From Paenibacillus sp. Soil750 (GTDB lineage Bacteria > Bacillota > Bacilli > Paenibacillales > NBRC-103111), in the NCBI RefSeq assembly GCF_001428045.1, contig NZ_LMSD01000002.1:62812-126811 (forward strand): a stretch of 64,000 nucleotides of DNA, given 5' to 3'. The position numbers and the translations under genes are program-made. The notes beneath the pieces were generated by a model, which was given only the letters and a program-made list of their open reading frames with translations, was not told the DNA's origin and searched no databases. Position 1 is the stretch's first letter, and every line of letters starts with the position of its first letter. Of this stretch, positions 1 to 64,000 are shown piece after piece.

Positions 1-134
1 ACAATGACACTCGCACCCGCGGTTGGTTTTTTGGGATCTGCGTATCCGACGCCGACGCCCATAACCTCTGCCCTTTTCAATAATACAGGCGAGAGACGAT
101 TCTTATGTTTCAGTGCTTCATGAAATGTTGCCAT
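1..134 (-). CDS. N-terminal fragment of an unidentified protein, cut by the window edge
   Basis: An open frame of 44 codons starts at the ATG at 134-132 and runs off the left edge. An in-frame-looking upstream ATG at 140 is followed at once by TGA, so it cannot be the start. A purine-rich AAAAGGGG sits about 8 bases upstream of the chosen ATG. The visible residues include VLLKRAEVMGVGVGYADPKK. The VMGVGVGY pattern reminds me of the N-terminus of small chymotrypsin-fold or Nal1-like proteins seen in Bacillales, but that is recall only. Too little is present to assign a function. It reads in the same direction as sbcC but is separated from it by a terminator. Confidence 0.5.
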   Translation of the reverse strand, partial: MATFHEALKHKNRLSPVLLKRAEVMGVGVGYADPKKPTAGASVI

Positions 135-222
135 TCACATTCCCCTTTTCGTCATGTTGGTGCAGTGTATGCCAACTTGTACGATTCGGCATGATGCCTT
201 TACCTAAGGAGCTGGCAGGAAA

Positions 223-262
223 CAAAAAAAAGGCTAATGACCGATAGCGGGTCATTAGCCTT
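223..262 (-). terminator. Rho-independent terminator downstream of sbcC
   Basis: A perfect 13-bp stem pairs 230-242 (AAGGCTAATGACC) with 250-262 around a 7-base loop. On the minus strand it is followed by a run of T (A tract at 223-231 on the plus strand). It lies about 95 bases past the sbcC stop and closes the addB-addA-sbcD-sbcC transcription unit. Confidence 0.9.
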
Positions 263-355
263 CATTTAGGTGATAGAAATGAGGAGCGCAGCGTAGTGAA
301 AGCTGTGCTCCATCGACTATTCCGTGTTCAAAAATAGACTTATTGAACAATTCAA

Positions 356-3300
356 TTAAAGTTCTTCAAGAGAAATACGACTCCCGCGGCCAGATGGTTC
401 TGCGGGTTGAACAATTAATTTACGTACGAGTCGTGCACGGAGTTCGGGTACGTGAGAGATGACACCCACAGCTAATCGATCTGTATGCAGCTTCTCTAGC
501 GCTCCTATGACCATGTCTAGCAACTCTTGGTCCAGTGTGCCGAAGCCCTCATCGAGGAAGAAAAACTCTAAAGGATATTCGCCTTTTAGCTGAATCTGAG
601 CGGACAAGGCTAACGCTAATGCTAACGAGGTAAGGAAGGTTTCCCCACCAGAAAGCGTGCCAACTGGTCGCTTCACCCCACCATTCGCATCGTCACGAAT
701 GACGAAGCCACCGCCAGAGTCGACCTCAATCCCATATCGTCGACGCGTTAACTCACCCAGTCGCTCAGATGCCGCGCGGCTTACTTGCATTAACTGCTCT
801 TCGGCAAGGTACTCGACGAAGGCATTCGCCTTGAGCACGGCTTGCAGCTTGCCAAGCCGTTCTAGCAGCGTCGCCTGCTCAACGCGCTGCGCTTCGAGCT
901 CGCACCAGCGCAAGTGCCGCGCAGCGAGCTCGCTGGCGCCCTGCGCCGCCTTAGCGCGCGCTTCCAGCGCGGCCTCGGCGCCGGCCTTCGCGTCGCTCAG
1001 CTGCGCCTGCGACTGCGCCCATTCGGCCGCGCTCAGCACGCGGCCCTGCAGCTTCGCTGCCAGCTGCGCCAGCTGGGCGCGCAGCGCCTGCTCGCGCTCG
1101 CGGTGCTCCGCCGCGAGCTGCGTCCACTGGCGGCGCTGCTCAGGCGCCAGCGCCGCGGCCTCTGCGGCTTCGCGCGATGCGAAGCCGCCTTTCTCGAGCG
1201 CGCTGGCCAGCGCGCGCTCGGTCTGCGCCAGCTGCCGCGCCGCGGCGGCAGCTGCTTCGGTGGCGGCGCTGTAGCGCTGCGCCGCCAGGGACTGCTCGCG
1301 CTGCGCAGCAGCGTGCGCGAGCTTGGTCATCTGCGCGAGCTGCCGCAGCTGTGCAAGCGCGGAGGTCGCCTCCGCGATGAGCTGCGGCACCGCCGCGCCA
1401 GGCGCGCGCAGAGCGAGCTGCCGCGACTTGTCGGCGGCGAGCAGCGCGAGCCCTTGCAGCCGCTCATGGAGCTGCAAAGCCGTACGCTCGCGCTCCTGCG
1501 CAGCAAGTTGCAGCTTGTCGATGTTGACGAGCAGCTCCTCGAGGAAAGGGATGCTTTTCTCAATTCGGCCACGCAGCTCATCCGCCATCCGCTCATGATC
1601 CAGGATCTGTTGGAGTTGTTCTTCAACAATTTCCCAGCTCAGCTCTGCGAATCGCTCTTGCCACTGGAGAACTTGATCTTGGATAGCAGCCGTCAGGCCA
1701 CTTAATCTAGCTTCAGCTTCTACAACCAAGCTAGCAGCCGCTTGCCCTTGCGCTCCTAGGACTAAATCTTGTTGTGTCAATTGTACGTGTTCTTTGAGCA
1801 AATGTTCATATGCCTTCCCAGATGCTTCCACTTGAGAAGCAAGGTTTTGAGAAGCTGAATTCACACTCTCCCATGCCTTGTTCCAATCTTCCAAGCTCAT
1901 GACCATAAGCGAACTAAGTGGACTTACTTGATCACCGATTTCTTGACCTGCTGCAGCTTCTTGAAGCGCAAGGTCCCGGCCAGCAACTTCTTCTATTTGT
2001 TTACTTATCGCTTCATCAGGGAAACTCAAAGCTGCAGCCTGCTTATGTTGATCCGCCATACTTCGAATGAGTTGCAACCCTTGATACTGACTTTCTTTCG
2101 CTTGCTGCAAGTACGGTTCGATTTGATGCAGTAAGTTTTCAGAAACGCTGTTCTTATCCGAATCCTCTGCGTTTACGCTACTCTTATGCAGCGCTGGATG
2201 CTCTAGAGCACCACACACGGGGCACGATTCTCCCATTTCCAATTCTGAAGCCAACAAAGCAGCCAAGGCATGACGTTCTTGATGCTTCAATTGCTTTCTT
2301 TGCTCTTCCAACCACCCTTGCAGACCAGTCGAGAAAGCTGTAAATAAGCCTTGTTGTTTCTGTAATTGCCATTCAATCGAAGCACTAGCTTCAAACCAAC
2401 TTAAAAACCGAGCATACAACACTCTCTGTTTGTCCAAAATCAATGCTCTCGATTGCTCCACAGTGTTACATGCATTCACTTTGTCAACTTTGTTTCGTTG
2501 TGCTTCTAGCTCTTGAGCCTGAAGAAGAAGTATAGCCTTTTTCTCCTGCACAGCGTATTGCAATTGTTGCCTCTTCGCAGCATCCGTCTCAACCAGTTTT
2601 AATTGAGCTTTCAGTTCTGTTTGTTTGGCAACCGCTTTTTGCTTCGTTTCATGCGCTTTCGACATATCCGCACGCAAACTTAATAAGGCTGATTTCACTT
2701 CAGCTTCTTGTGTTTGTGCTGCTTGAATTTGCGACTGTACTTGTTCGAGCTCCTGTCCTATCACAAGCGCTTGTTCCAATTGATCCAAACGCAGCAATAA
2801 TGGCCCTTCTTGTGCGACTAGATCCTGCCCCGCTTTATCAAAAGCAAGCGATGCTCGCTGAAAATCAGTTTCCGAGCTGGCCAGGGATAACGTTGCCGTT
2901 TCAAGAAGTGCTTTGCTTGACAACACATCTTTAGCAGCCAGTTTATGTTGATCCAAGTAGGGTATAACCCGCTCCGCTTGTTCAGCCAGCTTTAGGATCT
3001 GTTCTTTTTCAGCAATAAGTTCTTCTTGTTCATGATGCTTTCGCTGCTCTTGTTCAATACCTTCCGATTCCTTTATCCATTGATAGACTTGTTTGTTTTC
3101 TTCGTAGGCCTTCTCCTGTTGCTCCAAATGAAGTCGACTTCGAACCGCCTCTTGTTCCGTTTCAAGAAGTCTTCTATTCGCTTCCTCCAAAGCTGCTGTG
3201 GTCGCATCGCCCAAGCCCTGCTGTTCAGCAGCAAGCTGTTTAACGGCACTGTCCGTTTCTTTTACTTTAGAGCTGACTTTTGAGCTTAATTGATCCCCAT

Positions 3301-3838
3301 AGGTTTCAAGATGGAAAAGACGTTGCAGCATTTGCCTGCGATCTTTGCCTGTCAAAGTCAAAAACTCTGCGAACTTTCCTTGCGGGAGCACGACTGCTCT
3401 TGTAAAATCCTGCATAGACAGACCGAGTATATTCTGGACCTGTTGATTGACTTCGCCTGCCTTATCCGCCAGCACAATCGTTTCGTTATCGCGTATATGT
3501 AAGAGACGTGAAATCGTTCCGTTAATGGACATTTCAGCTCCGCGCTTGAATTGCCGCTCTACTCGGTATCGCGCTGTGCTCGATGCGTTCGTCAGTTCAA
3601 ATGTAAAAGAAACGAACAGCGTTTGCTCCGCATGATTCATGATCGCTTGTGTGCCACCGCTTGCCCTTTCTACTTTGCCATAGAGCGATAGCGTTATCGC
3701 ATCTAAGATCGATGATTTCCCGCTGCCTGTTGGTCCAAAAATACCAAACACACCCGCATCTACGAGCTGGCTAAAATCGATCGTTTGCAGCTCTCGATAG
3801 CTTTGCAAACCTGACATCTGTAACTGAATTGGACGCAA
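356..3838 (-). CDS. sbcC: Exonuclease subunit SbcC (SMC-like ATPase)
   Basis: SbcC is the ATPase of the SbcCD nuclease, which cuts hairpins and processes protein-blocked DNA ends. The 1160-residue product has the family layout. A Walker A motif GPTGSGKSSI is near residue 35. Long coiled coils flank a zinc hook CPVCGALEHP near the middle. The ABC signature LSGGETFLTSLALALALS and Walker B FFFLDEGFGTLD are near the C-terminus. The start follows a good ribosome site and sbcD lies just upstream on the same strand, 101 bases away. The part encoded by about 850-1540 is strikingly G+C rich and Ala/Gln/Arg rich, unlike the rest of the gene. It lies in the second coiled-coil arm, where composition is free to drift. 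Confidence 0.97.
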   Translation of the reverse strand: MRPIQLQMSGLQSYRELQTIDFSQLVDAGVFGIFGPTGSGKSSILDAITLSLYGKVERASGGTQAIMNHAEQTLFVSFTFELTNASSTARYRVERQFKRGAEMSINGTISRLLHIRDNETIVLADKAGEVNQQVQNILGLSMQDFTRAVVLPQGKFAEFLTLTGKDRRQMLQRLFHLETYGDQLSSKVSSKVKETDSAVKQLAAEQQGLGDATTAALEEANRRLLETEQEAVRSRLHLEQQEKAYEENKQVYQWIKESEGIEQEQRKHHEQEELIAEKEQILKLAEQAERVIPYLDQHKLAAKDVLSSKALLETATLSLASSETDFQRASLAFDKAGQDLVAQEGPLLLRLDQLEQALVIGQELEQVQSQIQAAQTQEAEVKSALLSLRADMSKAHETKQKAVAKQTELKAQLKLVETDAAKRQQLQYAVQEKKAILLLQAQELEAQRNKVDKVNACNTVEQSRALILDKQRVLYARFLSWFEASASIEWQLQKQQGLFTAFSTGLQGWLEEQRKQLKHQERHALAALLASELEMGESCPVCGALEHPALHKSSVNAEDSDKNSVSENLLHQIEPYLQQAKESQYQGLQLIRSMADQHKQAAALSFPDEAISKQIEEVAGRDLALQEAAAGQEIGDQVSPLSSLMVMSLEDWNKAWESVNSASQNLASQVEASGKAYEHLLKEHVQLTQQDLVLGAQGQAAASLVVEAEARLSGLTAAIQDQVLQWQERFAELSWEIVEEQLQQILDHERMADELRGRIEKSIPFLEELLVNIDKLQLAAQERERTALQLHERLQGLALLAADKSRQLALRAPGAAVPQLIAEATSALAQLRQLAQMTKLAHAAAQREQSLAAQRYSAATEAAAAAARQLAQTERALASALEKGGFASREAAEAAALAPEQRRQWTQLAAEHREREQALRAQLAQLAAKLQGRVLSAAEWAQSQAQLSDAKAGAEAALEARAKAAQGASELAARHLRWCELEAQRVEQATLLERLGKLQAVLKANAFVEYLAEEQLMQVSRAASERLGELTRRRYGIEVDSGGGFVIRDDANGGVKRPVGTLSGGETFLTSLALALALSAQIQLKGEYPLEFFFLDEGFGTLDQELLDMVIGALEKLHTDRLAVGVISHVPELRARLVRKLIVQPAEPSGRGSRISLEEL

Positions 3839-3939
3839 TTAATTTCCTCCTTTCATTCACATCACAAAGTTATCCACAAGCATTAGTTGGGGAAAACAAT
3901 TTGCTTGCTAGCTGTTCACGTACATCCATCCCTGCTCAA

Positions 3940-5121
3940 TTAATCGCCGCCAGTGGTATCCCCAAGATCTTTCTCTTGCAGCAGCTCCAAAAATAATTGA
4001 ACTAATGCAGGCTCAGGCTGTGCGCCTCCTGTTTGGCGCGCATAGAAGCGTGTGAAATGCTCTTCCATCGAAAAAGCTGCTCTCGGCATCGCCGAACGTA
4101 CAACTTCCATTTCCGGATAGATGGGCCGAATGTGAATGAATCCTTCGTACGCTTTACGTAACGATTGTATTTGTTCAATGGACATAGCCGATGTCATCGT
4201 AATCTCCAAATCGATCCATGCCGTGCTATCCCGTTGCTCATCTAACCATTGATGAACCTGCCCAATGCCTTCCTTTGCCTTCCAACTCACTAAAGGGCGT
4301 CCGGAGTTCAAGAAAATCTCCTTGGGTTCGGCTACCTGCCCAGGGGCAAGATCAAGTATCGTAACCGATTTGGCTTGACCCTCTTCCGAGAAGCTGTAGG
4401 CTAACGGCGATCCACTATATCGAATGGGTGATGCTGCCTTCACATTTTGCGGACGATGCAAATGGCCTAGCGCAACGTATTGTGCTCCCGCTGTCAATGC
4501 CGTTGTATCAACCGTATAAGCGCCGCCTACTTGAATAGGTCGCTCAGACTCCGTTTCATGCCCTCCAAGGACATACAGATGACTCATAATCAAATTCACT
4601 GTACTAGCTTCAAAGGAAGCTGCCTGTTTGCGAATGAGTGCCCCTACTCGCTCCGAATATTTGCTGCGCAGCACTTCTTCCTCCGCAACCTCGGACAACA
4701 ACTCCTTCAAACGTGATTCCGAAGGATACGGCAAAGCGATTAGTCGTGCAAGCTCACCCGTACGCGCGATTCCAATCGACTGAATTTCTTGAATTGGCAA
4801 ACCTATCAAGGTGATTCCTTGCGTTGCTGCAAGCGGACCCGAAGCTGCAAGTCGATCCGGATGATCATGATTGCCTGAAATAATCGCTACATGTCTTTTC
4901 CCGCCATCAGCTAATCTCGCAATGCCTTCATAAAACAACTGCTCCGCAGCAGCAGGAGGATTCACACTGTCATAAATATCTCCTGCAATCAACACCAGAT
5001 CAATGGCTTGATCTTCCACGATGCGCACCAATTCATCCATAAACGCGATTTGTTCATCCATCCGACTTCGACCTTCCAAGGCTCGTCCAAAATGCCAATC
5101 CGCTGTGTGTAAAATTCGCAT
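3940..5121 (-). CDS. sbcD: Exonuclease subunit SbcD (calcineurin-like phosphoesterase)
   Basis: This is the Mn-dependent nuclease subunit that pairs with SbcC. The 393-residue protein opens with the metallophosphoesterase motifs in order: ADWHFGR (motif I), GDIYD (motif II), SGNHDHPDR (motif III), then LYVLGGHE and ALGHLHRPQ for the distal histidines. A capping domain follows. The ATG is preceded by AAGGAG at good spacing. The gene sits between addA (45 bases upstream) and sbcC (101 bases downstream), all on the minus strand, consistent with a shared double-strand-break repair operon. Confidence 0.96.
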   Translation of the reverse strand: MRILHTADWHFGRALEGRSRMDEQIAFMDELVRIVEDQAIDLVLIAGDIYDSVNPPAAAEQLFYEGIARLADGGKRHVAIISGNHDHPDRLAASGPLAATQGITLIGLPIQEIQSIGIARTGELARLIALPYPSESRLKELLSEVAEEEVLRSKYSERVGALIRKQAASFEASTVNLIMSHLYVLGGHETESERPIQVGGAYTVDTTALTAGAQYVALGHLHRPQNVKAASPIRYSGSPLAYSFSEEGQAKSVTILDLAPGQVAEPKEIFLNSGRPLVSWKAKEGIGQVHQWLDEQRDSTAWIDLEITMTSAMSIEQIQSLRKAYEGFIHIRPIYPEMEVVRSAMPRAAFSMEEHFTRFYARQTGGAQPEPALVQLFLELLQEKDLGDTTGGD

Positions 5122-5166
5122 GTCTCATCTCCTTCCTAACCCTGGTTTGGCCTTCGTTTTCTATGA

Positions 5167-8100
5167 CTACATTTCCACCAACTTCGCACCATCAAAGAAA
5201 TAGAGGAATTTCCCGTGTATCGGACGTTTCCAGATATGTTCCACAGCTCGTGCGTACAAGCCTATTTGCTTCTCATAGCGTAGTTGAAGTTCTGATTCCG
5301 TACTTCCTCTAACAGCATCTGTTTTATAATCTACGAGAACGAGTCCCAGTTCATCTTCAAATAGACAGTCAATGACCCCTTGAATAAGTACAGTCTCACC
5401 AAGCGTTGATGGATCCGTCTCCGAATAAACCTCATCTGCAGGAAGTCCATAGCTAAATGGAACCTCACGCTGAACATGATGTGACTGAAGCATTCTTTTG
5501 CCAACCGACGTCTCAAAAAACTTCAATATGACAGGAATATCTACCACATCACGCTGCTCCTGCGTCATGGTTTGTTTGTCCAACATCTCCTGAAGTGTCG
5601 ATTGGATACTTGCCACTGTAGGCAATTCCGATAGGGACATATTTTGCATAACAGCATGAACGACAGTCCCTTTCTCTGCCGCAGTCAGCTTCTTCTCTTC
5701 CATAAATCTCGGTCTACGCCATATCGAAGGAGCTTGTTGACTGGTTTCTAACGCAGGCCCCAGTATAGATGTGGTATCCACAGAGTTCGGTGACTCCAAC
5801 TCATCTGCGATTCGGTTGATTTCAGATAATCGTTTCATCTCCGAAACTGTGGTTTTGGCAAAATGTTTAGGTGCACCTGGAAAATCATATTGCCAGGATA
5901 AACGCTCATCTAAAGCATCTTTCCATTTCCCCGATGTAGTGACAACCTCTCGTTGCTGAATGGCCATAAATCGATCTTGATCTGGCTCGAAAGCCGCATC
6001 TTCTAAAACATCCAACTGCTGCAAGCTTTCTGGCGTAATGATAGATAGTTTCCATTGCGAGGAATCACGCAGCAAACGTACATCTGAAGACATCTCACTA
6101 ATGCCAAGTCTTTCTCGCCACAAGACTGCATCAGGATGACGAAGCAACGCCGGTCCTACCCAATCCAGATAGCTCTTCGCTTTCGCTAACTCAAAATCAG
6201 GCAAGTACCAAGCCTCTCTTGATAAGTGACGTCCCCATCCGCGCAAAAGTTTATCAAGAGATTTCACAGTGCCTAATAGGTACAACTTCTCGCGCGCTCT
6301 CGTAAGAGCTACATATAGAACACGCATTTCTTCAGCTAGAAGCTCTAGTTTCAGCCTCTTTTTAATAGCAAGAGAAGGTAACGTCGGGTAACTGACACGA
6401 AGCGTCGTGTCTACAAATCTCGGTCCAAAGCCAAGCTCTTTATGCAATAAAAATGCCTCATTCAAATCGCGTTGATTAAACATTTTCGTCATACCCGCCA
6501 CGAATACCACAGGAAATTCCAGACCCTTACTCTTATGAATAGACATAATTCGTACAACGTCTTCCTGTTCACCCAACGCACGCGCGGTTCCAAGATCGCC
6601 ACCGCTTTCTTTCATCCGCTCAATAAATCGTAAAAACCGGAATAATCCACGCAAGGATGTACTCTCGTATTGTCTAGCTCTATCATAGAGCGCCCTTAAA
6701 TTGGCTTGTCTTTGCATGCCGCCAGGCAGGCCGCCAGCGAAATCATAATAGCCGGTTTGTCTAAAGATACGCCAGATTAAGTCAGCAAGAGAGCCCTGCC
6801 TCGCGTCATTTCGCCATTGTTCTAATTGTTCAAGAAACACAGTCAATTTCATCGACAACTGTTCATTCTCATTATGGGTATTTTGCCCGGCAGTCCGCAG
6901 TACAGACTCATAGAAAGCTACGGATTTATCCGCAACTCGAATTTGTGCTAAATCTTCAGCAGTTAGCCCCACCATCGGCGATCGCAAAACAGCAGCCAAG
7001 GGTACGTCCTGATAAGGATTGTCGATGACCTTCAATAAGGAGAGCATTGTCTCGACTTCGGTTGCCGAGAAGTACCCTGTGCTGAGCTCAGCATAAGCAG
7101 GTATTCCCTGCTTCTTCAGCTCGTCGATTATAATGGGAGACCACGCTTGGGTTGCTCTGAGTAAAATCACGATATCCCTGTAGGTTACCGGCCGATTGCC
7201 GCCAGTTCTTTTATCAAACACCTGAAAAGCTTCTTGATTCTCAGCACCTAATAAACCCCTGATTTGACGAGCAATGGTACGTGCTTCCAACTGCGCAGTT
7301 TCCAGCTCTTCTGCTTCCAAGGCAGGATCAGTCCCGCTTTCAGCACCATCAACGTTCGATTCGTCCCCATTTTCTTCCGATTCTTCCACGAATGTATCGC
7401 TTTTGTCGGCTCCGTCTTTCGCACGGTCTATGATCAGCATTTCCACAGAACAATCGGATGCGGAAGGCGGATACCCAGCTCCGTACACCAGTTCCGCACG
7501 CTCATCATAAGCAATTTCACCGACAGTTTCATTCATCATTTGTTTGAAAATAAAGTTAACTGCATCGACGACTTGAAGACGACTTCGGAAATTTCTAGCT
7601 AAGTCAATTCTTCCACCGGTCATTTCTCCACCAGATGTTAACTCTTTGTTAGATCGATACGCTTTGTATTTCTCTAAAAACAGACCTGGCTCTGCCAATC
7701 GAAACCGATAAATACTTTGCTTTACATCGCCAACCATAAACCGATTCCCAGGCTTAGCTGTTGAAATCAGCTCAACAATGGCTTCTTGAACACGATTCGT
7801 ATCCTGGTATTCATCCAGGAGCACTTCAGCAAATTGTTTCCGATACGCTTGAGCAGCTTCTGAAGGGTATAATTCACCTGGCATGGAACCAGGTGCACTA
7901 AGAATTTGCAAGCAGTAATGCTCCAAATCAGCAAAGTCAATCAGACCCTTCGCTGCTTTAGCAGCTTGATATCTTTTGCCAAAATCAACGATAAGATCGA
8001 CAAGGACATGCAATAAAGGAGCCATTTCTGCAATTTCTTGATGAAATTGCTCTGGTGTCCGTCCGAACAATTCTTCTTTTAATTTGTTAATTTGATCCTT

Positions 8101-9129
8101 CGCCTTGTTCCGTAGTTCTTTAACTTCTTCTTGTAGTCCTTTATCAAAATCATCGCCTTTACAGGCTTTGAGCTTGCCGAACTCTACCGTTTGAAAACCA
8201 AGATACAAGACGGACCAGGGATATGTCGTTGTTTCCAGTAAATTCTGAACGAGCAATAAATCATCACGAAGATTATCGATATAAGGAGCAGGTCCTCCCG
8301 GGGATTCAGCAATATACATGGCTTGTCCTAGCAAGTCCGCTGCCCCCTCTAGTTCAAGGGAAAGATCACGAATAAGACTTTGCTCCCAAAGTGAATAATC
8401 CACTGGTGCAGATGCCGCGGCAACAAAAGGCAGGGCCTCTTCAACTATTGCGTTTGCCTCACCCACACTCACTTGGTCAGCTTGATCTGCTCGCGGACCG
8501 AACATAGAAGCTGTTCCTCTTAACCAATGCTCTGGCCAAGGATGACTGCGAGATACATCGTATAGCTTCTGAATGAGCTGCATAATCGCGCTATCGTTAC
8601 GTTCACCACTGAAGGAGTCTACCAATTGCCAAAACGCACTGTTCTCATTACTTTCCGCGTAATATTCTTCAAGCATCTCTCCAAGCAAATCTTGACGAAG
8701 CAATTCAGCTTCTGTTTCATTCGCTATCCGAAAGCCAGGGTCTAACTGGATAAGACTAAAATACCGTTGTACAACCTCTAAACAAAAGGAATGCAGCGTA
8801 GTAATGGACGCTTTACCCATGAGTGCAAGTTGCTTTCGCAGATGCTGGGAATGCGGCTGTTTCATGAGTTCCTTCTCAAGTGCTTCTCGAATCCGATGCT
8901 TCATTTCTGAAGCTGCTGCCTTCGTAAAGGTAGCAACGAGTAATCGGTCTACATCAATTGGCTCCCACTCATTGGAGATCCGTCGAATGATTCGTTCTAC
9001 GAGTACGGCTGTCTTGCCAGAGCCCGCAGCAGCGGCAACCAGCATATTCTGCCCCTTAAGGGTTATCGCGTCCCATTGATCGTCCGTCCATGTACTACCG
9101 ATAGGCTTAGGTTCTTGCTGATGTGTCAC
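5167..9129 (-). CDS. addA: ATP-dependent helicase/nuclease subunit A
   Basis: AddA is the UvrD-like 3'-5' motor and one of the two nucleases of the AddAB complex, the Gram-positive counterpart of RecBCD. The product has 1320 residues. Walker A is AAAGSGKTAVLVERI near residue 33. Further helicase motifs include the Walker B LLDEYQDTN, VGDVKQSIYRFR and VRIMSIHKSKGLEFPVVF. A C-terminal RecB-type nuclease domain carries GTVVHAVMQ, GVIDCLFED and VDYKTDAV, with the catalytic Asp and Lys visible. The start codon is GTG, 8 bases after AAAGGAG. It begins 21 bases after the addB stop, so co-translation with addB is likely. Length is slightly above the Bacillus protein because of an acidic insertion after MLIIDRAKDG. 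Confidence 0.97.
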   Translation of the reverse strand: MTHQQEPKPIGSTWTDDQWDAITLKGQNMLVAAAAGSGKTAVLVERIIRRISNEWEPIDVDRLLVATFTKAAASEMKHRIREALEKELMKQPHSQHLRKQLALMGKASITTLHSFCLEVVQRYFSLIQLDPGFRIANETEAELLRQDLLGEMLEEYYAESNENSAFWQLVDSFSGERNDSAIMQLIQKLYDVSRSHPWPEHWLRGTASMFGPRADQADQVSVGEANAIVEEALPFVAAASAPVDYSLWEQSLIRDLSLELEGAADLLGQAMYIAESPGGPAPYIDNLRDDLLLVQNLLETTTYPWSVLYLGFQTVEFGKLKACKGDDFDKGLQEEVKELRNKAKDQINKLKEELFGRTPEQFHQEIAEMAPLLHVLVDLIVDFGKRYQAAKAAKGLIDFADLEHYCLQILSAPGSMPGELYPSEAAQAYRKQFAEVLLDEYQDTNRVQEAIVELISTAKPGNRFMVGDVKQSIYRFRLAEPGLFLEKYKAYRSNKELTSGGEMTGGRIDLARNFRSRLQVVDAVNFIFKQMMNETVGEIAYDERAELVYGAGYPPSASDCSVEMLIIDRAKDGADKSDTFVEESEENGDESNVDGAESGTDPALEAEELETAQLEARTIARQIRGLLGAENQEAFQVFDKRTGGNRPVTYRDIVILLRATQAWSPIIIDELKKQGIPAYAELSTGYFSATEVETMLSLLKVIDNPYQDVPLAAVLRSPMVGLTAEDLAQIRVADKSVAFYESVLRTAGQNTHNENEQLSMKLTVFLEQLEQWRNDARQGSLADLIWRIFRQTGYYDFAGGLPGGMQRQANLRALYDRARQYESTSLRGLFRFLRFIERMKESGGDLGTARALGEQEDVVRIMSIHKSKGLEFPVVFVAGMTKMFNQRDLNEAFLLHKELGFGPRFVDTTLRVSYPTLPSLAIKKRLKLELLAEEMRVLYVALTRAREKLYLLGTVKSLDKLLRGWGRHLSREAWYLPDFELAKAKSYLDWVGPALLRHPDAVLWRERLGISEMSSDVRLLRDSSQWKLSIITPESLQQLDVLEDAAFEPDQDRFMAIQQREVVTTSGKWKDALDERLSWQYDFPGAPKHFAKTTVSEMKRLSEINRIADELESPNSVDTTSILGPALETSQQAPSIWRRPRFMEEKKLTAAEKGTVVHAVMQNMSLSELPTVASIQSTLQEMLDKQTMTQEQRDVVDIPVILKFFETSVGKRMLQSHHVQREVPFSYGLPADEVYSETDPSTLGETVLIQGVIDCLFEDELGLVLVDYKTDAVRGSTESELQLRYEKQIGLYARAVEHIWKRPIHGKFLYFFDGAKLVEM

Positions 9130-9150
9130 CTTGTACGCTCCTTTCTACCT

Positions 9151-12100
9151 TCACGACTGGCTTGCCTGTGCAGCCAACTCCGTCCAAACCTGATCCTTCG
9201 CACGTGGTCGAAAGACTTGGATTTCATTTCCTTCAAATAAGGGATCTATTTGACAAATCGACGTATACGAGCAATGCTGACAGGCAGATTTTTTCCCTAA
9301 CCGATATGGAGCAATATCAACGTGTCCGTCCGTAATGTTCGTACCAATTTGCTTTACTTGTTTGCGTACATAGGTCCGCAGCGTATCCCACTGCTCGTCC
9401 GTCGCTACCGATGAAGTCGAGTAAAAACTCCCATCTTTCTTTAAAGCAACAGGGATGAGCTGTGAATGCCCCGAGCTATGGATAAGCTCATCATCCATCA
9501 ATCCAGCTATCTCAGCATCAGCCGTAATCAAACCCTTCATTTTGAAACGTTTACGCAGCTCCTTTTCGACAGAGGCAGGATCAAGAGCATTCTTTTGTTG
9601 GAGCATCGGATTATGCACATGGAAATAAAGTACACCTGCCGGCTTCGCTTGGGCGCCAAGCCATGTCTCTGCATGCGTAAGTATAACGTCCAAATAAGTC
9701 AGCATCTGTAACGATAGTCCGTAGTACACTTCGGAGAGCTGCAAAGCTGTTTGACTGGATTTGTAGTCAATGACTCGTAAAAGCACACCGTTCTCACCAT
9801 CCGCTCGATCTACCCGGTCGATTCGGCCTATAATCTCCATCGTACAACCGTTTTCCAATTCAAACGTCAACGACGGCAAATCCTTACCTGGTCCAAAATC
9901 AATCTCCAATCCAAGGGGCTGAAATTGACCATGTTTGGCGTGTTCACCGAGAATAACAGCCGCCCTACCAACCACTTGCTTAAGTTTCCGAGCTATATAA
10001 GCGTAACGACTTGAACTAAGGAGAATTTCTCCTTGGAGTCTAGGTGCGAGCTCGTCCACAACTTGTGCAGACCTCTCCATACACTGCTCTGCGGAAAGCG
10101 AACCCCAATCTAGCTGGTCCTGCTGCAGCTTCTGAACGAACTGATTCAATGCTGCGTGGAACAATTGACCAATATCCGGAGCATCCAAACGATATACGCG
10201 ACGTTCTTGCAGCCTTAAGCCATGAGAAATGAAATGCGAGAACGGACAAGCCACATACTTTTCCATGCGCGAAACGCTGGCACGTAAGTGCTGCCCATAT
10301 AACAGTTTGCTAGTAGAAGTGGAAAGCCCCTTCTCTTTGTTTGTATATTGCAACGCCAGAACCAGCGATTGTAGTTTCATCTGCCAAGCGGGTTGTTCCG
10401 CGTACCAATTGTACGCATCCCACCATAGCTCTGAAATACGGCCACCTAGCATCCAATGCTTCATGCGTACAGCCAAATAGGAGATCGCCTGTGTCGGATG
10501 CGACAGATAGGCAGCTTGCTCACTTTCAGGGGCTTCCGCTGAAGGTTCGGCAAGAAGCAGAGGTTCTTCCGTTCCTGGGAACAGCTGTCGCATCTGTCTG
10601 ATCAGCTCCGAAGGCAATAAGGATTTCCCCTCTTCATCTGCTAATGGATAACTCATCCAAAGCCTCTTACCTGGCACAGTCAACGATGTATAAACGATAA
10701 ATTGCTCATCTAACAGCTTACGACGGCTTCCATCCGCCATTGGTAATCCAGAGTCCATGAGAACACTACGTTCCGCTTCTGTGAGCACACCTTTTTCAGC
10801 CATCTGCGCAGGAATAACCCCGTCATTCACACCTAATATATACGCATACCGAATCCCGCTTGAGCGAGTTCGATCCATACTTCCGATCAGCAATTGATCC
10901 ATCGATGGCGGAACTAACCCCAGCTTCATGCTTTCCATCCCTGTTTCAATCAGTCCGTTAAACAGCTCTAAGGAAAGTTCATCATCGCCCATGGTTTCTA
11001 CCAATTGATCAAGCATATCCATGACACTGTTCCACATTTGACCGTGCTCGCGAGCCTTTTCTGGCTTTCCATCAAGTGTTGCTTGCTGCGTCCACGCTTC
11101 TAACTTCTCTGGCGCCTGAACGGTTACCAATAACTCATAAACCGCTTCGACCTGATATTTTACCGTACGCGCTTGTGTAAGGCGATTGGATAACGCCAAC
11201 AAGGGACCAACGACCCACGATTTGCTCGTATTTAAAGCTTGAAGCTCCGCGGTTTGTTCATTTATCCCATCTTCTGCTTGCTCCAAATTGGCACGAAACT
11301 TATACGACCATGGCTTGCCATCCGTCCATCTATAACCTTGAATCCCGAATGCAAGTACATAATTCTCTAATTTATCTAGCTCAGTCCTTTGCGTTGTCGC
11401 ATCAAGAGGCAGCAGTAAGTCCGTTTTGATACAACGGAAAACGGCATCATAATGCCAATTATGCTGTATAACCTCGAGCGCAGAGCGAATGAATTCCACG
11501 AGTGGATGATGCAGCACCGAACGCTTCTGATCGAAAAAGTGCGGGATCTCATAATCCGTTAGTACCATGTTTAACAGATCTTGATATCCTTCCATATTCC
11601 GTACCATGATAGCCATTTCACGCCAACGCACACCATGTTCTCGAACTAGCTGAAGCATATCACGCACTGCACCCTCAACTTCTGCGCGACGATGAACGGC
11701 TTCCCTAATGACGAGCTGGTCGCCAATCTTCTCTCCTGGAGAAGGCTTATATTTCGGAGCTCCGCCACCGATTCGACGGTCAAAATTCTGCTCCAAATAG
11801 GCAAGCGCAGGACTATCCTCGTATCGCGGTGAACGCTCTTGACCGAGAAGAAGAACTTCAGCCGCACCAAGACCCAGTTGCCATATCAAATCCTGTAAAC
11901 GTACCATCGTCGTAGCTGTGGGATGAAATAAATCCAATTCATCCGGTGTATCCCCCGCCTGCAGTTCGCGATCCAGACATAATGTAATCGTTACTTGCTT
12001 ACAAGCAGCAAATAGCGCACCAATCACTTTGAATTCTTGCGGTGTAAAGCCATGAAATCCATCAATCCAGACTGATGCTGAACGCAAATAAACTGAGCTT

Positions 12101-12681
12101 TGAACTTGCTCTGCGAGTAGCGTTAAGTAATCCTCACCGTCCAAATACTGCCTCGCAAGCTCTGCCTCAAATTGACGATACACCAGCTGAATATCATGCA
12201 TTTTGTCCCTCAGTAAACCGTGTTCACCCAGATTAGTTACTCGTTTATTTTCATGCGTTTCCAGCTGTTCAGCCGTCACACAATAGCGTTTCATTTCCGT
12301 AAAGAGCTGATTCAATCGGTCAACAAAGCCCATTTGCTCAGCAGAATGACCAAAGAGTCGGAGTTTATCCTTGTATTTATGTAAAATGCTCGTTAACAGC
12401 AGTTTCTTTCCTGTATCATCAATAGGCAGCCGAGCTGTCCCGCCTTCTTCTTGCATGACACGCCAAGCTAAACGGTGAAAGCTTAATACTTGCGCGCGGA
12501 TCATCCCACGAATACTTGGATCCGATACTAGTGCATGCTCAGCTTGAAATGTAGCTTGTTCAGGAACAAGCAAAATCAACGGATCACCTTCGGGCGCCGA
12601 TGCCAGCTGCTGCTTCATTTCAGTCAGACAACGTTCACTCTTGCCGCTTCCGGCTCTACCAATCACGAATCGAATGGACAT
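9151..12681 (-). CDS. addB: ATP-dependent helicase/deoxyribonuclease subunit B
   Basis: AddB is the partner of AddA and carries the second nuclease and the Chi-recognition module. The 1176-residue protein starts with a Walker A GRAGSGKSERC. The C-terminal part has the RecB-like nuclease motif VIDYKSSQ. It also has the four cysteines of the AddB iron-sulfur cluster: one in CPFSHF near residue 810 and three in CQHCSYTSIC near the C-terminus (CX2CX5C). The ATG is preceded by AGGAGG. This is the first gene of the repair operon; addA follows after 21 bases. Confidence 0.96.
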   Translation of the reverse strand: MSIRFVIGRAGSGKSERCLTEMKQQLASAPEGDPLILLVPEQATFQAEHALVSDPSIRGMIRAQVLSFHRLAWRVMQEEGGTARLPIDDTGKKLLLTSILHKYKDKLRLFGHSAEQMGFVDRLNQLFTEMKRYCVTAEQLETHENKRVTNLGEHGLLRDKMHDIQLVYRQFEAELARQYLDGEDYLTLLAEQVQSSVYLRSASVWIDGFHGFTPQEFKVIGALFAACKQVTITLCLDRELQAGDTPDELDLFHPTATTMVRLQDLIWQLGLGAAEVLLLGQERSPRYEDSPALAYLEQNFDRRIGGGAPKYKPSPGEKIGDQLVIREAVHRRAEVEGAVRDMLQLVREHGVRWREMAIMVRNMEGYQDLLNMVLTDYEIPHFFDQKRSVLHHPLVEFIRSALEVIQHNWHYDAVFRCIKTDLLLPLDATTQRTELDKLENYVLAFGIQGYRWTDGKPWSYKFRANLEQAEDGINEQTAELQALNTSKSWVVGPLLALSNRLTQARTVKYQVEAVYELLVTVQAPEKLEAWTQQATLDGKPEKAREHGQMWNSVMDMLDQLVETMGDDELSLELFNGLIETGMESMKLGLVPPSMDQLLIGSMDRTRSSGIRYAYILGVNDGVIPAQMAEKGVLTEAERSVLMDSGLPMADGSRRKLLDEQFIVYTSLTVPGKRLWMSYPLADEEGKSLLPSELIRQMRQLFPGTEEPLLLAEPSAEAPESEQAAYLSHPTQAISYLAVRMKHWMLGGRISELWWDAYNWYAEQPAWQMKLQSLVLALQYTNKEKGLSTSTSKLLYGQHLRASVSRMEKYVACPFSHFISHGLRLQERRVYRLDAPDIGQLFHAALNQFVQKLQQDQLDWGSLSAEQCMERSAQVVDELAPRLQGEILLSSSRYAYIARKLKQVVGRAAVILGEHAKHGQFQPLGLEIDFGPGKDLPSLTFELENGCTMEIIGRIDRVDRADGENGVLLRVIDYKSSQTALQLSEVYYGLSLQMLTYLDVILTHAETWLGAQAKPAGVLYFHVHNPMLQQKNALDPASVEKELRKRFKMKGLITADAEIAGLMDDELIHSSGHSQLIPVALKKDGSFYSTSSVATDEQWDTLRTYVRKQVKQIGTNITDGHVDIAPYRLGKKSACQHCSYTSICQIDPLFEGNEIQVFRPRAKDQVWTELAAQASQS

Positions 12682-13006
12682 TCAAGGCCTCCTAACACTT
12701 TCCGTCGGAAAGCTTGCTTCGTAAGCAATTCTCGTATTCTATCTCTCTATTCTAGCATATTTTTGGTTGTGAGTCGGCGTGGTAGATGATGGAGGAGGAT
12801 CTAAGGGGTTTAATTGGCGGAACCATTTACGAACATACATTCTATTAGTATAGCATGGAACGCAAAAAACAAAAAGGGATACGCTATGAAAACTATCTGA
12901 TACACGCCTTTCACAACTCTACACAACATTAGCTTGACGTCGATATCGGACTATTGGGTGCCAGCCCCCTCCCACCAGTACCAACACCAACACCATCAAA
13001 CTCAAC
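12682..13006. other. Intergenic leader region upstream of addB
   Basis: This gap must hold the promoter of the addB operon. On the minus strand a TG-n-TAGAAT extended -10 element lies near 12755-12765, about 75 bases before the addB start, but I find no convincing -35 partner. The rest has a C-rich, CACCAACACC-like tract around 12961-12995 and no open frame with a ribosome site. I see no RNA gene here. Confidence 0.35.
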
Positions 13007-13040
13007 AAAAAAAAGCAAAGCCAGATTAACCGGCTTCGCT
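13007..13040 (-). terminator. Terminator of the RlmI-like methyltransferase gene
   Basis: Read on the minus strand, AGCGAAGCC pairs with GGCTTTGCT (one G-U pair) around a 9-base loop and is followed by a T run. The stem arms are 13014-13022 and 13032-13040. It begins 14 bases after the stop of the methyltransferase gene. Confidence 0.8.
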
Positions 13041-13053
13041 CACTTAAATCTGT

Positions 13054-14427
13054 TTATTTGCTGCGCACTTCAAAAATCGCAAACTTCAAATAATGTCCTT
13101 CATCTACGCCTAGAATACGCGGGTGATCCATGCCTGCCCCACGGAACTCAATTAAGCGTAGCAGCTTGCCTGCATCTGTTGCTGCTGCATGAATCGTTTC
13201 AAGGAATAGCTCAGGATGCATATGGTAGGAACAGCTTGCTGTGACGAGATAGCCCCCTTCATTCACAAGCTTCATGCCATGCAAATTGATGTCCTTATAG
13301 CCGCGGCAAGCTCCTTCCACAGCACTTTTGGTCTTAGCGAAGGCAGGAGGATCGAGAATGACGACGTCCCACGTACGTCCACCAGTGCCCACAGGCTTAG
13401 AAGTGTCTATCTTAGCTTGACCTGCTGCACCAGCCACAGCGCGAAGCTTGCGCTCATCCAAACCTTTCACTTGCGTACGCAAGTACTCAAAGGCATCCGC
13501 GACAACGAATTCGACGCGATCCTCAAAGCCATTCAACGCAACGTTCGTGCGTGCACTTTCAATCGCATGCTCAGAGATATCGAGGCAAGTTACTTTTTTG
13601 GCTCCGAATTGACACGCGTTAAGCGTGAAGCTTCCCGTATGTGAGAAGCACTCCAGCACAGAAGCGCCGTCCCACAGTGGAAACGTCACTACTTTGCCAT
13701 TCGCGTTCACAGGGAGCATTTGCGTTACACCATTTTCTTCAACTTCCGTCAAATTGATGCCACTGCGATGCCCCCAGCCAGTCATCAACGGTGCGATCGC
13801 CGCACGATTCTCACGTTGGTCGAAGAAGTAACCCGTCTTCTGCCCTTCCTCAATATCAACGCGAATGCGAAGGCCATTTTCTAAAATATCAACATGCTTC
13901 GCACAATCTCCATACAGAAGTCCCTTTGTCTGCTTCAGACCTTCCAGTTCACGGATGGAAACGTCACTTCGCTCATAGATCCCTACTGGCTTCATAACTT
14001 GTACCAGTGCGTCGACGATGTTGTCTCGGCAGAGATCCATCCCCAAAGTCAAAAGCTGAACAACCAATGTGTTCTCGAATTTATCAACAATAAGATCTGG
14101 CAGAAAATCAGCTTCTCCATATACGAGACGATAAGACTGCGCTCCTTTCACAAAGCGCTGACGATGTAGGAAGCACCGTGTGAATCTTTCGACGAAAAAC
14201 GCCTTCGTCATCGTCTCAATCGGGTTATACGATACAATACGTACCGTAAGCTGTGAAGCTTCGTTATAATAGCCCGTTGCTAGATATTTGCCTAGGTGAT
14301 TTTGAACGGATACAAGCTGTCCAGGCACAATGTCCCCATCCGTACGCTCAATTTCACTCTTATACACCCACGGATGTCCTTGCTCCAAGCGAGGTTTGCG
14401 TTTCTTATGTAAAAATACTGCTGCCAT
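13054..14427 (-). CDS. PUA-domain class I SAM-dependent rRNA methyltransferase (RlmI/YwbD type)
   Basis: The protein has an N-terminal PUA domain (KPRLEQGHPWVYKSEIE) and a Rossmann methyltransferase domain with VLECFSHTGSFT as the SAM loop and VILDPPAFAK as the catalytic NPPY-like motif. This is the RlmI family, which makes m5C in 23S rRNA. I chose the ATG at 14427 because GGACGG lies 8 bases upstream and the product then begins MAAVFLHKKRKPRLEQGHPW. An ATG at 14460 would add 11 residues that do not look conserved. At 457 residues it is longer than the usual 390-400. The excess is two insertions, one of about 40 residues before the SAM loop (around GWGHRSGINLTEVEENGV) and one of about 27 before the catalytic motif. 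The exact target in this organism is unknown. Confidence 0.85.
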   Translation of the reverse strand: MAAVFLHKKRKPRLEQGHPWVYKSEIERTDGDIVPGQLVSVQNHLGKYLATGYYNEASQLTVRIVSYNPIETMTKAFFVERFTRCFLHRQRFVKGAQSYRLVYGEADFLPDLIVDKFENTLVVQLLTLGMDLCRDNIVDALVQVMKPVGIYERSDVSIRELEGLKQTKGLLYGDCAKHVDILENGLRIRVDIEEGQKTGYFFDQRENRAAIAPLMTGWGHRSGINLTEVEENGVTQMLPVNANGKVVTFPLWDGASVLECFSHTGSFTLNACQFGAKKVTCLDISEHAIESARTNVALNGFEDRVEFVVADAFEYLRTQVKGLDERKLRAVAGAAGQAKIDTSKPVGTGGRTWDVVILDPPAFAKTKSAVEGACRGYKDINLHGMKLVNEGGYLVTASCSYHMHPELFLETIHAAATDAGKLLRLIEFRGAGMDHPRILGVDEGHYLKFAIFEVRSK

Positions 14428-14547
14428 TATTTTAGCCGTCCTTTGCGTGAAACCGTTCACCTATACCATCTGGCTTGTCATGCTTGTCTTTACGGTCACA
14501 TATATTGGTTGAAAACGTCGTACACTCACGGAAAGGAGATCCCTCTC

Positions 14548-15579
14548 ATGATTCATGCTATTATACTGCCTGTTGCAACAGGCTTTATCTTATTTCTGCT
14601 CGGGATGAAGCTAATGGAAACCTCGCTTCAGACCTGGGCAGGCCCCCGCCTCCAGCTATGGCTGGAGCGGTTTACCCGAACACCGGTGCGCGGCCTTATC
14701 ACCGGCACTGTGCTCACCGCGGCGCTGCAGAGCAGCACCGCCATCACAGTCATCGCCATCGGCCTCGTCGGCGCTGGCGTCCTGTCCTTCCCGAGAACAC
14801 TTGGCGTGATTCTCGGAACCAATATCGGCACGTGCCTCACCACTGAGCTGATCGGGCTCAGCTTAGGTGGTATCGGCGTGCCGATCTTGATCGCCAGCGC
14901 CAGCGTGTGGCTGGCGAGTTGGCTGGCCGGGCCGCTGCCTCAGGCAAGCGAGCCCCGCTCCAACGCCGCGCACGCAGGCGCGGCACTACCGCAGACCGCC
15001 GTGCATGACGGCGGTCGCCAATGGCTGCGCAGCGTCCGCTACGGCTCGCTCGCGGCGGCTGGCTTCTCTCTCGTGCTGCTCGGCATCAAGATCATGCAAA
15101 CCATCGGGCCTGCCCTGCAGTCCCGCGGTCTGTTCGCCTGGTTCGTGCACCAGGCGCAAACGAGCCTGCTCTGGGGCATCCTCGCAGGCGCAGCGGTGAC
15201 CGCGCTCGTGCATAGCAGCGCAGCCGTCATTGCAATGGCGATGAGCCTCGCCGCCACAGGGGCGATCCCCGTTGAGCTCGGCGTTGCCATTACCATTGGT
15301 GCCAACGTTGGCACCTGTGTCACCGCAGTGATCGCTGGCATGAGCAGCTCGCGCGCCGGGCGTTATGTCGCCTGGTCACATGTGCTGCTGAATGTGGGAG
15401 GGGCAATCCTTTTTTATCCATTCATCCACTGGCTCGTCAGTCTTTCCGCTCTATTAGCTAATGATGCAGCATCGCAAATCGCAAGGTCCCAAACCATTTT
15501 CAACATCGTAGGTTCCTTAATCGCGTTGCCTCTCTGCTATCTTAGTATGTGGAAGCGCCTTGAGTTCCGTTCACAATAG
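14548..15579 (+). CDS. Na/Pi-cotransporter family protein (YqeW-like)
   Basis: This is a membrane protein of the Na/Pi-cotransporter II family (Na_Pi_cotrans domain), likely moving phosphate with sodium. It shows the two inverted halves of the family. The first half has [20 protein letters not shown] and [18 protein letters not shown]. The second has [19 protein letters not shown] and [18 protein letters not shown]. The QSS/HSS and GTNIGTC/GANVGTC repeats are diagnostic. The chosen ATG follows AAAGGAGA at 8 bases. No C-terminal PhoU-like domain is present, giving 343 residues. It is the only plus-strand gene between 0 and 20.4 kb and its last 38 bases overlap the end of deoC tail-to-tail. Bases 14640-15400 are unusually G+C rich. 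In Bacillus, yqeW sits in this same neighbourhood after yqeV (mtaB). Confidence 0.9.
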
Positions 15580-16222
15580 CTACACCAGAGCTAGTCCCTA
15601 GTCTAGTTGCTCCCGCTTCAATCATCGCAATCGCCGTCTCTACGTCGCGCACGCCGCCAGATGCTTTAACGCCAATTGTGTTGGACACATTTTGACGCAT
15701 CAAGCGAACATCTTCTACCGTAGCTCCACCAGGTCCAAAACCAGTCGATGTTTTCACAAAATGAGCACCAGCTTCTTCCGAAAGACGACAGGCTGTTGCT
15801 TTCTGCTCATCATTTAGGAAACCCGTTTCCATGATCACTTTGACGATAGCTTTTCCTTTTACCGCATCCACGACTTGCTTAATATCAGAACGAACCGCAT
15901 CCAATTGTCCTTCCAAAAGCAATCCTATCGGCAATACGGTATCGATTTCTGCTGCCCCATTTTCAACAGCTTTAGCCGCTTCGAATGCTTTAACTTCACT
16001 CAAACTAGCGCCAAGTGGGAAACCAACTACAGCTGCAACCTTAACTCCAGTCCCTTCCAGAGCTTTGGCAGCAGTTGCTACAAACTGCGAATTCACACAC
16101 ACACTGAAAAATTGATGCTGCGCAGCTTCCTCACACAATTTGTGAATCGCCGCTGTGCTCGCATCTGCTTTCAATAACGTATGGTCAATATAACTAGCAA
16201 TTTCTTTCGCGTTCAATGTCAT
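15542..16222 (-). CDS. deoC: Deoxyribose-phosphate aldolase
   Basis: DeoC cleaves 2-deoxyribose-5-phosphate to glyceraldehyde-3-phosphate and acetaldehyde in deoxynucleoside breakdown. The 226-residue protein has [10 protein letters not shown] at the N-terminus. The Schiff-base lysine region is IVKVIMETG, followed by [18 protein letters not shown] and VKASGGVRD with the second active-site lysine. I chose the ATG at 16222 because GAGGTG lies 7 bases upstream. An ATG 15 bases further up lacks a ribosome site. It follows mtaB in the same direction, and its 3' end overlaps the convergent Na/Pi transporter by 38 bases. Confidence 0.95.
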
Positions 16223-16284
16223 TATGAAGCACCTCATCTAATTTAGTCATTTCATCCATTACTGTAAGCTCCGGTGTAATCGAG

Positions 16285-16331
16285 AAAACCTCTATCGCAG
16301 TCATTCTAAAGGAACGACCACGCGTAGAGGT
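16285..16331 (-). terminator. Possible weak terminator downstream of mtaB
   Basis: ACCTCTA at 16288-16294 pairs with TAGAGGT at 16325-16331. On the minus strand the hairpin is followed by GGTTTTCTCG. The loop is long and the T run short, so it may only attenuate mtaB-deoC read-through. Confidence 0.35.
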
Positions 16332-16354
16332 GGGGAATTGCCTTACAACTTCAC

Positions 16355-17689
16355 TTACAAATTCACTACGCCTTCAAGAATGCGTACGAGTTGTCCCTTG
16401 CTTTCATTGACACCGGCTTCCGTAACCTTCACACGGCATACTTGACCGATCATCTCTTCCGAGCCTTCAAAGACTAACTGCACATAGTTGTCAGAATAAC
16501 CACTGTACAATCCGCTATCTGGAGCGCCTTTGTAGGTACGTTCCGGAATGACTTCCAGGACTTGCCCAACAAATTTCTGCGCATACGCCAATTGCATTTT
16601 CTCAGATAGATCAATAAGTTCGTGAACACGCGCATTTTTGATTTCTTCATCCACTTGATCCTCCATCCGGGCAGCAGGCGTACCTGTCCGCTTGGAATAA
16701 GGGAAAACGTGCATTTCAGAGAACTTCATTTGCTCCATAAACTTGTAGCCATCACGGAACATCTCTTCTGTCTCACCTGGGAAACCAACGATTACATCCG
16801 TCGTGATCGCCACATCCGGCATAATTTCGTGCAGTCGCTCAATTTTACGAGCGAACTCAGCAGTTGTATATTTCCGACGCATCCGCGCAAGCACCTGATC
16901 ATCGCCCGCTTGTAACGGGATATGCAGATGACGGCACATTTTGTCCGAAGATTTCAGAACATCAATCACTTCATCCGTAATTTGACTAGCTTCAATGGAA
17001 GAGATCCGAATGCGCTTCAAGCCTTCCACTTTATCCAAATCCTTCAAAAGCTTCGCCAAGCTGTAGTCTTCAATATCTTCGCCATAGCCCCCAGTATGAA
17101 TACCTGTGAGTACGATTTCTTGATAGCCTGCTGCAACCAGTTGCTCCGCTTGTGCTATTACGCTTTGCGGTTCCCGGCTACGCATGAGTCCACGTGACCA
17201 CGGGATAATACAGAAGGTACAGAAGTTGTTGCAGCCTTCTTGAATTTTCAGAAAAGCCCTTGTGCGATCAGCAAAATCAGGCACATCCAATTCTTCGAAA
17301 GTACGGGTTTTCATGATGTTGCGAACGGCGTTAATCGGTTGACGATCCGACTCAAATTGCTTCACGAGCGGAATGATTTTCTCACGATCCTGCGTCCCGA
17401 TCACCATGTCTACGCCTGGAATCGCCATAATTTCAGCCGGTGATGTTTGTGCGTAACAACCAGTTACAGCTACAATTGCTTCTGGATTACGACGAATCGC
17501 ACGACGAATCATTTGACGACTTTTCTTATCCCCTGTATTCGTAACCGTACATGTGTTAATCACATAGACATCCGCTGTATTTTCGAAATCAACTTGCTCA
17601 TAGCCCTCATTTTTGAAAAGCTGCCAAATTGCTTCTGTATCATAAAAGTTTACTTTACATCCTAGTGTATGAAACGCTACCGTTGCCAT
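16355..17689 (-). CDS. mtaB: tRNA t6A37 methylthiotransferase MtaB
   Basis: MtaB is a radical-SAM enzyme that converts t6A37 to ms2t6A in tRNAs reading ANN codons. The 444-residue protein has the N-terminal UPF0004 domain (TLGCKVNFYDTEA, then VINTCTVTNTGDKKSRQ and VAVTGCYAQTSP, giving the three auxiliary-cluster cysteines). The radical-SAM CX3CX2C is in GCNNFCTFCIIPWSRG and a TRAM domain lies at the C-terminus. In Bacillus the orthologue is yqeV and follows prmA-rsmE as it does here. The rsmE stop is 6 bases upstream, so the two are probably co-translated. Confidence 0.96.
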   Translation of the reverse strand: MATVAFHTLGCKVNFYDTEAIWQLFKNEGYEQVDFENTADVYVINTCTVTNTGDKKSRQMIRRAIRRNPEAIVAVTGCYAQTSPAEIMAIPGVDMVIGTQDREKIIPLVKQFESDRQPINAVRNIMKTRTFEELDVPDFADRTRAFLKIQEGCNNFCTFCIIPWSRGLMRSREPQSVIAQAEQLVAAGYQEIVLTGIHTGGYGEDIEDYSLAKLLKDLDKVEGLKRIRISSIEASQITDEVIDVLKSSDKMCRHLHIPLQAGDDQVLARMRRKYTTAEFARKIERLHEIMPDVAITTDVIVGFPGETEEMFRDGYKFMEQMKFSEMHVFPYSKRTGTPAARMEDQVDEEIKNARVHELIDLSEKMQLAYAQKFVGQVLEVIPERTYKGAPDSGLYSGYSDNYVQLVFEGSEEMIGQVCRVKVTEAGVNESKGQLVRILEGVVNL

Positions 17690-17695
17690 TTTCGC

Positions 17696-18463
17696 TTATC
17701 CTCCCATTTCTCCGGTTTCATAGAACAGACACGTAAGGCCGACCATCGCGGCCGTCTCCGTCCGTAAAATACGATTCCCCAGCGAAACCGAGCGAAAGCC
17801 AGCTTCTTCAGCTTGCTTAATTTCTTGCTCTGTGAATCCACCCTCGGGGCCTACCGCAATCAACACTTGCTTACCTGGTTCGATTTGCCCTGCTGCTATC
17901 GCGGACTGAATCGCAGGTTTCAGTTGTTGACCATCTTCTTTCTCATAACAAATCCAAGCGACATCCGCTTCCTTCGCCCGCTGCAGCAGTTGCTTCCACG
18001 AGTAGACGGATTCAATCTGTGGTACACGGTTGCGATGGGCTTGCTCTGCCGCTTCCTTCGCGATTTTCTGCCAGCGCTCCGTGCGCTTAGCTTCTTTCTT
18101 CGCATCGTACTGTACAATGGTTCGTTCCGATAAAAAAGGAAGAAACCGGGCTGCCCCGATCTCAGTCCCTTTTTGAATAATAAGCTCCATCTTATCGCCT
18201 TTGGGTAAGCTCTGTGCAATCCATACGTCAACTGACGCTTCCGCATCCATCGTAAGCTCTTCCACGATCTCCGCTGTAACAGCTCCCTTATCCAGGTGAG
18301 TGATCCGAACGAGAACCTCACGATCCACACCATTACTGCAGATCACTTTATCTCCTATTTCTGCTCGCATGACGCGACCAAGATGATGCGCGTCGTCACC
18401 CTCAATGGTGACCGTTTGTGTAGCAGCATGGAACTGCTCAGGCGGGAGAAAATAACGTTGCAT
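17696..18463 (-). CDS. rsmE: 16S rRNA (uracil1498-N3)-methyltransferase
   Basis: RsmE is a SPOUT-class methyltransferase that makes m3U1498 in 16S rRNA. The 255-residue product starts MQRYFLPPEQ, has an N-terminal PUA-like part (GDDAHHLGRVMRAEIGD) and the SPOUT knot motifs AVGPEGGFTEQE and SLGNRILRTETA. I chose the ATG at 18463 because GAGAGG lies 8 bases upstream and because family members begin with MQRYF. The frame stays open a further 36 codons upstream without homology. It sits between the site-2 protease gene and mtaB, in the conserved prmA-rsmE-mtaB order. Confidence 0.95.
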   Translation of the reverse strand: MQRYFLPPEQFHAATQTVTIEGDDAHHLGRVMRAEIGDKVICSNGVDREVLVRITHLDKGAVTAEIVEELTMDAEASVDVWIAQSLPKGDKMELIIQKGTEIGAARFLPFLSERTIVQYDAKKEAKRTERWQKIAKEAAEQAHRNRVPQIESVYSWKQLLQRAKEADVAWICYEKEDGQQLKPAIQSAIAAGQIEPGKQVLIAVGPEGGFTEQEIKQAEEAGFRSVSLGNRILRTETAAMVGLTCLFYETGEMGG

Positions 18464-18591
18464 AGTCAAAGCCTCTCTATCTTCGTTCATGTGAACTTCA
18501 TTTGAACCGTTTGTTTCTTGCAAGTAGAACTTCCACACACCATCATACCTCGTTTGATCCCGAAAATCCATATGGAACTATCTGGTTAGGA

Positions 18592-19263
18592 TTACATGCC
18601 TAAGATGGTTGTAATAATTTTAAAGAAGTAGTTAACTATATCATTTCCCAAACTCAAATACGGATCCAGTGTAACCCTACGCAAAGGTCCAATAAACACG
18701 ATTAGAAGGAAAATAACTGATGCCCATTGTTCAAACTTCTGAACAGCTTCAGTATATTTGAAATCAACCAAATCTTGAATAATTCGGTACCCATCTAGCG
18801 GAGGAATTGGAATTAAATTAAATAAAAACAGTGTGATATTAATTTGCAGCATTTTATTGAGGAACTGAATAATTGCATCTCCACTTCCCTTGGACATCCC
18901 CTCGAGCCAGCCGTATTTCTGAAATAATACGGCAATAACAATCGTGATAAATGCCAAAAGCAAGTTACTAAGCGGCCCAGCTGCAGTAACAATAATCCCG
19001 TATAACCGAGGGCGTTTAAAGTTGCCACGGTTGACCGGTACAGGCTTTGCCCAGCCAAATCCGGCAATCAGCAGCATAATTGTCCCGAAGAGGTCCAGAT
19101 GGACCATTGGGTTCAAGGAAACGCGACCGAACTGATAAGCCGTAGAATCTCCTAATTTATAGGCGCTATATGCATGCGCCCATTCGTGTAATGTAAATGA
19201 AATAACTAAAGCCAAAATCACAAACGGCAATGTATTCCATTCGTAAAATAATAAGCCTCCCAT
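18592..19263 (-). CDS. Site-2 protease family membrane protein (peptidase M50)
   Basis: This is a zinc intramembrane metalloprotease of the short M50 family (223 residues). The HExxH motif is in FTLHEWAHAYSAYKLGD near residue 26 and the second metal-binding motif is NLIPIPPLDGYRI near residue 148. About five hydrophobic segments are visible. The substrate is unknown; related proteins cleave membrane-bound regulators, and SpoIVFB is a more distant relative. It lies between prmA (11 bases upstream) and rsmE, and is an addition to the Bacillus prmA-rsmE order. Confidence 0.9.
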   Translation of the reverse strand: MGGLLFYEWNTLPFVILALVISFTLHEWAHAYSAYKLGDSTAYQFGRVSLNPMVHLDLFGTIMLLIAGFGWAKPVPVNRGNFKRPRLYGIIVTAAGPLSNLLLAFITIVIAVLFQKYGWLEGMSKGSGDAIIQFLNKMLQINITLFLFNLIPIPPLDGYRIIQDLVDFKYTEAVQKFEQWASVIFLLIVFIGPLRRVTLDPYLSLGNDIVNYFFKIITTILGM

Positions 19264-19273
19264 GAGCCAACAC

Positions 19274-20248
19274 CTACAGCTTTCTAGCTACGATCACAAC
19301 CCAATTCGAATCATAGTTTTTCTCTACGATCGTGAATTTAGCTGCAACCAGTGCTTTTTCTACATCCGCTTCTTTGTTCGTAATAATCCCTGAAGTTATG
19401 TAATAACCGCCTTGTTGCAACACCTCGTACACATCATCAACGAACATGACAATGACCTCAGCCAAAATATTCGCAACAACGAGCTGAACAGGAATGGAAA
19501 CACCTAATCCCGCATCCCCTTCGGACTCGCTTTCTTTAATTACGCCAAGAAGATCACTAAGTTTCACAGTGATTTGATCTTCGAGTTGGTTTTGCTTCGT
19601 ATTATCCAACGCACTAGTAACCGCAACGGGATCCAGATCCACAGCAAGTACATGCTTCGCACCAAGCTTAGCCGCTGCAATGGAAAGAATACCTGAGCCC
19701 GTTCCTACATCAATCACATCATCACCAGGCTGAAGAACTTTCTCCAACGTTTTCAAACAAAGTGAAGTTGTTGCATGCGTGCCTGTCCCGAACGCCATAC
19801 CTGGATCGAGCTCCAAGATCAATTCGCCTGGTGAAGCCGTATATTCTTCCCAAGTAGGTTTAATAGTCAAGCGATCGGATACACGAATTGGTTTGAAATA
19901 TGTTTTCCATGCATGCGCCCAGTCTTCATCATCGACTTCAACAACCTCAAACGTCGGGTTCCCCGTATCAATATCAAAATCCGCCAATTGTTCCACAGAA
20001 GCCTTCAAATTAGCCAGAATAGGCTCCATGTCAGTGCCGTGATAGAAGTAACCTTTGATGACTGCTCTACCTTCCGGGATATCGTTAAATGGCGTTTCGT
20101 ATAATTGGCCAAACGACGTATCTCTCTCTTTATTTAAGGTACCGGATTCTTCAATGGAAACACCTCCGGCTCCCAATTCATGAACAAAGTTGGTTATCAT
20201 TTCAATCGCTTCTTCTGTCGTATGTACAGTTAATTCTTGCCAAAGCAT
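19274..20248 (-). CDS. prmA: Ribosomal protein L11 methyltransferase
   Basis: PrmA trimethylates lysines of ribosomal protein L11. The 324-residue protein has an N-terminal substrate-binding domain and a SAM domain with VIDVGTGSGILSIAAAKLGA, AVDLDPVAV and LVVANILAEVI. The ATG is preceded by AGGAGG. A short insertion rich in Glu, Ser and Gly (around KESESEGDAG) lies before the VANILAE motif and makes it a little longer than usual. In Bacillus prmA (yqeT) follows dnaJ directly. Here about 6.7 kb of phosphate and ABC-transporter genes separates them, and prmA probably has its own promoter in 20249-20340 (a TACAAT-like -10 is visible). Confidence 0.95.
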   Translation of the reverse strand: MLWQELTVHTTEEAIEMITNFVHELGAGGVSIEESGTLNKERDTSFGQLYETPFNDIPEGRAVIKGYFYHGTDMEPILANLKASVEQLADFDIDTGNPTFEVVEVDDEDWAHAWKTYFKPIRVSDRLTIKPTWEEYTASPGELILELDPGMAFGTGTHATTSLCLKTLEKVLQPGDDVIDVGTGSGILSIAAAKLGAKHVLAVDLDPVAVTSALDNTKQNQLEDQITVKLSDLLGVIKESESEGDAGLGVSIPVQLVVANILAEVIVMFVDDVYEVLQQGGYYITSGIITNKEADVEKALVAAKFTIVEKNYDSNWVVIVARKL

Positions 20249-20359
20249 CGGTATTGCTCCTCCTGTCGGTTATTCCCTATGTAAAATGAACCTAATAGGT
20301 CTATTTTCACAAAGAGTATTGTACTACACTTCGCTTCTGGGGTAAAATGAAGTCATTCA

Positions 20360-20373
20360 TGTAAGCGCTTTTT
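20360..20373 (+). promoter_or_regulatory. Possible cre (CcpA) site upstream of the glycerophosphodiesterase gene
   Basis: TGTAAGCGCTTTTT matches the left half of the catabolite-responsive element consensus (TGTAAGCG) and most of the right half. It lies about 85 bases before the ATG. The C-terminal CA of the consensus is missing, so this is a candidate only. Confidence 0.35.
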
Positions 20374-20380
20374 TATTTTC

Positions 20381-20397
20381 TTAACACAGTTCTAACA
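20381..20397 (+). promoter_or_regulatory. Possible Pho box upstream of the glycerophosphodiesterase gene
   Basis: TTAACA at 20381-20386 and CTAACA at 20392-20397 are spaced exactly 11 bases apart, as in the direct repeats bound by PhoP in Bacillus. Only two good hexamers are visible. The second overlaps a palindrome TAACAC-TTAG-GTGTTA at 20393-20408, which could instead be an operator for another regulator. In Bacillus subtilis the equivalent secreted enzyme GlpQ belongs to the Pho regulon. Confidence 0.4.
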
Positions 20398-20456
20398 CTT
20401 AGGTGTTACATTGAATTTGTCATCATCATTATGTATCGTAAGAACGGAGACATCTT

Positions 20457-21263
20457 ATGCGCAAAACACTCATGGTTCTTCCCATTTTCCTTGCAATGGC
20501 ACTCATCGCACCACTGACTACCAAAACCATGATGGCTGATAATTATAGTCAAGTTACTGCACATCGCGGAAGTTCAGGAAATACACCTGAGAATACACTA
20601 GCTGCATTTCAACAAGCCATTACTGATCACGCAGGGTACGCAGAGTTAGATGTGCAAGAAACCGCTGATGGTGTCGTCATGCTCATGCATGACAATAGTG
20701 TGTATAGGACAACCGGTATCAACAAAAACATGTGGGATGTCACCTCAACTGAACTCAAACAAGCAAGTGCAGGAAATTGGTATCATAAGGATTACAAAGA
20801 TGAGCATGTCCCTACGCTGGATGAAGTTATTTCTCTCGTCAAAGGTCATATGAAGCTGAATATCGAGTTGAAAAATAATGGCCATGTAGTGGAGCTTGCA
20901 CAAAAAACAGTGGACATCATCCAATCGCATAATTTTGTTAAAGAATGTACGGTGACCTCTTTCGATGCGGATCTTTTGCATAAAGTAAAATCACTTAACG
21001 CCTCCATAAAGACTGGCCTCATCGTTGGTCAAAACACAGAAAATCTCGATGAACTAATGAAAAGTTCTGATTATGAAGTCATTTCTGCGGCCTACCCTCT
21101 TGTGAATGAATCTTTCATGAGACTCGCCGAGAATCGCCATAAAGAAGTTTATGTTTGGACTGTTAATGATACACGGATGATGCGACGCATGTTGGCACTT
21201 GGTGTGACTAGCATTATTACGAATAATCCGGATAAGCTCGTCAAATTGATGAGCGTTGAATAA
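20457..21263 (+). CDS. Secreted glycerophosphodiester phosphodiesterase
   Basis: This enzyme hydrolyses glycerophosphodiesters, and possibly teichoic-acid fragments, to glycerol-3-phosphate. The 268-residue protein begins with a signal peptide (MRKTLMVLPIFLAMALIAPL). The GDPD domain has TAHRGSSGNTPENTLAAF with the catalytic HR and the metal Glu, AELDVQETADG, VVMLMHDNSV with the second catalytic His, and a late VYVWTVND. Length and order match the GlpQ/UgpQ family. It faces away from prmA and ends at a bidirectional terminator. Candidate cre and Pho elements lie upstream, suggesting control by carbon and phosphate supply. Confidence 0.92.
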   Translation: MRKTLMVLPIFLAMALIAPLTTKTMMADNYSQVTAHRGSSGNTPENTLAAFQQAITDHAGYAELDVQETADGVVMLMHDNSVYRTTGINKNMWDVTSTELKQASAGNWYHKDYKDEHVPTLDEVISLVKGHMKLNIELKNNGHVVELAQKTVDIIQSHNFVKECTVTSFDADLLHKVKSLNASIKTGLIVGQNTENLDELMKSSDYEVISAAYPLVNESFMRLAENRHKEVYVWTVNDTRMMRRMLALGVTSIITNNPDKLVKLMSVE

Positions 21264-21284
21264 TTTTCCACTATCTCCACAGTT

Positions 21285-21346
21285 AAAAAGCACCTGTCCC
21301 GTCGGCCCCGAAACTTGAGGTCCAATGGAACAGGTGCTTCTTGTTT
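21285..21346. terminator. Bidirectional terminator between the GDPD gene and the convergent small operon
   Basis: AAGCACCTG at 21288-21296 pairs with CAGGTGCTT at 21331-21339. The plus strand continues TTGTTT and the minus strand continues CTTTTT, so it can end both converging transcripts. Confidence 0.75.
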
Positions 21347-21620
21347 AAACCGAGCCCCCCGCTGTTTCAATCACACGGATTGCCTGTTCATAACACTGCT
21401 CATCAATGACTGCTGCCAATACAATATCAAGTCCTACCGCATCGATCTCATGATCTTGACTAATCATACTGTCTGCCATCGACGTCTCAAATCCACTGCC
21501 GATATCATTTGTGAAGCGGTCAACCTGCACATCTACAGCGCGCAAGGCCTTCAATTTAGAAGCAACACCTTCCGCTTGTTCGGGAGAATGAAAATAGGCA
21601 AGAATCCCTCTTTCCGCCAT
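21345..21620 (-). CDS. Small hypothetical protein coupled to a YfhD-like gene
   Basis: I do not recognise a family. The 91-residue product begins MAERGILAYFHSPEQAEGVA and contains LKALRAVDVQVDRF and DIVLAAVIDEQCYEQAIRVI. The alternating pattern and lack of signal peptide suggest a small soluble alpha/beta protein. The Y-F-x-x-x-E-x-A-E opening resembles small stress-protein folds in which a residue string measures paired copies, but that is a guess. Its ATG overlaps the TAA of the upstream small gene (TAATG), so translation is coupled. Confidence 0.65.
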   Translation of the reverse strand: MAERGILAYFHSPEQAEGVASKLKALRAVDVQVDRFTNDIGSGFETSMADSMISQDHEIDAVGLDIVLAAVIDEQCYEQAIRVIETAGGSV

Positions 21621-21769
21621 TACTGATCTTCCTGACGATCATCCGCCGCTTGTGCGCGCTCAGCAGCTTCGAAATCGTCTTTATCCGCTACTTCCGCTGA
21701 AAATTCTACATCCTCTTGCTTAGCAACGGGTAGATTGCTTTGTCCTTGATTGTTGTTTTTCTGATTCAT
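21620..21769 (-). CDS. YfhD-like small hydrophilic protein
   Basis: A 49-codon frame starts at the ATG at 21769 with GGAGG 9 bases upstream and ends in TAA overlapping the next start. The product is very acidic and hydrophilic. It ends with DVEFSAEVADKDDFEAAERA followed by QAADDRQEDQ. That pattern (DVEFSxExAD..D.EAxERAxAAD) matches my memory of the YfhD family of short proteins in spore-forming bacilli. The role is unknown. The strong ribosome site and the stop/start overlap with the next gene support it as real. Confidence 0.7.
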   Translation of the reverse strand: MNQKNNNQGQSNLPVAKQEDVEFSAEVADKDDFEAAERAQAADDRQEDQ

Positions 21770-21864
21770 GTTGTCATGCCTCCAATATATTCCTAATTTC
21801 TTTCATGATAGCCCCATATATCATTTGCGAACGGGCATCGTTTTATGCAAAAGCCAGATCACGT

Positions 21865-22662
21865 TTATTCTTTTATTTTCTCAAAAGAAGCATCATATAG
21901 GCGAAACATCGTTTTGTAACCCGACTCATCAAGCTTAATGCCAACATCAAGCCTTCCTGTGAGTTGCAAAGGGCCGGAGGTATACCTGAGTTTCATTGAA
22001 TCAGGCACGTATACAATCATGATCTTATTCCAGTATGTTTCATCGCCATTATCAAATGGACACTCGGCACCAGGCTTAGGAATCAGTAGAAACCAATGTT
22101 TATCAAAGGATAACACCTCTCCCATAAAGCCTTTGATCTGTACGGTTTTTCCATTCAAATCCCAAAACTTATTAGATGGTGTATCTTGTTTATCTGAATC
22201 GAAAAACTCATCCCATTTCAGTTCGTTTGACAATTGCTGTTGTTTCGCTGGTAACGCTGTGATAGGCTCTGGAGGCTTAGATGTTACCACTCCAGTGCTC
22301 GAATTACCACTTTCTATCTGAGCCCGTGGGGAAGGCGTTGGAACTATGGAAGGGGCAGCATTGGAGGATGCAGATGCAGTCACACTTTGAACAGCAGCGC
22401 TTGGGCTTGGAGTCACTATGGGGGTTACAATGGGAGTTGCAGCAGGTGTTGCGCCAGGCATTTCTGTAGGCCCTGCGGTAGGTGTCTCCTTAGAGGAGAC
22501 ACTACTGTTCGGTATCGGAGATGCAACAGACTCCACATTCGACACGATACTTCCGAAGGATTGCCCTCTGAGCTCTGTCTGCTTTTGACCACAACCCGAA
22601 AGGATAACGAACAAGGCAAACAAGCTTAGCCCAGTGATTCTATGTTTATTTTTCATCCTCAT
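21865..22662 (-). CDS. Lipoprotein with DUF3299-like C-terminal domain
   Basis: A type II signal peptide ends in the lipobox LSGC near residue 24. A long linker rich in Pro, Thr and Ser (about residues 45-130) follows. The C-terminal 110 residues contain FWDLNGKTVQIKGFMGEVLS, LLIPKPGAECPF and VYVPDSMKLRYTSGPLQLTG. This resembles DUF3299, a periplasmic domain often encoded beside LolCDE/MacB-like ABC genes. The gene is the last of three in an ABC operon, 6 bases after the permease. A role as the extracytoplasmic partner of that transporter is an inference. Confidence 0.7.
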   Translation of the reverse strand: MRMKNKHRITGLSLFALFVILSGCGQKQTELRGQSFGSIVSNVESVASPIPNSSVSSKETPTAGPTEMPGATPAATPIVTPIVTPSPSAAVQSVTASASSNAAPSIVPTPSPRAQIESGNSSTGVVTSKPPEPITALPAKQQQLSNELKWDEFFDSDKQDTPSNKFWDLNGKTVQIKGFMGEVLSFDKHWFLLIPKPGAECPFDNGDETYWNKIMIVYVPDSMKLRYTSGPLQLTGRLDVGIKLDESGYKTMFRLYDASFEKIKE

Positions 22663-22668
22663 GTCACC

Positions 22669-23871
22669 TCAAGAACGGAATAATTGCAATGGATCCACAC
22701 GATAAGCTTGAATTGCTGGGCCTATGGACGCGACAATCGCGATCAACAAGGTAACTACAACTAGTAAGGATTCCCCTGGCACGAAAGCTCCCGCCTGTAT
22801 TTGTAGTCCTGTATTTGCAAAGACGGCATCACCGCTCACATATCCTCCGATATGTCCAGCAGCAAGCCCAAGTGTTAAGCCGATCAATGTTAAAACAACA
22901 CCCTCACCAATAAGCGAAAGCCAGATGAAATACTTTGATTTCCCGATGAGTCGTAACAGTGCGACGTCTCTCTTGCGTTCATGTACCGCAGCAGTCAGAG
23001 ACAGTAGAATAGATCCCGCCGCTAACAGAATGCATATCATCGTCACGAACTTCACCGCTTGTGTCCCTTGATCTACAACATTTACAACATCGGCAATCGC
23101 CTTGCTTGTATAGACAGCCTGCACATTGTTGTATTGTGCGAATACCGTTTTGATTGACTGGGCTCCTAGCAGTGATTTCGGTTTAACGACAATCGCAGTA
23201 ATCTCTTTAGCCGAATTTGGCTGACTTTCGTGAACAGCCCACGCATAGTCCAATGTAGTGAAAACAGCTCGATCATCCGATGTATGGAATGGTGGCAATA
23301 TCCCCACCACCGTATAGGTGAATGCATGATTATGCTCTTCTTCCTCTCCATCTTCTTCCTCCAAACCTTGTATAAGCCCATGTGCACCTGCGAAAGTGTC
23401 TCCTACATGAAGACCCAAAGAGCTAGCCACATAGGAACCAACAATGGTTTCTCCTAGCGCACCGTACAACTTACCTTGCGCCATTTGTTTCGCTGCACCA
23501 TAACGAGTTAAGAAATAACCGGGTTCCATGCCGACAATCGGAAAACCATTATAATTATCCCCCGTGGTCATGGCATAGGCGGACTCGACGAATTCATTTT
23601 TGCGAACATCTTCTAAAACCGTAATCGGAACATTGCCCGTCGGCGCACCAATATGGTAGTAGGTATTAAGTGCAAGCTGAGAAGCGCTGCCTTTCGCGCC
23701 AATCGTGACTTCGAAGGGGCCATAGCCTTTTTCAGCACCTTGCTCCACACCTTGGCTGCATAACAGTAGAAATACAACAAGTGCTGCTGTAATTGCCACA
23801 GAGCTTATGGTCAAGAGTGACAAAGTTTTGCGATGCCAGATGTGACTCCAAAGTAAGGAAATTACTTTCAT
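22669..23871 (-). CDS. FtsX/MacB-type ABC transporter permease
   Basis: The 400-residue protein has the MacB_PCD-FtsX layout: one N-terminal helix (LSLLTISSVAITAALVVFLL), a large extracytoplasmic domain, then three C-terminal helices ending with a GPAIQAYRVDPLQLFRS tail. The external domain carries an acidic/histidine stretch, EEEDGEEEEHNHAF, near residue 175 that could bind a divalent metal. The ATG overlaps the stop of the ATPase gene (ATGA). Such permeases usually drive extrusion or lipoprotein/efflux coupling rather than import; the substrate here is unknown. Confidence 0.88.
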   Translation of the reverse strand: MKVISLLWSHIWHRKTLSLLTISSVAITAALVVFLLLCSQGVEQGAEKGYGPFEVTIGAKGSASQLALNTYYHIGAPTGNVPITVLEDVRKNEFVESAYAMTTGDNYNGFPIVGMEPGYFLTRYGAAKQMAQGKLYGALGETIVGSYVASSLGLHVGDTFAGAHGLIQGLEEEDGEEEEHNHAFTYTVVGILPPFHTSDDRAVFTTLDYAWAVHESQPNSAKEITAIVVKPKSLLGAQSIKTVFAQYNNVQAVYTSKAIADVVNVVDQGTQAVKFVTMICILLAAGSILLSLTAAVHERKRDVALLRLIGKSKYFIWLSLIGEGVVLTLIGLTLGLAAGHIGGYVSGDAVFANTGLQIQAGAFVPGESLLVVVTLLIAIVASIGPAIQAYRVDPLQLFRS

Positions 23872-24545
23872 ACGGAAACACTCCTAAGTAGTTCGTTCAG
23901 CTCATGCATATACACACGTTTGGGGAACATGTCTGCAATATGCCGATCATGTGTGACTGTCAGTAAAGTCAATTCCTCATCTCTGCAAATATCAAGCAGC
24001 AACGTCATCATTTCACTCGCTGTGTCCCAGTCCAAACTTCCCGTAGGTTCATCCGCTAATAGCAAGGGAGGCTTGGTGATTAATGCCCGAACGATGGCGG
24101 CTCTTTGCTGTTGACCCCGAGATAATTGAGAAGGTAGATGATGCCCCCGATCCTGCAAGCCCACACGCTCCAACCAATCGTCGAGCTTTTTCTTTCTTTC
24201 CTGCTTCGTCCCAGTGCGCGGAATGATTAGTTCAATATTTTGCCTAACAGTTAACGAAGCTATCAGATGAAAATCCTGAAAAATATAACCGATATTCTCC
24301 GCGCGGAAGCGATCTCGTTTACTTTCGGTGAGGAGATGAACGGGGCGTCCAGCCACCCAAACCTCTCCCTGATCAGCTGTTATGACCCCGCTAAGCAGAT
24401 GTAAAAGCGTGCTTTTTCCACAGCCACTTGCTCCCATCAGTGCAATTCTTTCACCTTTTTGAATATGCCAATGGGTCACCTGTAAAATAGATAATCTTTG
24501 ACCATGCAGTTCGAAAGATTTCGATATTCCTTGTAGACTAATCAT
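23868..24545 (-). CDS. ABC transporter ATP-binding protein (LolD/MacB type)
   Basis: This 225-residue ATPase has Walker A MGASGCGKSTLLHLLSG, a Q-loop in YIFQDFHLI, the signature LSRGQQQRAAIVRAL and Walker B LLLADEPTGSLD followed by the H-loop VTHD. Note SRGQQ in place of the common SGGQQ. I chose the ATG at 24545 (MISLQGISKSF) because GAGGG lies 7 bases upstream. The frame is open for 26 more codons, but these overlap the terminator hairpin after phoA. It is translationally coupled to the permease. Confidence 0.92.
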   Translation of the reverse strand: MISLQGISKSFELHGQRLSILQVTHWHIQKGERIALMGASGCGKSTLLHLLSGVITADQGEVWVAGRPVHLLTESKRDRFRAENIGYIFQDFHLIASLTVRQNIELIIPRTGTKQERKKKLDDWLERVGLQDRGHHLPSQLSRGQQQRAAIVRALITKPPLLLADEPTGSLDWDTASEMMTLLLDICRDEELTLLTVTHDRHIADMFPKRVYMHELNELLRSVSV

Positions 24546-24572
24546 CTGTAGGCCCTCGCTTCCATTCGACTC

Positions 24573-24612
24573 CAAAAGAAAAGAGGACACAGGGAAGGAG
24601 CTCCCCATGTCC
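24573..24612 (-). terminator. Imperfect terminator between phoA and the ABC operon
   Basis: Read on the minus strand, GGACA-TG-GGG pairs with CCC-TG-TGTCC around an AGCTCCTT loop (arms within 24585-24612) and is followed by TCTTTTCTTTT. The internal mismatch makes it moderate, so part of the phoA transcript may read into the ABC genes. Confidence 0.5.
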
Positions 24613-24626
24613 GTCTGCTCCACTGT

Positions 24627-26357
24627 TTAATTTTTCACAATACGCTCATTAAAGGAATCCCATGTGTACGTTTTTCCAGTCAGTTGATTAAAAGCTTCTA
24701 GTGGCAAATACAACTTGCCGTTATCCACATTACCAACCCATGCGCTTGCAGTACCATTTACTGTGATCGCACCAGATGAGACTAGAACGGAAACCTTTTG
24801 ACTATCCTTTGTAAAAGTAACTGTACCCGTCGCTTCATCCCATGCTACTTGAATTCCGAGGGATTCTGCTAATGATCTTGCCGTAAACAAAGTTTTGGAG
24901 TCACGTGTTACTTTGAACATCGGGTACAGATATTTATCTTGAAGCTCTTTCGTTGCAGCTGCTAAATCAGCGCCAATCACTTTCGCACCGCTTTTAGCAA
25001 TATCCGTGTTATCTACATCACCTTTGACAAGATCAGCTATCGGACCATAAGCCCAAACACCAACATCAACCCCTGTATGACCATGTCCTGTCCAGCCTAC
25101 AGCAAGACGCTTCGACACGACTGCATTATAACCGCCACCACGACCGTAGGATGAGCCGTCACCGTTCAGAATCAATTGTACTTCCTCATCAGAAAGATCC
25201 GTGAAGCCAATGTTGTCTGCTACGATTTTGCGGATATCATCTGCGGTTTGAGCTTTTTTCAAGATGCCATCGATATACTCATACGAGTGCTTCTGTTTGT
25301 TAAACAAATCAACATTCAATTCATATACATTGTCTCTTGCAAGAGACAAACCGCCTGTTTCATGATCTGCTGATACGACAACGGATGTATTACCATCTTT
25401 TTTAGCAAAATCCACTAGCGTTTTGAATGTCGCATCCAACTCTAGCATCTCTTGAATATTCGCAGGAAGATCGTTCGCATGACCCGCGTGGTCAATACGA
25501 CCTTGCTCAACTAACAAGACGAAGCCATTTTTATTTTGGGATAAAATATCAAGTGCTTTTTGCGATAATTGTGGTAACGACGGCACCGTATCCGTACGGT
25601 CAAGTACATAAGGAATTTCGGCATCTGCGAAAAGTCCAAGCGCCTTGCCCGCGGTTACAGGGATAGCATCTAAGCCTTTTTTATCAAAAGCCGTTTGGTA
25701 GCCCTTTGCTTGAAAATCAGGAATGATATTTTTGTCAGTACGCTTACCTTTGTCCTCTTTCGTCGTGAAGTTAACTTTCCCCCCGCCGAAGATAACATCA
25801 ACACCACTGTTCAAATATTGCGAAGCAATCGCATTCTGGTTGCTGCGTTGGCGAACATGTGACGCCCATACAGCAGGAGTTGCCCCAGTAATATTATCAG
25901 TTGATACTAAACCAGTTGCTTTGCCTTGCTTCATCGCTGCTTCAATAACAGAAGCATACGGCTTAGCTACATCCCCATTGGATACACTGATCGCATTGTT
26001 GTATGTTTTATTGCCTGTTGAAAAAGCAGTAGCCGCTGCAGCTGAATCCGTAATCGCACCTGACTCTGTTGTGTAAGGACTTGATTGTGAATATGTAGTC
26101 GCTTTCCCCACATAATAGCCGCCATCCAATTCCAGACGGTCTTTACCCAGGAATTTCTTCGCGTAGTAACGAGCAGCTGTCACTTCAGCTGGCCCCATCC
26201 CATCGCCGATGAGTACGATCAAATTTTTAGAAGGAACTGATGACGGAGCTGTTGATGGTGTTACTGAATCTGCAGCGGATACTGTGCCTGCTAAACTTAG
26301 AGTTAATAAGGAAACTGCCATTCCTGAACCCATTAATTGCTTTAACCCTTTTTTCAA
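24627..26357 (-). CDS. phoA: Secreted alkaline phosphatase with C-terminal stalk-type domain
   Basis: The enzyme releases phosphate from external phosphomonoesters using two zinc and one magnesium ion. A signal peptide (KGLKQLMGSGMAVSLLTLSL, ending near TVSAADS) precedes the catalytic domain. That domain has LIGDGMGPAEVTAARY (metal Asp), the nucleophile region AITDSAAAATAFSTGNK, LLVEQGRIDHAGHAND, SADHETGG and the late GHGHTGVDVGVW. Residues of about 495-576 form a copper-amine-oxidase-N-like (stalk) domain, RSLAESLGIQVAWDE to YLPLEAFNQLTGKTYTWDS, probably for cell-wall attachment. The start is TTG at 26357, 7 bases after GGAGGG. A TTG five codons earlier would lie on the ribosome site itself. 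A Pho-box-like array lies upstream. Confidence 0.93.
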   Translation of the reverse strand: MKKGLKQLMGSGMAVSLLTLSLAGTVSAADSVTPSTAPSSVPSKNLIVLIGDGMGPAEVTAARYYAKKFLGKDRLELDGGYYVGKATTYSQSSPYTTESGAITDSAAAATAFSTGNKTYNNAISVSNGDVAKPYASVIEAAMKQGKATGLVSTDNITGATPAVWASHVRQRSNQNAIASQYLNSGVDVIFGGGKVNFTTKEDKGKRTDKNIIPDFQAKGYQTAFDKKGLDAIPVTAGKALGLFADAEIPYVLDRTDTVPSLPQLSQKALDILSQNKNGFVLLVEQGRIDHAGHANDLPANIQEMLELDATFKTLVDFAKKDGNTSVVVSADHETGGLSLARDNVYELNVDLFNKQKHSYEYIDGILKKAQTADDIRKIVADNIGFTDLSDEEVQLILNGDGSSYGRGGGYNAVVSKRLAVGWTGHGHTGVDVGVWAYGPIADLVKGDVDNTDIAKSGAKVIGADLAAATKELQDKYLYPMFKVTRDSKTLFTARSLAESLGIQVAWDEATGTVTFTKDSQKVSVLVSSGAITVNGTASAWVGNVDNGKLYLPLEAFNQLTGKTYTWDSFNERIVKN

Positions 26358-26418
26358 ATGTCTTCCCTCCAAAAATAGTATTTCACCTTCCTAGCATAAG
26401 GCTCGTAGATTCGGAGAA

Positions 26419-26464
26419 CGTCAAAATCATATGAAGGTATTGTAAATTTGATAGGATTTGTTAA
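26419..26464 (-). promoter_or_regulatory. Pho-box-like direct repeats upstream of phoA
   Basis: On the minus strand TTTACA (26446-26441), TTCATA (26435-26430) and TTGACG (26424-26419) recur at exactly 11-base intervals. Another perfect hexamer TTAACA lies at 26464-26459. The first two match the Bacillus PhoP hexamer TT[ACT]A[CT]A fully and the third 4 of 6. A TATGCT -10-like element follows about 20 bases downstream, some 40 bases before the phoA start. Position and gene function fit PhoP-activated transcription. Confidence 0.65.
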
Positions 26465-26537
26465 GAGATGATCAATGGGTGCGAGAAGATGAACTTTCAT
26501 TAGGTGACATCTGGGGCTACTAGCGTTTCAACTATCA

Positions 26538-26790
26538 TGATTTTAAACAAAATAGTGTCTTCAATGTCTCAGGTTCCTCAATAATCGATTGCATCCCCTA
26601 ACGGACACAGCGAACGCTAATTCGCTTAAAAATCACCTTTTCTATGGCTAACGGACACTATTGCAGCTATTTCGGTAAAATTTCCACATATAAGCTGATT
26701 TACACCCCAATAGTGACTTCTGTGTCCGTTAGCGCTCCAATTCCCCTGATTTTAAACAAATAGCGTCTGCCATGTCCGTTAGGCGGTGCT
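26538..26790. repeat. Nested palindromic intergenic repeat built on CTAACGGACA
   Basis: Between phoA and dnaJ there is a stretch of over 400 bases with no gene. It holds four copies of CTAACGGACA: two direct at 26598-26607 and 26648-26657, two inverted at 26723-26732 and 26773-26782. The inner pair is extended into a long hairpin because CACTATTG (26656-26663) pairs with CAATAGTG (26708-26715) and CAGCT with AGCTG. A phrase GATTTTAAACAAA(A)TAG[TC]GTCT occurs twice, near 26541 and 26749. This looks like a degenerate REP- or MITE-like element or several nested copies. Confidence 0.65.
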
Positions 26791-26909
26791 GCTGCTGGGT
26801 GCTACGTGTCTTCTGATTGGTTTCTAGTCAAGAGGGGTTCGGGTTCGGGTAGAAATCGCGAAGAAGTTTGCATTGGATATACATCCACTGAATGGATAGA
26901 AATTCACTT

Positions 26910-26976
26910 CAAAGCAAAAAGCACCTCAAACGTGTGAATACACAGATTAAATCTGTCATCCACACACTCGAGGTGC
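26910..26976 (-). terminator. Terminator of the hrcA-dnaJ operon
   Basis: GAGGTGC (26970-26976) pairs with GCACCTC (26921-26927). The arms continue through CACACA/TGTG and enclose an inner ACAGATTTAATCTGT hairpin. On the minus strand a TTTTTGCTTTG tract follows. It lies just past the dnaJ stop. Confidence 0.8.
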
Positions 26977-26985
26977 CTTAGTCAT

Positions 26986-28104
26986 CTAGTCGCCTAAGAA
27001 GGCTCTTTTCATACGTTCAAAAATAGACTGGCTTTGCTCATGCGTATGCTCGCCGCTTTGCTTGCCGAACTGACGCAGTAAATCCTTCTGATCTTCTGAC
27101 AAGTTCGTCGGTGTCATCACGATGACTTTCACGTGTTGATCCCCTTGACCGAATCCACGAAGATGCGGAACGCCTTTGCCTTTCAGACGGAAGTACGTAT
27201 CGGTTTGCGTACCTGCTGGAATCTTGAGCTTCACTTTCTCAGTTAGCGTAGGGATTTCAATTTCATCACCAAGCGCCGCCTGCATGAAAGTCAATGGCAC
27301 TTCACAGTACACATCATTACCTTCACGTTGGAAGAACTCATGGTTTTTCACACGAATCACAACATAAAGATCACCTGACGGGCCTCCACGTGTTCCGCCT
27401 TCACCTTCACCAGAAACGCGAAGTTGAGCACCATCATCTACCCCAGCTGGAATCTTGATGTGAATGGTGCGAGTCTTTTTCACTTTACCAGCGCCATGAC
27501 ATGTTCCGCATTTTTCTTTGATGATTTTACCGGAACCATTACATGACGTACATACGCGGCGATTCACAATACGGCCAAATGCTGTATTCTGAACCACTTC
27601 TTGTTGTCCGCTACCATGACAGCCGCCACATGTTTCTGGCTTTGTTCCAGCTTTGGCACCGGAACCATGACATGTATCACAATTTTCAGTACGCGGAATG
27701 TTGATATCCATTTCTTTGCCGAAAATGGCTTCTTTGAATTCCACTGTCATCGTGTATTGCAAATCATTACCGCGTTGTGGGGCATTCGGATTACGACGAT
27801 TGCCACCGCCACCGCCGCCAAAGAACATATCAAAAATATCCCCGAAGCCGCCGCTGAAGTCTTGACCGCCGCCAAATCCTTGATTCGGATCTACGTGACC
27901 GAACTGATCATATTGCGCTTTCTTCTGATCATCACTCAGAACGTCATAGGCGTCTTTCGCTTCTTTGAACTTATCTTCTGCATCTGCCGCTTTATTCACG
28001 TCAGGGTGATATTGACGTGCCATTTTACGGTAAGCCTTCTTGATCTCTTCCTGTGAAGCATTCTTCCCGAGACCTAACACCTCGTAATAATCACGTTTAC
28101 TCAC
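26986..28104 (-). CDS. dnaJ: Chaperone protein DnaJ
   Basis: DnaJ is the Hsp40 partner that delivers clients to DnaK and stimulates its ATPase. The 372-residue protein has the J domain ([17 protein letters not shown], with the YHPDVNK HPD motif), a Gly-rich region ([16 protein letters not shown]), four CXXCXGXG zinc motifs ([32 protein letters not shown]) and the C-terminal substrate domains. I chose GTG at 28104 (protein begins [11 protein letters not shown]) because GGAG lies 8 bases upstream. An ATG 21 bases earlier overlaps that ribosome site. It is the last gene of the CIRCE operon. Confidence 0.97.
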
Positions 28105-28139
28105 TTGTTCCACTCCCATGTTCAAGACTACAAACGGAA

Positions 28140-28176
28140 AGTCAAAGCCGTGGAGAAACTCCAGTGGGCTTTGACT
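28140..28176 (-). other. Stem-loop in the dnaK-dnaJ intergenic region
   Basis: AGTCAAAGCC (28140-28149) pairs perfectly with GGCTTTGACT (28167-28176), with an inner TGGAG/CTCCA extension. Only TTTCCGTTTG follows on the minus strand, so it is a weak terminator at best. It could instead be a processing or stability element that lowers dnaJ relative to dnaK. Confidence 0.55.
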
Positions 28177-28244
28177 CTAACGTTCCATGCGTAACAAACA
28201 GTGTTTAAAAAACTTCTTTAAACTTCTATTTAGTTAGAATATGT

Positions 28245-30083
28245 TTATTTTTTAGGTTCGTCAACCACTTCGTAGTCCGCGTCTACAACATTTTCTCTGC
28301 CTTTAGGTGCTTCGCCTGCGCCAGCATCAGGACCTGGGCCTTGATCTTGGGAAGCTTGCTCATATAATTTAACAGAAAGTTGTTGAATGACTTCAGTCAA
28401 TTCTTCTGTTGCTTTTTTGATCGTCTCAAGATCGTTGCCAGCAAGAGCAGCTGTAACTTTCTCTTTCGCTGCATTCGCTTTGTCGATCTCGCCTTGGTCT
28501 ACTTTGTCGCCAAGATCTTTGATCGTTTTGTCAACGGAGTACACCAATTGATCAGCTTCGTTACGAGCTTCTACAAGCTCTTTACGTGCGCGATCTTCTT
28601 CAGCATGCGCTTCCGCATCTTTCACCATTTGTTCAACTTCTGCATCGCTCAAGCCGCTGGAAGAAGTGATCGTGATTTTTTGGCTTTTGCCTGTTCCTTT
28701 ATCCAAAGCAGACACGTTAACGATACCGTTCGCATCGATATCGAAGCTTACTTCGATTTGCGGAACGCCGCGTGGAGCTGGAGGAATGTCACCTAGCATG
28801 AAGCGGCCAAGTGTTTTGTTACCGCTAGCCATGGAGCGCTCACCTTGAAGAACGTGAATTTCTACGCTAGTTTGGTTATCTGCATAAGTGGAGTACACTT
28901 GTGATTTCGTAGTAGGAATCGTTGTGTTGCGGTCGATCATTTTCGTGAATACGCCGCCTGCTGTTTCGATACCAAGGGAAAGTGGTGTTACGTCAAGAAG
29001 AACAACGTCTTTCACCTCACCAGTCAAGACACCAGCTTGAACAGCTGCGCCAAGGGCAACAACTTCATCCGGGTTAACACCTTTGTGTGGCTCTTTACCG
29101 ATTAATTTCTTGATTGCTTCTACAACCGCAGGAATACGAGTGGATCCACCAACTAGAACAACTTTATCGATTTGGCTTGTGGACAAACCAGAATCTTGAA
29201 GTGCTTGACGAGTTGGTCCTAATGTTCTTTCAACTAGACCAGCGGAAAGCTCTTCGAACTTCGCACGCGTCAAGTTTAACTCCAAATGCTGAGGTACGCC
29301 GTCTGCTACCGTGATGAACGGAAGGGAAACCGTCGTAGTCAAAACACCAGAAAGTTCTTTTTTCGCTTTTTCAGCAGCATCTTTCAAACGTTGAACTGCC
29401 GCTTTATCTTTGGAAAGGTCAATGCCTTGTTCTTTTTTGAATTCAGCAACGAGGTAATCCATAACAACTTGGTCAAAGTCATCTCCGCCCAATTTGTTGT
29501 CACCGCTTGTTGCTTTAACTTCGAAGAAACCATCGCCTAGCTCAAGGATGGATACGTCGAATGTACCGCCACCAAGGTCATAAACAAGAATTGTTTGATC
29601 TTCTGTTTTTTCCAAACCGTATGCAAGTGCTGCAGCAGTTGGCTCATTGACGATACGAAGTACTTCAAGACCAGCAATTTTACCAGCATCTTTAGTTGCT
29701 TGACGTTGGCTATCGTTGAAGTAAGCAGGAACCGTGATTACCGCTTGCGTAACCGTTTGACCAAGGTAAGCTTCTGCATCCGCTTTTAGCTTTTGCAAGA
29801 TGATTGCAGAGATCTCTTGTGGCGTGTAGTCTTTGCCATCAATGTGCTCTTTATGGTTCGTACCAATGTGACGCTTGATGGAACTGATTGTTTTGTCTGG
29901 GTTTGTGATCGCTTGACGTTTAGCAGTTTCACCAACTACACGCTCGCCATCTTTCTTGAAACCTACAACGGATGGCGTTGTGCGGTTACCTTCTGGATTT
30001 GGAATAACAACAGCTTCTCCGCCTTCCATAACGGCAACGCAAGAATTTGTAGTACCTAAGTCAATACCAATTACTTTACTCAT
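28245..30083 (-). CDS. dnaK: Chaperone protein DnaK (Hsp70)
   Basis: DnaK binds exposed hydrophobic peptides in an ATP-dependent cycle with DnaJ and GrpE. The 612-residue protein begins [18 protein letters not shown]. It has the actin-fold motifs [34 protein letters not shown] and [13 protein letters not shown], then the substrate domain and the lid, ending in an acidic [11 protein letters not shown] tail. The ATG at 30083 follows AAGGAGG at 9 bases. The open frame continues 21 codons upstream into the grpE-dnaK gap without conservation. Length is normal for Bacillales. Confidence 0.98.
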
Positions 30084-30146
30084 GTAAAGATGCCTCCTTA
30101 TGTTCCCTAGGAACGTCATTAGTTTTTTAGAATGGAATAAGATCAA

Positions 30147-30710
30147 CTATACGCTAACTTTAACCATTGCAGGTCGGATGACCTTATCTTTTAGGATATA
30201 GCCTTTTTGCAATTCTTCTACAACAATACCTTCTTCATGCTCCTCGGATTCCACTTGCATCACGGCTTGATGGAATTCAGGGTTGAACGGTTGACCAACA
30301 GCTTCGATAGGCTTAAGCCCTTCAGCAGTTAATAGTTGATCGATACCGCGGTATGTCATATCCAAGCCCTTCACCAATGCGTCGAAATCCTTCGTCTCTT
30401 TGCTTGAAGACAGCGCGCGATCAAAGTTATCCACAATCGGTAATAGCTGCTCAATCAATTTTAGCGAAGCGTATTTCGCGAAATCTTCCTTCTCCGCTCT
30501 TGCACGGCGACGGAAGTTGTCGAAGTCCGCTTGAACGCGTAATAAACGCTGATAGTTTTCTTCGGCTTGCACACGCGCCTGTTCCAATTCGCTAGATACT
30601 GTAGCTTCCTCGGAAACTTCTACACCAGCTTCATCAGTCGTTGCTTCGTTATCGGCTGCGTATGTAGTGTCAATGTCTTGTTCGACTGTTTTGTTATCTC
30701 CAGTACTCAA
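30147..30710 (-). CDS. grpE: Nucleotide exchange factor GrpE
   Basis: GrpE releases ADP from DnaK. The 187-residue protein has an acidic unstructured N-terminus, a long helix (EENYQRLLRVQADFDNFRRR) and the C-terminal beta domain (VGQPFNPEFHQAVMQVESEE and KGYILKDKVIRPAMVKVS). The start is TTG at 30710, 10 bases after AGGAGG, and no better ATG is available. It lies between the archaeal-like chaperonin and dnaK; in Bacillus it would directly follow hrcA. Confidence 0.97.
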   Translation of the reverse strand: MSTGDNKTVEQDIDTTYAADNEATTDEAGVEVSEEATVSSELEQARVQAEENYQRLLRVQADFDNFRRRARAEKEDFAKYASLKLIEQLLPIVDNFDRALSSSKETKDFDALVKGLDMTYRGIDQLLTAEGLKPIEAVGQPFNPEFHQAVMQVESEEHEEGIVVEELQKGYILKDKVIRPAMVKVSV

Positions 30711-30767
30711 TTGTCCTTCACCTCCTAAACATAATACACGATGGATTTGGGTTTAGTTTGCCCATCT

Positions 30768-32291
30768 TTAGTTCTCTTCAAAAGGCTGCTTCATCTTAAT
30801 CACTGTATGGATACGCAGCACCGCGGCAGCAACTTCCCCAGCCGCTTGCAGAGCGTGAATTTTCACATCTGTCGGATCCATGATCCCCGCTTCCACAAAA
30901 TCCGTGATCAACCCCGTATCACAATCGATCCCTAGGCTGTCCGTATCCTGCGCAAGCTGGGCCGCTTTCAACTCTTCAACCTTCTCGAGCGGATTGTAGC
31001 CTGCATTCACGACGATTTGCGACAGTGGCTTGCGCAGTGCTCCCGCGACAGCGGCCACACCAAAGCCCTCCATGCCCTTCATCGTCTCGCGCACACGCTC
31101 CAGATCATGTGCGACGGCCATCTCCGCTGCGCCGCCGCCAGGCAAGTACCCGCCGCGCACGGCGGCTTGGACGGCTGACGCAGCGTCCTTCGCGATGCGC
31201 GAGCGCTCATGCGCCGCTTCGCGCGTCGCGGCACCAACGATCACGGTCACGTGCTGTTCGCCGTGACCGCGCGCCACGCGTACGCGCTCTAACCGCTCGT
31301 CATACGCGGCATAGCCCGCGTGACCGAGAGCAGCGCTCAGCTCCGGCGCGCTCTTGCGCAGCGCCGTGCGCCGCACCGGCCTAGCGCCGGTGTGCTCGCT
31401 CAGCAGCTGCAAGTCCCGGCGGGACAGCCGCTGCAGCACGAGGATGCCATGGTCGGAGCAGAACTGCTCCGCCTCAGGGTCAACCCCGCGGTCTGATGCA
31501 ATCAGCCCGACGCCAAGCTCCAGCAGCGAGCCGAGGCTGCTGCGGAAGAGCTCCCGGAGCTGCATGTAGCGCTGGAAGCCTGCCTCGGTTACCAGCGATT
31601 CTTCGCTGACCGCCTCAGGCTCCAGGGCATCATGCAGCACGAGAATGCGCGCATCTCGCCGCTCATGCTCGAGATGTAGGTTCATCGGCTTCTGGTTCAG
31701 CAGAATGCCGGTCCAAACCTCGCTACTCGCTTCTTCATGTGCGATCACGCTGTCCGCGAAGCGATAGCCTTCTTCGCGCAGCTTCGCCTCACCGACCGCT
31801 TCCGCTGCTTGAATGATAAGCTTAGCGATATCTGTTTGCTCGCGCCCCGCCGTATAAGCAATCCGCTGCAGCGCGCGATCTCCAAGGCCTACAATCTGAC
31901 GACTACGGCCCTGTAAGCTCGCTACGGCCAATTCAATGCCCTGTAGCATGCCAGTGACAACCTTGGCAACAGGGACGCCGCGAGTAACTTGTGCGACGCC
32001 TTCTTGCACCATGGCTCCGGCAAGCACTGTGGCTGTCGTTGTGCCATCGCCAATTTGGCGTTGTTGACTGCGAGCGACTTGAATCATTAGCCTAGCAGCA
32101 GGATGAGTAACATCCATCTTTTCCAATATGGTTACACCATCGTTAGTAATGATGACATCACCTTGGCCGCCAACTAACATGGTATCTAGTCCTTTAGGAC
32201 CTAGGGTTCCTTCGACAGCAGAACAAATCGCTCTGACTGCCGCAGCATTATTCACTAACGTAGAGTACCGTTCTTCACTTTCACCGTGCAT
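30768..32291 (-). CDS. Archaeal-like (group II/III) chaperonin of the TCP-1/cpn60 superfamily
   Basis: This is a thermosome-like chaperonin, not GroEL. The 507-residue product shows group II signatures. TLGPKGLDTMLV is at residues 29-40, ITNDGVTILEKMDVTHPAA at 48-66 and IGDGTTTATV, with the catalytic Asp, at 80-89. Later come GGYLPGGGAAEMAV, NAGYNPLEKVEEL and a tail that matches the thermosome GIIDP...K..A...A end (GIMDPTDVKIHALQAAGEVA). The apical domain includes the stretch that forms the built-in lid in thermosomes (about residues 230-260), so no GroES partner would be needed. The ATG at 32291 follows AGGAG at 8 bases and lies 14 bases after the hrcA stop. Bases 31000-31800 are very G+C rich. 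Related 'group III' chaperonins in Firmicutes such as Carboxydothermus are also encoded in the dnaK operon. Confidence 0.9.
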   Translation of the reverse strand: MHGESEERYSTLVNNAAAVRAICSAVEGTLGPKGLDTMLVGGQGDVIITNDGVTILEKMDVTHPAARLMIQVARSQQRQIGDGTTTATVLAGAMVQEGVAQVTRGVPVAKVVTGMLQGIELAVASLQGRSRQIVGLGDRALQRIAYTAGREQTDIAKLIIQAAEAVGEAKLREEGYRFADSVIAHEEASSEVWTGILLNQKPMNLHLEHERRDARILVLHDALEPEAVSEESLVTEAGFQRYMQLRELFRSSLGSLLELGVGLIASDRGVDPEAEQFCSDHGILVLQRLSRRDLQLLSEHTGARPVRRTALRKSAPELSAALGHAGYAAYDERLERVRVARGHGEQHVTVIVGAATREAAHERSRIAKDAASAVQAAVRGGYLPGGGAAEMAVAHDLERVRETMKGMEGFGVAAVAGALRKPLSQIVVNAGYNPLEKVEELKAAQLAQDTDSLGIDCDTGLITDFVEAGIMDPTDVKIHALQAAGEVAAAVLRIHTVIKMKQPFEEN

Positions 32292-32305
32292 GGGTTTGAC
32301 TCCTG

Positions 32306-33334
32306 TCATTTGCCATACCAACGTCCTAGGACCAATTCCATATGCTTCGATAGATGTTCCATTAAACCAATGACTCTACCGTATTCCATGCGAGTAGGTC
32401 CCAAAATACCAATCGTTCCAAGCGGCGTACCGCCAATGGAATAAGAAGCTGTAATTAAACTGCAATTCGATATGGCTTCAATACTATTCTCAGCACCAAT
32501 TTTAATCTCAATGCCTTCATTTGACGGAGTAAATAACTTGATTAGGGTTGGTGCTTCTTCCAGCAGATCAAAAATGCTCTTTACTTTCTCCACGTCCTTA
32601 AACTCAGGCTGTGTAAGCATATTTGTCATCCCACTAAGGAATACACGGTCCTTCTCATCACTTTGAAGCACGCTTTCCACCAAACCAAGAAGCTCTTGAT
32701 AGCCGGTGACATATTTGCTTAACTCGTTAGAAATTTCATTGTAGAGCTTCGATTTAAACTGAACCAATGGCACATTCTTAAGCCTAGTGTTCAGAATATT
32801 AACGACCTTCTCGATTTCCGACATCGGAATCCCTTCGGGTATCGTTACAGTCTTATTTTCAACATGACCCGTATTCATCACTAGGATCGCAACAGCCGTT
32901 GTATCCGAGATCGGAATAATTTGGATATGCTTCAATGTCGTGCTAAATACTTCAGGACCGAGCACAATAGACGTGTAATTCGTAAGACTGGAGAGCATGC
33001 CAGCAACGTGCTGAATAACACCTTCCATCTCTTGAATACGTTCTGCGAAAGCCCCCTTCATGGAGTCCAAATCATGACTTTGCAAGGAGCCGTGCTTCAA
33101 CAAATGATCGACATAATAGCGATAACCTTTGTGTGAAGGAATACGACCTGCGGACGTATGAGGCTGCTCAAGATAGCCCATTTCTTCGAGATCAGACATT
33201 TCATTACGTATGGTCGCTGGACTAAAACCAACATTCCCACGCTTCGAAATACTTCGCGAACCAATTGGCTCCGCTGAACGAACGTAATCATCAATGATTG
33301 CACTTAAAATCATGCGTTGGCGCTCTGTCAACAT
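32306..33334 (-). CDS. hrcA: Heat-inducible transcription repressor HrcA
   Basis: HrcA binds CIRCE and represses class I heat-shock genes; its activity depends on a chaperonin in known systems. The 342-residue protein has the N-terminal winged helix (LTERQRMILSAIIDDYVRSA, RSISKRGNVGFSPATIRNEM), then GYLEQPHTSAGRIPSHKGYR, and the central GAF-like domain ending in IGILGPTRMEYGRVI. It is the first gene of the operon and autoregulated through the CIRCE element 42 bases upstream. Confidence 0.97.
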   Translation of the reverse strand: MLTERQRMILSAIIDDYVRSAEPIGSRSISKRGNVGFSPATIRNEMSDLEEMGYLEQPHTSAGRIPSHKGYRYYVDHLLKHGSLQSHDLDSMKGAFAERIQEMEGVIQHVAGMLSSLTNYTSIVLGPEVFSTTLKHIQIIPISDTTAVAILVMNTGHVENKTVTIPEGIPMSEIEKVVNILNTRLKNVPLVQFKSKLYNEISNELSKYVTGYQELLGLVESVLQSDEKDRVFLSGMTNMLTQPEFKDVEKVKSIFDLLEEAPTLIKLFTPSNEGIEIKIGAENSIEAISNCSLITASYSIGGTPLGTIGILGPTRMEYGRVIGLMEHLSKHMELVLGRWYGK

Positions 33335-33375
33335 GAGTACCCCTCCTCCTCACTTCTCACTATTTGCCACCTTCG

Positions 33376-33402
33376 TTAGCACTCGTATTTAGTGAGTGCT
33401 AA
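33376..33402 (-). promoter_or_regulatory. CIRCE operator of the hrcA-chaperonin-grpE-dnaK-dnaJ operon
   Basis: TTAGCACTC (33376-33384), 9 bases, then GAGTGCTAA (33394-33402): a perfect match to the CIRCE inverted repeat. It lies in the hrcA leader, between the predicted start of transcription and the hrcA ribosome site. Confidence 0.97.
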
Positions 33403-33410
33403 ATCCTAAT

Positions 33411-33438
33411 ACAAAAATAACAGACCCTAAGGTCTGTT
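33411..33438 (-). terminator. Terminator of the GNAT gene, nested in the hrcA promoter
   Basis: AACAGACC (33419-33426) pairs with GGTCTGTT (33431-33438) around a 4-base loop and is followed on the minus strand by ATTTTTGT. It begins only about 7 bases after the GNAT stop codon. Its T run coincides with the hrcA -10 region. Confidence 0.8.
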
Positions 33439-33443
33439 GTCAA
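33414..33443 (-). promoter_or_regulatory. Predicted sigma-A promoter of the hrcA operon
   Basis: On the minus strand TTGACA (33443-33438) is followed after 18 bases by TATTTT (33419-33414). The predicted start falls just before CIRCE. The spacer is almost entirely the stem-loop of the upstream gene's terminator. Confidence 0.6.
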
Positions 33444-33444
33444 G

Positions 33445-33918
33445 TCAATCCAAACGTTTAAGTACGGCGATTTCGTCGCAACAATACTGTTTTTTGCAAT
33501 GCATGCAGTCTCTCCAAACCTTCTCAGGAAAAATCTCCTTCGGAACGAGTGTAAAGCCGTTTTTCAGAAAGAAAGCCACTTCATAAGTAAGTGCCATAAC
33601 TTTAATAATTCCTTGACTTCTTGCCTCTTCAACTAAGAAATCAACCAGCTTGCCACCGATCCCTTGACCCTTGTAGCCAGGCGTCATCCCAAGTGAGCGA
33701 ATCTCAACAAGATCTGGTCCTAGTCTCGTCAATGAACCGCAGCCTATTAATAAGCCATCAAATTCAGCGACAACAAACGTATCAATTTGATCTTGGAGCA
33801 TTTCCCTGCTCCGCGGCAGCATGATGCCTTGCTTGGCATACCCCTGTATAATTTCAAAAAGTTTATCGATATCATCCACTGAAGCTTTTCTTACGGACAC
33901 CGTAGTTGATGTATTCAC
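33445..33918 (-). CDS. GNAT-family N-acetyltransferase (ArgA-like)
   Basis: A single-domain GNAT enzyme with the acetyl-CoA loop in LGMTPGYKGQGIGGKLVDFL and a late YEVAFFLKNGFTLV. Its C-terminus has a cysteine cluster, DCMHCKKQYCCDE, that recurs in ArgA-like GNAT proteins of bacilli (recall). The acceptor substrate is not known. The start is uncertain. I chose GTG at 33918, after GGTGGGGA; a GTG at 33960 would add 14 residues without an obvious ribosome site. It lies immediately upstream of the hrcA promoter with its own terminator. Confidence 0.75.
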   Translation of the reverse strand: MNTSTTVSVRKASVDDIDKLFEIIQGYAKQGIMLPRSREMLQDQIDTFVVAEFDGLLIGCGSLTRLGPDLVEIRSLGMTPGYKGQGIGGKLVDFLVEEARSQGIIKVMALTYEVAFFLKNGFTLVPKEIFPEKVWRDCMHCKKQYCCDEIAVLKRLD

Positions 33919-34059
33919 GCTTCCCCACCCACCATTCGCACAAAAATGCATAAAAGCCACGCTAGCGCCCTGCGGCTTTCCGCTGTTTCGCTTGTGGATT
34001 CATGTATAAATATACAACAATACGTATAAATGCACAAGCGTTTTTTGCGCTATTTCGGA

Positions 34060-35211
34060 TTAGCTTAAGAACGAGGCAAAGACTTCATTTCCTAACAAAA
34101 TGCCGTGCTTGGACAGACGATATCCTTCTGGCGTTTGCTCAATCAGCTTTTTGTTTATCCAGCTTTGCAGGGTAGCTCCAAAATGGGATTCGATCGTCTC
34201 TCCGAATTGATCCATGAAGTCGTTGCTTCGCACACCCTCTAGCAGGCGCAAGCCAACCATCATAAAGTCTTCCATCGCTTCTTGTGGAGTAACATCGAAT
34301 TGCTCCATGATCGGTAAACCAAGCTTCGTTGCATCAATGTACGGTTGGATGCCCTTCACATTCACATGACGCTTACCATTCATATACCCGTGTGCACCTG
34401 CGCCTAATCCGTAATAAGAACGGTTGCGCCAATACATCGTATTATGTCTGCTTTCGCGGCCCGGTTTGGCAAAGTTACTGATTTCATATTGCTTGTAACC
34501 CGCTCCCTCCAGCCTTTTCATAATCAACTCGTACATATCGACTTCCTCATCTTCACTCGGGAGCGGCAGTTGATTTTTGTTGAACAAGGTGTGGAATAAC
34601 GTGTTTTCTTCTACTTTCAAGCTGTATATTGAATAATGCTGCAAATCAAGCGATAGCGCCTCATCTAATGTAGCCTGCATGATTTCCACCGTTTGCTTCG
34701 GAAGCCCGAACATCAGGTCGATCGATAAATTATCGAAGCCTAGCTTTTTCGCATTGGCAATACTTCTATGCACATCATCTGTATTATGAATACGGCCGAT
34801 CGCCGCAAGAATATCATTGTTAAACGATTGCACACCAAAGCTGATGCGATTTACACCGCCAGCTTTCATGACAGCAAGTTTATCTTCGTCCGTTGTTCCC
34901 GGGTTGGCCTCCATCGAAAATTCGACTTCTGTACTGTCCGCTGGGAAATAAGTGCGTACGATACGTAAGAAACGTTCCATTTGATCTGGAAGCAACACCG
35001 TTGGCGTTCCCCCGCCGACAAAGATCGTCTCCACCTTCTGAGGAGGATGGTTCCTTACCGTGAGCTCCATTTCACGCTCAAGCGCATCTAGATATTCCAT
35101 CACAGGTTGGCCTTTGAGCACGTACGAGTTAAAGTCGCAGTAATGACATTTATTTGTGCAAAAAGGGATATGAATGTACACCGCCGTAGGCGTTGTATAA
35201 GTAACTAACAT
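34060..35211 (-). CDS. hemW: Radical SAM heme chaperone HemW
   Basis: HemW is a radical-SAM protein related to HemN that binds heme and is thought to deliver it to respiratory proteins. The 383-residue product has IHIPFCTNKCHYCDF, with the CX3CX2C cluster at Cys18, 22 and 25, then IFVGGGTPT and ISFGVQSFN. The HemW-type HNTMYW motif is also present. It lacks the fourth cysteine typical of true HemN. I chose the ATG at 35211 after AAAGGA at 8 bases; the longer frame overlaps the hairpin after lepA. In Bacillus it likewise sits between lepA and hrcA. Confidence 0.95.
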   Translation of the reverse strand: MLVTYTTPTAVYIHIPFCTNKCHYCDFNSYVLKGQPVMEYLDALEREMELTVRNHPPQKVETIFVGGGTPTVLLPDQMERFLRIVRTYFPADSTEVEFSMEANPGTTDEDKLAVMKAGGVNRISFGVQSFNNDILAAIGRIHNTDDVHRSIANAKKLGFDNLSIDLMFGLPKQTVEIMQATLDEALSLDLQHYSIYSLKVEENTLFHTLFNKNQLPLPSEDEEVDMYELIMKRLEGAGYKQYEISNFAKPGRESRHNTMYWRNRSYYGLGAGAHGYMNGKRHVNVKGIQPYIDATKLGLPIMEQFDVTPQEAMEDFMMVGLRLLEGVRSNDFMDQFGETIESHFGATLQSWINKKLIEQTPEGYRLSKHGILLGNEVFASFLS

Positions 35212-35242
35212 AAGGGTATTCCTTTCCACGGTCACAATTGAC

Positions 35243-35281
35243 AAAAAGCCAAGGGACAGCGTACGCTGCCACCCCAGCTTT
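35243..35281 (-). terminator. Possible terminator or attenuator between lepA and hemW
   Basis: On the minus strand AAAGC...GCTTT encloses GGCAGCGTACGCTGTCC and is followed by TTTTTGTC. It lies 14 bases past the lepA stop and ends before the hemW ribosome site. Confidence 0.5.
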
Positions 35282-35294
35282 GAGTTCCATGCAT

Positions 35295-37109
35295 CTATTC
35301 GTCGATTTTCAAAACAGCCATGAACGCTTCTTGCGGCACTTCTACGCTACCGACCTGCTTCATGCGTTTTTTACCTTCTTTTTGCTTATCTAACAATTTA
35401 CGCTTACGGGAAATGTCACCACCGTAACACTTCGCAAGTACGTTCTTACGCATCGCTTTTACGGTCTCACGCGCCACGATTTTCTGTCCAATTGCCGCTT
35501 GAATCGGCACCTCAAACATTTGCCGCGGGATAAGCTCCTTGAGCTTGTCACAAATGATTTTGCCACGATGATAAGCTGTATCTCTGTGAACGATGAAGGA
35601 AAGTGCATCCACTTGCTCAGAATTAAGCAAGATGTCCATTTTCACGAGATTCGATTTCTTGTAGCCACTAACTTCATAGTCGAAGGAAGCATAGCCCTTC
35701 GTCCGTGACTTCAGCATATCGAAGAAATCGTAGACAATTTCAGATAGCGGGATTTCGTAAGTCAATGTAACACGATTCGTATCTAAGTATTCCATATTCA
35801 TATATTCACCGCGTTTACCTTGGCAAAGCTCCATAATGGTACCCACATAATCATTAGGCACGATGACAGAAGCTTTCACGTATGGCTCCTCAACGAAATC
35901 AATTCGTTGTGGATCCGGATAGTTCGATGGATTGTCAATTTCCATGACATCACCATTCGTTAACGTAATCCGGTAAATAACGCTCGGTGCCGTTGTAATC
36001 AATGGGATGTTGAACTCACGTTCGATCCGCTCCTGAATGATTTCCATATGCAAGAGTCCTAAGAATCCGCAACGGAAACCGAAGCCTAATGCTGTTGAGG
36101 TTTCAGGCTCGAAACGCAAGGAAGCATCATTCAGTTCAAGTTTTTGCAGCGCTTCACGCAAATCGTTATAATCGGTCGTTTCGATTGGATACAATCCACA
36201 GAAAACCATTGGGTTAATGCGACGGTAACCTGGCAGCGCTTCAGGTGAAGGGCGATCTGCTTCCGTTACCGTGTCACCGACACGGGTGTCTCCAACATTT
36301 TTAATACCGGCAACGATAAAACCAACATCTCCAACCTCTAGGGAAGGAACCGATGACATTCTAGGTTTGAACGCACCTACTTCAATAACTTCAAATACTT
36401 TGCCTGTTGCCATCATTTTGATTTTGGAGCCTGCTTTGATCGCGCCGTCCACAACACGCACGTATACGATAACACCTTTGTAGCTGTCATAGTGGGAGTC
36501 GAAAATCAATGCCTTCAGTGGTGCGTCAGGATTACCTTGTGGTGCCGGTACCTTTAAGCAAATTTGCTCAATGATCTCTTTAATACCGATCCCCGCTTTA
36601 GCTGATGCATGTACAGCATCGCTTGCGTCAAGCCCGATCACGTCTTCGATCTCTTGCTTTACTTTATCAGGGTCCGCACTTGGTAAATCAATTTTATTGA
36701 TAACTGGTAAAATTTCTAAATTATTTTCCAATGCGAGATATACGTTTGCTAATGTTTGAGCTTCAATCCCTTGAGCCGCATCAACAACCAGCAATGCGCC
36801 TTCACAAGCCGCTAGGCTTCGTGAAACCTCATAAGTAAAGTCTACGTGTCCTGGTGTATCAATCAAGTTAAGGATGTAATCGACACCATCGTCTGCGCGG
36901 TAACCTAATCTCACCGCTTGAAGTTTAATCGTAATTCCGCGTTCACGCTCCAGATCCATCTGGTCGAGAACTTGCTCTTGCATCTCACGTGAAGACAATG
37001 CACCTGTATATTCCAGAATGCGATCAGCTAGCGTTGATTTACCGTGATCGATATGAGCGATAATTGAAAAGTTGCGAATTCTTTGTTGTCTTTCTCGAAT
37101 GTCCGTCAT
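35295..37109 (-). CDS. lepA: Elongation factor 4 (LepA)
   Basis: LepA is a ribosome-bound GTPase that back-translocates or remodels stalled ribosomes. The 604-residue protein has the G1 motif [14 protein letters not shown], the G2 region [18 protein letters not shown] (G3), [10 protein letters not shown] (G4) and the LepA-specific C-terminal domain ([40 protein letters not shown]). The gene lies between the yqxA-like gene and hemW, the order seen in Bacillus. The ribosome site (GGGGGT) is weaker than in its neighbours. Confidence 0.98.
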
Positions 37110-37182
37110 GCTAAAGACTAACCCCCACTACATGCAAATAATTTTCATTATAGCAGTTGTGGGAAGTCGGAGCAATGCACAC

Positions 37183-37575
37183 CTAGCCTTTGCCTAAAAC
37201 AGCATCAAACAAAGAAATAAACAATTTAATGCCATGGTGCGCCGTTATCTGTAAAAGTTCGCCTAATTTATTCCCTACACGATTCAATGAATTATCATGA
37301 ATGGCAACAGGTTCAGCTTGTGGCTCTGTCGCCTGTTTCCCTTTTACAACCGTGTCTTTACTAGCTTGTGTAGGCGTAGACGATGCTTGGGCAACCGTCG
37401 TTACTACTTTTCCCGGTGCCTTCGTTGGCGCAACTTGTTGGGCTGCTTTGGAGGAAGGCTGAGGACCTTCTATGCGTTCCATGCCGCTGGAAGCTAGACT
37501 GACGCCGAACAAGATACAAAACAACAGCAAGAGTCCAAACAAGCCAACCTTGATATAAAAGTGCCTCAGCCTCAT
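37183..37575 (-). CDS. YqxA-like small membrane protein (DUF3679 by position)
   Basis: The 130-residue product has one N-terminal membrane helix (VGLFGLLLLFCILFGVSLAS), a low-complexity linker rich in Ala, Thr, Lys and Pro, and a C-terminal amphipathic part (NRVGNKLGELLQITAHHGIK). Sequence alone does not name it. Its place between spoIIP and lepA is where Bacillus carries yqxA, and the topology fits. It is 28 bases after spoIIP with GGAGG before the ATG, so it is probably co-expressed with that sporulation gene. The function is unknown. Confidence 0.7.
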   Translation of the reverse strand: MRLRHFYIKVGLFGLLLLFCILFGVSLASSGMERIEGPQPSSKAAQQVAPTKAPGKVVTTVAQASSTPTQASKDTVVKGKQATEPQAEPVAIHDNSLNRVGNKLGELLQITAHHGIKLFISLFDAVLGKG

Positions 37576-37603
37576 TTTATTCCCTCCTCCAATGTTAACT
37601 CGC

Positions 37604-38833
37604 TTACGAGTTTTTAGGTGTAGTCACGGGTGCATCCACTTTTTTCGCGTTCAAAATTACTTCGGATATCGCTTCAGCCAGCCAATCTGTCGTCCGATAG
37701 CACTCCTCGAGGGTATTGTAAGGCCCTCCCACCTCGATCAAAATACTATTCGGCGAAATGTTCTGGTTGTACAACCCGTTGCCCTCGCTGGCTTCTTTCG
37801 CATGAATCCCTTTCGAGACCCCGGGGTGCTTCTCTTCCAGCACTTGATGAATTTTTCTTGCAAATTCTTCGTTCTTTTTCCAGTTCGGGTTTTTTCCGCC
37901 GATTATAAAATAGACTTGTGCGACATCCTTGCCTTCGATCGTTGCTGTTGTTTTGCTGCGCGCTGCAGAATCGCGATGAATATCGAAGAAGTACTGTAAA
38001 TCCTTATGCGAAGCCATCGCTTCCTGAAGCGTTTTGGCTGAATACTTGTAGGAATACGGATATTCAAACCCTTTGACAGTACTCGGATAAACAGTTGAAG
38101 AATGCACAGCACCAATGCCATCTCTTTCTAGATTCTGAGCTAACCGTTGCCCGACGGAGATGATATTCACTTTATCGCTGTAGGCTTTATCTGGATCGGA
38201 TACACCTTTCAGCTCTGGTAGAAAGGACTCATTACTGTGTGTTTGATAGATAAAAGCGATATTATCGCCAGCTGTTTTCGGTGGTTGTGCAACTGCATTA
38301 GGAGAAGGGGTTGAAGAGCTAATCGGTGTCGGCTCCACTGACGGCGTTGGCTGTGGAAATCTAGCTTCCGCTTCCAAATCACTGGATATTGGATTTAGAT
38401 CATAGGGGGCACTTGGATTCGTTTCGCTCCCTCTTACTAATACCGTCGACTTATTCAACTCCATGCCGGGCACTTCACTTGCGACTAAACTCTTAGGATC
38501 ACTTGGATTAATATCCGTCATCATCTGAAAAGCGAAGTGAAACACGTTGTGTTGGGAGAAAGTGAACTTTTTCTGATCCTTATTTAAATGAGGGACTTCC
38601 ATACCCAACATATCGATAAAAAACTGATTCGTGACAGAGGCGGCGAGACCTTTCATGGATGATACAGGCGATGTAGACATTAATCTGCTTTGTAGGACGC
38701 CACCCAGACCAATAAGTACGAATAGAGCTAAGGTCGAGGTGCTAAGAACCATAAACGTTTTCCCGACGGAACTGGCGCTCTGAAAGGTTTTGCGAACTTG
38801 GCTGAAATTCCATGTGGCTGATGTCCATTTCAT
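37604..38833 (-). CDS. spoIIP: Stage II sporulation protein P
   Basis: SpoIIP is the amidase/endopeptidase of the SpoIIDMP engulfment machine that thins septal peptidoglycan. The 409-residue protein has an N-terminal membrane anchor (VLSTSTLALFVLIGLGGVL), a linker rich in Pro and Ser, and the catalytic domain with IAFIYQTHSNESFLP (zinc His/Glu), YFFDIHRDSAA, VYFIIGGKNPNWKKNEEFAR and SILIEVGGPYNTLEE (catalytic Glu). It lies downstream of gpr, as in Bacillus, with a structured repeat between them. Confidence 0.95.
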   Translation of the reverse strand: MKWTSATWNFSQVRKTFQSASSVGKTFMVLSTSTLALFVLIGLGGVLQSRLMSTSPVSSMKGLAASVTNQFFIDMLGMEVPHLNKDQKKFTFSQHNVFHFAFQMMTDINPSDPKSLVASEVPGMELNKSTVLVRGSETNPSAPYDLNPISSDLEAEARFPQPTPSVEPTPISSSTPSPNAVAQPPKTAGDNIAFIYQTHSNESFLPELKGVSDPDKAYSDKVNIISVGQRLAQNLERDGIGAVHSSTVYPSTVKGFEYPYSYKYSAKTLQEAMASHKDLQYFFDIHRDSAARSKTTATIEGKDVAQVYFIIGGKNPNWKKNEEFARKIHQVLEEKHPGVSKGIHAKEASEGNGLYNQNISPNSILIEVGGPYNTLEECYRTTDWLAEAISEVILNAKKVDAPVTTPKNS

Positions 38834-38916
38834 AGTTTGATTCCTCCTAAACTATCTTAATTCAATCTATGAAACGAGCCCGAACGATAGAACTAGTTTT
38901 CACTAGATTTTTTTGA

Positions 38917-39029
38917 CCACATAAGAATTTACAAGTTTCCGAGATTCGGAAGAACAAATTCTTATTGGCGATAAAAACAACCTTTAAAACCCGGTCGCTC
39001 ATCCTCGAAGGGCTTCGATAGAAGTTTTT
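38917..39029. repeat. Structured intergenic repeat, copy A (gpr-spoIIP gap)
   Basis: This segment is nearly identical to 59821-59931. It contains two hairpins. ATAAGAATTT pairs perfectly with AAATTCTTAT, with TTTCCG/CGGA inside. GATAAAAAC pairs with GTTTTTATC and encloses TCGAAG-GG-CTTCGA. It fills most of the gap between gpr and spoIIP, so it may overlap the spoIIP promoter region. No flanking target duplication is evident. Confidence 0.85.
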
Positions 39030-39083
39030 ATCATAGAAAGGATGGAAGGTTCTCTACTTGATTTGATAGGCAGCATGAACGCC

Positions 39084-39119
39084 AAAAAGAACTGCCCCCA
39101 CGTAAGTAGGCTCAGTTCT
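39084..39119 (-). terminator. Terminator downstream of gpr
   Basis: AGAACTG (39088-39094) pairs with CAGTTCT (39113-39119), with CC/GG inside. On the minus strand CTTTTTGG follows. It lies 10 bases after the gpr stop. Confidence 0.75.
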
Positions 39120-39128
39120 CTCGTTTCA

Positions 39129-40127
39129 TTAATGCGTGTACGCAGCTACGTTATCGACATCTACAGCGTCATGTAAAGCCGCGTTTAAGCCGCTGGCAAT
39201 GATATTGGCTATATCCTCAATAAATTGGTCAATCTCCTTCGGAGTAACGAGTAGGTCGTGTCCTACGGGGTTTAGCACCTCTTTGACCAGTTGCAGCCGC
39301 TCGTCTTCGTTGATATTGTCCAGAAGTCCGAATATCTGCCCCGTATTGCTCGTTTGACCGCTGAAATGCTTCTGCATGAGATCAAAAGCATTGTTCACAA
39401 TTGTTGAGGCATACACAACGGTAGGGACCCCAATCGCAATAACTGGAATACCCAGTTGCTCCTTCGTCAAGCCTTTACGCTTATTGCCAATTCCTGAACC
39501 TGGATGGATGCCGGTGTCTGCGATCTGAATGGTCGTATTAACACGATCCAAGGATCTAGATGCCAGCGCATCTATAGCGATGATGAAATCAGGCTTGGAT
39601 TTATCCACAATTCCTTGCACGATGTCGCTGCTTTCGATCCCCGTTGTGCCGAGTACCCCTGGGGCTACAGCACTTACAGCTCGATAGCCCGGACTCACAT
39701 CTTCAGGTACAAGTTCAAAGTAATGACGCGTCACCATAATATTCTCAACGACGAGTGGCCCCAAGGCATCGGGAGTAACATTTCCATTACCAAGTCCAAT
39801 AATCAGGGCTTTCGCATTTTTCGGAATACCGACTTGTCGTAAAAACTGCTCAAACTCCTGAGCGAGCTTCGTCGCCACGCGATCTTGAAGCTGACTGTCT
39901 TTCTCCCGGAGTGCGGGTACCTCAATCGTTATATAATGACCCAGAAGCTTACCTAGCGCTTTGGAGCCTTCTTCGTTTAGGACGTTTATTTTGGTTACGC
40001 GAATCCCGTTTTCCCGTGTGAACTCCTGTTCAATACCAGGAATCGGTTGCCCCTGATTGGCTGCATGGGCCATATCCCTTGCATCGAGTGCAAGATCGGT
40101 CTGTGTGTTAAATATGCCTAAGTCCAT
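39129..40127 (-). CDS. gpr: Germination protease GPR
   Basis: GPR degrades small acid-soluble spore proteins during germination. It is made as a zymogen in the forespore. The 332-residue protein has the A25 family features: an N-terminal propeptide region (FNTQTDLALDARDMA), VTKINVLNEEGSKALGK, ALIIGLGNGNVTPDALGP, IDALASRSLDRVNTTIQIAD and TGIHPGSGIGNKRKGL. AGGGG lies 7 bases before the ATG. It is divergent from rpsT, as in Bacillus, and proves that the host makes endospores. Confidence 0.97.
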   Translation of the reverse strand: MDLGIFNTQTDLALDARDMAHAANQGQPIPGIEQEFTRENGIRVTKINVLNEEGSKALGKLLGHYITIEVPALREKDSQLQDRVATKLAQEFEQFLRQVGIPKNAKALIIGLGNGNVTPDALGPLVVENIMVTRHYFELVPEDVSPGYRAVSAVAPGVLGTTGIESSDIVQGIVDKSKPDFIIAIDALASRSLDRVNTTIQIADTGIHPGSGIGNKRKGLTKEQLGIPVIAIGVPTVVYASTIVNNAFDLMQKHFSGQTSNTGQIFGLLDNINEDERLQLVKEVLNPVGHDLLVTPKEIDQFIEDIANIIASGLNAALHDAVDVDNVAAYTH

Positions 40128-40161
40128 TGGAGTTCCCCTTTCATACTTGCGCTGTGTTGCT

Positions 40162-40191
40162 TATTGTGTGACAGATGCCGCGGCGTTATGC
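40162..40191 (-). promoter_or_regulatory. Possible forespore (sigma-F/G) promoter of gpr
   Basis: On the minus strand GCATA (40191-40187) is followed after 18 bases by CACAATA (40168-40162). This fits the sigma-G pattern GHATR-N17/18-CATNHTA with one mismatch and lies 35 bases before the gpr start. GPR is a known sigma-F/G target in Bacillus. Confidence 0.35.
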
Positions 40192-40226
40192 AGAGATAAA
40201 GACCACTGAAAACCTATTGACAGCTC

Positions 40227-40255
40227 TTGCAATTTGAAATATTGCGTGGTAGAAT
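40227..40255 (+). promoter_or_regulatory. Predicted sigma-A promoter of rpsT
   Basis: TTGCAA (40227-40232), 17 bases, then TAGAAT (40250-40255) with a TG extension. It leaves a leader of about 60 bases before rpsT. A TTGACA at 40217 has no good -10 partner. Confidence 0.6.
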
Positions 40256-40322
40256 ACTTAAAGTTGTCAGCAAACATACAAATGTAACGTTGAACGTGTT
40301 TTGTAAGTAGGAGGTGAATTTC

Positions 40323-40574
40323 ATGCCAAACATTAAATCCGCTATTAAACGAGTAAAAGTTAGCGAAAAGCGTCGTCTTCGCAACGCTTCCCACAAGTCC
40401 GCTTTGCGTACTGCTGTGAAAGCTTTCGAAACAGCTTTGACCCCTGAAGCTTTAGTTTCTGCTTCTAAGAAATTAGACAAAGCTGCTTCTAAAGGTTTAA
40501 TTCATAAAAATGCCGCTAACCGCAAGAAGTCCCGTCTAGCTAAAAAGCTAAACGCTCTTTCGGCTCAAGCGTAA
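40323..40574 (+). CDS. rpsT: 30S ribosomal protein S20
   Basis: S20 is a primary 16S rRNA-binding protein of the small subunit. The 83-residue, Lys- and Arg-rich product begins [20 protein letters not shown] and ends with [19 protein letters not shown], both classic S20 segments. The ATG at 40323 follows GGAGGTG; an ATG 9 bases earlier lies inside the Shine-Dalgarno spacing. It has its own promoter and a strong terminator, and is divergent from gpr and convergent with holA. Confidence 0.98.
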
Positions 40575-40591
40575 TTCACGGACATAAAAGC

Positions 40592-40627
40592 AAAAGACTA
40601 ATTCTCCTAGGAGAATTAGTCTTTTTT
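40592..40627. terminator. Strong bidirectional terminator between rpsT and holA
   Basis: AAAAGACTAATTCTCC pairs perfectly with GGAGAATTAGTCTTTT, with a minimal loop (TA). T runs occur in both directions, so it serves both rpsT (plus) and holA (minus). Confidence 0.9.
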
Positions 40628-40639
40628 CCATTGTTCTTC

Positions 40640-41668
40640 CTAGGCAGCCAGCCTAAGAAGAAATAATTCCAACCCTAACACTTTATCAATTTTCCCCGTT
40701 TTCATCTGCAAATCAAGATCAGCAAGCTCACCCATAATTCGGCTCAGCTTCTGCCCATCGTATTTTCGTGCCTGCCCTTCGGCAACTTTAACCGCAAAAG
40801 GATGCAAGCCAATTTGTGAAGCCATCTGTTGCTGTGAATAGCCCTGCTTGCCAAGCTCCTTCACCTGCAACATGATCCGGAATTGTCTGGCGATAAGCGA
40901 CGCGATTTTGATCGGCTCCTCTCGCTGCTTCAGAAGCTCCTCTAAGATCACAAATGCCCGCTCCAACCGCACATTCACGATATCTTCAATAAGTATGAAT
41001 ACGTTCTGCTCCGTGCTCCGAGCGACCAATTGATCTATAACGTCAGGTGAAGCTACTCCCTCGGCACCGACATATAAGGAAATCTTCTCAAGTTCGGCCG
41101 ATAGCGATTGTAAATTGCCTCCAGTATACAAGATCAACTGGTCTGCCGCGCCACCTGAGAATGTAAAGCCAAGCGTATTGGCTTGTTTAGCAACCCAATC
41201 CGTCAATTCCTCTGCGCTCAAAGAAAGGAACGGCACAGCTGCCTCCATATCCTTTAAAGCCTTTACAATCTTCTTACGCTCGTCCAATTTATCGGCATCC
41301 ACTGTGAATACCACGACCGTATGTTCCGCTGGTGATTTCAAATAGTCTGTTAAGCGATCCATATTGTGCTCTAGCTTCGTATTTTCCTTCGCTCCAGTGA
41401 AAAACATCGCATTTTTAGCAATAACCAGTTTCTTCGGCACCATAAAAGGTAACGTTTCTGCATCATCTAGCGCAGATGAAAGTGGCATTTCACTCAAATC
41501 AAATTTACTCACTGCAAATTCCCGGTCTTCTGGCCCCATTAATGAATCTGTTAAAATCTGAATAAATTCGCGCATTTTATATTTCTCAGGTCCGTAGCAT
41601 AAATAAACGGGCGCTGGGCGGCCTGCTTGTATATCTTTTAATGCTCTTTTGGCATCCATGACTAGCAT
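40640..41668 (-). CDS. holA: DNA polymerase III subunit delta
   Basis: Delta is the wrench of the clamp loader that opens the sliding clamp. The 342-residue protein matches YqeN/HolA: an N-terminal AAA-like part (PAPVYLCYGPEKYKMREFIQ), FFTGAKENTKLEHN, VVVFTVDADKLDERKKIVKAL, and C-terminal NVFILIEDIVNVRLERAF and SLIARQFRIMLQVKEL. The ATG at 41668 has AGGAGG 5 bases upstream. It is convergent with rpsT, as in Bacillus. Confidence 0.95.
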   Translation of the reverse strand: MLVMDAKRALKDIQAGRPAPVYLCYGPEKYKMREFIQILTDSLMGPEDREFAVSKFDLSEMPLSSALDDAETLPFMVPKKLVIAKNAMFFTGAKENTKLEHNMDRLTDYLKSPAEHTVVVFTVDADKLDERKKIVKALKDMEAAVPFLSLSAEELTDWVAKQANTLGFTFSGGAADQLILYTGGNLQSLSAELEKISLYVGAEGVASPDVIDQLVARSTEQNVFILIEDIVNVRLERAFVILEELLKQREEPIKIASLIARQFRIMLQVKELGKQGYSQQQMASQIGLHPFAVKVAEGQARKYDGQKLSRIMGELADLDLQMKTGKIDKVLGLELFLLRLAA

Positions 41669-41687
41669 TCACCCCTCCTGTTTATTT

Positions 41688-41740
41688 TAACAACAACAAA
41701 GGGATTACGTCAAAGCCCGAAGACTTTGATGCAATCCCTT
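41688..41740 (-). terminator. Terminator of the ECF sigma/anti-sigma operon
   Basis: AAGGGATT-A-C-G-TCAAAG pairs with CTTTGA-TGC-AATCCCTT (arms within 41699-41740; one internal mismatch). On the minus strand it is followed by TTGTTGTTG. It lies between the anti-sigma gene and the holA ribosome site. Confidence 0.65.
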
Positions 41741-41866
41741 CGCCAGTCTATTTAAACACCGATTCAAGGCCCTAGAAACCTTAACTCGTGTGGATGAATG
41801 AACTGTTCCATATTCCCTAAGATAGTTTACGCAATTTCAGCCAAATTGGTGCAACGAAATTTCTTT

Positions 41867-43096
41867 TTATTTATTGGCTTCTGTTTTCTCTTTGACATCG
41901 ATAAGAATCGTTTGAAGCAATCCTTTACTAATAACCTCATAGAACAGCTTGTCATCCTTCGACCATTCCAACAACCTAATTTGATCTTCTGCTTGCCATA
42001 CATGCTTGGAAGCAAATACAAGCTCAAGCGTGAGGGTGTTTCGAATGACCACGTGTCGGTCTTCAATCGTTGCCTCATAAGTACCCGTTGTTGACTTTAG
42101 CTTAGCCTCCCCTTGAGGAACGGTATATGAGAGAATACCTTGACTCGCACTTATTCGGTCTGAACTCGAAGGATCAACGGTTGGTGTCGGCGCTGTTTTC
42201 CTGACTGGTGACTCCGTCGACTTCGGCTCTAACGATGATTGCGGTACGCTTAAGCCAGCGGCAGGCGTAGCGGCCTCAGCATTGGAATCCATCTTATCCG
42301 ACTTTGGAACAGATGCATCAGGATCTCTCAACCGCTCTGGAGCAGATGTAGATGGTGATACCTTGTTCGTCTGCATGTCACCGCCATTCGTTGGCGAAAT
42401 ATATGCACCTGGTTTTTCTAGCTGTGCCTTGGAAGTAGCCTGCGGCGAATTCCCACCGTTGCCAGTAGAAGTGTTTGCTGTGTCTGCCCCTTTTGCAAAT
42501 AAATCGGCCGTAGGTGCAACTAGCGATCCTTCATTTGTCGCAGCTGTTTCCTTGGTTTTAGCGATGTCATCGCTGCCTATTTGTTGATTCGTTTCTGAAG
42601 TTGCCATTACACGCTTCTCCGCCGCAGCTTTGGAATCAGAGCTTGAACGAGACATAATACCGTCCGCATTGTCGATAACAGGCTTTTGCATATTAAATGC
42701 GAAAAATCCAATAATCAATCCCGCGGCAACAACGCCGCTTGCGATTTTCCACGAGAACTGTTCTTTAAATCGGCTCACCCCTGAGCGCTTAGGCATGTCT
42801 TCTACTGATTCAATCCTAGCAACCTTCGATGGGAAGACAACAACATTATCCGCCACTTCCATCGCATTTTGTTTATCCAATTCAAGTAGCTGTGGCATAA
42901 TAGCATCAACCAAACTGAAAGGCGGCATAACCTTAGGAAGCTGGGACAATTCGTTCGACAATGCCTGCAGACGCTCAAACATCTGTGCACAGTCCAAACA
43001 ATGCATAAGGTGAGCATGCAGCTCATTTTCTTCTTTTGGAGTTAAATCTCCATCTAGCTGTCTTTGCATGAACATCATCACCTCTTGACATTTCAT
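41867..43096 (-). CDS. Membrane anti-sigma factor with zinc-binding (ZAS) domain
   Basis: The 409-residue protein has an N-terminal anti-sigma domain with HAHLMHCLDC (His29, Cys33, Cys36 of the HX3CX2C motif). One membrane helix lies near residues 117-135 (ASGVVAAGLIIGFFAF). A long extracytoplasmic region is rich in Ser, Thr, Pro and Ala. A folded C-terminal part (SYTVPQGEAKLKSTTGTYEA and following) may sense a signal. It would hold the ECF sigma factor encoded immediately upstream; the genes overlap by ATGA. The signal it responds to is unknown. Confidence 0.88.
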   Translation of the reverse strand: MKCQEVMMFMQRQLDGDLTPKEENELHAHLMHCLDCAQMFERLQALSNELSQLPKVMPPFSLVDAIMPQLLELDKQNAMEVADNVVVFPSKVARIESVEDMPKRSGVSRFKEQFSWKIASGVVAAGLIIGFFAFNMQKPVIDNADGIMSRSSSDSKAAAEKRVMATSETNQQIGSDDIAKTKETAATNEGSLVAPTADLFAKGADTANTSTGNGGNSPQATSKAQLEKPGAYISPTNGGDMQTNKVSPSTSAPERLRDPDASVPKSDKMDSNAEAATPAAGLSVPQSSLEPKSTESPVRKTAPTPTVDPSSSDRISASQGILSYTVPQGEAKLKSTTGTYEATIEDRHVVIRNTLTLELVFASKHVWQAEDQIRLLEWSKDDKLFYEVISKGLLQTILIDVKEKTEANK

Positions 43097-43641
43097 CCCC
43101 GAACACCTCCTTTCTGATAATCTTGGAGTAACGACTGTAAGGTGTGTCTAGCTCGGAATAAGTAAGACTTCACCGTATTGAGTGGTAAATTAAGCGATTC
43201 TGCAATTTCATGATACGAAAAGTCCTGCAAATAACGTAGAACAACTACAGTGCGATGGTGTTCGGGAAGCTTTTCAATTGCCTCTCTAATATCCTGAGCT
43301 AGGTAGCCTGTCAATATTTCCTGTTCTACATCATTATCAGCTGTAAAAGTCATCTCATGTTCATCCATTGAAACCGTTGGCTTCGCTCTGCGAAATTTAT
43401 CGATGCAGATATTCGTAACAATCCGCTGCACCCACGTTTTGAACAAGGCTTTTTCTTCATAGGAATTAATTTTGGTATAAATCCGAAGAAGAGCTTCCTG
43501 CGAAGCATCAAGCGCATCCTGTTCATTATTCAAAATATAAAAAGCCGTCCGATAAACGTGAGACTCAATCTCTCGCAATAGGGTAATGAGCGCATCACGG
43601 TCACCGGCTTGTGCTGATCTTACCAGTTCGGGTGCTATCAC
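43093..43641 (-). CDS. ECF-type RNA polymerase sigma factor
   Basis: The 182-residue product has sigma region 2 (YILNNEQDALDASQEALLRI, then KTWVQRIVTNICIDKFRRAK) and region 4 (LPEHHRTVVVLRYLQDFSYH, then AESLNLPLNTVKSYLFRA). Regions 1.1 and 3 are absent, as in ECF factors of the SigW/SigV type. I chose GTG at 43641 because GGAGG lies 7 bases upstream; an ATG 21 bases earlier falls in the ribosome site. The stop overlaps the anti-sigma start. An ECF-like promoter lies just upstream, suggesting autoregulation. Confidence 0.92.
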   Translation of the reverse strand: MIAPELVRSAQAGDRDALITLLREIESHVYRTAFYILNNEQDALDASQEALLRIYTKINSYEEKALFKTWVQRIVTNICIDKFRRAKPTVSMDEHEMTFTADNDVEQEILTGYLAQDIREAIEKLPEHHRTVVVLRYLQDFSYHEIAESLNLPLNTVKSYLFRARHTLQSLLQDYQKGGVRG

Positions 43642-43669
43642 TGGGATCCCTCCCCCTTGCATTCTTACA

Positions 43670-43696
43670 GACGCGCTCGCATCTCATAAGGTTGCA
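43670..43696 (-). promoter_or_regulatory. Candidate autoregulatory ECF promoter
   Basis: On the minus strand TGCAAC (43696-43691) is followed after 17 bases by CGTC (43673-43670). ECF promoters in bacilli use an AAC-containing -35 and CGTC or CGTA at -10. The predicted start lies about 20 bases before the GTG, just leaving room for the ribosome site. Confidence 0.5.
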
Positions 43697-43818
43697 ATTT
43701 TTTTAGAATAAATATATTAATAACTTGCATCTATCAGAATAACAAATAATGAGCCACATAACATCTTTTAGACGTAAAAAATGAAAATTAGTTTCACAAT
43801 AGTTGATTTTTACAACAG

Positions 43819-43867
43819 AAAAAGCCCTAGAAGAACATTCCATCAGGAAATGCTGCTTCTAGGACTA
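43819..43867 (-). terminator. Terminator of comEC
   Basis: CCTAGAAG pairs with CTTCTAGG, and CATTCC with GGAAATG inside. On the minus strand CTTTTTCTG follows. It lies about 40 bases past the comEC stop. Confidence 0.85.
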
Positions 43868-43905
43868 TACTTGCGGTGGGAGTGATAGTTTAAACCTTCC
43901 TCTTT

Positions 43906-46476
43906 CTATTTCCATAATTTCATTCGTGTGAAAATCCCTGATTTCCGCACCTCCATCTGTACTTCCCCCATTCGATCAGTCCTATATATGGCTACGTTCT
44001 CATTGACCAAGCGATCTGTAATTTCTGGAGAAGGATGGCCGTAGGTATTCATGGCACCCACTGAGATTACTGCCACAGCTGGTTTCCAGTAGGTCAACCA
44101 CTCTGAGGTCGTTGAGGTTTTACTACCATGGTGGGCAACTTTAAGAACATCGATTTTGTTATTGCTGCTGCTGATTTTGGCGGCAGAGTTGGAGGAATCT
44201 ACTAAAGCAGGATGATCACGTAAATAATCCAGCACTGCCGCTTCGGATTCTTTCTCCATATCCCCAGTGAACAGCCAACGTGTTCCTTCCATTTCAAGCA
44301 AGAAGACAACAGATCTCGCATTCTGCTCTTTGACAACTTCAATCATTGTTGGATTCGTTTCAAGTGGATATATCACCTGCAATTTCGTAACGGGGTCGAT
44401 GTCAATCCAATTTTCTACTTGGGCGGGTAATAAGGGGACTTCTTTTTGAACCAATGTGGAAAAAAAGGTCGTCATAGAGCTGCTTTCCTTAAATGTTCCG
44501 TTAAATAGAAATTGCTTCACTGGTATTTGTTCAATAACAGCCTGTAAACCGCCGCTATGATCAGCATCCTCATGTGTAAGCACGAGAAGATCTAATCTTT
44601 GTATCCCTCGTTTCTTGAGGAGAGGAACAAGCAGTTTACGCCCTACTTCATACGGATCCTTGCGGATTTTCCAATCATCACCTGGCTTACGGAATGTGAG
44701 TGTCCCTCCTCCATCGATTAATAACTGACGACCGTAAGGCGTTCGAATTAGAATTGCATCACCTTGTCCAACATCGATAAATTGCACAAGCCCTGTTCGT
44801 TGAAAACGATTCGGTGAATACCCCATCCATAACAGGATGAGAAAGCCGCTTATTGCAAGAAGTAGACTGAGTTTAATTGGCATTCCCTGTGTGCTTTTCC
44901 TCGTACTAACCTCCAATATAATAGGTATCTCATCTTTCGAATGTAGGTAACTTCGCTGCCAGAGTAGATAGATCATAACTAAGAATCCATAGTAAAAACA
45001 GATCCAAGGCATACTAGGAGATGGCCAAATCATAGTGAGATGAGGTATCTGCTGAAGTTGATCGGTAATCCAGAAAATAGCTTGATTCAGCCAAGTGATG
45101 AGTTGACCAATTCTTTGACCTAAAGGAATGTAAACTAGACCAAGCGCTAACGCAACCAAACCTGCTGGAAACACAATCATGCTGATTACGGGGACTAACA
45201 CGGCATTCGCTATCCAAGATAACAAGGAAAACTGATTGAAGTAGTAAATGGAGACCGGAAAAGAGACGGATTGGGAAACGAGTGTGATGGCGAGGGTGTT
45301 TCGGAGTGTAGGAGAAGTTAAGTAAGGTGTGAGCAATACCGTTACTCGTTGCACACCGAGGATGAGTCCAAGTGTGACTAGGAAGGAAAGCTGGAAGCTT
45401 ACATCCAGCAAAAAGTAAGGGTCCCATACCAGCATAGCCCACGCTGCTACGGCTAGTATGTGCAAAACCTCTTTCATACCTCCACGCCGAGCTGCGTACA
45501 GGGCGATCATCGACATTAGCCCTGCCCTGACTATGGACGGCGATGCCCCAGTCACGAGGACATAGAAAGGGAGCAAGCCCATGCAGATGAGCAAATAAGT
45601 TTCTTTGGTGACTTTAAAACGGCGCAAGATCCAAATGCATACACCTAGAAACACGGCAATATTCAAGCCTGAGATTGCTAAAATATGTGTCAGTCCTAGC
45701 TGTGAAAATTGCTGGAAGCGGTCTGGGTCCAGATCGTCCGTGAGGCCGATCAACATGCTTTTCATGAACCCCGCCTGCGACGCGGGAAAGATCAGATCCA
45801 TGCGCCTGCTGAGCGCTGCGCGCAGCTCGTCGTTCCAGCGCAGCAGCTGGACGACGCTGAGGTGCGCTGCCGCAGGCTGCACCTGCGCCTGATCCACCCC
45901 TTTGGCTGAAAGCAGCCAATGAGTGTGGTGAAGGCGCAAATATCGGCGGTAGTCGAAGCCGCCGAAGTTGCGGGCCGGGGACGGGCTGCGCAGCGTCCCC
46001 GTTAGCGTGATGGCGTCGCCGCGGCGCCAGCCCGACGCGATCGCCTGCTGCGCCTGCTCCATCAGGCGCAGCGAGACCTGCACGCTTTCCCCGCCGAGCG
46101 GGAAAGCGGTGTTGTCTTGGAAGCGGACGGACTCCGCTTCCAGGGTGAAGCTGGCCCTGTCACCTTCAAGGGTGACAGGGCTGGCAAACCGGCCGAGCAG
46201 CATGGCCTCGCTGCCGTCAGGGCTGATCTGCTGCTGCGCCAGCGGCAGCGCAGTGATGTTGCGCTGGTCGGTCCCTTGATAATAGCCGTAGGCTATTACG
46301 ACCAGCAGCAAAGCGCCCAGCTGCTGCCGGCCAGGCAGGCGCAGCGCGTAGAGGATGACGAGCGCGGCTACCAGCAGCGCGCTTGTCATCCATGTCAGCC
46401 ACGGGAGCTCAGTATAGATCGCGAGTACATAGCCACTTATCCACAGACAGCATCCTTGAACAACTGATCTTTTCAT
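43906..46476 (-). CDS. comEC: DNA internalization competence protein ComEC/Rec2
   Basis: ComEC is the membrane channel that passes single-stranded DNA into the cell during transformation. The 856-residue protein has an N-terminal helix pair and OB-like DUF4131 region, the Competence domain (FMKSMLIGLTDDLDP, HILAISGLNIAVFLGV), and a C-terminal metallo-beta-lactamase domain (FIDVGQGDAILIRTPYG, VLTHEDADHSGGLQAV, VAHHGSKTSTTSEWL). I chose the ATG at 46476 after AAGGAG at 9 bases. Bases 45740-46400, encoding the N-terminal third, are very G+C rich. It is separated from comEB by a MarR-MFS cassette, so it must be transcribed on its own. Confidence 0.96.
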   Translation of the reverse strand: MKRSVVQGCCLWISGYVLAIYTELPWLTWMTSALLVAALVILYALRLPGRQQLGALLLVVIAYGYYQGTDQRNITALPLAQQQISPDGSEAMLLGRFASPVTLEGDRASFTLEAESVRFQDNTAFPLGGESVQVSLRLMEQAQQAIASGWRRGDAITLTGTLRSPSPARNFGGFDYRRYLRLHHTHWLLSAKGVDQAQVQPAAAHLSVVQLLRWNDELRAALSRRMDLIFPASQAGFMKSMLIGLTDDLDPDRFQQFSQLGLTHILAISGLNIAVFLGVCIWILRRFKVTKETYLLICMGLLPFYVLVTGASPSIVRAGLMSMIALYAARRGGMKEVLHILAVAAWAMLVWDPYFLLDVSFQLSFLVTLGLILGVQRVTVLLTPYLTSPTLRNTLAITLVSQSVSFPVSIYYFNQFSLLSWIANAVLVPVISMIVFPAGLVALALGLVYIPLGQRIGQLITWLNQAIFWITDQLQQIPHLTMIWPSPSMPWICFYYGFLVMIYLLWQRSYLHSKDEIPIILEVSTRKSTQGMPIKLSLLLAISGFLILLWMGYSPNRFQRTGLVQFIDVGQGDAILIRTPYGRQLLIDGGGTLTFRKPGDDWKIRKDPYEVGRKLLVPLLKKRGIQRLDLLVLTHEDADHSGGLQAVIEQIPVKQFLFNGTFKESSSMTTFFSTLVQKEVPLLPAQVENWIDIDPVTKLQVIYPLETNPTMIEVVKEQNARSVVFLLEMEGTRWLFTGDMEKESEAAVLDYLRDHPALVDSSNSAAKISSSNNKIDVLKVAHHGSKTSTTSEWLTYWKPAVAVISVGAMNTYGHPSPEITDRLVNENVAIYRTDRMGEVQMEVRKSGIFTRMKLWK

Positions 46477-46516
46477 GGGAGATCTCTCCTTCATTTTCAC
46501 TTTCTTACGATCCCAA

Positions 46517-46567
46517 ACAAAAAACCTCTTTCTAACGCACCCACAATGGCTGCAATAGAAAGAGGTT
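46517..46567 (-). terminator. Perfect 12-bp hairpin with T run upstream of comEC
   Basis: AACCTCTTTCTA (46523-46534) pairs perfectly with TAGAAAGAGGTT (46556-46567); the minus strand continues TTTTTTGTTTG. It has every feature of a minus-strand terminator, yet no minus-strand gene lies just upstream. It sits about 45 bases before the comEC start. It could be the remnant terminator of an older unit, an insulator from antisense MarR transcripts, or a leader attenuator of comEC. Confidence 0.65.
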
Positions 46568-46625
46568 CTTCCCCTTAACTACATTCCGTTCACATTTCTA
46601 AATCCATCTTGATTCATAATTACAA

Positions 46626-46654
46626 TTGACAGGCGAAATCACTTGGATTATATT
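46626..46654 (+). promoter_or_regulatory. Sigma-A promoter of the marR-MFS unit
   Basis: TTGACA (46626-46631), 17 bases, then TATATT (46649-46654). This is one of the best promoters in the window and lies 33 bases before the MarR start. Confidence 0.8.
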
Positions 46655-46656
46655 CG

Positions 46657-46668
46657 TTGTACATACAA
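46657..46668 (+). promoter_or_regulatory. Candidate MarR operator
   Basis: TTGTA-CA-TACAA is a perfect inverted repeat located directly after the -10 element, across the expected transcription start. MarR proteins often repress their own operon through such palindromes. Confidence 0.55.
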
Positions 46669-46687
46669 AATAAGAGGAGGGCAAAAT

Positions 46688-47146
46688 ATGACTAACAAAA
46701 AAGCTCAAGTAACAGAAACGGATAACAATGCAGCTTTTCTGCATGAATGCTTATACTTCACTACAAATCGGCTAAGTCGGGCCATTAGCCGAATGGCCGA
46801 CGATGCATTTGCAACAACAGGGCTTGCACCTGCTTACGGTTATTTACTCAGACTGGTTGTTGCAAAACCTGGAATTCCACAGAAAGAGCTTTCAGAAAAA
46901 CTCTATATTACGCCATCTACTCTCACCAGATTTATCGATAAGCTAGAAAACAAACGACTCGTGGAGCGCCAAGTAAAGGGAAAAACTGTACTCGTCTTCC
47001 CCACGGACAAAGCAATTGAACTCGAGCCATACCTTCGTGCAGCATCGAAGGAACTTCTTCGTTCTTATAAGGCTATCCTTGGAGATGAAATCGCGACTCT
47101 ATTGACGCAATCCTTGGAATCAGCCAGTGAGAAATTAGAAATATAA
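46688..47146 (+). CDS. MarR-family transcriptional regulator
   Basis: The 152-residue protein has the MarR winged helix: YGYLLRLVVAKPGIPQKELS, LYITPSTLTRFIDKLENKRL (recognition helix) and the wing VERQVKGKTVLVFPT, framed by dimerisation helices. The ATG at 46688 follows AGGAGGG at 7-8 bases. An open frame 15 codons longer would start upstream of the -10 region and is not possible from the predicted promoter. It is followed 15 bases later by the MFS gene, whose expression it probably controls. The ligand is unknown. Confidence 0.92.
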   Translation: MTNKKAQVTETDNNAAFLHECLYFTTNRLSRAISRMADDAFATTGLAPAYGYLLRLVVAKPGIPQKELSEKLYITPSTLTRFIDKLENKRLVERQVKGKTVLVFPTDKAIELEPYLRAASKELLRSYKAILGDEIATLLTQSLESASEKLEI

Positions 47147-47161
47147 GATGAGGTGTAGATT

Positions 47162-48434
47162 ATGAATCAAACAAAAAGCAAGTTTTATTACGGCTGGATT
47201 ATTGTGTTGCTAACGTTCGTCACATTACTTGTGTCAGCAGGCATACGCTCCATGCCAAGCGTCTTGATGATCCCTTTCCAAGAGGAATTCGGTTGGAGCC
47301 GCGCGGCTATATCAAGTGTCGCCTCTATCGGAATTTTGCTATATGGACTTGTTGGTCCGTTTTCTGCAGCACTGTTATTACGATTCGGTATCCGCAAGGT
47401 TGTACTGCTCGCACTGTCCGTTCTAGGTGCCAGCCTTGCCGTTACGCCGCTGATTAATTCCTTGTGGCAGTTCGATTTGCTGTGGGGGAGTCGTTTCCGG
47501 ACTTGCAAGTGGAATGATGGCCAACGTGCTTGGTATCACTGTCAGCAATCTATGGTTCGTCAAACGTAAGGGGCTCGTAGTTGGCATACTGACAGCAAGT
47601 GCAGCAACGGGTCAGTTGCTATTCCTCCCTTTGATTGCAAAGGTGACTTCCGATTACGGCTGGCGGTATGCGATGTATGCAGCGGTTGCCGCTATCATAG
47701 TTGTCTTTATTTTGGTAGCCATATGGATGAAGAATAATCCTTCAGATGTTGGAGCAGCGCCATACGGTACCACAGAGGTTGTAAAGCCAGAGCCTTTCAA
47801 GGGCAATGTATTTCTTACCCCTATCCAGAACCTCGTTATTGCAAGTAAAAATAAAACATTTTGGCTGCTCGCGGGCACCTTCTTCATTTGTGGATTCTCG
47901 ACAAATGGTTTGATTGGCACACACCTCATTGCCGCTTGCGGAGATTACGGGATGATGGAAGTTGCCGCTGCCGGACTACTAGCCATGATGGGCGCGTTTG
48001 ATTTATTCGGAACAACGATATCTGGCTGGTTAACTGACCGATTCGACAGTCGCTGGCTACTTTTCTGGTACTACGGTCTGCGCGGTTTATCCCTCATATT
48101 TTTACCGTATGCCTTAGCTACTACACCGTACATGCTAGTCGTGTTCTCCGTATTTTACGGACTCGATTGGATCGCAACCGTACCACCAACCGCTAAACTT
48201 GCAGGAGAAACTTTCGGTAAAGAAAAATCTGGCATGATATTCGGCTGGATTGTAGTGGCTCATCAGATCGGGGCTTCCTTTGCCGCGTACGGAGCAGGTG
48301 TAATGCGAGACTGGCTTGGCACCTACTCACAAACATTCTTTATTGCAGGTCTTACCTGCTTCATTGCCGCTTTATTCGCTATTCGTATACAGCGACAACT
48401 TAAAAAGCACAAAGAACAGGCCGTAATGTTGTAA
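47162..48434 (+). pseudogene. Frameshifted MFS transporter
   Basis: Two overlapping frames make one MFS protein of about 423 residues (12 helices, OFA/monocarboxylate type by appearance). The first frame reads MNQTKSKFYYGWIIVLLTFV to about residue 109 (QFDLLWG). The second resumes after the shift and runs through MMANVLGITVSNLWFVKRKG, SGWLTDRFDSRW and FGWIVVAHQIGASFAAYGAG to 48434. The break is at the run of five G at 47484-47488. With four G, TGG GGA GTC GTT would read through as WGVVSGLASGMMANV, a normal MFS helix-4 motif. It is either a recent inactivation, a phase-variable tract or a sequencing error. It follows the MarR gene. Confidence 0.85.
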
Positions 48435-48595
48435 AACCTTTATACGTAGTCGCTCAAGCTTTGGCACTGCCGTATAAGCAGCTATGGGAATTGTCAACAC
48501 AATGACTATTTCCCTAGCTGTGGAATACGAATCAAACAAGCACATTTGCATGAACGCGTGCTTTCTAGGCTTCGTCAAAGCTGACAGCGTGCTAA

Positions 48596-49108
48596 TTAAT
48601 TCACTACCTCCGATACCGTACCTGCAGGCGGCTCATATGTGGTCATCTGACGGAACGAGATGCCTCTAGCTCCCATTAACTCGCTAACTTTCTCATGATC
48701 CTTCGGATACCCCCGATGAAACACGATCTCTGTCACCCCGCTGTTAGCCAGCATATTCGCACAGGTCCAGCAAGGTTGATCCGTGACATAAACGGTAGAA
48801 CCCTCACGATCTTCCCGATCGGTAAACAGCAACAAATTCTGTTCCGCATGAATAGTGCGAATACAACGGTGCTTCCTTACGACTTCCTCTACATCAGCAA
48901 CGAGCTTCAGCTCGATTTCTTCAACAAGCATACAACCCGCTTCCGTGCAATCTGCTACGCCCATCGGTGCGCCATTATAGGCTGTTCCGAGCAGCTTTTT
49001 CCCTTGAACTAGTACCGCTCCAACATGTCTACGGTTGCACCGTGAGCGTGTGGAGGCCATATAGGCAATATCGAGGAAATACGTATCCCAATCTTTCCGG
49101 ATGCTCAT
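48596..49108 (-). CDS. comEB: dCMP deaminase / late competence protein ComEB
   Basis: A zinc deaminase of the dCMP/CMP family, 170 residues. The zinc motif is split as usual: TIHAEQN (His, catalytic Glu) and PCWTCANMLANSG (two Cys). An extra Cys/His pair in NRRHVGAVL and DCTEAGC fits the ComEB type. I chose the ATG at 49108 (MSIRKDWDTYFLD), with GGAGGGAG upstream; a longer frame lacks a ribosome site. It follows comEA, as in Bacillus. comEC, normally next, is displaced by about 2.1 kb of inserted plus-strand DNA. Confidence 0.95.
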   Translation of the reverse strand: MSIRKDWDTYFLDIAYMASTRSRCNRRHVGAVLVQGKKLLGTAYNGAPMGVADCTEAGCMLVEEIELKLVADVEEVVRKHRCIRTIHAEQNLLLFTDREDREGSTVYVTDQPCWTCANMLANSGVTEIVFHRGYPKDHEKVSELMGARGISFRQMTTYEPPAGTVSEVVN

Positions 49109-49211
49109 GATGATTGACTCCCTCCTGATGACTAGATTTTCCATTACTATTTTCGAAGTTAAAACGATTTCTAGTATTTTCTCATATTTTGCTAGAAATG
49201 AAAAGACAGTG

Positions 49212-49814
49212 CTAGACTGGCCCTACATATATGAACCCTTTCAGCTTATCAAACATCTTATCTCCGATCCCTTTCACGTCCTTGAGTTCTTCGACTCGCT
49301 TGAAACGTCCCTTTTTCATCCGATACTCGAGAATAGTTTTCGCTTTACTTTCACCGATCCCAGGCAGTTTATCTAACTGCTCCAACGTAGCCGTGTTTAA
49401 ATCTAAAAGTCCCTTTTGAGCTTCATTCGACGGAGGTGCAGGTATTGGAGGAGGTACAGGACTAGCAGCGGAGGTTGGATGAGTCTCTGAAGATGGAGGC
49501 GAAGTTTGCGTGCTTGCTCCCGTTGAACTTGAGGATGTGGATATCACTTCTGAAGATGACGATGATTCATTCGAACTCGCCTTTGGTGTTACTTTAGCTT
49601 TTTCATTACCGACGGGCACAGCTTTCCCAGTTGCCGCTTTTTTCTCATTCTCCCCTTGCACAAGCAATTCTTCCATCTGGGCATTGATCGGCATGAACGC
49701 TGTTTGAATGGTTGCCTGTCCTCCACGTAGAAATGGCCACACAACCCAAACAAAAAGCGAGACAGCACCAAGAATCAGCCCAATTTTCTTTATTTTATTT
49801 CCAAATAAATCCAC
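49212..49814 (-). CDS. comEA: Competence protein ComEA
   Basis: ComEA is the membrane-anchored DNA receptor of the uptake machinery. The 200-residue protein has one N-terminal helix (IGLILGAVSLFVWVVWPFL), a long linker rich in Ser, Thr and Pro, and a C-terminal helix-hairpin-helix DNA-binding domain (LDLNTATLEQLDKLPGIGES, VKGIGDKMFDKLKG). The SLBB domain of Bacillus ComEA is missing or replaced by the low-complexity linker. The start is GTG at 49814, 6 bases after GAAGG. It is divergent from comER. Confidence 0.93.
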   Translation of the reverse strand: MDLFGNKIKKIGLILGAVSLFVWVVWPFLRGGQATIQTAFMPINAQMEELLVQGENEKKAATGKAVPVGNEKAKVTPKASSNESSSSSEVISTSSSSTGASTQTSPPSSETHPTSAASPVPPPIPAPPSNEAQKGLLDLNTATLEQLDKLPGIGESKAKTILEYRMKKGRFKRVEELKDVKGIGDKMFDKLKGFIYVGPV

Positions 49815-50007
49815 ATACTACCTTCTTTCTTAGCATATTTGCGTTTCGGCAACCATATACATGAAAAAGCGTCCCATTGACCACACGACTAGTCACAATA
49901 CGGATGAGACGATGCTTGGACCTCTATCCTTGCCTTTCATGGCTGAGCGACCGCGATTATAGGTTGGTATTCGTATAAAGACTGATTTTATCGGGAGGGA
50001 TCACTTG

Positions 50008-50841
50008 ATGAAAGCTGGATTCATCGGTACTGGGAGTATGGGAAGTATACTGATTGAAGCATTCATTCATTCCGGGGCATTCAATCCCGAGCAAATTATT
50101 GCTAGCAATCGCACATCACGTAAAGTTGAACTACTTGCGGAGAACTATCCTGGCCTGCACGTGGCTGAAACGAATCGAGAAGTCGTGCGTGGAAGTGATT
50201 TGATTTTCTTATGTGTGAAACCATCTGAATTCATAAAGGTTATTGATGAAATCAAAGAGGACGTGCTTTCCTCTCAATTTATAATATCCATCACGAGTCC
50301 TATTCTGATTAAGCATTTAGAAGGTCTTTTACCAGCTAAAATTAGTAAAATCATACCGAGTATCACGAACTACGTTTTAAGTGGTGCTACGTTGTGTATT
50401 CATGGAAATCGCATGCAGCCCGAAGATAAAGAATGGCTTGAAAATATTTTCACACATATCTCTACACCCATACGTGTATCTGAGAATTATACGAGAATTT
50501 CATCAGATTTATCTAGTTGTGGCCCTGCTTTTCTAGCTAGCTTTATTCAAGCATTCATTGATGCGGCTGTAGAGGAAACGGGTATTTCTGCAGAAGAGGC
50601 TACATTGCTGGCAAGTGAAATGACGTTAGGTACAGGAAAGTTGCTTACAACTGGAGGCTTCAACCCTGTTAGCTTACAAAAGCGGGTATCTGTTCCTGGG
50701 GGCATTACGGCAGAGGGCTTGCGTATATTGGAAAAGGAGCTTTGCGGAGTTTTTTCTCAAGTAATTAGTGCTACACATGCGAAATATGAAGAAGACATTG
50801 AGAAGGCTGAGCAGCTTTTCACCTTAAAGCAAAAACAGTAG
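50008..50841 (+). CDS. comER: Late competence protein ComER (pyrroline-5-carboxylate reductase family)
   Basis: The 277-residue protein has an N-terminal Rossmann NADP motif (KAGFIGTGSMGSILIEAF) and the ProC-like dimerisation domain (TRISSDLSSCGPAFLASFIQ, RVSVPGGITAEGLRILEKEL). ComER is a ProC paralogue encoded divergently from comEA in bacilli and implicated in sporulation/biofilm timing rather than proline synthesis. I chose the ATG at 50008, 9 bases after GGAGG. Confidence 0.92.
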   Translation: MKAGFIGTGSMGSILIEAFIHSGAFNPEQIIASNRTSRKVELLAENYPGLHVAETNREVVRGSDLIFLCVKPSEFIKVIDEIKEDVLSSQFIISITSPILIKHLEGLLPAKISKIIPSITNYVLSGATLCIHGNRMQPEDKEWLENIFTHISTPIRVSENYTRISSDLSSCGPAFLASFIQAFIDAAVEETGISAEEATLLASEMTLGTGKLLTTGGFNPVSLQKRVSVPGGITAEGLRILEKELCGVFSQVISATHAKYEEDIEKAEQLFTLKQKQ

Positions 50842-50869
50842 CCTTCCCAACGCATTATACCTTCATTTC

Positions 50870-53329
50870 TTAACCAACAACGATATTGACTAATTTACCC
50901 TTTACAACAATCAATTTGCGAACGGCCTTTCCGGCGGTCGCTTCTTTGACTTTGTCGAGTTCAAAAGCCATTTTCTCCATCGCTGCTTCATCTGTATCTT
51001 TGGAAATCATCACGCGATCGACAATTTTCCCATTGATCTGAACAACGATTTCAACTTCATTATCCACAGTCCATGCTTCATCATAAGCTGGCCATGCTTC
51101 GTACGTAATGGATTCTACGCCGCCTAATTTCTCCCAAAGCTCTTCTGCTAAATGTGGAGCGATTGGGGAAAGCATTTGCACGAAATTTTTCATTGCTTCA
51201 AGTGGCAGGCGCTCTGTTTTGTAAGCTTCGTTGACAAAAATCATCATTTGGCTAATCGCTGTGTTAAAGCGAAGCGCATCGAAATCTTCCGTAATCTTTT
51301 TGATCGAACGGTGCCATGTGCGTTTGAATGTGTCACTGCCCAGCGTTTCATCCCCGCTAATTTTGGCGTGAACCTGACCGTTATCATCAACGAACAGTCT
51401 CCACACGCGATTCAAGAAACGGTAGATTCCGTCTACACCCGTTGTATTCCACGGTTTAGTCGCTTCCAATGGTCCCATGAACATTTCATAAATACGAAGT
51501 GTATCCGCACCTTGATCGCTCACGATATCATCTGGATTCACAACATTGCCGCGTGATTTACTCATTTTCTCCATGTTCTCGCCAAGAATCATCCCTTGGT
51601 TAACAAGCTTATGGAATGGCTCTTTGGTATGCACAAAACCAAGATCATAAAGCACTTTATGCCAGAAACGTGCGTACAGCAAGTGAAGAACTGCGTGCTC
51701 CGCTCCACCAATGTATAGATCAACTGGCAACCATTGCTTTTGCAGCTCATCTGAACAGAAGGCTTCATCATTCTTTGGATCGATGAAACGCAGGTAATAC
51801 CAGCAGCTTCCCGCCCATTGCGGCATCGTATTCGTCTCACGACGAGCTTTCATACCCGTTTCTGGGTCAATCGTATTCACCCATTCAGAAACGTTAGCAA
51901 GCGGTGACTCCCCAGTACCGGACGGTTTGATTTCATCCACTTGTGGAAGCAATAATGGCAGTTGATCCACAGGAACAGGTTTCATGGTGCCATCTTCAAG
52001 GTGAAGAATCGGAATCGGCTCACCCCAGTAGCGTTGACGGCTGAACAGCCAATCTCTCAAACGATACGTTACTTTGCCGCGGCCTTTGCTATTTTGCTCC
52101 AACCAAGCGATCATGTGGCTAATGCCTTGCTCAATGTTCAATCCATCGATTGGACCGGAATTCACATGCTTGCCGTCGCCTGCATAGGCTTCCTTCTCCA
52201 CATCTCCGCCTTGAACCACTTCGATAATTGGCAAATCAAATTGCTTCGCAAATTCCCAGTCACGTTGATCGTGTCCAGGAACTGCCATGATCGCCCCAGT
52301 ACCGTAACCGCCAAGGACATAATCAGCGATCCAGATTGGCACCTTTGTATCATTAACCGGATTGATCGCATAAGCCCCTGTGAACACACCGGATTTGTCT
52401 TTTGCCAAATCTGTACGCTCCAAGTCGCTCTTACGTGAAGCTTTCTCTTGATATTCTTTGATCGCAGCTGATTGCACTTCAGTTGTGATCTGCGCTACAA
52501 GCTCATGTTCCGGCGCTAATACACAATAAGTTGCACCGAAGAGTGTATCTGGACGCGTAGTGAAAACCGTTAAACTTTTCTCCGCATGACCTTCAATCGC
52601 GAATTGAACCTCAGCACCAGTCGATTTACCAATCCAGTTGCGCTGCATATCTTTAATACTCTCAGACCAATCAAGTTCCTCAAGATCTTCAAGCAAACGC
52701 TCCGCATATTCCGTAATTCTCAAAATCCACTGACGCATCGGTTTCCGAATTACTGGATGGTTCCCACGTTCACTTAAACCGTCAATGACTTCCTCATTCG
52801 CAAGTACCGTTCCAAGTGCCGGACACCAGTTAACAGGAACTTCATCAACATAAGCAAGTCCTTTATTATATAGTTGGATGAAAATCCATTGTGTCCATTT
52901 GTAATACTCCGGATCCGTTGTGCTGATCTCCCGATCCCAATCATAGGAGAAGCCAAGTGACTTAATTTGACGGCGGAACGTATCAATGTTTTTCTTCGTA
53001 AATTCGCGAGGATCATTCCCTGTGTCTAAGGCATATTGCTCAGCAGGAAGTCCGAACGCATCCCAGCCCATTGGGTGAAGGACATTAAAACCTCTCATCC
53101 GTTTAAAACGGGAAACGATATCTGTCGCTGTGTAGCCTTCTGGATGACCTACGTGCAAGCCAGCTCCTGATGGGTATGGGAACATATCCAAAGCATAGAA
53201 TTTCGGCTTATCCGAATTTTCCAACACCTTAAATGTTTTCTTCGCATCCCAGTAAGCCTGCCACTTGGGTTCAATCGCTTGTGGATTATAGCCCTGTTGT
53301 TCTTTCGTTTCTTTCAATTCCTGTGTCAT
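50870..53329 (-). CDS. leuS: Leucine-tRNA ligase
   Basis: LeuS charges tRNA-Leu and edits mischarged products in its CP1 domain. The 819-residue protein has the HIGH-type motif [16 protein letters not shown], the editing domain with [11 protein letters not shown], and the KMSKS loop [19 protein letters not shown] chose the ATG at 53329 ([20 protein letters not shown]) because AAGGAGG is 11 bases upstream. A longer frame to 53383 would overlap the terminator of the T-box leader. Expression is controlled by that T-box. Confidence 0.97.
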
Positions 53330-53379
53330 GACCTTCCATGCCTCCTTAAGTTGCTCGCTACTCATGTATGCAAATACGC

Positions 53380-53666
53380 ACAAAAAAACCTCACATCGCT
53401 AGCGGATATCGCTAGGGACGAGAGGTATAATTCCCGTGGTACCACCCTAGTTAACACAAGGCGTTCTTCACCTGTGTTCACTCTGCCCCTTAACGCGGGT
53501 GAGACGATCCAGCTAGCGCATCTGATCCAGGATCAGGCGGTTCACCTTCTAGCTCCGAGGCGAGTTCTCAAGACTAACATCTGCCGGCTCACACCCTAGC
53601 TCCGACTCTCTGAAAGATGCTGTACAAGGTACTATTCCTCATCTAAGCTTTCCATACAACTGATTA
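53380..53666 (-). ncRNA. T-box riboswitch of leuS
   Basis: The leader carries the T-box core AGGGTGGTACCACGGG (53448-53433). It is followed by a terminator built from CTAGCG/CGCTAG within ACCTC...GAGGT and a TTTTTTT run (53382-53429). Upstream is a stem I-like region from about 53640. A specifier candidate is CTC (Leu) in GAACTCGCC, at 53564-53562. Uncharged tRNA-Leu would stabilise the antiterminator and let leuS be transcribed. Confidence 0.93.
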
Positions 53667-53672
53667 GCTTTG

Positions 53673-53702
53673 ATTATATGTAAAATAATGCCGCACTGTC
53701 AA
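53673..53702 (-). promoter_or_regulatory. Sigma-A promoter of the leuS leader
   Basis: On the minus strand TTGACA (53702-53697), 18 bases, then TATAAT (53678-53673). Both hexamers are consensus. The start of transcription falls at the head of the T-box leader. Confidence 0.85.
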
Positions 53703-53726
53703 GCCGATGGCAAATTCCCGTCAGCA

Positions 53727-54488
53727 TTATTTTTTCGCAATAAAGAAAGCGCGCTCTGTCTTCTCAGTTGGTTGCTCCCATGTAAAGTCAGCTGCTTGAT
53801 GTACCTCACGAAAACCTACCTCGATCAGCATTTGTTCCAGCCACTGCAAGGGATATGCTCTTTGTTCATGCGTCTCATCAATGCGACGGAAGGTTTCCAG
53901 TTGGCCGATGTCCTTGACGAAGATCGTTAAATCATGTTCAATCTGAACACGTTCCTCATCTAATTCGCTTGTCCATATGTAAGCAACATCGTCTTCGTTT
54001 AGAAAAAAGGGCTGCGATTCTGCATATGCGAACAATTGCTGTGGCGGATGTACATCAAAGAGGAATAACCCACCTGGCTTAAGTCCCGCCCATGTTTGAC
54101 GGAAAGCATCTACAATGTCTTCTTCCTCTAGTAAATAGTTGAGGCTGTCACAAAACGAGATCGCGATATCCACTTCCTCGCCAAGTTCCCATTCGCGTAT
54201 ATCCTGCTGAATCCAACGAATGCCACCGCCGCGAAGCTGACTGGGTTGTTCGCTATACTTCTGCTCAGCGACAGCCAACATATCCTCGGACAGATCTATG
54301 CCAGTCACCAGAATACCTTCAGCAGCCAATGGAATCGACAAATTACCTGTTCCGCAACCTAAATCAACGAGCGTTGCAGGCTTTGCACCAAATCGCACGA
54401 AACTTTCCTTCACAAATCGAAGCCAGTCTTCATAAGGCATGCTGCTCATCAAGCGATCGTACGTGTAGGCGAATTTTTCGTAACTCAT
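53727..54488 (-). CDS. yqeM: Class I SAM-dependent methyltransferase (YqeM)
   Basis: The 253-residue protein has LVDLGCGTGNLSIPLAAEGI and TGIDLSEDMLAVAEQ as SAM-binding motifs and a small-molecule-type methyltransferase fold. The N-terminus (MSYEKFAYTYDRLMSSMPYE) and its location after rsfS match YqeM of Bacillus. The substrate is unknown. The start lies just 1 base after the cvfB stop. Confidence 0.88.
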   Translation of the reverse strand: MSYEKFAYTYDRLMSSMPYEDWLRFVKESFVRFGAKPATLVDLGCGTGNLSIPLAAEGILVTGIDLSEDMLAVAEQKYSEQPSQLRGGGIRWIQQDIREWELGEEVDIAISFCDSLNYLLEEEDIVDAFRQTWAGLKPGGLFLFDVHPPQQLFAYAESQPFFLNEDDVAYIWTSELDEERVQIEHDLTIFVKDIGQLETFRRIDETHEQRAYPLQWLEQMLIEVGFREVHQAADFTWEQPTEKTERAFFIAKK

Positions 54489-54489
54489 C

Positions 54490-55386
54490 TCAGCCTTGCG
54501 TCTCCTCTTGTTTCAGATAGGTCCAATCTGCTTCCTGATAGATGAGCCCATCTTTCATAAGTTTACCTAAGGCACGTTTGAAGGCTGCCTTACTTAGTCC
54601 GAATTTATCTTTAATAACATCAGCTTGTGTTTTATCCGAAAATGGCATCGCATTTCCTGGACGTTCACGCAGCACTTCAAGGATACGCTCTGCATCTTCA
54701 TCGCGTCCTTTTTCCTTAGGAAGCCTCATGGATAGATTAACTCGTCCATCTTCTTCACGGACGAAGGCAATCCTTACATCCACTTGCTCACCTACGCGAA
54801 GTAAACGTGTTCGCTCTTGTGGAATGATAAGCCCAATGACGCCATATCCAAGGACACCTGCTTCACAGATGACGAAAGTACCCATTTGCAGAGGGCGATA
54901 CACGCGTGCTTTCACCCATTGGTTCGTCCAACTTGAAGGTGCTCGTACACAAAGTGGAGCCAAATCTTCTTCAAGTGCCAACTTCGCGATTAATCGGCCT
55001 TGTCGATCATGCGCAAGCGTAGCAAATACTTTGTCACCTACTTGAGGACGAAGATCCTCAAATTCAGGCACATGCCGATAAGGCAAAAGCAGATGACGCC
55101 CTAGACCCATTTCTAAGAAATAGCCAAAACGCGGATGAATATCAACAACCTCTAAAAGTCCCACCTGACCCATGGTCAGTAGTGGACGTTTCATAGTGGC
55201 CATGATTCGATCCTGCGTATCGTGGAATAAGAAAACTTCCACTTTATCTCCCGGACTAATTCGATTACCTACGATTTCTGCGTAAGGGAGCAGAAAATCC
55301 TGATAACCATCGCTCAGGAAGAAGCCGTTTGGTGGAACTTCCCTTGCTACCTCTAAGGTAACAAGGGATCCTGCTTCCATTCTCAT
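54490..55386 (-). CDS. cvfB: S1-like RNA-binding regulator CvfB
   Basis: The 298-residue protein has three S1-like beta-barrel repeats (for example GFFLSDGYQDFLLPYAEIVG and VGLLEVVDIHPRFGYFLEMG) and a C-terminal winged helix (DKFGLSKAAFKRALGKLMKD), the CvfB/YitL layout. CvfB affects virulence and RNA metabolism in staphylococci. Its ATG overlaps the rsfS stop (ATGA). In Bacillus subtilis this gene is elsewhere, so its place inside the yqe operon is a lineage feature. Confidence 0.88.
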   Translation of the reverse strand: MRMEAGSLVTLEVAREVPPNGFFLSDGYQDFLLPYAEIVGNRISPGDKVEVFLFHDTQDRIMATMKRPLLTMGQVGLLEVVDIHPRFGYFLEMGLGRHLLLPYRHVPEFEDLRPQVGDKVFATLAHDRQGRLIAKLALEEDLAPLCVRAPSSWTNQWVKARVYRPLQMGTFVICEAGVLGYGVIGLIIPQERTRLLRVGEQVDVRIAFVREEDGRVNLSMRLPKEKGRDEDAERILEVLRERPGNAMPFSDKTQADVIKDKFGLSKAAFKRALGKLMKDGLIYQEADWTYLKQEETQG

Positions 55387-55730
55387 ACGCGCTCCACAAC
55401 TTTAGCATCGGACCAAAGTCTTTCGATGTTATAGTATTCACGGTCATCACGATGGAAAACGTGGAGAACAACATCCCCTAAATCAAGCAGTACCCATCTT
55501 GCGGTATCAACGCCTTCAAATCCTCGAATATGAACACCATGTTCGTGTGCTTTTTTACGAGCCTCGCCTGCAATCGCTTGAACTTGTGTTTCAGAATTCC
55601 CATGACAAATAACGAAATAATCAGCGATTAAGGATACGCCTTTCAAATTCAAGCTAACGATATCTGCCGCTTTCTTGTCTTCCGCTGCCTCAACAACGAA
55701 TGCTAATATTTCTTCTGGGTTTTTACTCAT
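55383..55730 (-). CDS. rsfS: Ribosome silencing factor RsfS (YqeL)
   Basis: RsfS binds ribosomal protein L14 and blocks subunit joining when nutrients are short. The 115-residue protein has ADIVSLNLKGVSLIADYFVI, HGNSETQVQAIAGEARKKAH and WVLLDLGDVVLHVFHRDDRE, all typical. I chose the ATG at 55730 because GGAGG lies 8 bases upstream; a longer frame overlaps yqeK. It sits between yqeK and cvfB. Confidence 0.95.
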   Translation of the reverse strand: MSKNPEEILAFVVEAAEDKKAADIVSLNLKGVSLIADYFVICHGNSETQVQAIAGEARKKAHEHGVHIRGFEGVDTARWVLLDLGDVVLHVFHRDDREYYNIERLWSDAKVVERV

Positions 55731-55749
55731 GCAATCATCCTCCATGTCA

Positions 55750-56322
55750 TTAGGTGTGTAGTTGTATTTGTTCCAATAAATCATTCCGTGTCAGAATTGT
55801 TAACGGATAAATGCGCTTTCCTTTGGAAATCAAGAAGTTGATCGTGGAGTCGAAACCAGCAATCAACGCGCGTTCAAGACTCGTTTTTGCCAGTTCACGA
55901 ATAGTTTCGACTCCTGGAAAATCACGACCTGGCTCCATATAATCCGCCAAGCAAACAATTTTGTCGAGCAGCGTCATCTGTTCTCGACCAGACGTATGAT
56001 ACCGAATCGCATCTAAAATTCCTTCGTCGTCGATTCCGAATTGCGTCTTCGCGATGAAAGCCCCTGCATGTGAATGCCATAACTCTTTATCGAAAACTAA
56101 CAAATCTTGCGGTAAATCGTTCTCACGAATAATCTTAGCTTGCTCCCCAGTAGGCCAATACTTGCAATAATCGTGCAAAATCGCTGCAACATCCGCTTTG
56201 ACCGCATCCCCGCCAAATCGCTCAGCCAGCATAACGCTCGTTTCCATCACACCAAGCGTATGCTGCCAACGCCGCTCCGGCATTTGCTCTTTCACAGCTG
56301 CCATGAGGTCTTCACGTTTCAT
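55750..56322 (-). CDS. yqeK: HD-domain Ap4A hydrolase YqeK (symmetrical)
   Basis: YqeK-type HD proteins split diadenosine tetraphosphate into two ADP. The 190-residue protein has RWQHTLGVMETSVMLAERF (first His), AAILHDYCKYW (HD), LWHSHAGAF and IRYHTSGREQMTLLDKIVCL with further metal ligands. I favour the ATG at 56322, since family members begin M-(N/K)-R-E; an ATG 9 bases upstream is only 3 bases from GGAGG. It overlaps the end of nadD. Confidence 0.93.
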   Translation of the reverse strand: MKREDLMAAVKEQMPERRWQHTLGVMETSVMLAERFGGDAVKADVAAILHDYCKYWPTGEQAKIIRENDLPQDLLVFDKELWHSHAGAFIAKTQFGIDDEGILDAIRYHTSGREQMTLLDKIVCLADYMEPGRDFPGVETIRELAKTSLERALIAGFDSTINFLISKGKRIYPLTILTRNDLLEQIQLHT

Positions 56323-56899
56323 ATAAGTCATTCACCTCCATGAATTGCCCAACCTTATCTGGCACAAGATACCTGACAGGATCCCTCTTCAGTCTCAACG
56401 CCCGAATAGCTGTCGATGAAATTTCAACGAGGGGCATCGGAACAAGCTTCACTCGGTTTCGTATATGTTCGGGAAGCTGCTTCAAGTCCAGCTCATAACC
56501 AGGTCTGGCTAATCCAATAAAATGAATATGCCGCACGATGTCATCGATACGATGCCACTGCGGCAAATACTGAACCATATCCGCGCCAATAATGTAAGTG
56601 AACGCGATGTCCGGATATTGCGATTTCAACAGCTCAATCGTATCGATACTATAGGATACGCCGCCTTTGTTAATTTCGATATCGATAGGACGAAAAAAAG
56701 GATTGCCTTCTGCAGCAAGGCAAACCATCTCCCAACGCTGCTGGCTCGTTCCTTTCGGGGCATTAGGTTTATGCGGCGGGACGTTCGCTGGCATGAGCCA
56801 AACCTCGTCCAAGCCCCCTTCCACCCTCGCACGTTCAGCTGCGATTAAATGACCGGTATGAATGGGATCGAACGTACCTCCCATAATTCCGACAAGCAT
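56312..56899 (-). CDS. nadD: Nicotinate-nucleotide adenylyltransferase
   Basis: NadD adenylylates nicotinate mononucleotide in NAD synthesis. The 195-residue protein has the nucleotidyltransferase motif GIMGGTFDPIHTGHLIAAE, YIIGADMVQYLPQWH and the ISSTAIR signature. The ATG follows GAGGTG. It lies between yhbY and yqeK, as in Bacillus (yqeJ). Confidence 0.97.
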   Translation of the reverse strand: MLVGIMGGTFDPIHTGHLIAAERARVEGGLDEVWLMPANVPPHKPNAPKGTSQQRWEMVCLAAEGNPFFRPIDIEINKGGVSYSIDTIELLKSQYPDIAFTYIIGADMVQYLPQWHRIDDIVRHIHFIGLARPGYELDLKQLPEHIRNRVKLVPMPLVEISSTAIRALRLKRDPVRYLVPDKVGQFMEVNDLYET

Positions 56900-56911
56900 A
56901 CGTCCACCTCA

Positions 56912-57205
56912 TTAGCGCGGCAGTTCAATCTTCTTATTGTCACGCGATTCTTTGTAAAGCACGACGATTTTCCCAATAACCTGAACAAGCTCTGCGCCAG
57001 ATTTCTCGGATAATTCAGCTCCGACCTCTTGACGATCTTCTCCACTGTTGTTGAGAACCGTAATTTTGATCAATTCACGAACTTCAATTGCTTCATTGAT
57101 GTGACGAATCAAATGCTCATTCACGCCACCTTTACCTACTTGAAAAATTGGATCTACATGGTGCGCCAAAGAGCGCAAATATCTTTTTTGTTTGCCTGAT
57201 AACAT
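56912..57205 (-). CDS. yhbY: YhbY-type CRM-domain RNA-binding protein
   Basis: A 97-residue CRM-domain protein thought to assist 50S assembly. It has LSGKQKRYLRSLAHHVDPIF, the GKGGVNE loop equivalent to the GKGG/GxxG RNA-binding motif, and a C-terminal KIVVLYKESRDN. I chose the ATG at 57205 after GAGGG; an ATG 18 bases earlier has no ribosome site. It is yqeI in Bacillus, between aroE and nadD. Confidence 0.95.
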   Translation of the reverse strand: MLSGKQKRYLRSLAHHVDPIFQVGKGGVNEHLIRHINEAIEVRELIKITVLNNSGEDRQEVGAELSEKSGAELVQVIGKIVVLYKESRDNKKIELPR

Positions 57206-57225
57206 TGATGTCCCTCTATTCATTC

Positions 57226-58101
57226 TTATTCAGTTAACGACTGTTCTACCACCTGTCTCATCGCCGCAACCGGCGCAGGTGTACCCGTCCAATACTCGAA
57301 GGCATACGCGCCTTGATAAATAAACATGCCGAGCCCGCCATGAATGCGAGACCCAACGGCTTCCGCTTCACGAAGAAATCTCGTGATTCGCGGGTTATAA
57401 ATAAGATCACTAACGAGGTGATGCGGTCGAAGCAAGTGAAGCGGTAAGGGGAGCTCATCAACATTAGGATGCATACCAGCGGAAGTCGTATTCAGCACGA
57501 ATTCCACATTGTCCACAACGTTCTCCAGCTCGTCCATCCCTAAACCAACGGTTTCGGTGAAAGCACCAATTGTGGCTGCCAATTCGATTGCACGCTCCTT
57601 GGTACGATTCGCGATATAAATGCGGCTCGCACCTTCTTTCGCAAGTGCATAAGCGACACCTCTCGCCGCGCCGCCAGCACCAAGTACAAGAACTCGTTTA
57701 CCTTTGAGCTCGATTCCCGTCTCTTCCTTCAAAGAACGAACATACCCGATCCCATCGGTATTAAAGCCTTTGAGCTTACCATTCTCATTCACAATGGTAT
57801 TGACTGCGCCAACGATTAAAGCCCCTTCATCGATCTCATCGAGGTAGTTCATGACATCAACTTTATGCGGAATCGTCACATTCACTCCACGATAACCAAG
57901 TGCCCTAATTCCCCGAACTGCCTCGCCAAGAGCTTCTGGCTTCACGTGAAAAGCTGCATATACGCCATTGATGCCCGCTTCCTGAAAAGCACGATTCAAC
58001 ATAATCGGAGAACGAGAATGCCTGATCGGATCCCCAAAAACCCCGTATAAAACTGTATGACTATCGATAGGCGTCACTAGTTTCTCCATGATTTCCCCCA
58101 T
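57226..58101 (-). CDS. aroE: Shikimate dehydrogenase (NADP+)
   Basis: AroE reduces 3-dehydroshikimate to shikimate in aromatic amino-acid synthesis. The 291-residue protein has YGVFGDPIRHSRSPIMLNRA (substrate Ser pair), GVNVTIPHKVDVMNYLDEID (catalytic Lys), GFNTDGIGY, the dinucleotide motif LVLGAGGAARGVAYAL and a late GGLGMFIYQGAYAFEYWTG. A second ATG four codons in also has a purine-rich site, so the start is not certain. It lies between yqeH and yhbY. Confidence 0.96.
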   Translation of the reverse strand: MGEIMEKLVTPIDSHTVLYGVFGDPIRHSRSPIMLNRAFQEAGINGVYAAFHVKPEALGEAVRGIRALGYRGVNVTIPHKVDVMNYLDEIDEGALIVGAVNTIVNENGKLKGFNTDGIGYVRSLKEETGIELKGKRVLVLGAGGAARGVAYALAKEGASRIYIANRTKERAIELAATIGAFTETVGLGMDELENVVDNVEFVLNTTSAGMHPNVDELPLPLHLLRPHHLVSDLIYNPRITRFLREAEAVGSRIHGGLGMFIYQGAYAFEYWTGTPAPVAAMRQVVEQSLTE

Positions 58102-58109
58102 GTTCTCTC

Positions 58110-59225
58110 CTAAATCAACGACTCCCGTGTAATGACTTTAATACCTTTCGGTGCATGCACAGCAAGCTGAGCACCAGCAAGGCTGTTCACTTTAATCCAT
58201 CCCAAACCAGAGATCAGCACATCCATCTGTTTTCCCTTCGGAATGTGCAACGGATGTTTGACCAACTTCGGAAGCTCTTCAAGATCCGCCTGCGCCGGAG
58301 GAGTCAGCATAACACCCTTATGTTCTTCATATAACTGATCCGCTCGCTCTAGCTTCGTACGATGAATCTGAATGGCATTTGACGTATATATGGTGAAGGA
58401 TTGATGCTCACCTTGGATAAAATCAAAACGAACTAATGCACCGAAGAATAAGGTTTGTCCCTCATTAAGTTGAAATACCATTGGTTTCAGCGGTTTGTCC
58501 GGCATGAGCGGCGTTAAATCACGCTTCTTCACTACCTCCGTAAGACGATGCTTGTACACAATCCCAGGTGTATCAATAATGAATTTCCCGTCATCCAGAG
58601 GGATTTTGACTAGATCAAGTGTAGTTCCCGGATATTGTGACGTCGTTAATTCGGCTTCCAGATCACTATAATCACTGATCAGACGATTAATGAGCGTCGA
58701 TTTCCCTACGTTCGTAGCACCAACCACGTACACGTCCATGTTGCCACGATATTCTTGTACAGCCGAAATAACACGATCAAAACCGATGTTTTTCTTCGCG
58801 CTGCAAAGCACGATATCAACAACCTTAAGGTTCTCTTCCTTGACTCTGCGCTGCACCCAGTTAATGATTTTGTTGGCATTCGTCACTTTCGGAAGTAAAT
58901 CAATTTTGTTAACTACGAGTAGAACGGGATTATTCCCAATAAATCGGGCAAGTGAGCTAATCATACTGCCTTCAAAATCAAAAATATCCACGATCTTCAC
59001 GACTAACGCCTTCGTTTGACCAACATGTCCTAATAATTTCAGGAAGTCGTCTTGTTGAAGGGTAATACTCGAAGACTCATTATAATGCTTAATCCGATAA
59101 CAGCGCTGGCAAATCAAAGGTTCCTTCTGCAAAGCAGCCTCTGGAATAAAGCCCAGCTTACTTTTGTCTTCTGTTTGCAGCCCAATGCCGCAACCCGCAC
59201 AATGTTGTATTGTTTCTGTACTCAT
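58110..59225 (-). CDS. yqeH: Ribosome biogenesis GTPase YqeH
   Basis: YqeH is a circularly permuted GTPase needed for 30S assembly. The 371-residue protein begins with a zinc finger (Cys9, Cys12, Cys40, Cys43). The GTPase motifs occur in permuted order: VVNKIDLLPK (G4), then GATNVGKSTLINRL (G1), then IIDTPGIVYKHRL (G3). A C-terminal YqeH-specific domain follows. It lies between yqeG and aroE, as in Bacillus. Confidence 0.96.
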   Translation of the reverse strand: MSTETIQHCAGCGIGLQTEDKSKLGFIPEAALQKEPLICQRCYRIKHYNESSSITLQQDDFLKLLGHVGQTKALVVKIVDIFDFEGSMISSLARFIGNNPVLLVVNKIDLLPKVTNANKIINWVQRRVKEENLKVVDIVLCSAKKNIGFDRVISAVQEYRGNMDVYVVGATNVGKSTLINRLISDYSDLEAELTTSQYPGTTLDLVKIPLDDGKFIIDTPGIVYKHRLTEVVKKRDLTPLMPDKPLKPMVFQLNEGQTLFFGALVRFDFIQGEHQSFTIYTSNAIQIHRTKLERADQLYEEHKGVMLTPPAQADLEELPKLVKHPLHIPKGKQMDVLISGLGWIKVNSLAGAQLAVHAPKGIKVITRESLI

Positions 59226-59234
59226 GAAACCTCC

Positions 59235-59729
59235 CTATTTCTTCATCCTTGCTAGAGCCCATTTCTCAATCTGCCGATTCACTTTCGTGAAGAAGCCTTC
59301 ATCTTCTCTTGAGATAGGTTGAACCAGGATCGTGTATAACCCCATTCGATTGCCGCCAAGCACATCTGTCAGCATTTGATCCCCGATAACAGTCGTCTGT
59401 CGCGCATTCGTTCCAAGCACCTTCATCGCTTTATGGAAGGAAGCATTTGTCGGTTTTTTGGCACGGTGAATAAACGGAATGCCCAGTGGCTTAGCAAAGG
59501 TCGAAACTCTGTTATGGTGGTTGTTCGACACAATAACAACTTTGAAGCCGATCTGCTGCAAATGATTCAGCCATTCTATTAACTCAGGTGTCGCATGTGG
59601 ATCACGTGCACCGACAAGTGTATTATCAAGATCGGTTATAATTCCGCGAATACCGAATCCCCACAGGTGATTGGCATCAATATCATAAATTGTATGAACA
59701 GACTGTCTGGGTACAAGCTTTTTCAGCAA
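59235..59729 (-). CDS. yqeG: HAD-superfamily phosphatase YqeG
   Basis: A 164-residue HAD IIIA phosphatase with the catalytic DLDNTLVGARD, VIVSNNHHNRV, and VIGDQMLTDVLGGNRMG. The natural substrate is not settled; related proteins act on phosphatidylglycerophosphate. I chose TTG at 59729 because GGAGG lies 8 bases upstream and the family begins about there (LLKKLVPRQSV). An ATG at 59759 is only a few bases from the predicted transcription start. It is the first gene of the yqe operon. Confidence 0.92.
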   Translation of the reverse strand: MLKKLVPRQSVHTIYDIDANHLWGFGIRGIITDLDNTLVGARDPHATPELIEWLNHLQQIGFKVVIVSNNHHNRVSTFAKPLGIPFIHRAKKPTNASFHKAMKVLGTNARQTTVIGDQMLTDVLGGNRMGLYTILVQPISREDEGFFTKVNRQIEKWALARMKK

Positions 59730-59768
59730 ACAAATTCCCTCCAACTGCTTCCTTGACATATACGTGAA

Positions 59769-59797
59769 ACTATATCATAGTGCCTCGTTTGTTGCAA
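59769..59797 (-). promoter_or_regulatory. Sigma-A promoter of the yqeG-yqeM operon
   Basis: On the minus strand TTGCAA (59797-59792), 17 bases, then TATAGT (59774-59769) with a TG extension. It directly precedes yqeG. Confidence 0.65.
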
Positions 59798-59820
59798 AAA
59801 GAAAAGAACATATTTTCCTT

Positions 59821-59931
59821 CCACATAAGAATTTATAAGTTTCCGATACACGGAGAACAAATTCTTATTGGCGATAAAAACAACATTAAAACGCGGTCGA
59901 TCATCCTCGAACGACTTCGATAGAAGTTTTT
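59821..59931. repeat. Structured intergenic repeat, copy B (yqeG-esterase gap)
   Basis: Nearly identical to 38917-39029 over its whole length, with a dozen or so differences and two single-base gaps. The ATAAGAATTT/AAATTCTTAT arms are unchanged. In the second hairpin TCGAA-CGAC-TTCGA replaces TCGAAG-GG-CTTCGA, keeping most pairing. It starts 5 bases past the esterase stop (minus strand) and ends before the yqeG promoter. Confidence 0.85.
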
Positions 59932-59935
59932 CTCA

Positions 59936-60712
59936 CTAGTCTCTTGTTGGCAAAGGCAACCACTCTAAAACGCGTTGAATTTTGCGATCCCAATATCCCC
60001 ATTCATGGGTGGCGGACTCTTCTTCATAGGTAATTTCCAGCCCTTGTGCAAGGCAATAATCCCTGAATCGAACGTTATCTTCATATAGAAAATCCTCAGT
60101 ACCACAACATTGATAGAGCTTAGGTTGCTCTTGTTTACTAGCAACAAGCTGATTGGCGAGATAGAATAAATCATTTGGGGTATTTTTTATCGTCGTCACA
60201 TCGCCATAAATTAATTGAAAATCATTCGGAAATGCATTAGCGCGCTCAACAATATCTACGGCTCCTGACAAACTCGCTCCCGCTGCATACCGATTCGGAT
60301 GCGAAAGTGCCAACTTCATCGCGCCATAACCCCCCATAGACAGTCCGGCCACGTAATTCAGCTCTCGTTCTTCGGCTAAAGGAAAGAATGATCTTGCTAA
60401 TACAGGTAATTCTTCACTAATGAACTCCCAATACTTTGGACCTGACGCCATATCTGCATAAAAGCTGCGGTTTACAGCTGGCATAATCACAGCAATTCCA
60501 TGCTGAGAAGCATAGCGCTCAATGGATGTTCTACGCATCCATATGGTATGGTCGTCGGACAATCCATGCAACAAAAAGAGGGTAGGGTGCTTTCCACCAA
60601 AAGCATGTGAGGCTAGTCCAATCTGACTTTTGGCAACTTGAGGTAATATGACATGCATGGAAGCTGCGACACCAAGGGATTCTGAATGAAAATGACAATC
60701 GATAAACGCCAT
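59936..60712 (-). CDS. Esterase of the EstA/S-formylglutathione hydrolase-like family
   Basis: A 258-residue alpha/beta hydrolase of the 'putative esterase' family. TLFLLHGLSDDHTIWMRR gives the oxyanion region, YVAGLSMGGYGAMKLAL the nucleophile Ser, then DFLYEDN (acid) and THEWGYWDRKI (catalytic His). The N-terminus (DCHFHSESLGVAASMHVILP) resembles tributyrin-esterase EstA of Gram-positive bacteria. I chose the ATG at 60712 with AGGAG 10 bases upstream. It has no signal peptide and follows the transglutaminase gene after 60 bases. Confidence 0.9.
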   Translation of the reverse strand: MAFIDCHFHSESLGVAASMHVILPQVAKSQIGLASHAFGGKHPTLFLLHGLSDDHTIWMRRTSIERYASQHGIAVIMPAVNRSFYADMASGPKYWEFISEELPVLARSFFPLAEERELNYVAGLSMGGYGAMKLALSHPNRYAAGASLSGAVDIVERANAFPNDFQLIYGDVTTIKNTPNDLFYLANQLVASKQEQPKLYQCCGTEDFLYEDNVRFRDYCLAQGLEITYEEESATHEWGYWDRKIQRVLEWLPLPTRD

Positions 60713-60734
60713 CTGAATAAATCTCCTCTCATAG

Positions 60735-60766
60735 GAAGCCACCCTCCTAGATGGGAGAGTGGCTTC
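60735..60766 (-). other. Stem-loop between the transglutaminase and esterase genes
   Basis: GAAGCCAC (60735-60742) pairs with GTGGCTTC (60759-60766), with CTCC/GGAG inside. No T run follows on the minus strand, so it is probably not a terminator. It lies just upstream of the esterase ribosome site and could tune esterase translation. Confidence 0.5.
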
Positions 60767-60772
60767 GGCTCA

Positions 60773-63004
60773 TCATTTAATTTGTTCTTTCACACGGATA
60801 ATTAATTGGTTCGCTTGTTGATATTCAACTTCAGACACAGCTAATTGACTGTATTTTGCACGTTCGAACAGCTCAATTAATGCGTCCAATTCTTTCTTCA
60901 TCCATTTGCTCTGCGTTGACCATCTGGTTGTTGCTTCGCGTACCGTTTCATACTCATATCGCGTGTATCCTTTACGACGACAAGCACGGAGCATTCTTTC
61001 AAATTCAACGATGATTTTCTGATTAAAATTCACGACTTGCAGCTGTTTCCTGCGAGCACGCCAACTATGCCACGCCTCGCTTCTTACTAAGAAGAATACA
61101 GCAACAGCAAGAAGTGCTGCGACAACTACACCACTTAATGTCAGCCAGAGCCATGTGAAACTTGCTGCTTCTGTCGTTTCTTCAGGCAATGTGCTAGTTT
61201 CAGTGTCTGTGGGTAAATCTTCTACAACAGGTGCTGCTTCAGGGAACACATTAGGCAACGCAAAGCCGGAGGTTGGCTCGAAAGAGATCCAGCCAAAGCC
61301 TTCAAAGTAAACTTCTACCCAAGAATGCGCATCTGAGTTGCGAACCGTATAAGTGCCAGCACCGTCTAAATCAAGCGTTGCTCCTAACTGGCTCAAGATA
61401 CCCTGCTCGCGAATGTCGTCAGCAATCGAAGAAGCGCCTGAGGAGTATCCTTTCACCCAACGAGTAGGTAATCCAAGTGATCGTGTGAGGACAGCCATTG
61501 CAGTCGAGTAGTAGTCACAATATCCCTGTTTCACTTCGAATAAGAAACGATCCACGAAATCCTTGCTCTTCCCTTTTGTTTCATCAGGCGTATTCGTATA
61601 AGGATAATGCTCGGATAAATACTTCTCAATCAATTTCGCTTTATCATAAGGATTAGTCGCGGATTTCGTAATATCAAGCGCTAACTGCTTCACTCGCTCA
61701 GGTAAATCTACAGGAACTTGCAGGTATTCTGCCCACTCCGGTTTGTTGGTAAAATCTTGCTGCGTTTGCCGCAGTAGATCTTCCTCTAGAATCGGCTCTT
61801 GGACAACGATCGAGTAGTCTTTCGGATAATTAGTCCGTCCCGTAAATCGAAGTTCCGATTGTCGCGGTGTCCAAATGATGCGTTGGAACGGATTCTCACC
61901 TTGATTGATTTCCACTATTTTCTGAATGGCATAGCCCCCGAATAAGACCGGGAACGTCTCATCTCGATCCATCACAACACTTTGAGTAACTTCTTGTGTT
62001 TTCAATTGTGATACATCAAAACGTGGGTCTAGCGGTAACGGATTCAAATTCACCCGATACGCAGGCAATCTCTTCTCCGTCGGTCCAAGCTCCCATCCTT
62101 TACCGTTATACATCGATCGGGTTTCCCCACGGAAGTAGGTTCGTTTCGTAGATTCAACAGTCATCACCGGCGTGTAATCAAATCGAAATCCGCCACCCAG
62201 ACGGCTGTCATCTCGGCTATAGCCGGATGAGGCATCAGCTGTTGATGCCGCTATACTCACACCTTTTCCAAGCAACGGCACTTCTTCACCGCGACTTACT
62301 TTCCAAGCTGTGTAAGGATCCGTCAGAATCGGATTTACGGTTGGAGCAAACACCCCTGCTAACGCAATTACACCAATTAAGATGCAAATAGGAACAACAA
62401 ATGATGACGGGTAATCGGAAATCGTTTCCCAAACGTCAGGCGCTTTTTTCTTCAATTGGGAGAAATGTCTCACAATTAAAAGCAGAAATCCACAAAGCAT
62501 AATCATCGCCACTTGCGGCCAAAGGAAAATCATACTAAAGGAATCACGAACAGCAAAAAACAAAATGCTAACAAAAATAAGGACAACAATACGGAACCTT
62601 GATTGAACGGACCACATGGCGAATAAATAAATGATCCATGCTCCCAAACTAAACCAAATATACGGTTCAAGCTGCCCCGCGTTAAGTCCAATGAAACGAA
62701 GCGCCTCTTTCCATGTTGTAATATGTACGGCTACCCAATGATAGCCCATGCCCAAACCATGGAACCAGATGATAAGAACGAATTGAAGAAACCCCCGCCA
62801 ACCGTCTTTTATTTTGGGAATACAGTAGGTCGCTGTAGTAAGAACTAAGGTCCAGGTAACGAACGAAACCGTCTCTGGAAGCCACAAACCATCTTCCTTC
62901 ATAATCCAAATCAGAAATTGGTAAAGGAATATCCCCACGAATATCGCAGATACGCGCAATGCCCAATCCTTGAGAAGAATTCTGCTCCACCATGTGTTAG
63001 GCAT
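60773..63004 (-). CDS. Membrane transglutaminase-like protein (TgpA/DUF4129 type)
   Basis: The 743-residue protein has about six N-terminal membrane helices, a large external region, a transglutaminase core with KQGYCDYYSTAMAVLTRSLG (Cys), SDAHSWVEVYFEGFGWISFE (His) and an Asp equivalent. A further helix (WLWLTLSGVVVAALLAVAVF) and a cytoplasmic C-terminal domain follow. This is the TgpA layout. It is encoded with a DUF58 gene, which overlaps its start by 8 bases; the two usually travel with a MoxR ATPase, probably just beyond the right edge. The function is poorly understood. Confidence 0.9.
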   Translation of the reverse strand: MPNTWWSRILLKDWALRVSAIFVGIFLYQFLIWIMKEDGLWLPETVSFVTWTLVLTTATYCIPKIKDGWRGFLQFVLIIWFHGLGMGYHWVAVHITTWKEALRFIGLNAGQLEPYIWFSLGAWIIYLFAMWSVQSRFRIVVLIFVSILFFAVRDSFSMIFLWPQVAMIMLCGFLLLIVRHFSQLKKKAPDVWETISDYPSSFVVPICILIGVIALAGVFAPTVNPILTDPYTAWKVSRGEEVPLLGKGVSIAASTADASSGYSRDDSRLGGGFRFDYTPVMTVESTKRTYFRGETRSMYNGKGWELGPTEKRLPAYRVNLNPLPLDPRFDVSQLKTQEVTQSVVMDRDETFPVLFGGYAIQKIVEINQGENPFQRIIWTPRQSELRFTGRTNYPKDYSIVVQEPILEEDLLRQTQQDFTNKPEWAEYLQVPVDLPERVKQLALDITKSATNPYDKAKLIEKYLSEHYPYTNTPDETKGKSKDFVDRFLFEVKQGYCDYYSTAMAVLTRSLGLPTRWVKGYSSGASSIADDIREQGILSQLGATLDLDGAGTYTVRNSDAHSWVEVYFEGFGWISFEPTSGFALPNVFPEAAPVVEDLPTDTETSTLPEETTEAASFTWLWLTLSGVVVAALLAVAVFFLVRSEAWHSWRARRKQLQVVNFNQKIIVEFERMLRACRRKGYTRYEYETVREATTRWSTQSKWMKKELDALIELFERAKYSQLAVSEVEYQQANQLIIRVKEQIK

Positions 63005-64000
63005 ACCGTTTCGCCCCTCCCAAGAGGTTAGGCAAGTCCGTCAATTGACTTACTTCATACCCCATATAGCCTTGTGAGCGAATGGCCTTAATATAATCCT
63101 CATGTGCGGAAATATGCTCCACACCCTGTGGGCTGAGAGCTTGATCTGCTTGGCCATGAACCCAAATATGACATGGCTTCATTTGAAGCAGTGCCATTTG
63201 CTGAAACATCTGCAGCATTGCACTACCTTTTTGAGGAGAAATGAGCACAATTAAACTACCTGCAGGCCAATCCTGTGAACGTTCCTTCAAAATCTGGCCT
63301 AACGATTGAAAACCATCCGCATCAACACCAACGAGATGTTTAACAATCTCCTTGTAATGATGCTGACTGTGCTTCGGTTCAAAATAAGTAAATTCCTTGC
63401 CAATCGACAGTAAGCCAAGTGCCATTTCGCGTCCAGTTCCATATCGGAATAGAGATGCTGCAACAGACACTGCTAGCTCAAATTCGGCCGCATCTCGGTA
63501 TGCTCGAGCAGTTCGGTCCAATAAAACGATGGTTTTCGGCAAGGATTCTCGCTCGAACTCCTTCGACTTCCAAGTCCCTGTCTTCGCCGTTGCATTCCAG
63601 TGAATACGTGAAAGGCGATCACCATAAATGTACTCACGAACACCATTGATTTGAGTCGTTTCCCGGTGTGCGCTCGTCGCCGTTGAGTGATGCTGCATAC
63701 CTTTGAGCATTTGATGAAATTGCGCCCATTCGCGAATCGTAACGGTTTGGGGGTACACAGTAATTGGTTGTTGCAGATCTAATCGACCTTTATGCTGAAA
63801 AAATCCGAAAATATCTTCGGTCAAGCATTCCGTTTCTCCAAACCGATAATACCCTCTCCGAAGAGGCGGCGTGCTGTACGTGAATTCACCCCGACGCTTC
63901 CAGTCTGGAACGATAGATCCTTCGAAAACAGATTCGTCCCCATTCTGACGTATAAGCTGATCTTTAATCATCACGTAAGGAACTGGCCAATAGCCTGGTA
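62997..64000 (-). CDS. DUF58-domain protein, N-terminus beyond the window edge
   Basis: The frame stays open through the right edge: before the first possible start (GTG at 63974) it reads PGYWPVPYV, in the style of other DUF58 proteins, so the true start lies outside. The visible part has RRGYYRFGETECLTEDIFGF and the DUF58 core GVREYIYGDRLSRIHWNATA followed by KTGTWKSKEFERE. DUF58 proteins have a von Willebrand-like domain and pair with MoxR ATPases and TgpA-like transglutaminases. It overlaps the start of the transglutaminase gene, so the two are co-translated. Confidence 0.9.
   Translation of the reverse strand, partial: PGYWPVPYVMIKDQLIRQNGDESVFEGSIVPDWKRRGEFTYSTPPLRRGYYRFGETECLTEDIFGFFQHKGRLDLQQPITVYPQTVTIREWAQFHQMLKGMQHHSTATSAHRETTQINGVREYIYGDRLSRIHWNATAKTGTWKSKEFERESLPKTIVLLDRTARAYRDAAEFELAVSVAASLFRYGTGREMALGLLSIGKEFTYFEPKHSQHHYKEIVKHLVGVDADGFQSLGQILKERSQDWPAGSLIVLISPQKGSAMLQMFQQMALLQMKPCHIWVHGQADQALSPQGVEHISAHEDYIKAIRSQGYMGYEVSQLTDLPNLLGGAKRYA

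Follow-up and report, generated by a model that had tools for sequence, protein, structure and literature searches.

The window analysed here (64,000 nucleotides of Paenibacillus sp. Soil750) carries, inside its dnaK heat-shock operon, a gene that we call cpn3 and whose predicted product is supported by sequence comparisons as a group III (archaeal-like) chaperonin. We consider it very probable that this protein forms a lidded folding chamber, co-induced with DnaK and working as an accessory beside the GroEL/GroES system of the same organism. Earlier publications already cover the class, its location in the dnaK operon and its control by HrcA, and a preliminary description of this DNA was right to present class and location as known. 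For the near-universal presence of cpn3 in the Paenibacillus lineage, we found no report in the open-licence literature among the matches listed, and the same literature yielded no paper joining group III or archaeal-like chaperonins with Paenibacillus and none joining thermosome, Paenibacillus and dnaK.

The open reading frame lies exactly where it had been placed between hrcA and grpE, with an ATG at 32291 (AGGAG 8 nt upstream), a stop at 30768 and 14 bases between the hrcA stop codon and this ATG. The operon runs in the order hrcA, cpn3, grpE, dnaK, dnaJ, and cpn3 thus occupies the dnaK-operon position that is one mark of group III. The features of the locus are as follows:

26986..28125, minus strand: dnaJ (profile match; coordinates approximate at the start codon)
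28245..30083, minus strand: dnaK (ATG at 30083; profile searches)
30147..30710, minus strand: grpE (profile searches)
30768..32291, minus strand: cpn3, predicted group III chaperonin of 507 aa (profile and structure searches, alignment, tree)
31185..31187, minus strand: predicted catalytic Asp369, Ch-CPN Asp373 (alignment)
31515..31637, minus strand: predicted built-in lid, residues 219-259, Ch-CPN 223-263 (alignment; Ch-CPN limits from excerpts of PMC5635000)
31842..31844, minus strand: predicted Arg150, the group III gamma-phosphate arginine, Ch-CPN Arg155 (alignment)
32139..32141, minus strand: predicted catalytic Asp51, Ch-CPN Asp56 (alignment)
32306..33334, minus strand: hrcA, heat-shock repressor (PF01628, 235 bits; TIGR00331, 360 bits, above cut-off)
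33376..33402, no strand assigned: perfect CIRCE operator, TTAGCACTC-N9-GAGTGCTAA (0 mismatches)
33414..33443, minus strand: promoter-like TTGACA-18-TATTTT, directly upstream of CIRCE (10/12 consensus match)

All motifs quoted in the preliminary description are present in the cpn3 translation, and the profile search that it proposed returned a match to Cpn60_TCP1 of 338.7 bits over practically the whole profile (positions 3-489 of 490). GroEL models, TIGR02348 among them, stay below their cut-offs (at most 171 bits against 352 and more), and the top NCBIfam model, the thermosome model TIGR02339, reaches 261.6 bits, far under its cut-off of 671.1; no group III model is among the NCBIfam models listed. 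The best match among solved structures is a resurrected ancestor (PDB 9rwq, 588 bits) that is named ACII in the structure table but ACIII, i.e., group III, in the data section of its paper. The best natural solved relative is Ch-CPN with 423 bits and 43% identity (213 of 498 positions), whereas no natural archaeal thermosome exceeds 193 bits. In a tree of 46 chaperonins (35 of group III, 3 of group II and 8 of group I), the protein falls inside the group III clade together with Ch-CPN and outside groups I and II, and the placement inside GroEL that had been named as the outcome speaking against the assignment is not what we see. Support is 100/100 for group I, 100/99 for group II and 88/90 for group III; the split between groups II and III, with group II represented by three rows, thus has moderate support only, and the tree-building software flagged groups I and II as long branches that join each other.

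Ch-CPN of Carboxydothermus hydrogenoformans (PDB 5x9u, 5x9v) is likewise a group III chaperonin in the same operon position, and one of our loci (L140, genome G619) presumably is C. hydrogenoformans itself, since its chaperonin, encoded between hrcA and grpE, lies at zero tree distance from Ch-CPN. With residue roles taken from Ch-CPN as given in excerpts of PMC5635000, both proteins share the pair of catalytic aspartates, the equivalent of Arg155, the P-loop (Asp82, Thr84 and Thr86 in the cpn3 protein), the short lid, the ball-and-socket pivot and the lack of a nucleotide-sensing loop. The pivot is Leu435 (Ch-CPN Leu439) in a socket of Arg104, Val106, Met407 and Phe410 (Ch-CPN 109, 111, 411 and 414) that holds two conservative changes, Lys109 to Arg and Tyr414 to Phe; further changes from Ch-CPN are Asp46 to Gly, Ser212 to Glu and Trp208 to Asn. 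The lid segment is retained as had been claimed, with Leu233, Phe239, Tyr242 and Phe249 at its tip, and a loss of the catalytic Asp and lid, the second outcome named against the assignment, is contradicted by the alignment, which retains both aspartates and the lid.

Group III chaperonins resemble group II thermosomes in their built-in lid, overall fold and nucleotide site. The archaeal group II thermosomes of our comparison (PDB 3j1e, 6xhi and 1a6d) form a separate clade, and all three differ from the cpn3 protein by a loop region that is six residues longer and a lid region that is four residues longer. The region of the nucleotide-sensing loop is 16 aa in 35/35 group III rows, including the window, compared with 22 aa in 3/3 group II rows, and the lid region is 45 aa in the cpn3 protein compared with 49 aa in the same three thermosomes. 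In a wider set of 130 rows, the loop region is 16 aa in all and the lid region 45 aa in 128. These two lengths are structural marks of group III, and score, tree, residues, loop, lid and pivot all agree with the archaeal-type, group III chaperonin that had been proposed. GroEL/GroES of the same genome belongs to the same superfamily yet to a separate clade. Its lid is a separate, detachable one.

For residue conservation, we compared 132 of the 282 gene-bearing genomes listed, which after removal of three split or short copies (L068, L069 and L073) left 129 full-length proteins, window included. The equivalents of Asp373 and Arg155 are found in 129/129 and that of Asp56 in 125/129. The four others (L102, L103, L104 and L120) carry Ala in place of this first catalytic Asp, with TNAG for TNDG, and the lid region of the L102 protein is additionally 13 residues shorter. 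An apparent loss of the catalytic Asp in the window (MLVG for MLVD) was considered and rejected; following the numbering in the excerpted text of PMC5635000, the catalytic Asp56 is the aspartate of TNDG, which is kept. The MLVD position corresponds to Ch-CPN Asp46 and is Gly41 in the window (32169-32171); 62 full-length copies from the order have Gly (61) or Ser (1) here, and the copies fetched from other orders and classes mostly have Asp (17/27 and 38/40).

The perfect CIRCE that the preliminary description had seen ahead of the operon is there with 0 mismatches, against a chance expectation of 0.02 sites even at up to 3 mismatches, and by sequence this operator and the presence of hrcA place the operon in an HrcA/CIRCE regulon. 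The TTGACA-18-TATTTT element is among the two best of 12 promoter-like sites in the region, though a consensus match alone is no evidence because shuffled sequence yields 12.8 such sites. The same description had pointed out that the window has no GroES/GroEL pair; the ORF list for 25-42 kb indeed contains none, but the search elsewhere in the genome that it had proposed located groES (C1:155383-155652) and groEL (C1:155740-157305, 855 bits, above cut-off) on another contig. A CIRCE core with one mismatch (C1:155305-155327) precedes the groES match by about 56 bases. Across the whole genome, CIRCE-core sites with at most one mismatch number 13 compared with 6 for a reversed control pattern, and therefore only those adjoining chaperone genes are meaningful. 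A perfect core at C12:1125826 (locus L006, about 1501-1565) lies some 43 bases upstream of an HSP90-family ORF (287.5 bits), which suggests that Hsp90 (HtpG) also belongs to the HrcA regulon. The predicted regulon would thus comprise the cpn3 operon, groESL and probably htpG, and control by HrcA is probably common to GroEL/GroES and cpn3. Sections of a review (PMC5904260) place types I and III chaperonins both under HrcA, with type III in the dnaK operon. Among cpn3 carriers, CIRCE precedes hrcA in 33 of the 34 scorable loci of family and order (35 in all, genus left out), in 27/27 of the class and in 40/40 of the phylum, and it is equally kept in 31 of the 32 scorable non-carriers of family and order (33 in all); as a control, 3 of 500 random 310-base pieces of the window score at most 3 mismatches.

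cpn3 is present in 30/30 genomes of the genus and in 91/104 of the family, three of these 91 copies being split or stop-bearing; this count takes in only matches that score well beyond GroEL, since raw tallies at E 0.001 (30/30 and 104/104) include GroEL matches. At a limit of E 1e-60, the gene was found in 83/198 sampled genomes of the order, 61/398 of the class and 127/398 of the phylum (samples that overlap and all contain the window genome), and within the order sample it is common in the family of the window (77/89) and rare outside (6/109). Carriage by 127 of 398 phylum genomes contrasts with the printed picture of rarity or extreme habitats, as sections of PMC5220055 report group III chaperonins from only a few bacteria and excerpts of PMC5635000 mostly from species of extreme environments. 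Among named genomes, the scan retained the best 80 of 474 relatives, which biases it towards near kin; 79 of these 80 carry the name Paenibacillus, and P. plantarum and P. qinlingensis (99%) are closest to the window. To our knowledge, these nearest named relatives of the window are not thermophiles. The same best 80 include P. psychroresistens, P. antarcticus and P. glacialis, whose names suggest cold habitats, and judging by such species names the class may not be linked to heat.

Carriers of cpn3 almost invariably possess GroE as well, with groES present in 125/127 carriers of the phylum sample. In the other two, both incomplete drafts, cpn3 is present and neither groES nor an above-cut-off groEL was detected; a genome living without GroEL was considered for them, but a missing contig is likelier (completeness is 63% for G824 and 94% for G881, a draft in 210 contigs; groEL is present in G837, a genome of the same family as G881).

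The place of the gene is fixed across all 132 gene-bearing genomes compared, with hrcA directly before cpn3 on the same strand at a gap of at most 328 bases, and grpE comes after it on that strand in 131, separated by up to 287 bases in 128 and by 437-806 bases in three with split copies. The exception (L119, genome G844) has hrcA, cpn3 and dnaJ, with grpE and dnaK undetected between. Of non-carriers, we fetched the hrcA loci of all 13 from the family and of 20 of the 103 others in the order sample; one contig ends after hrcA (L144), and in the 32 informative loci hrcA and grpE are neighbours and no chaperonin-like ORF of at least 60 aa is found. On an operon tree of HrcA, GrpE and DnaK with 80 rows (44 present, 4 broken or suspect, 32 absent; a quick search with SH-aLRT only), the presence and absence of cpn3 requires 12 changes, or 13 if broken copies are scored as absent; at least 6 are required by branches with good support. 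Pairwise distances over 126 genomes correlate at r 0.879 for HrcA and chaperonin, 0.894 for HrcA and DnaK and 0.787 for DnaK and chaperonin, and of 123 splits these pairs have 50, 28 and 31 in common, respectively, with DnaK cut to a piece of 260 aa. Tree, correlations and common splits together favour joint vertical inheritance of the linked genes, with cpn3 lost repeatedly, over its repeated insertion at the same site. The pattern is most simply read as repeated losses that left hrcA, grpE and CIRCE intact, and the scattered absences suggest that many lineages can do without the cpn3 protein, which leaves a major folding role uncertain. Close relatives with and without cpn3 offer a natural comparison for the role of a second chaperonin class, and the same comparison bears on whether cpn3 touches HrcA control.

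By analogy with Ch-CPN, for which excerpts of PMC5635000 describe a hexadecamer closing on ATP binding without GroES, the cpn3 protein would form two stacked eight-subunit rings, and ATP binding would shut each chamber by a lid of the subunits' own apical helices; as the lid would be built from these helices, GroES would be unneeded. Operon order and operator are consistent with cpn3 being made on one heat-shock transcript with HrcA, GrpE, DnaK and DnaJ that HrcA at CIRCE would keep off until stress, heat induction being expected from general knowledge of such operons. Because cpn3 coexists with groES and is missing from relatives in which hrcA and CIRCE are retained, we see its product as an accessory folding chamber next to the GroEL/GroES system, probably serving clients passed on by DnaK. 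A link between group III chaperonins and DnaK was proposed in the discussion of PMC5635000 and also in parts of PMC5220055.

The hand-over of clients could go together with a share in regulation. Two chaperonin classes would then answer to one repressor, with the group III protein receiving DnaK clients and partly tuning HrcA, and lineages that lost it returning these clients to GroEL; we regard this as rather unlikely, but if the protein does receive DnaK clients in this way, its repeated natural losses would amount to replicate knock-outs.

Lower still is the probability that the chaperonin beside hrcA is the feedback sensor that keeps HrcA active, replacing or joining GroEL/GroES. Its invariable position directly downstream of hrcA (132/132 carriers, 14 bases in the window) and the greater number of splits that HrcA has in common with the chaperonin than with the DnaK piece would fit such a partnership, but HrcA distances track DnaK slightly better than the chaperonin. 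Moreover, cpn3 is absent from 32 of the 80 operon-tree rows in a scattered pattern with hrcA adjoining grpE, carriers nearly always have GroES, and a passage of PMC8957991 assigns HrcA feedback in Bacillus subtilis to GroEL-GroES. Since non-carriers keep hrcA, grpE and CIRCE, HrcA evidently does not need cpn3, which speaks against the idea, raised in the preliminary description, that the cpn3 protein rather than GroEL supplies the chaperonin feedback on HrcA. In the accessory-chamber reading that we prefer, chaperonin feedback on HrcA would stay with GroEL/GroES.

Some copies of cpn3 look damaged and could, together with the scattered absences, be taken to mark a decaying relic without chaperonin function: those in G032, G078 and G189 are split, and those in G050 and G934 have one in-frame TAA each, yet long frames were obtained from them. 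However, G078 is a poor assembly in which hrcA is split too, and the gene is present in every genome of the genus and full length in the window with all catalytic residues. Using only pairs with dS 0.05-0.8, the median dN/dS of cpn3 within the genus is 0.045 (129 of 435 pairs), next to 0.023 for HrcA (48 pairs), 0.094 for GrpE (215 pairs) and 0.020 for DnaK (282 pairs), which indicates that cpn3 is under purifying selection within the genus. Purifying selection and an intact active site thus support a working chaperonin, and decay to a relic is very improbable.

Least credible of all is an archaeal group II thermosome gene, recently acquired and inserted into the operon, as could be read from the thermosome models heading the NCBIfam matches and from a cpn3 GC3 (0.63) far above that of hrcA, grpE, dnaK and dnaJ (0.36-0.43), because the protein sits in the group III clade with a short loop and short lid, holds the same place across the phylum and has distances that track HrcA (r 0.88), and because GC3 rises and falls again within cpn3 itself, as it similarly does in other genes of this genome.

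This GC3 hump (window 31071-31838) climbs from 0.36 at the 5' end of cpn3 to 0.90 around codons 276-325 and falls to 0.56 at the 3' end. cpn3 exceeds both hrcA and grpE in GC3 in 30/30 genomes of the genus and 32/35 of family and order, and the excess is not clear elsewhere (19/27 and 25/40). Within the genus, synonymous divergence drops from 0.74 to 0.30 at the hump, and amino-acid divergence does not drop. An overlapping gene under the GC-rich part was considered and rejected, since alternative frames mostly do not exceed the length reached in synonymous shuffles (the median of the longest frames lies below the shuffled mean in 4/5; 133 compared with 118, sd 41, in the fifth). Similar humps occur in genes for an SbcC-like ATPase (window 359-3838), a ComEC-like competence protein (window 43909-46500) and an FGGY kinase (L273:17429-18961), and cpn3 ranks 4th by GC3 range among 275 ORF-called genes in 464 kb of the genome.
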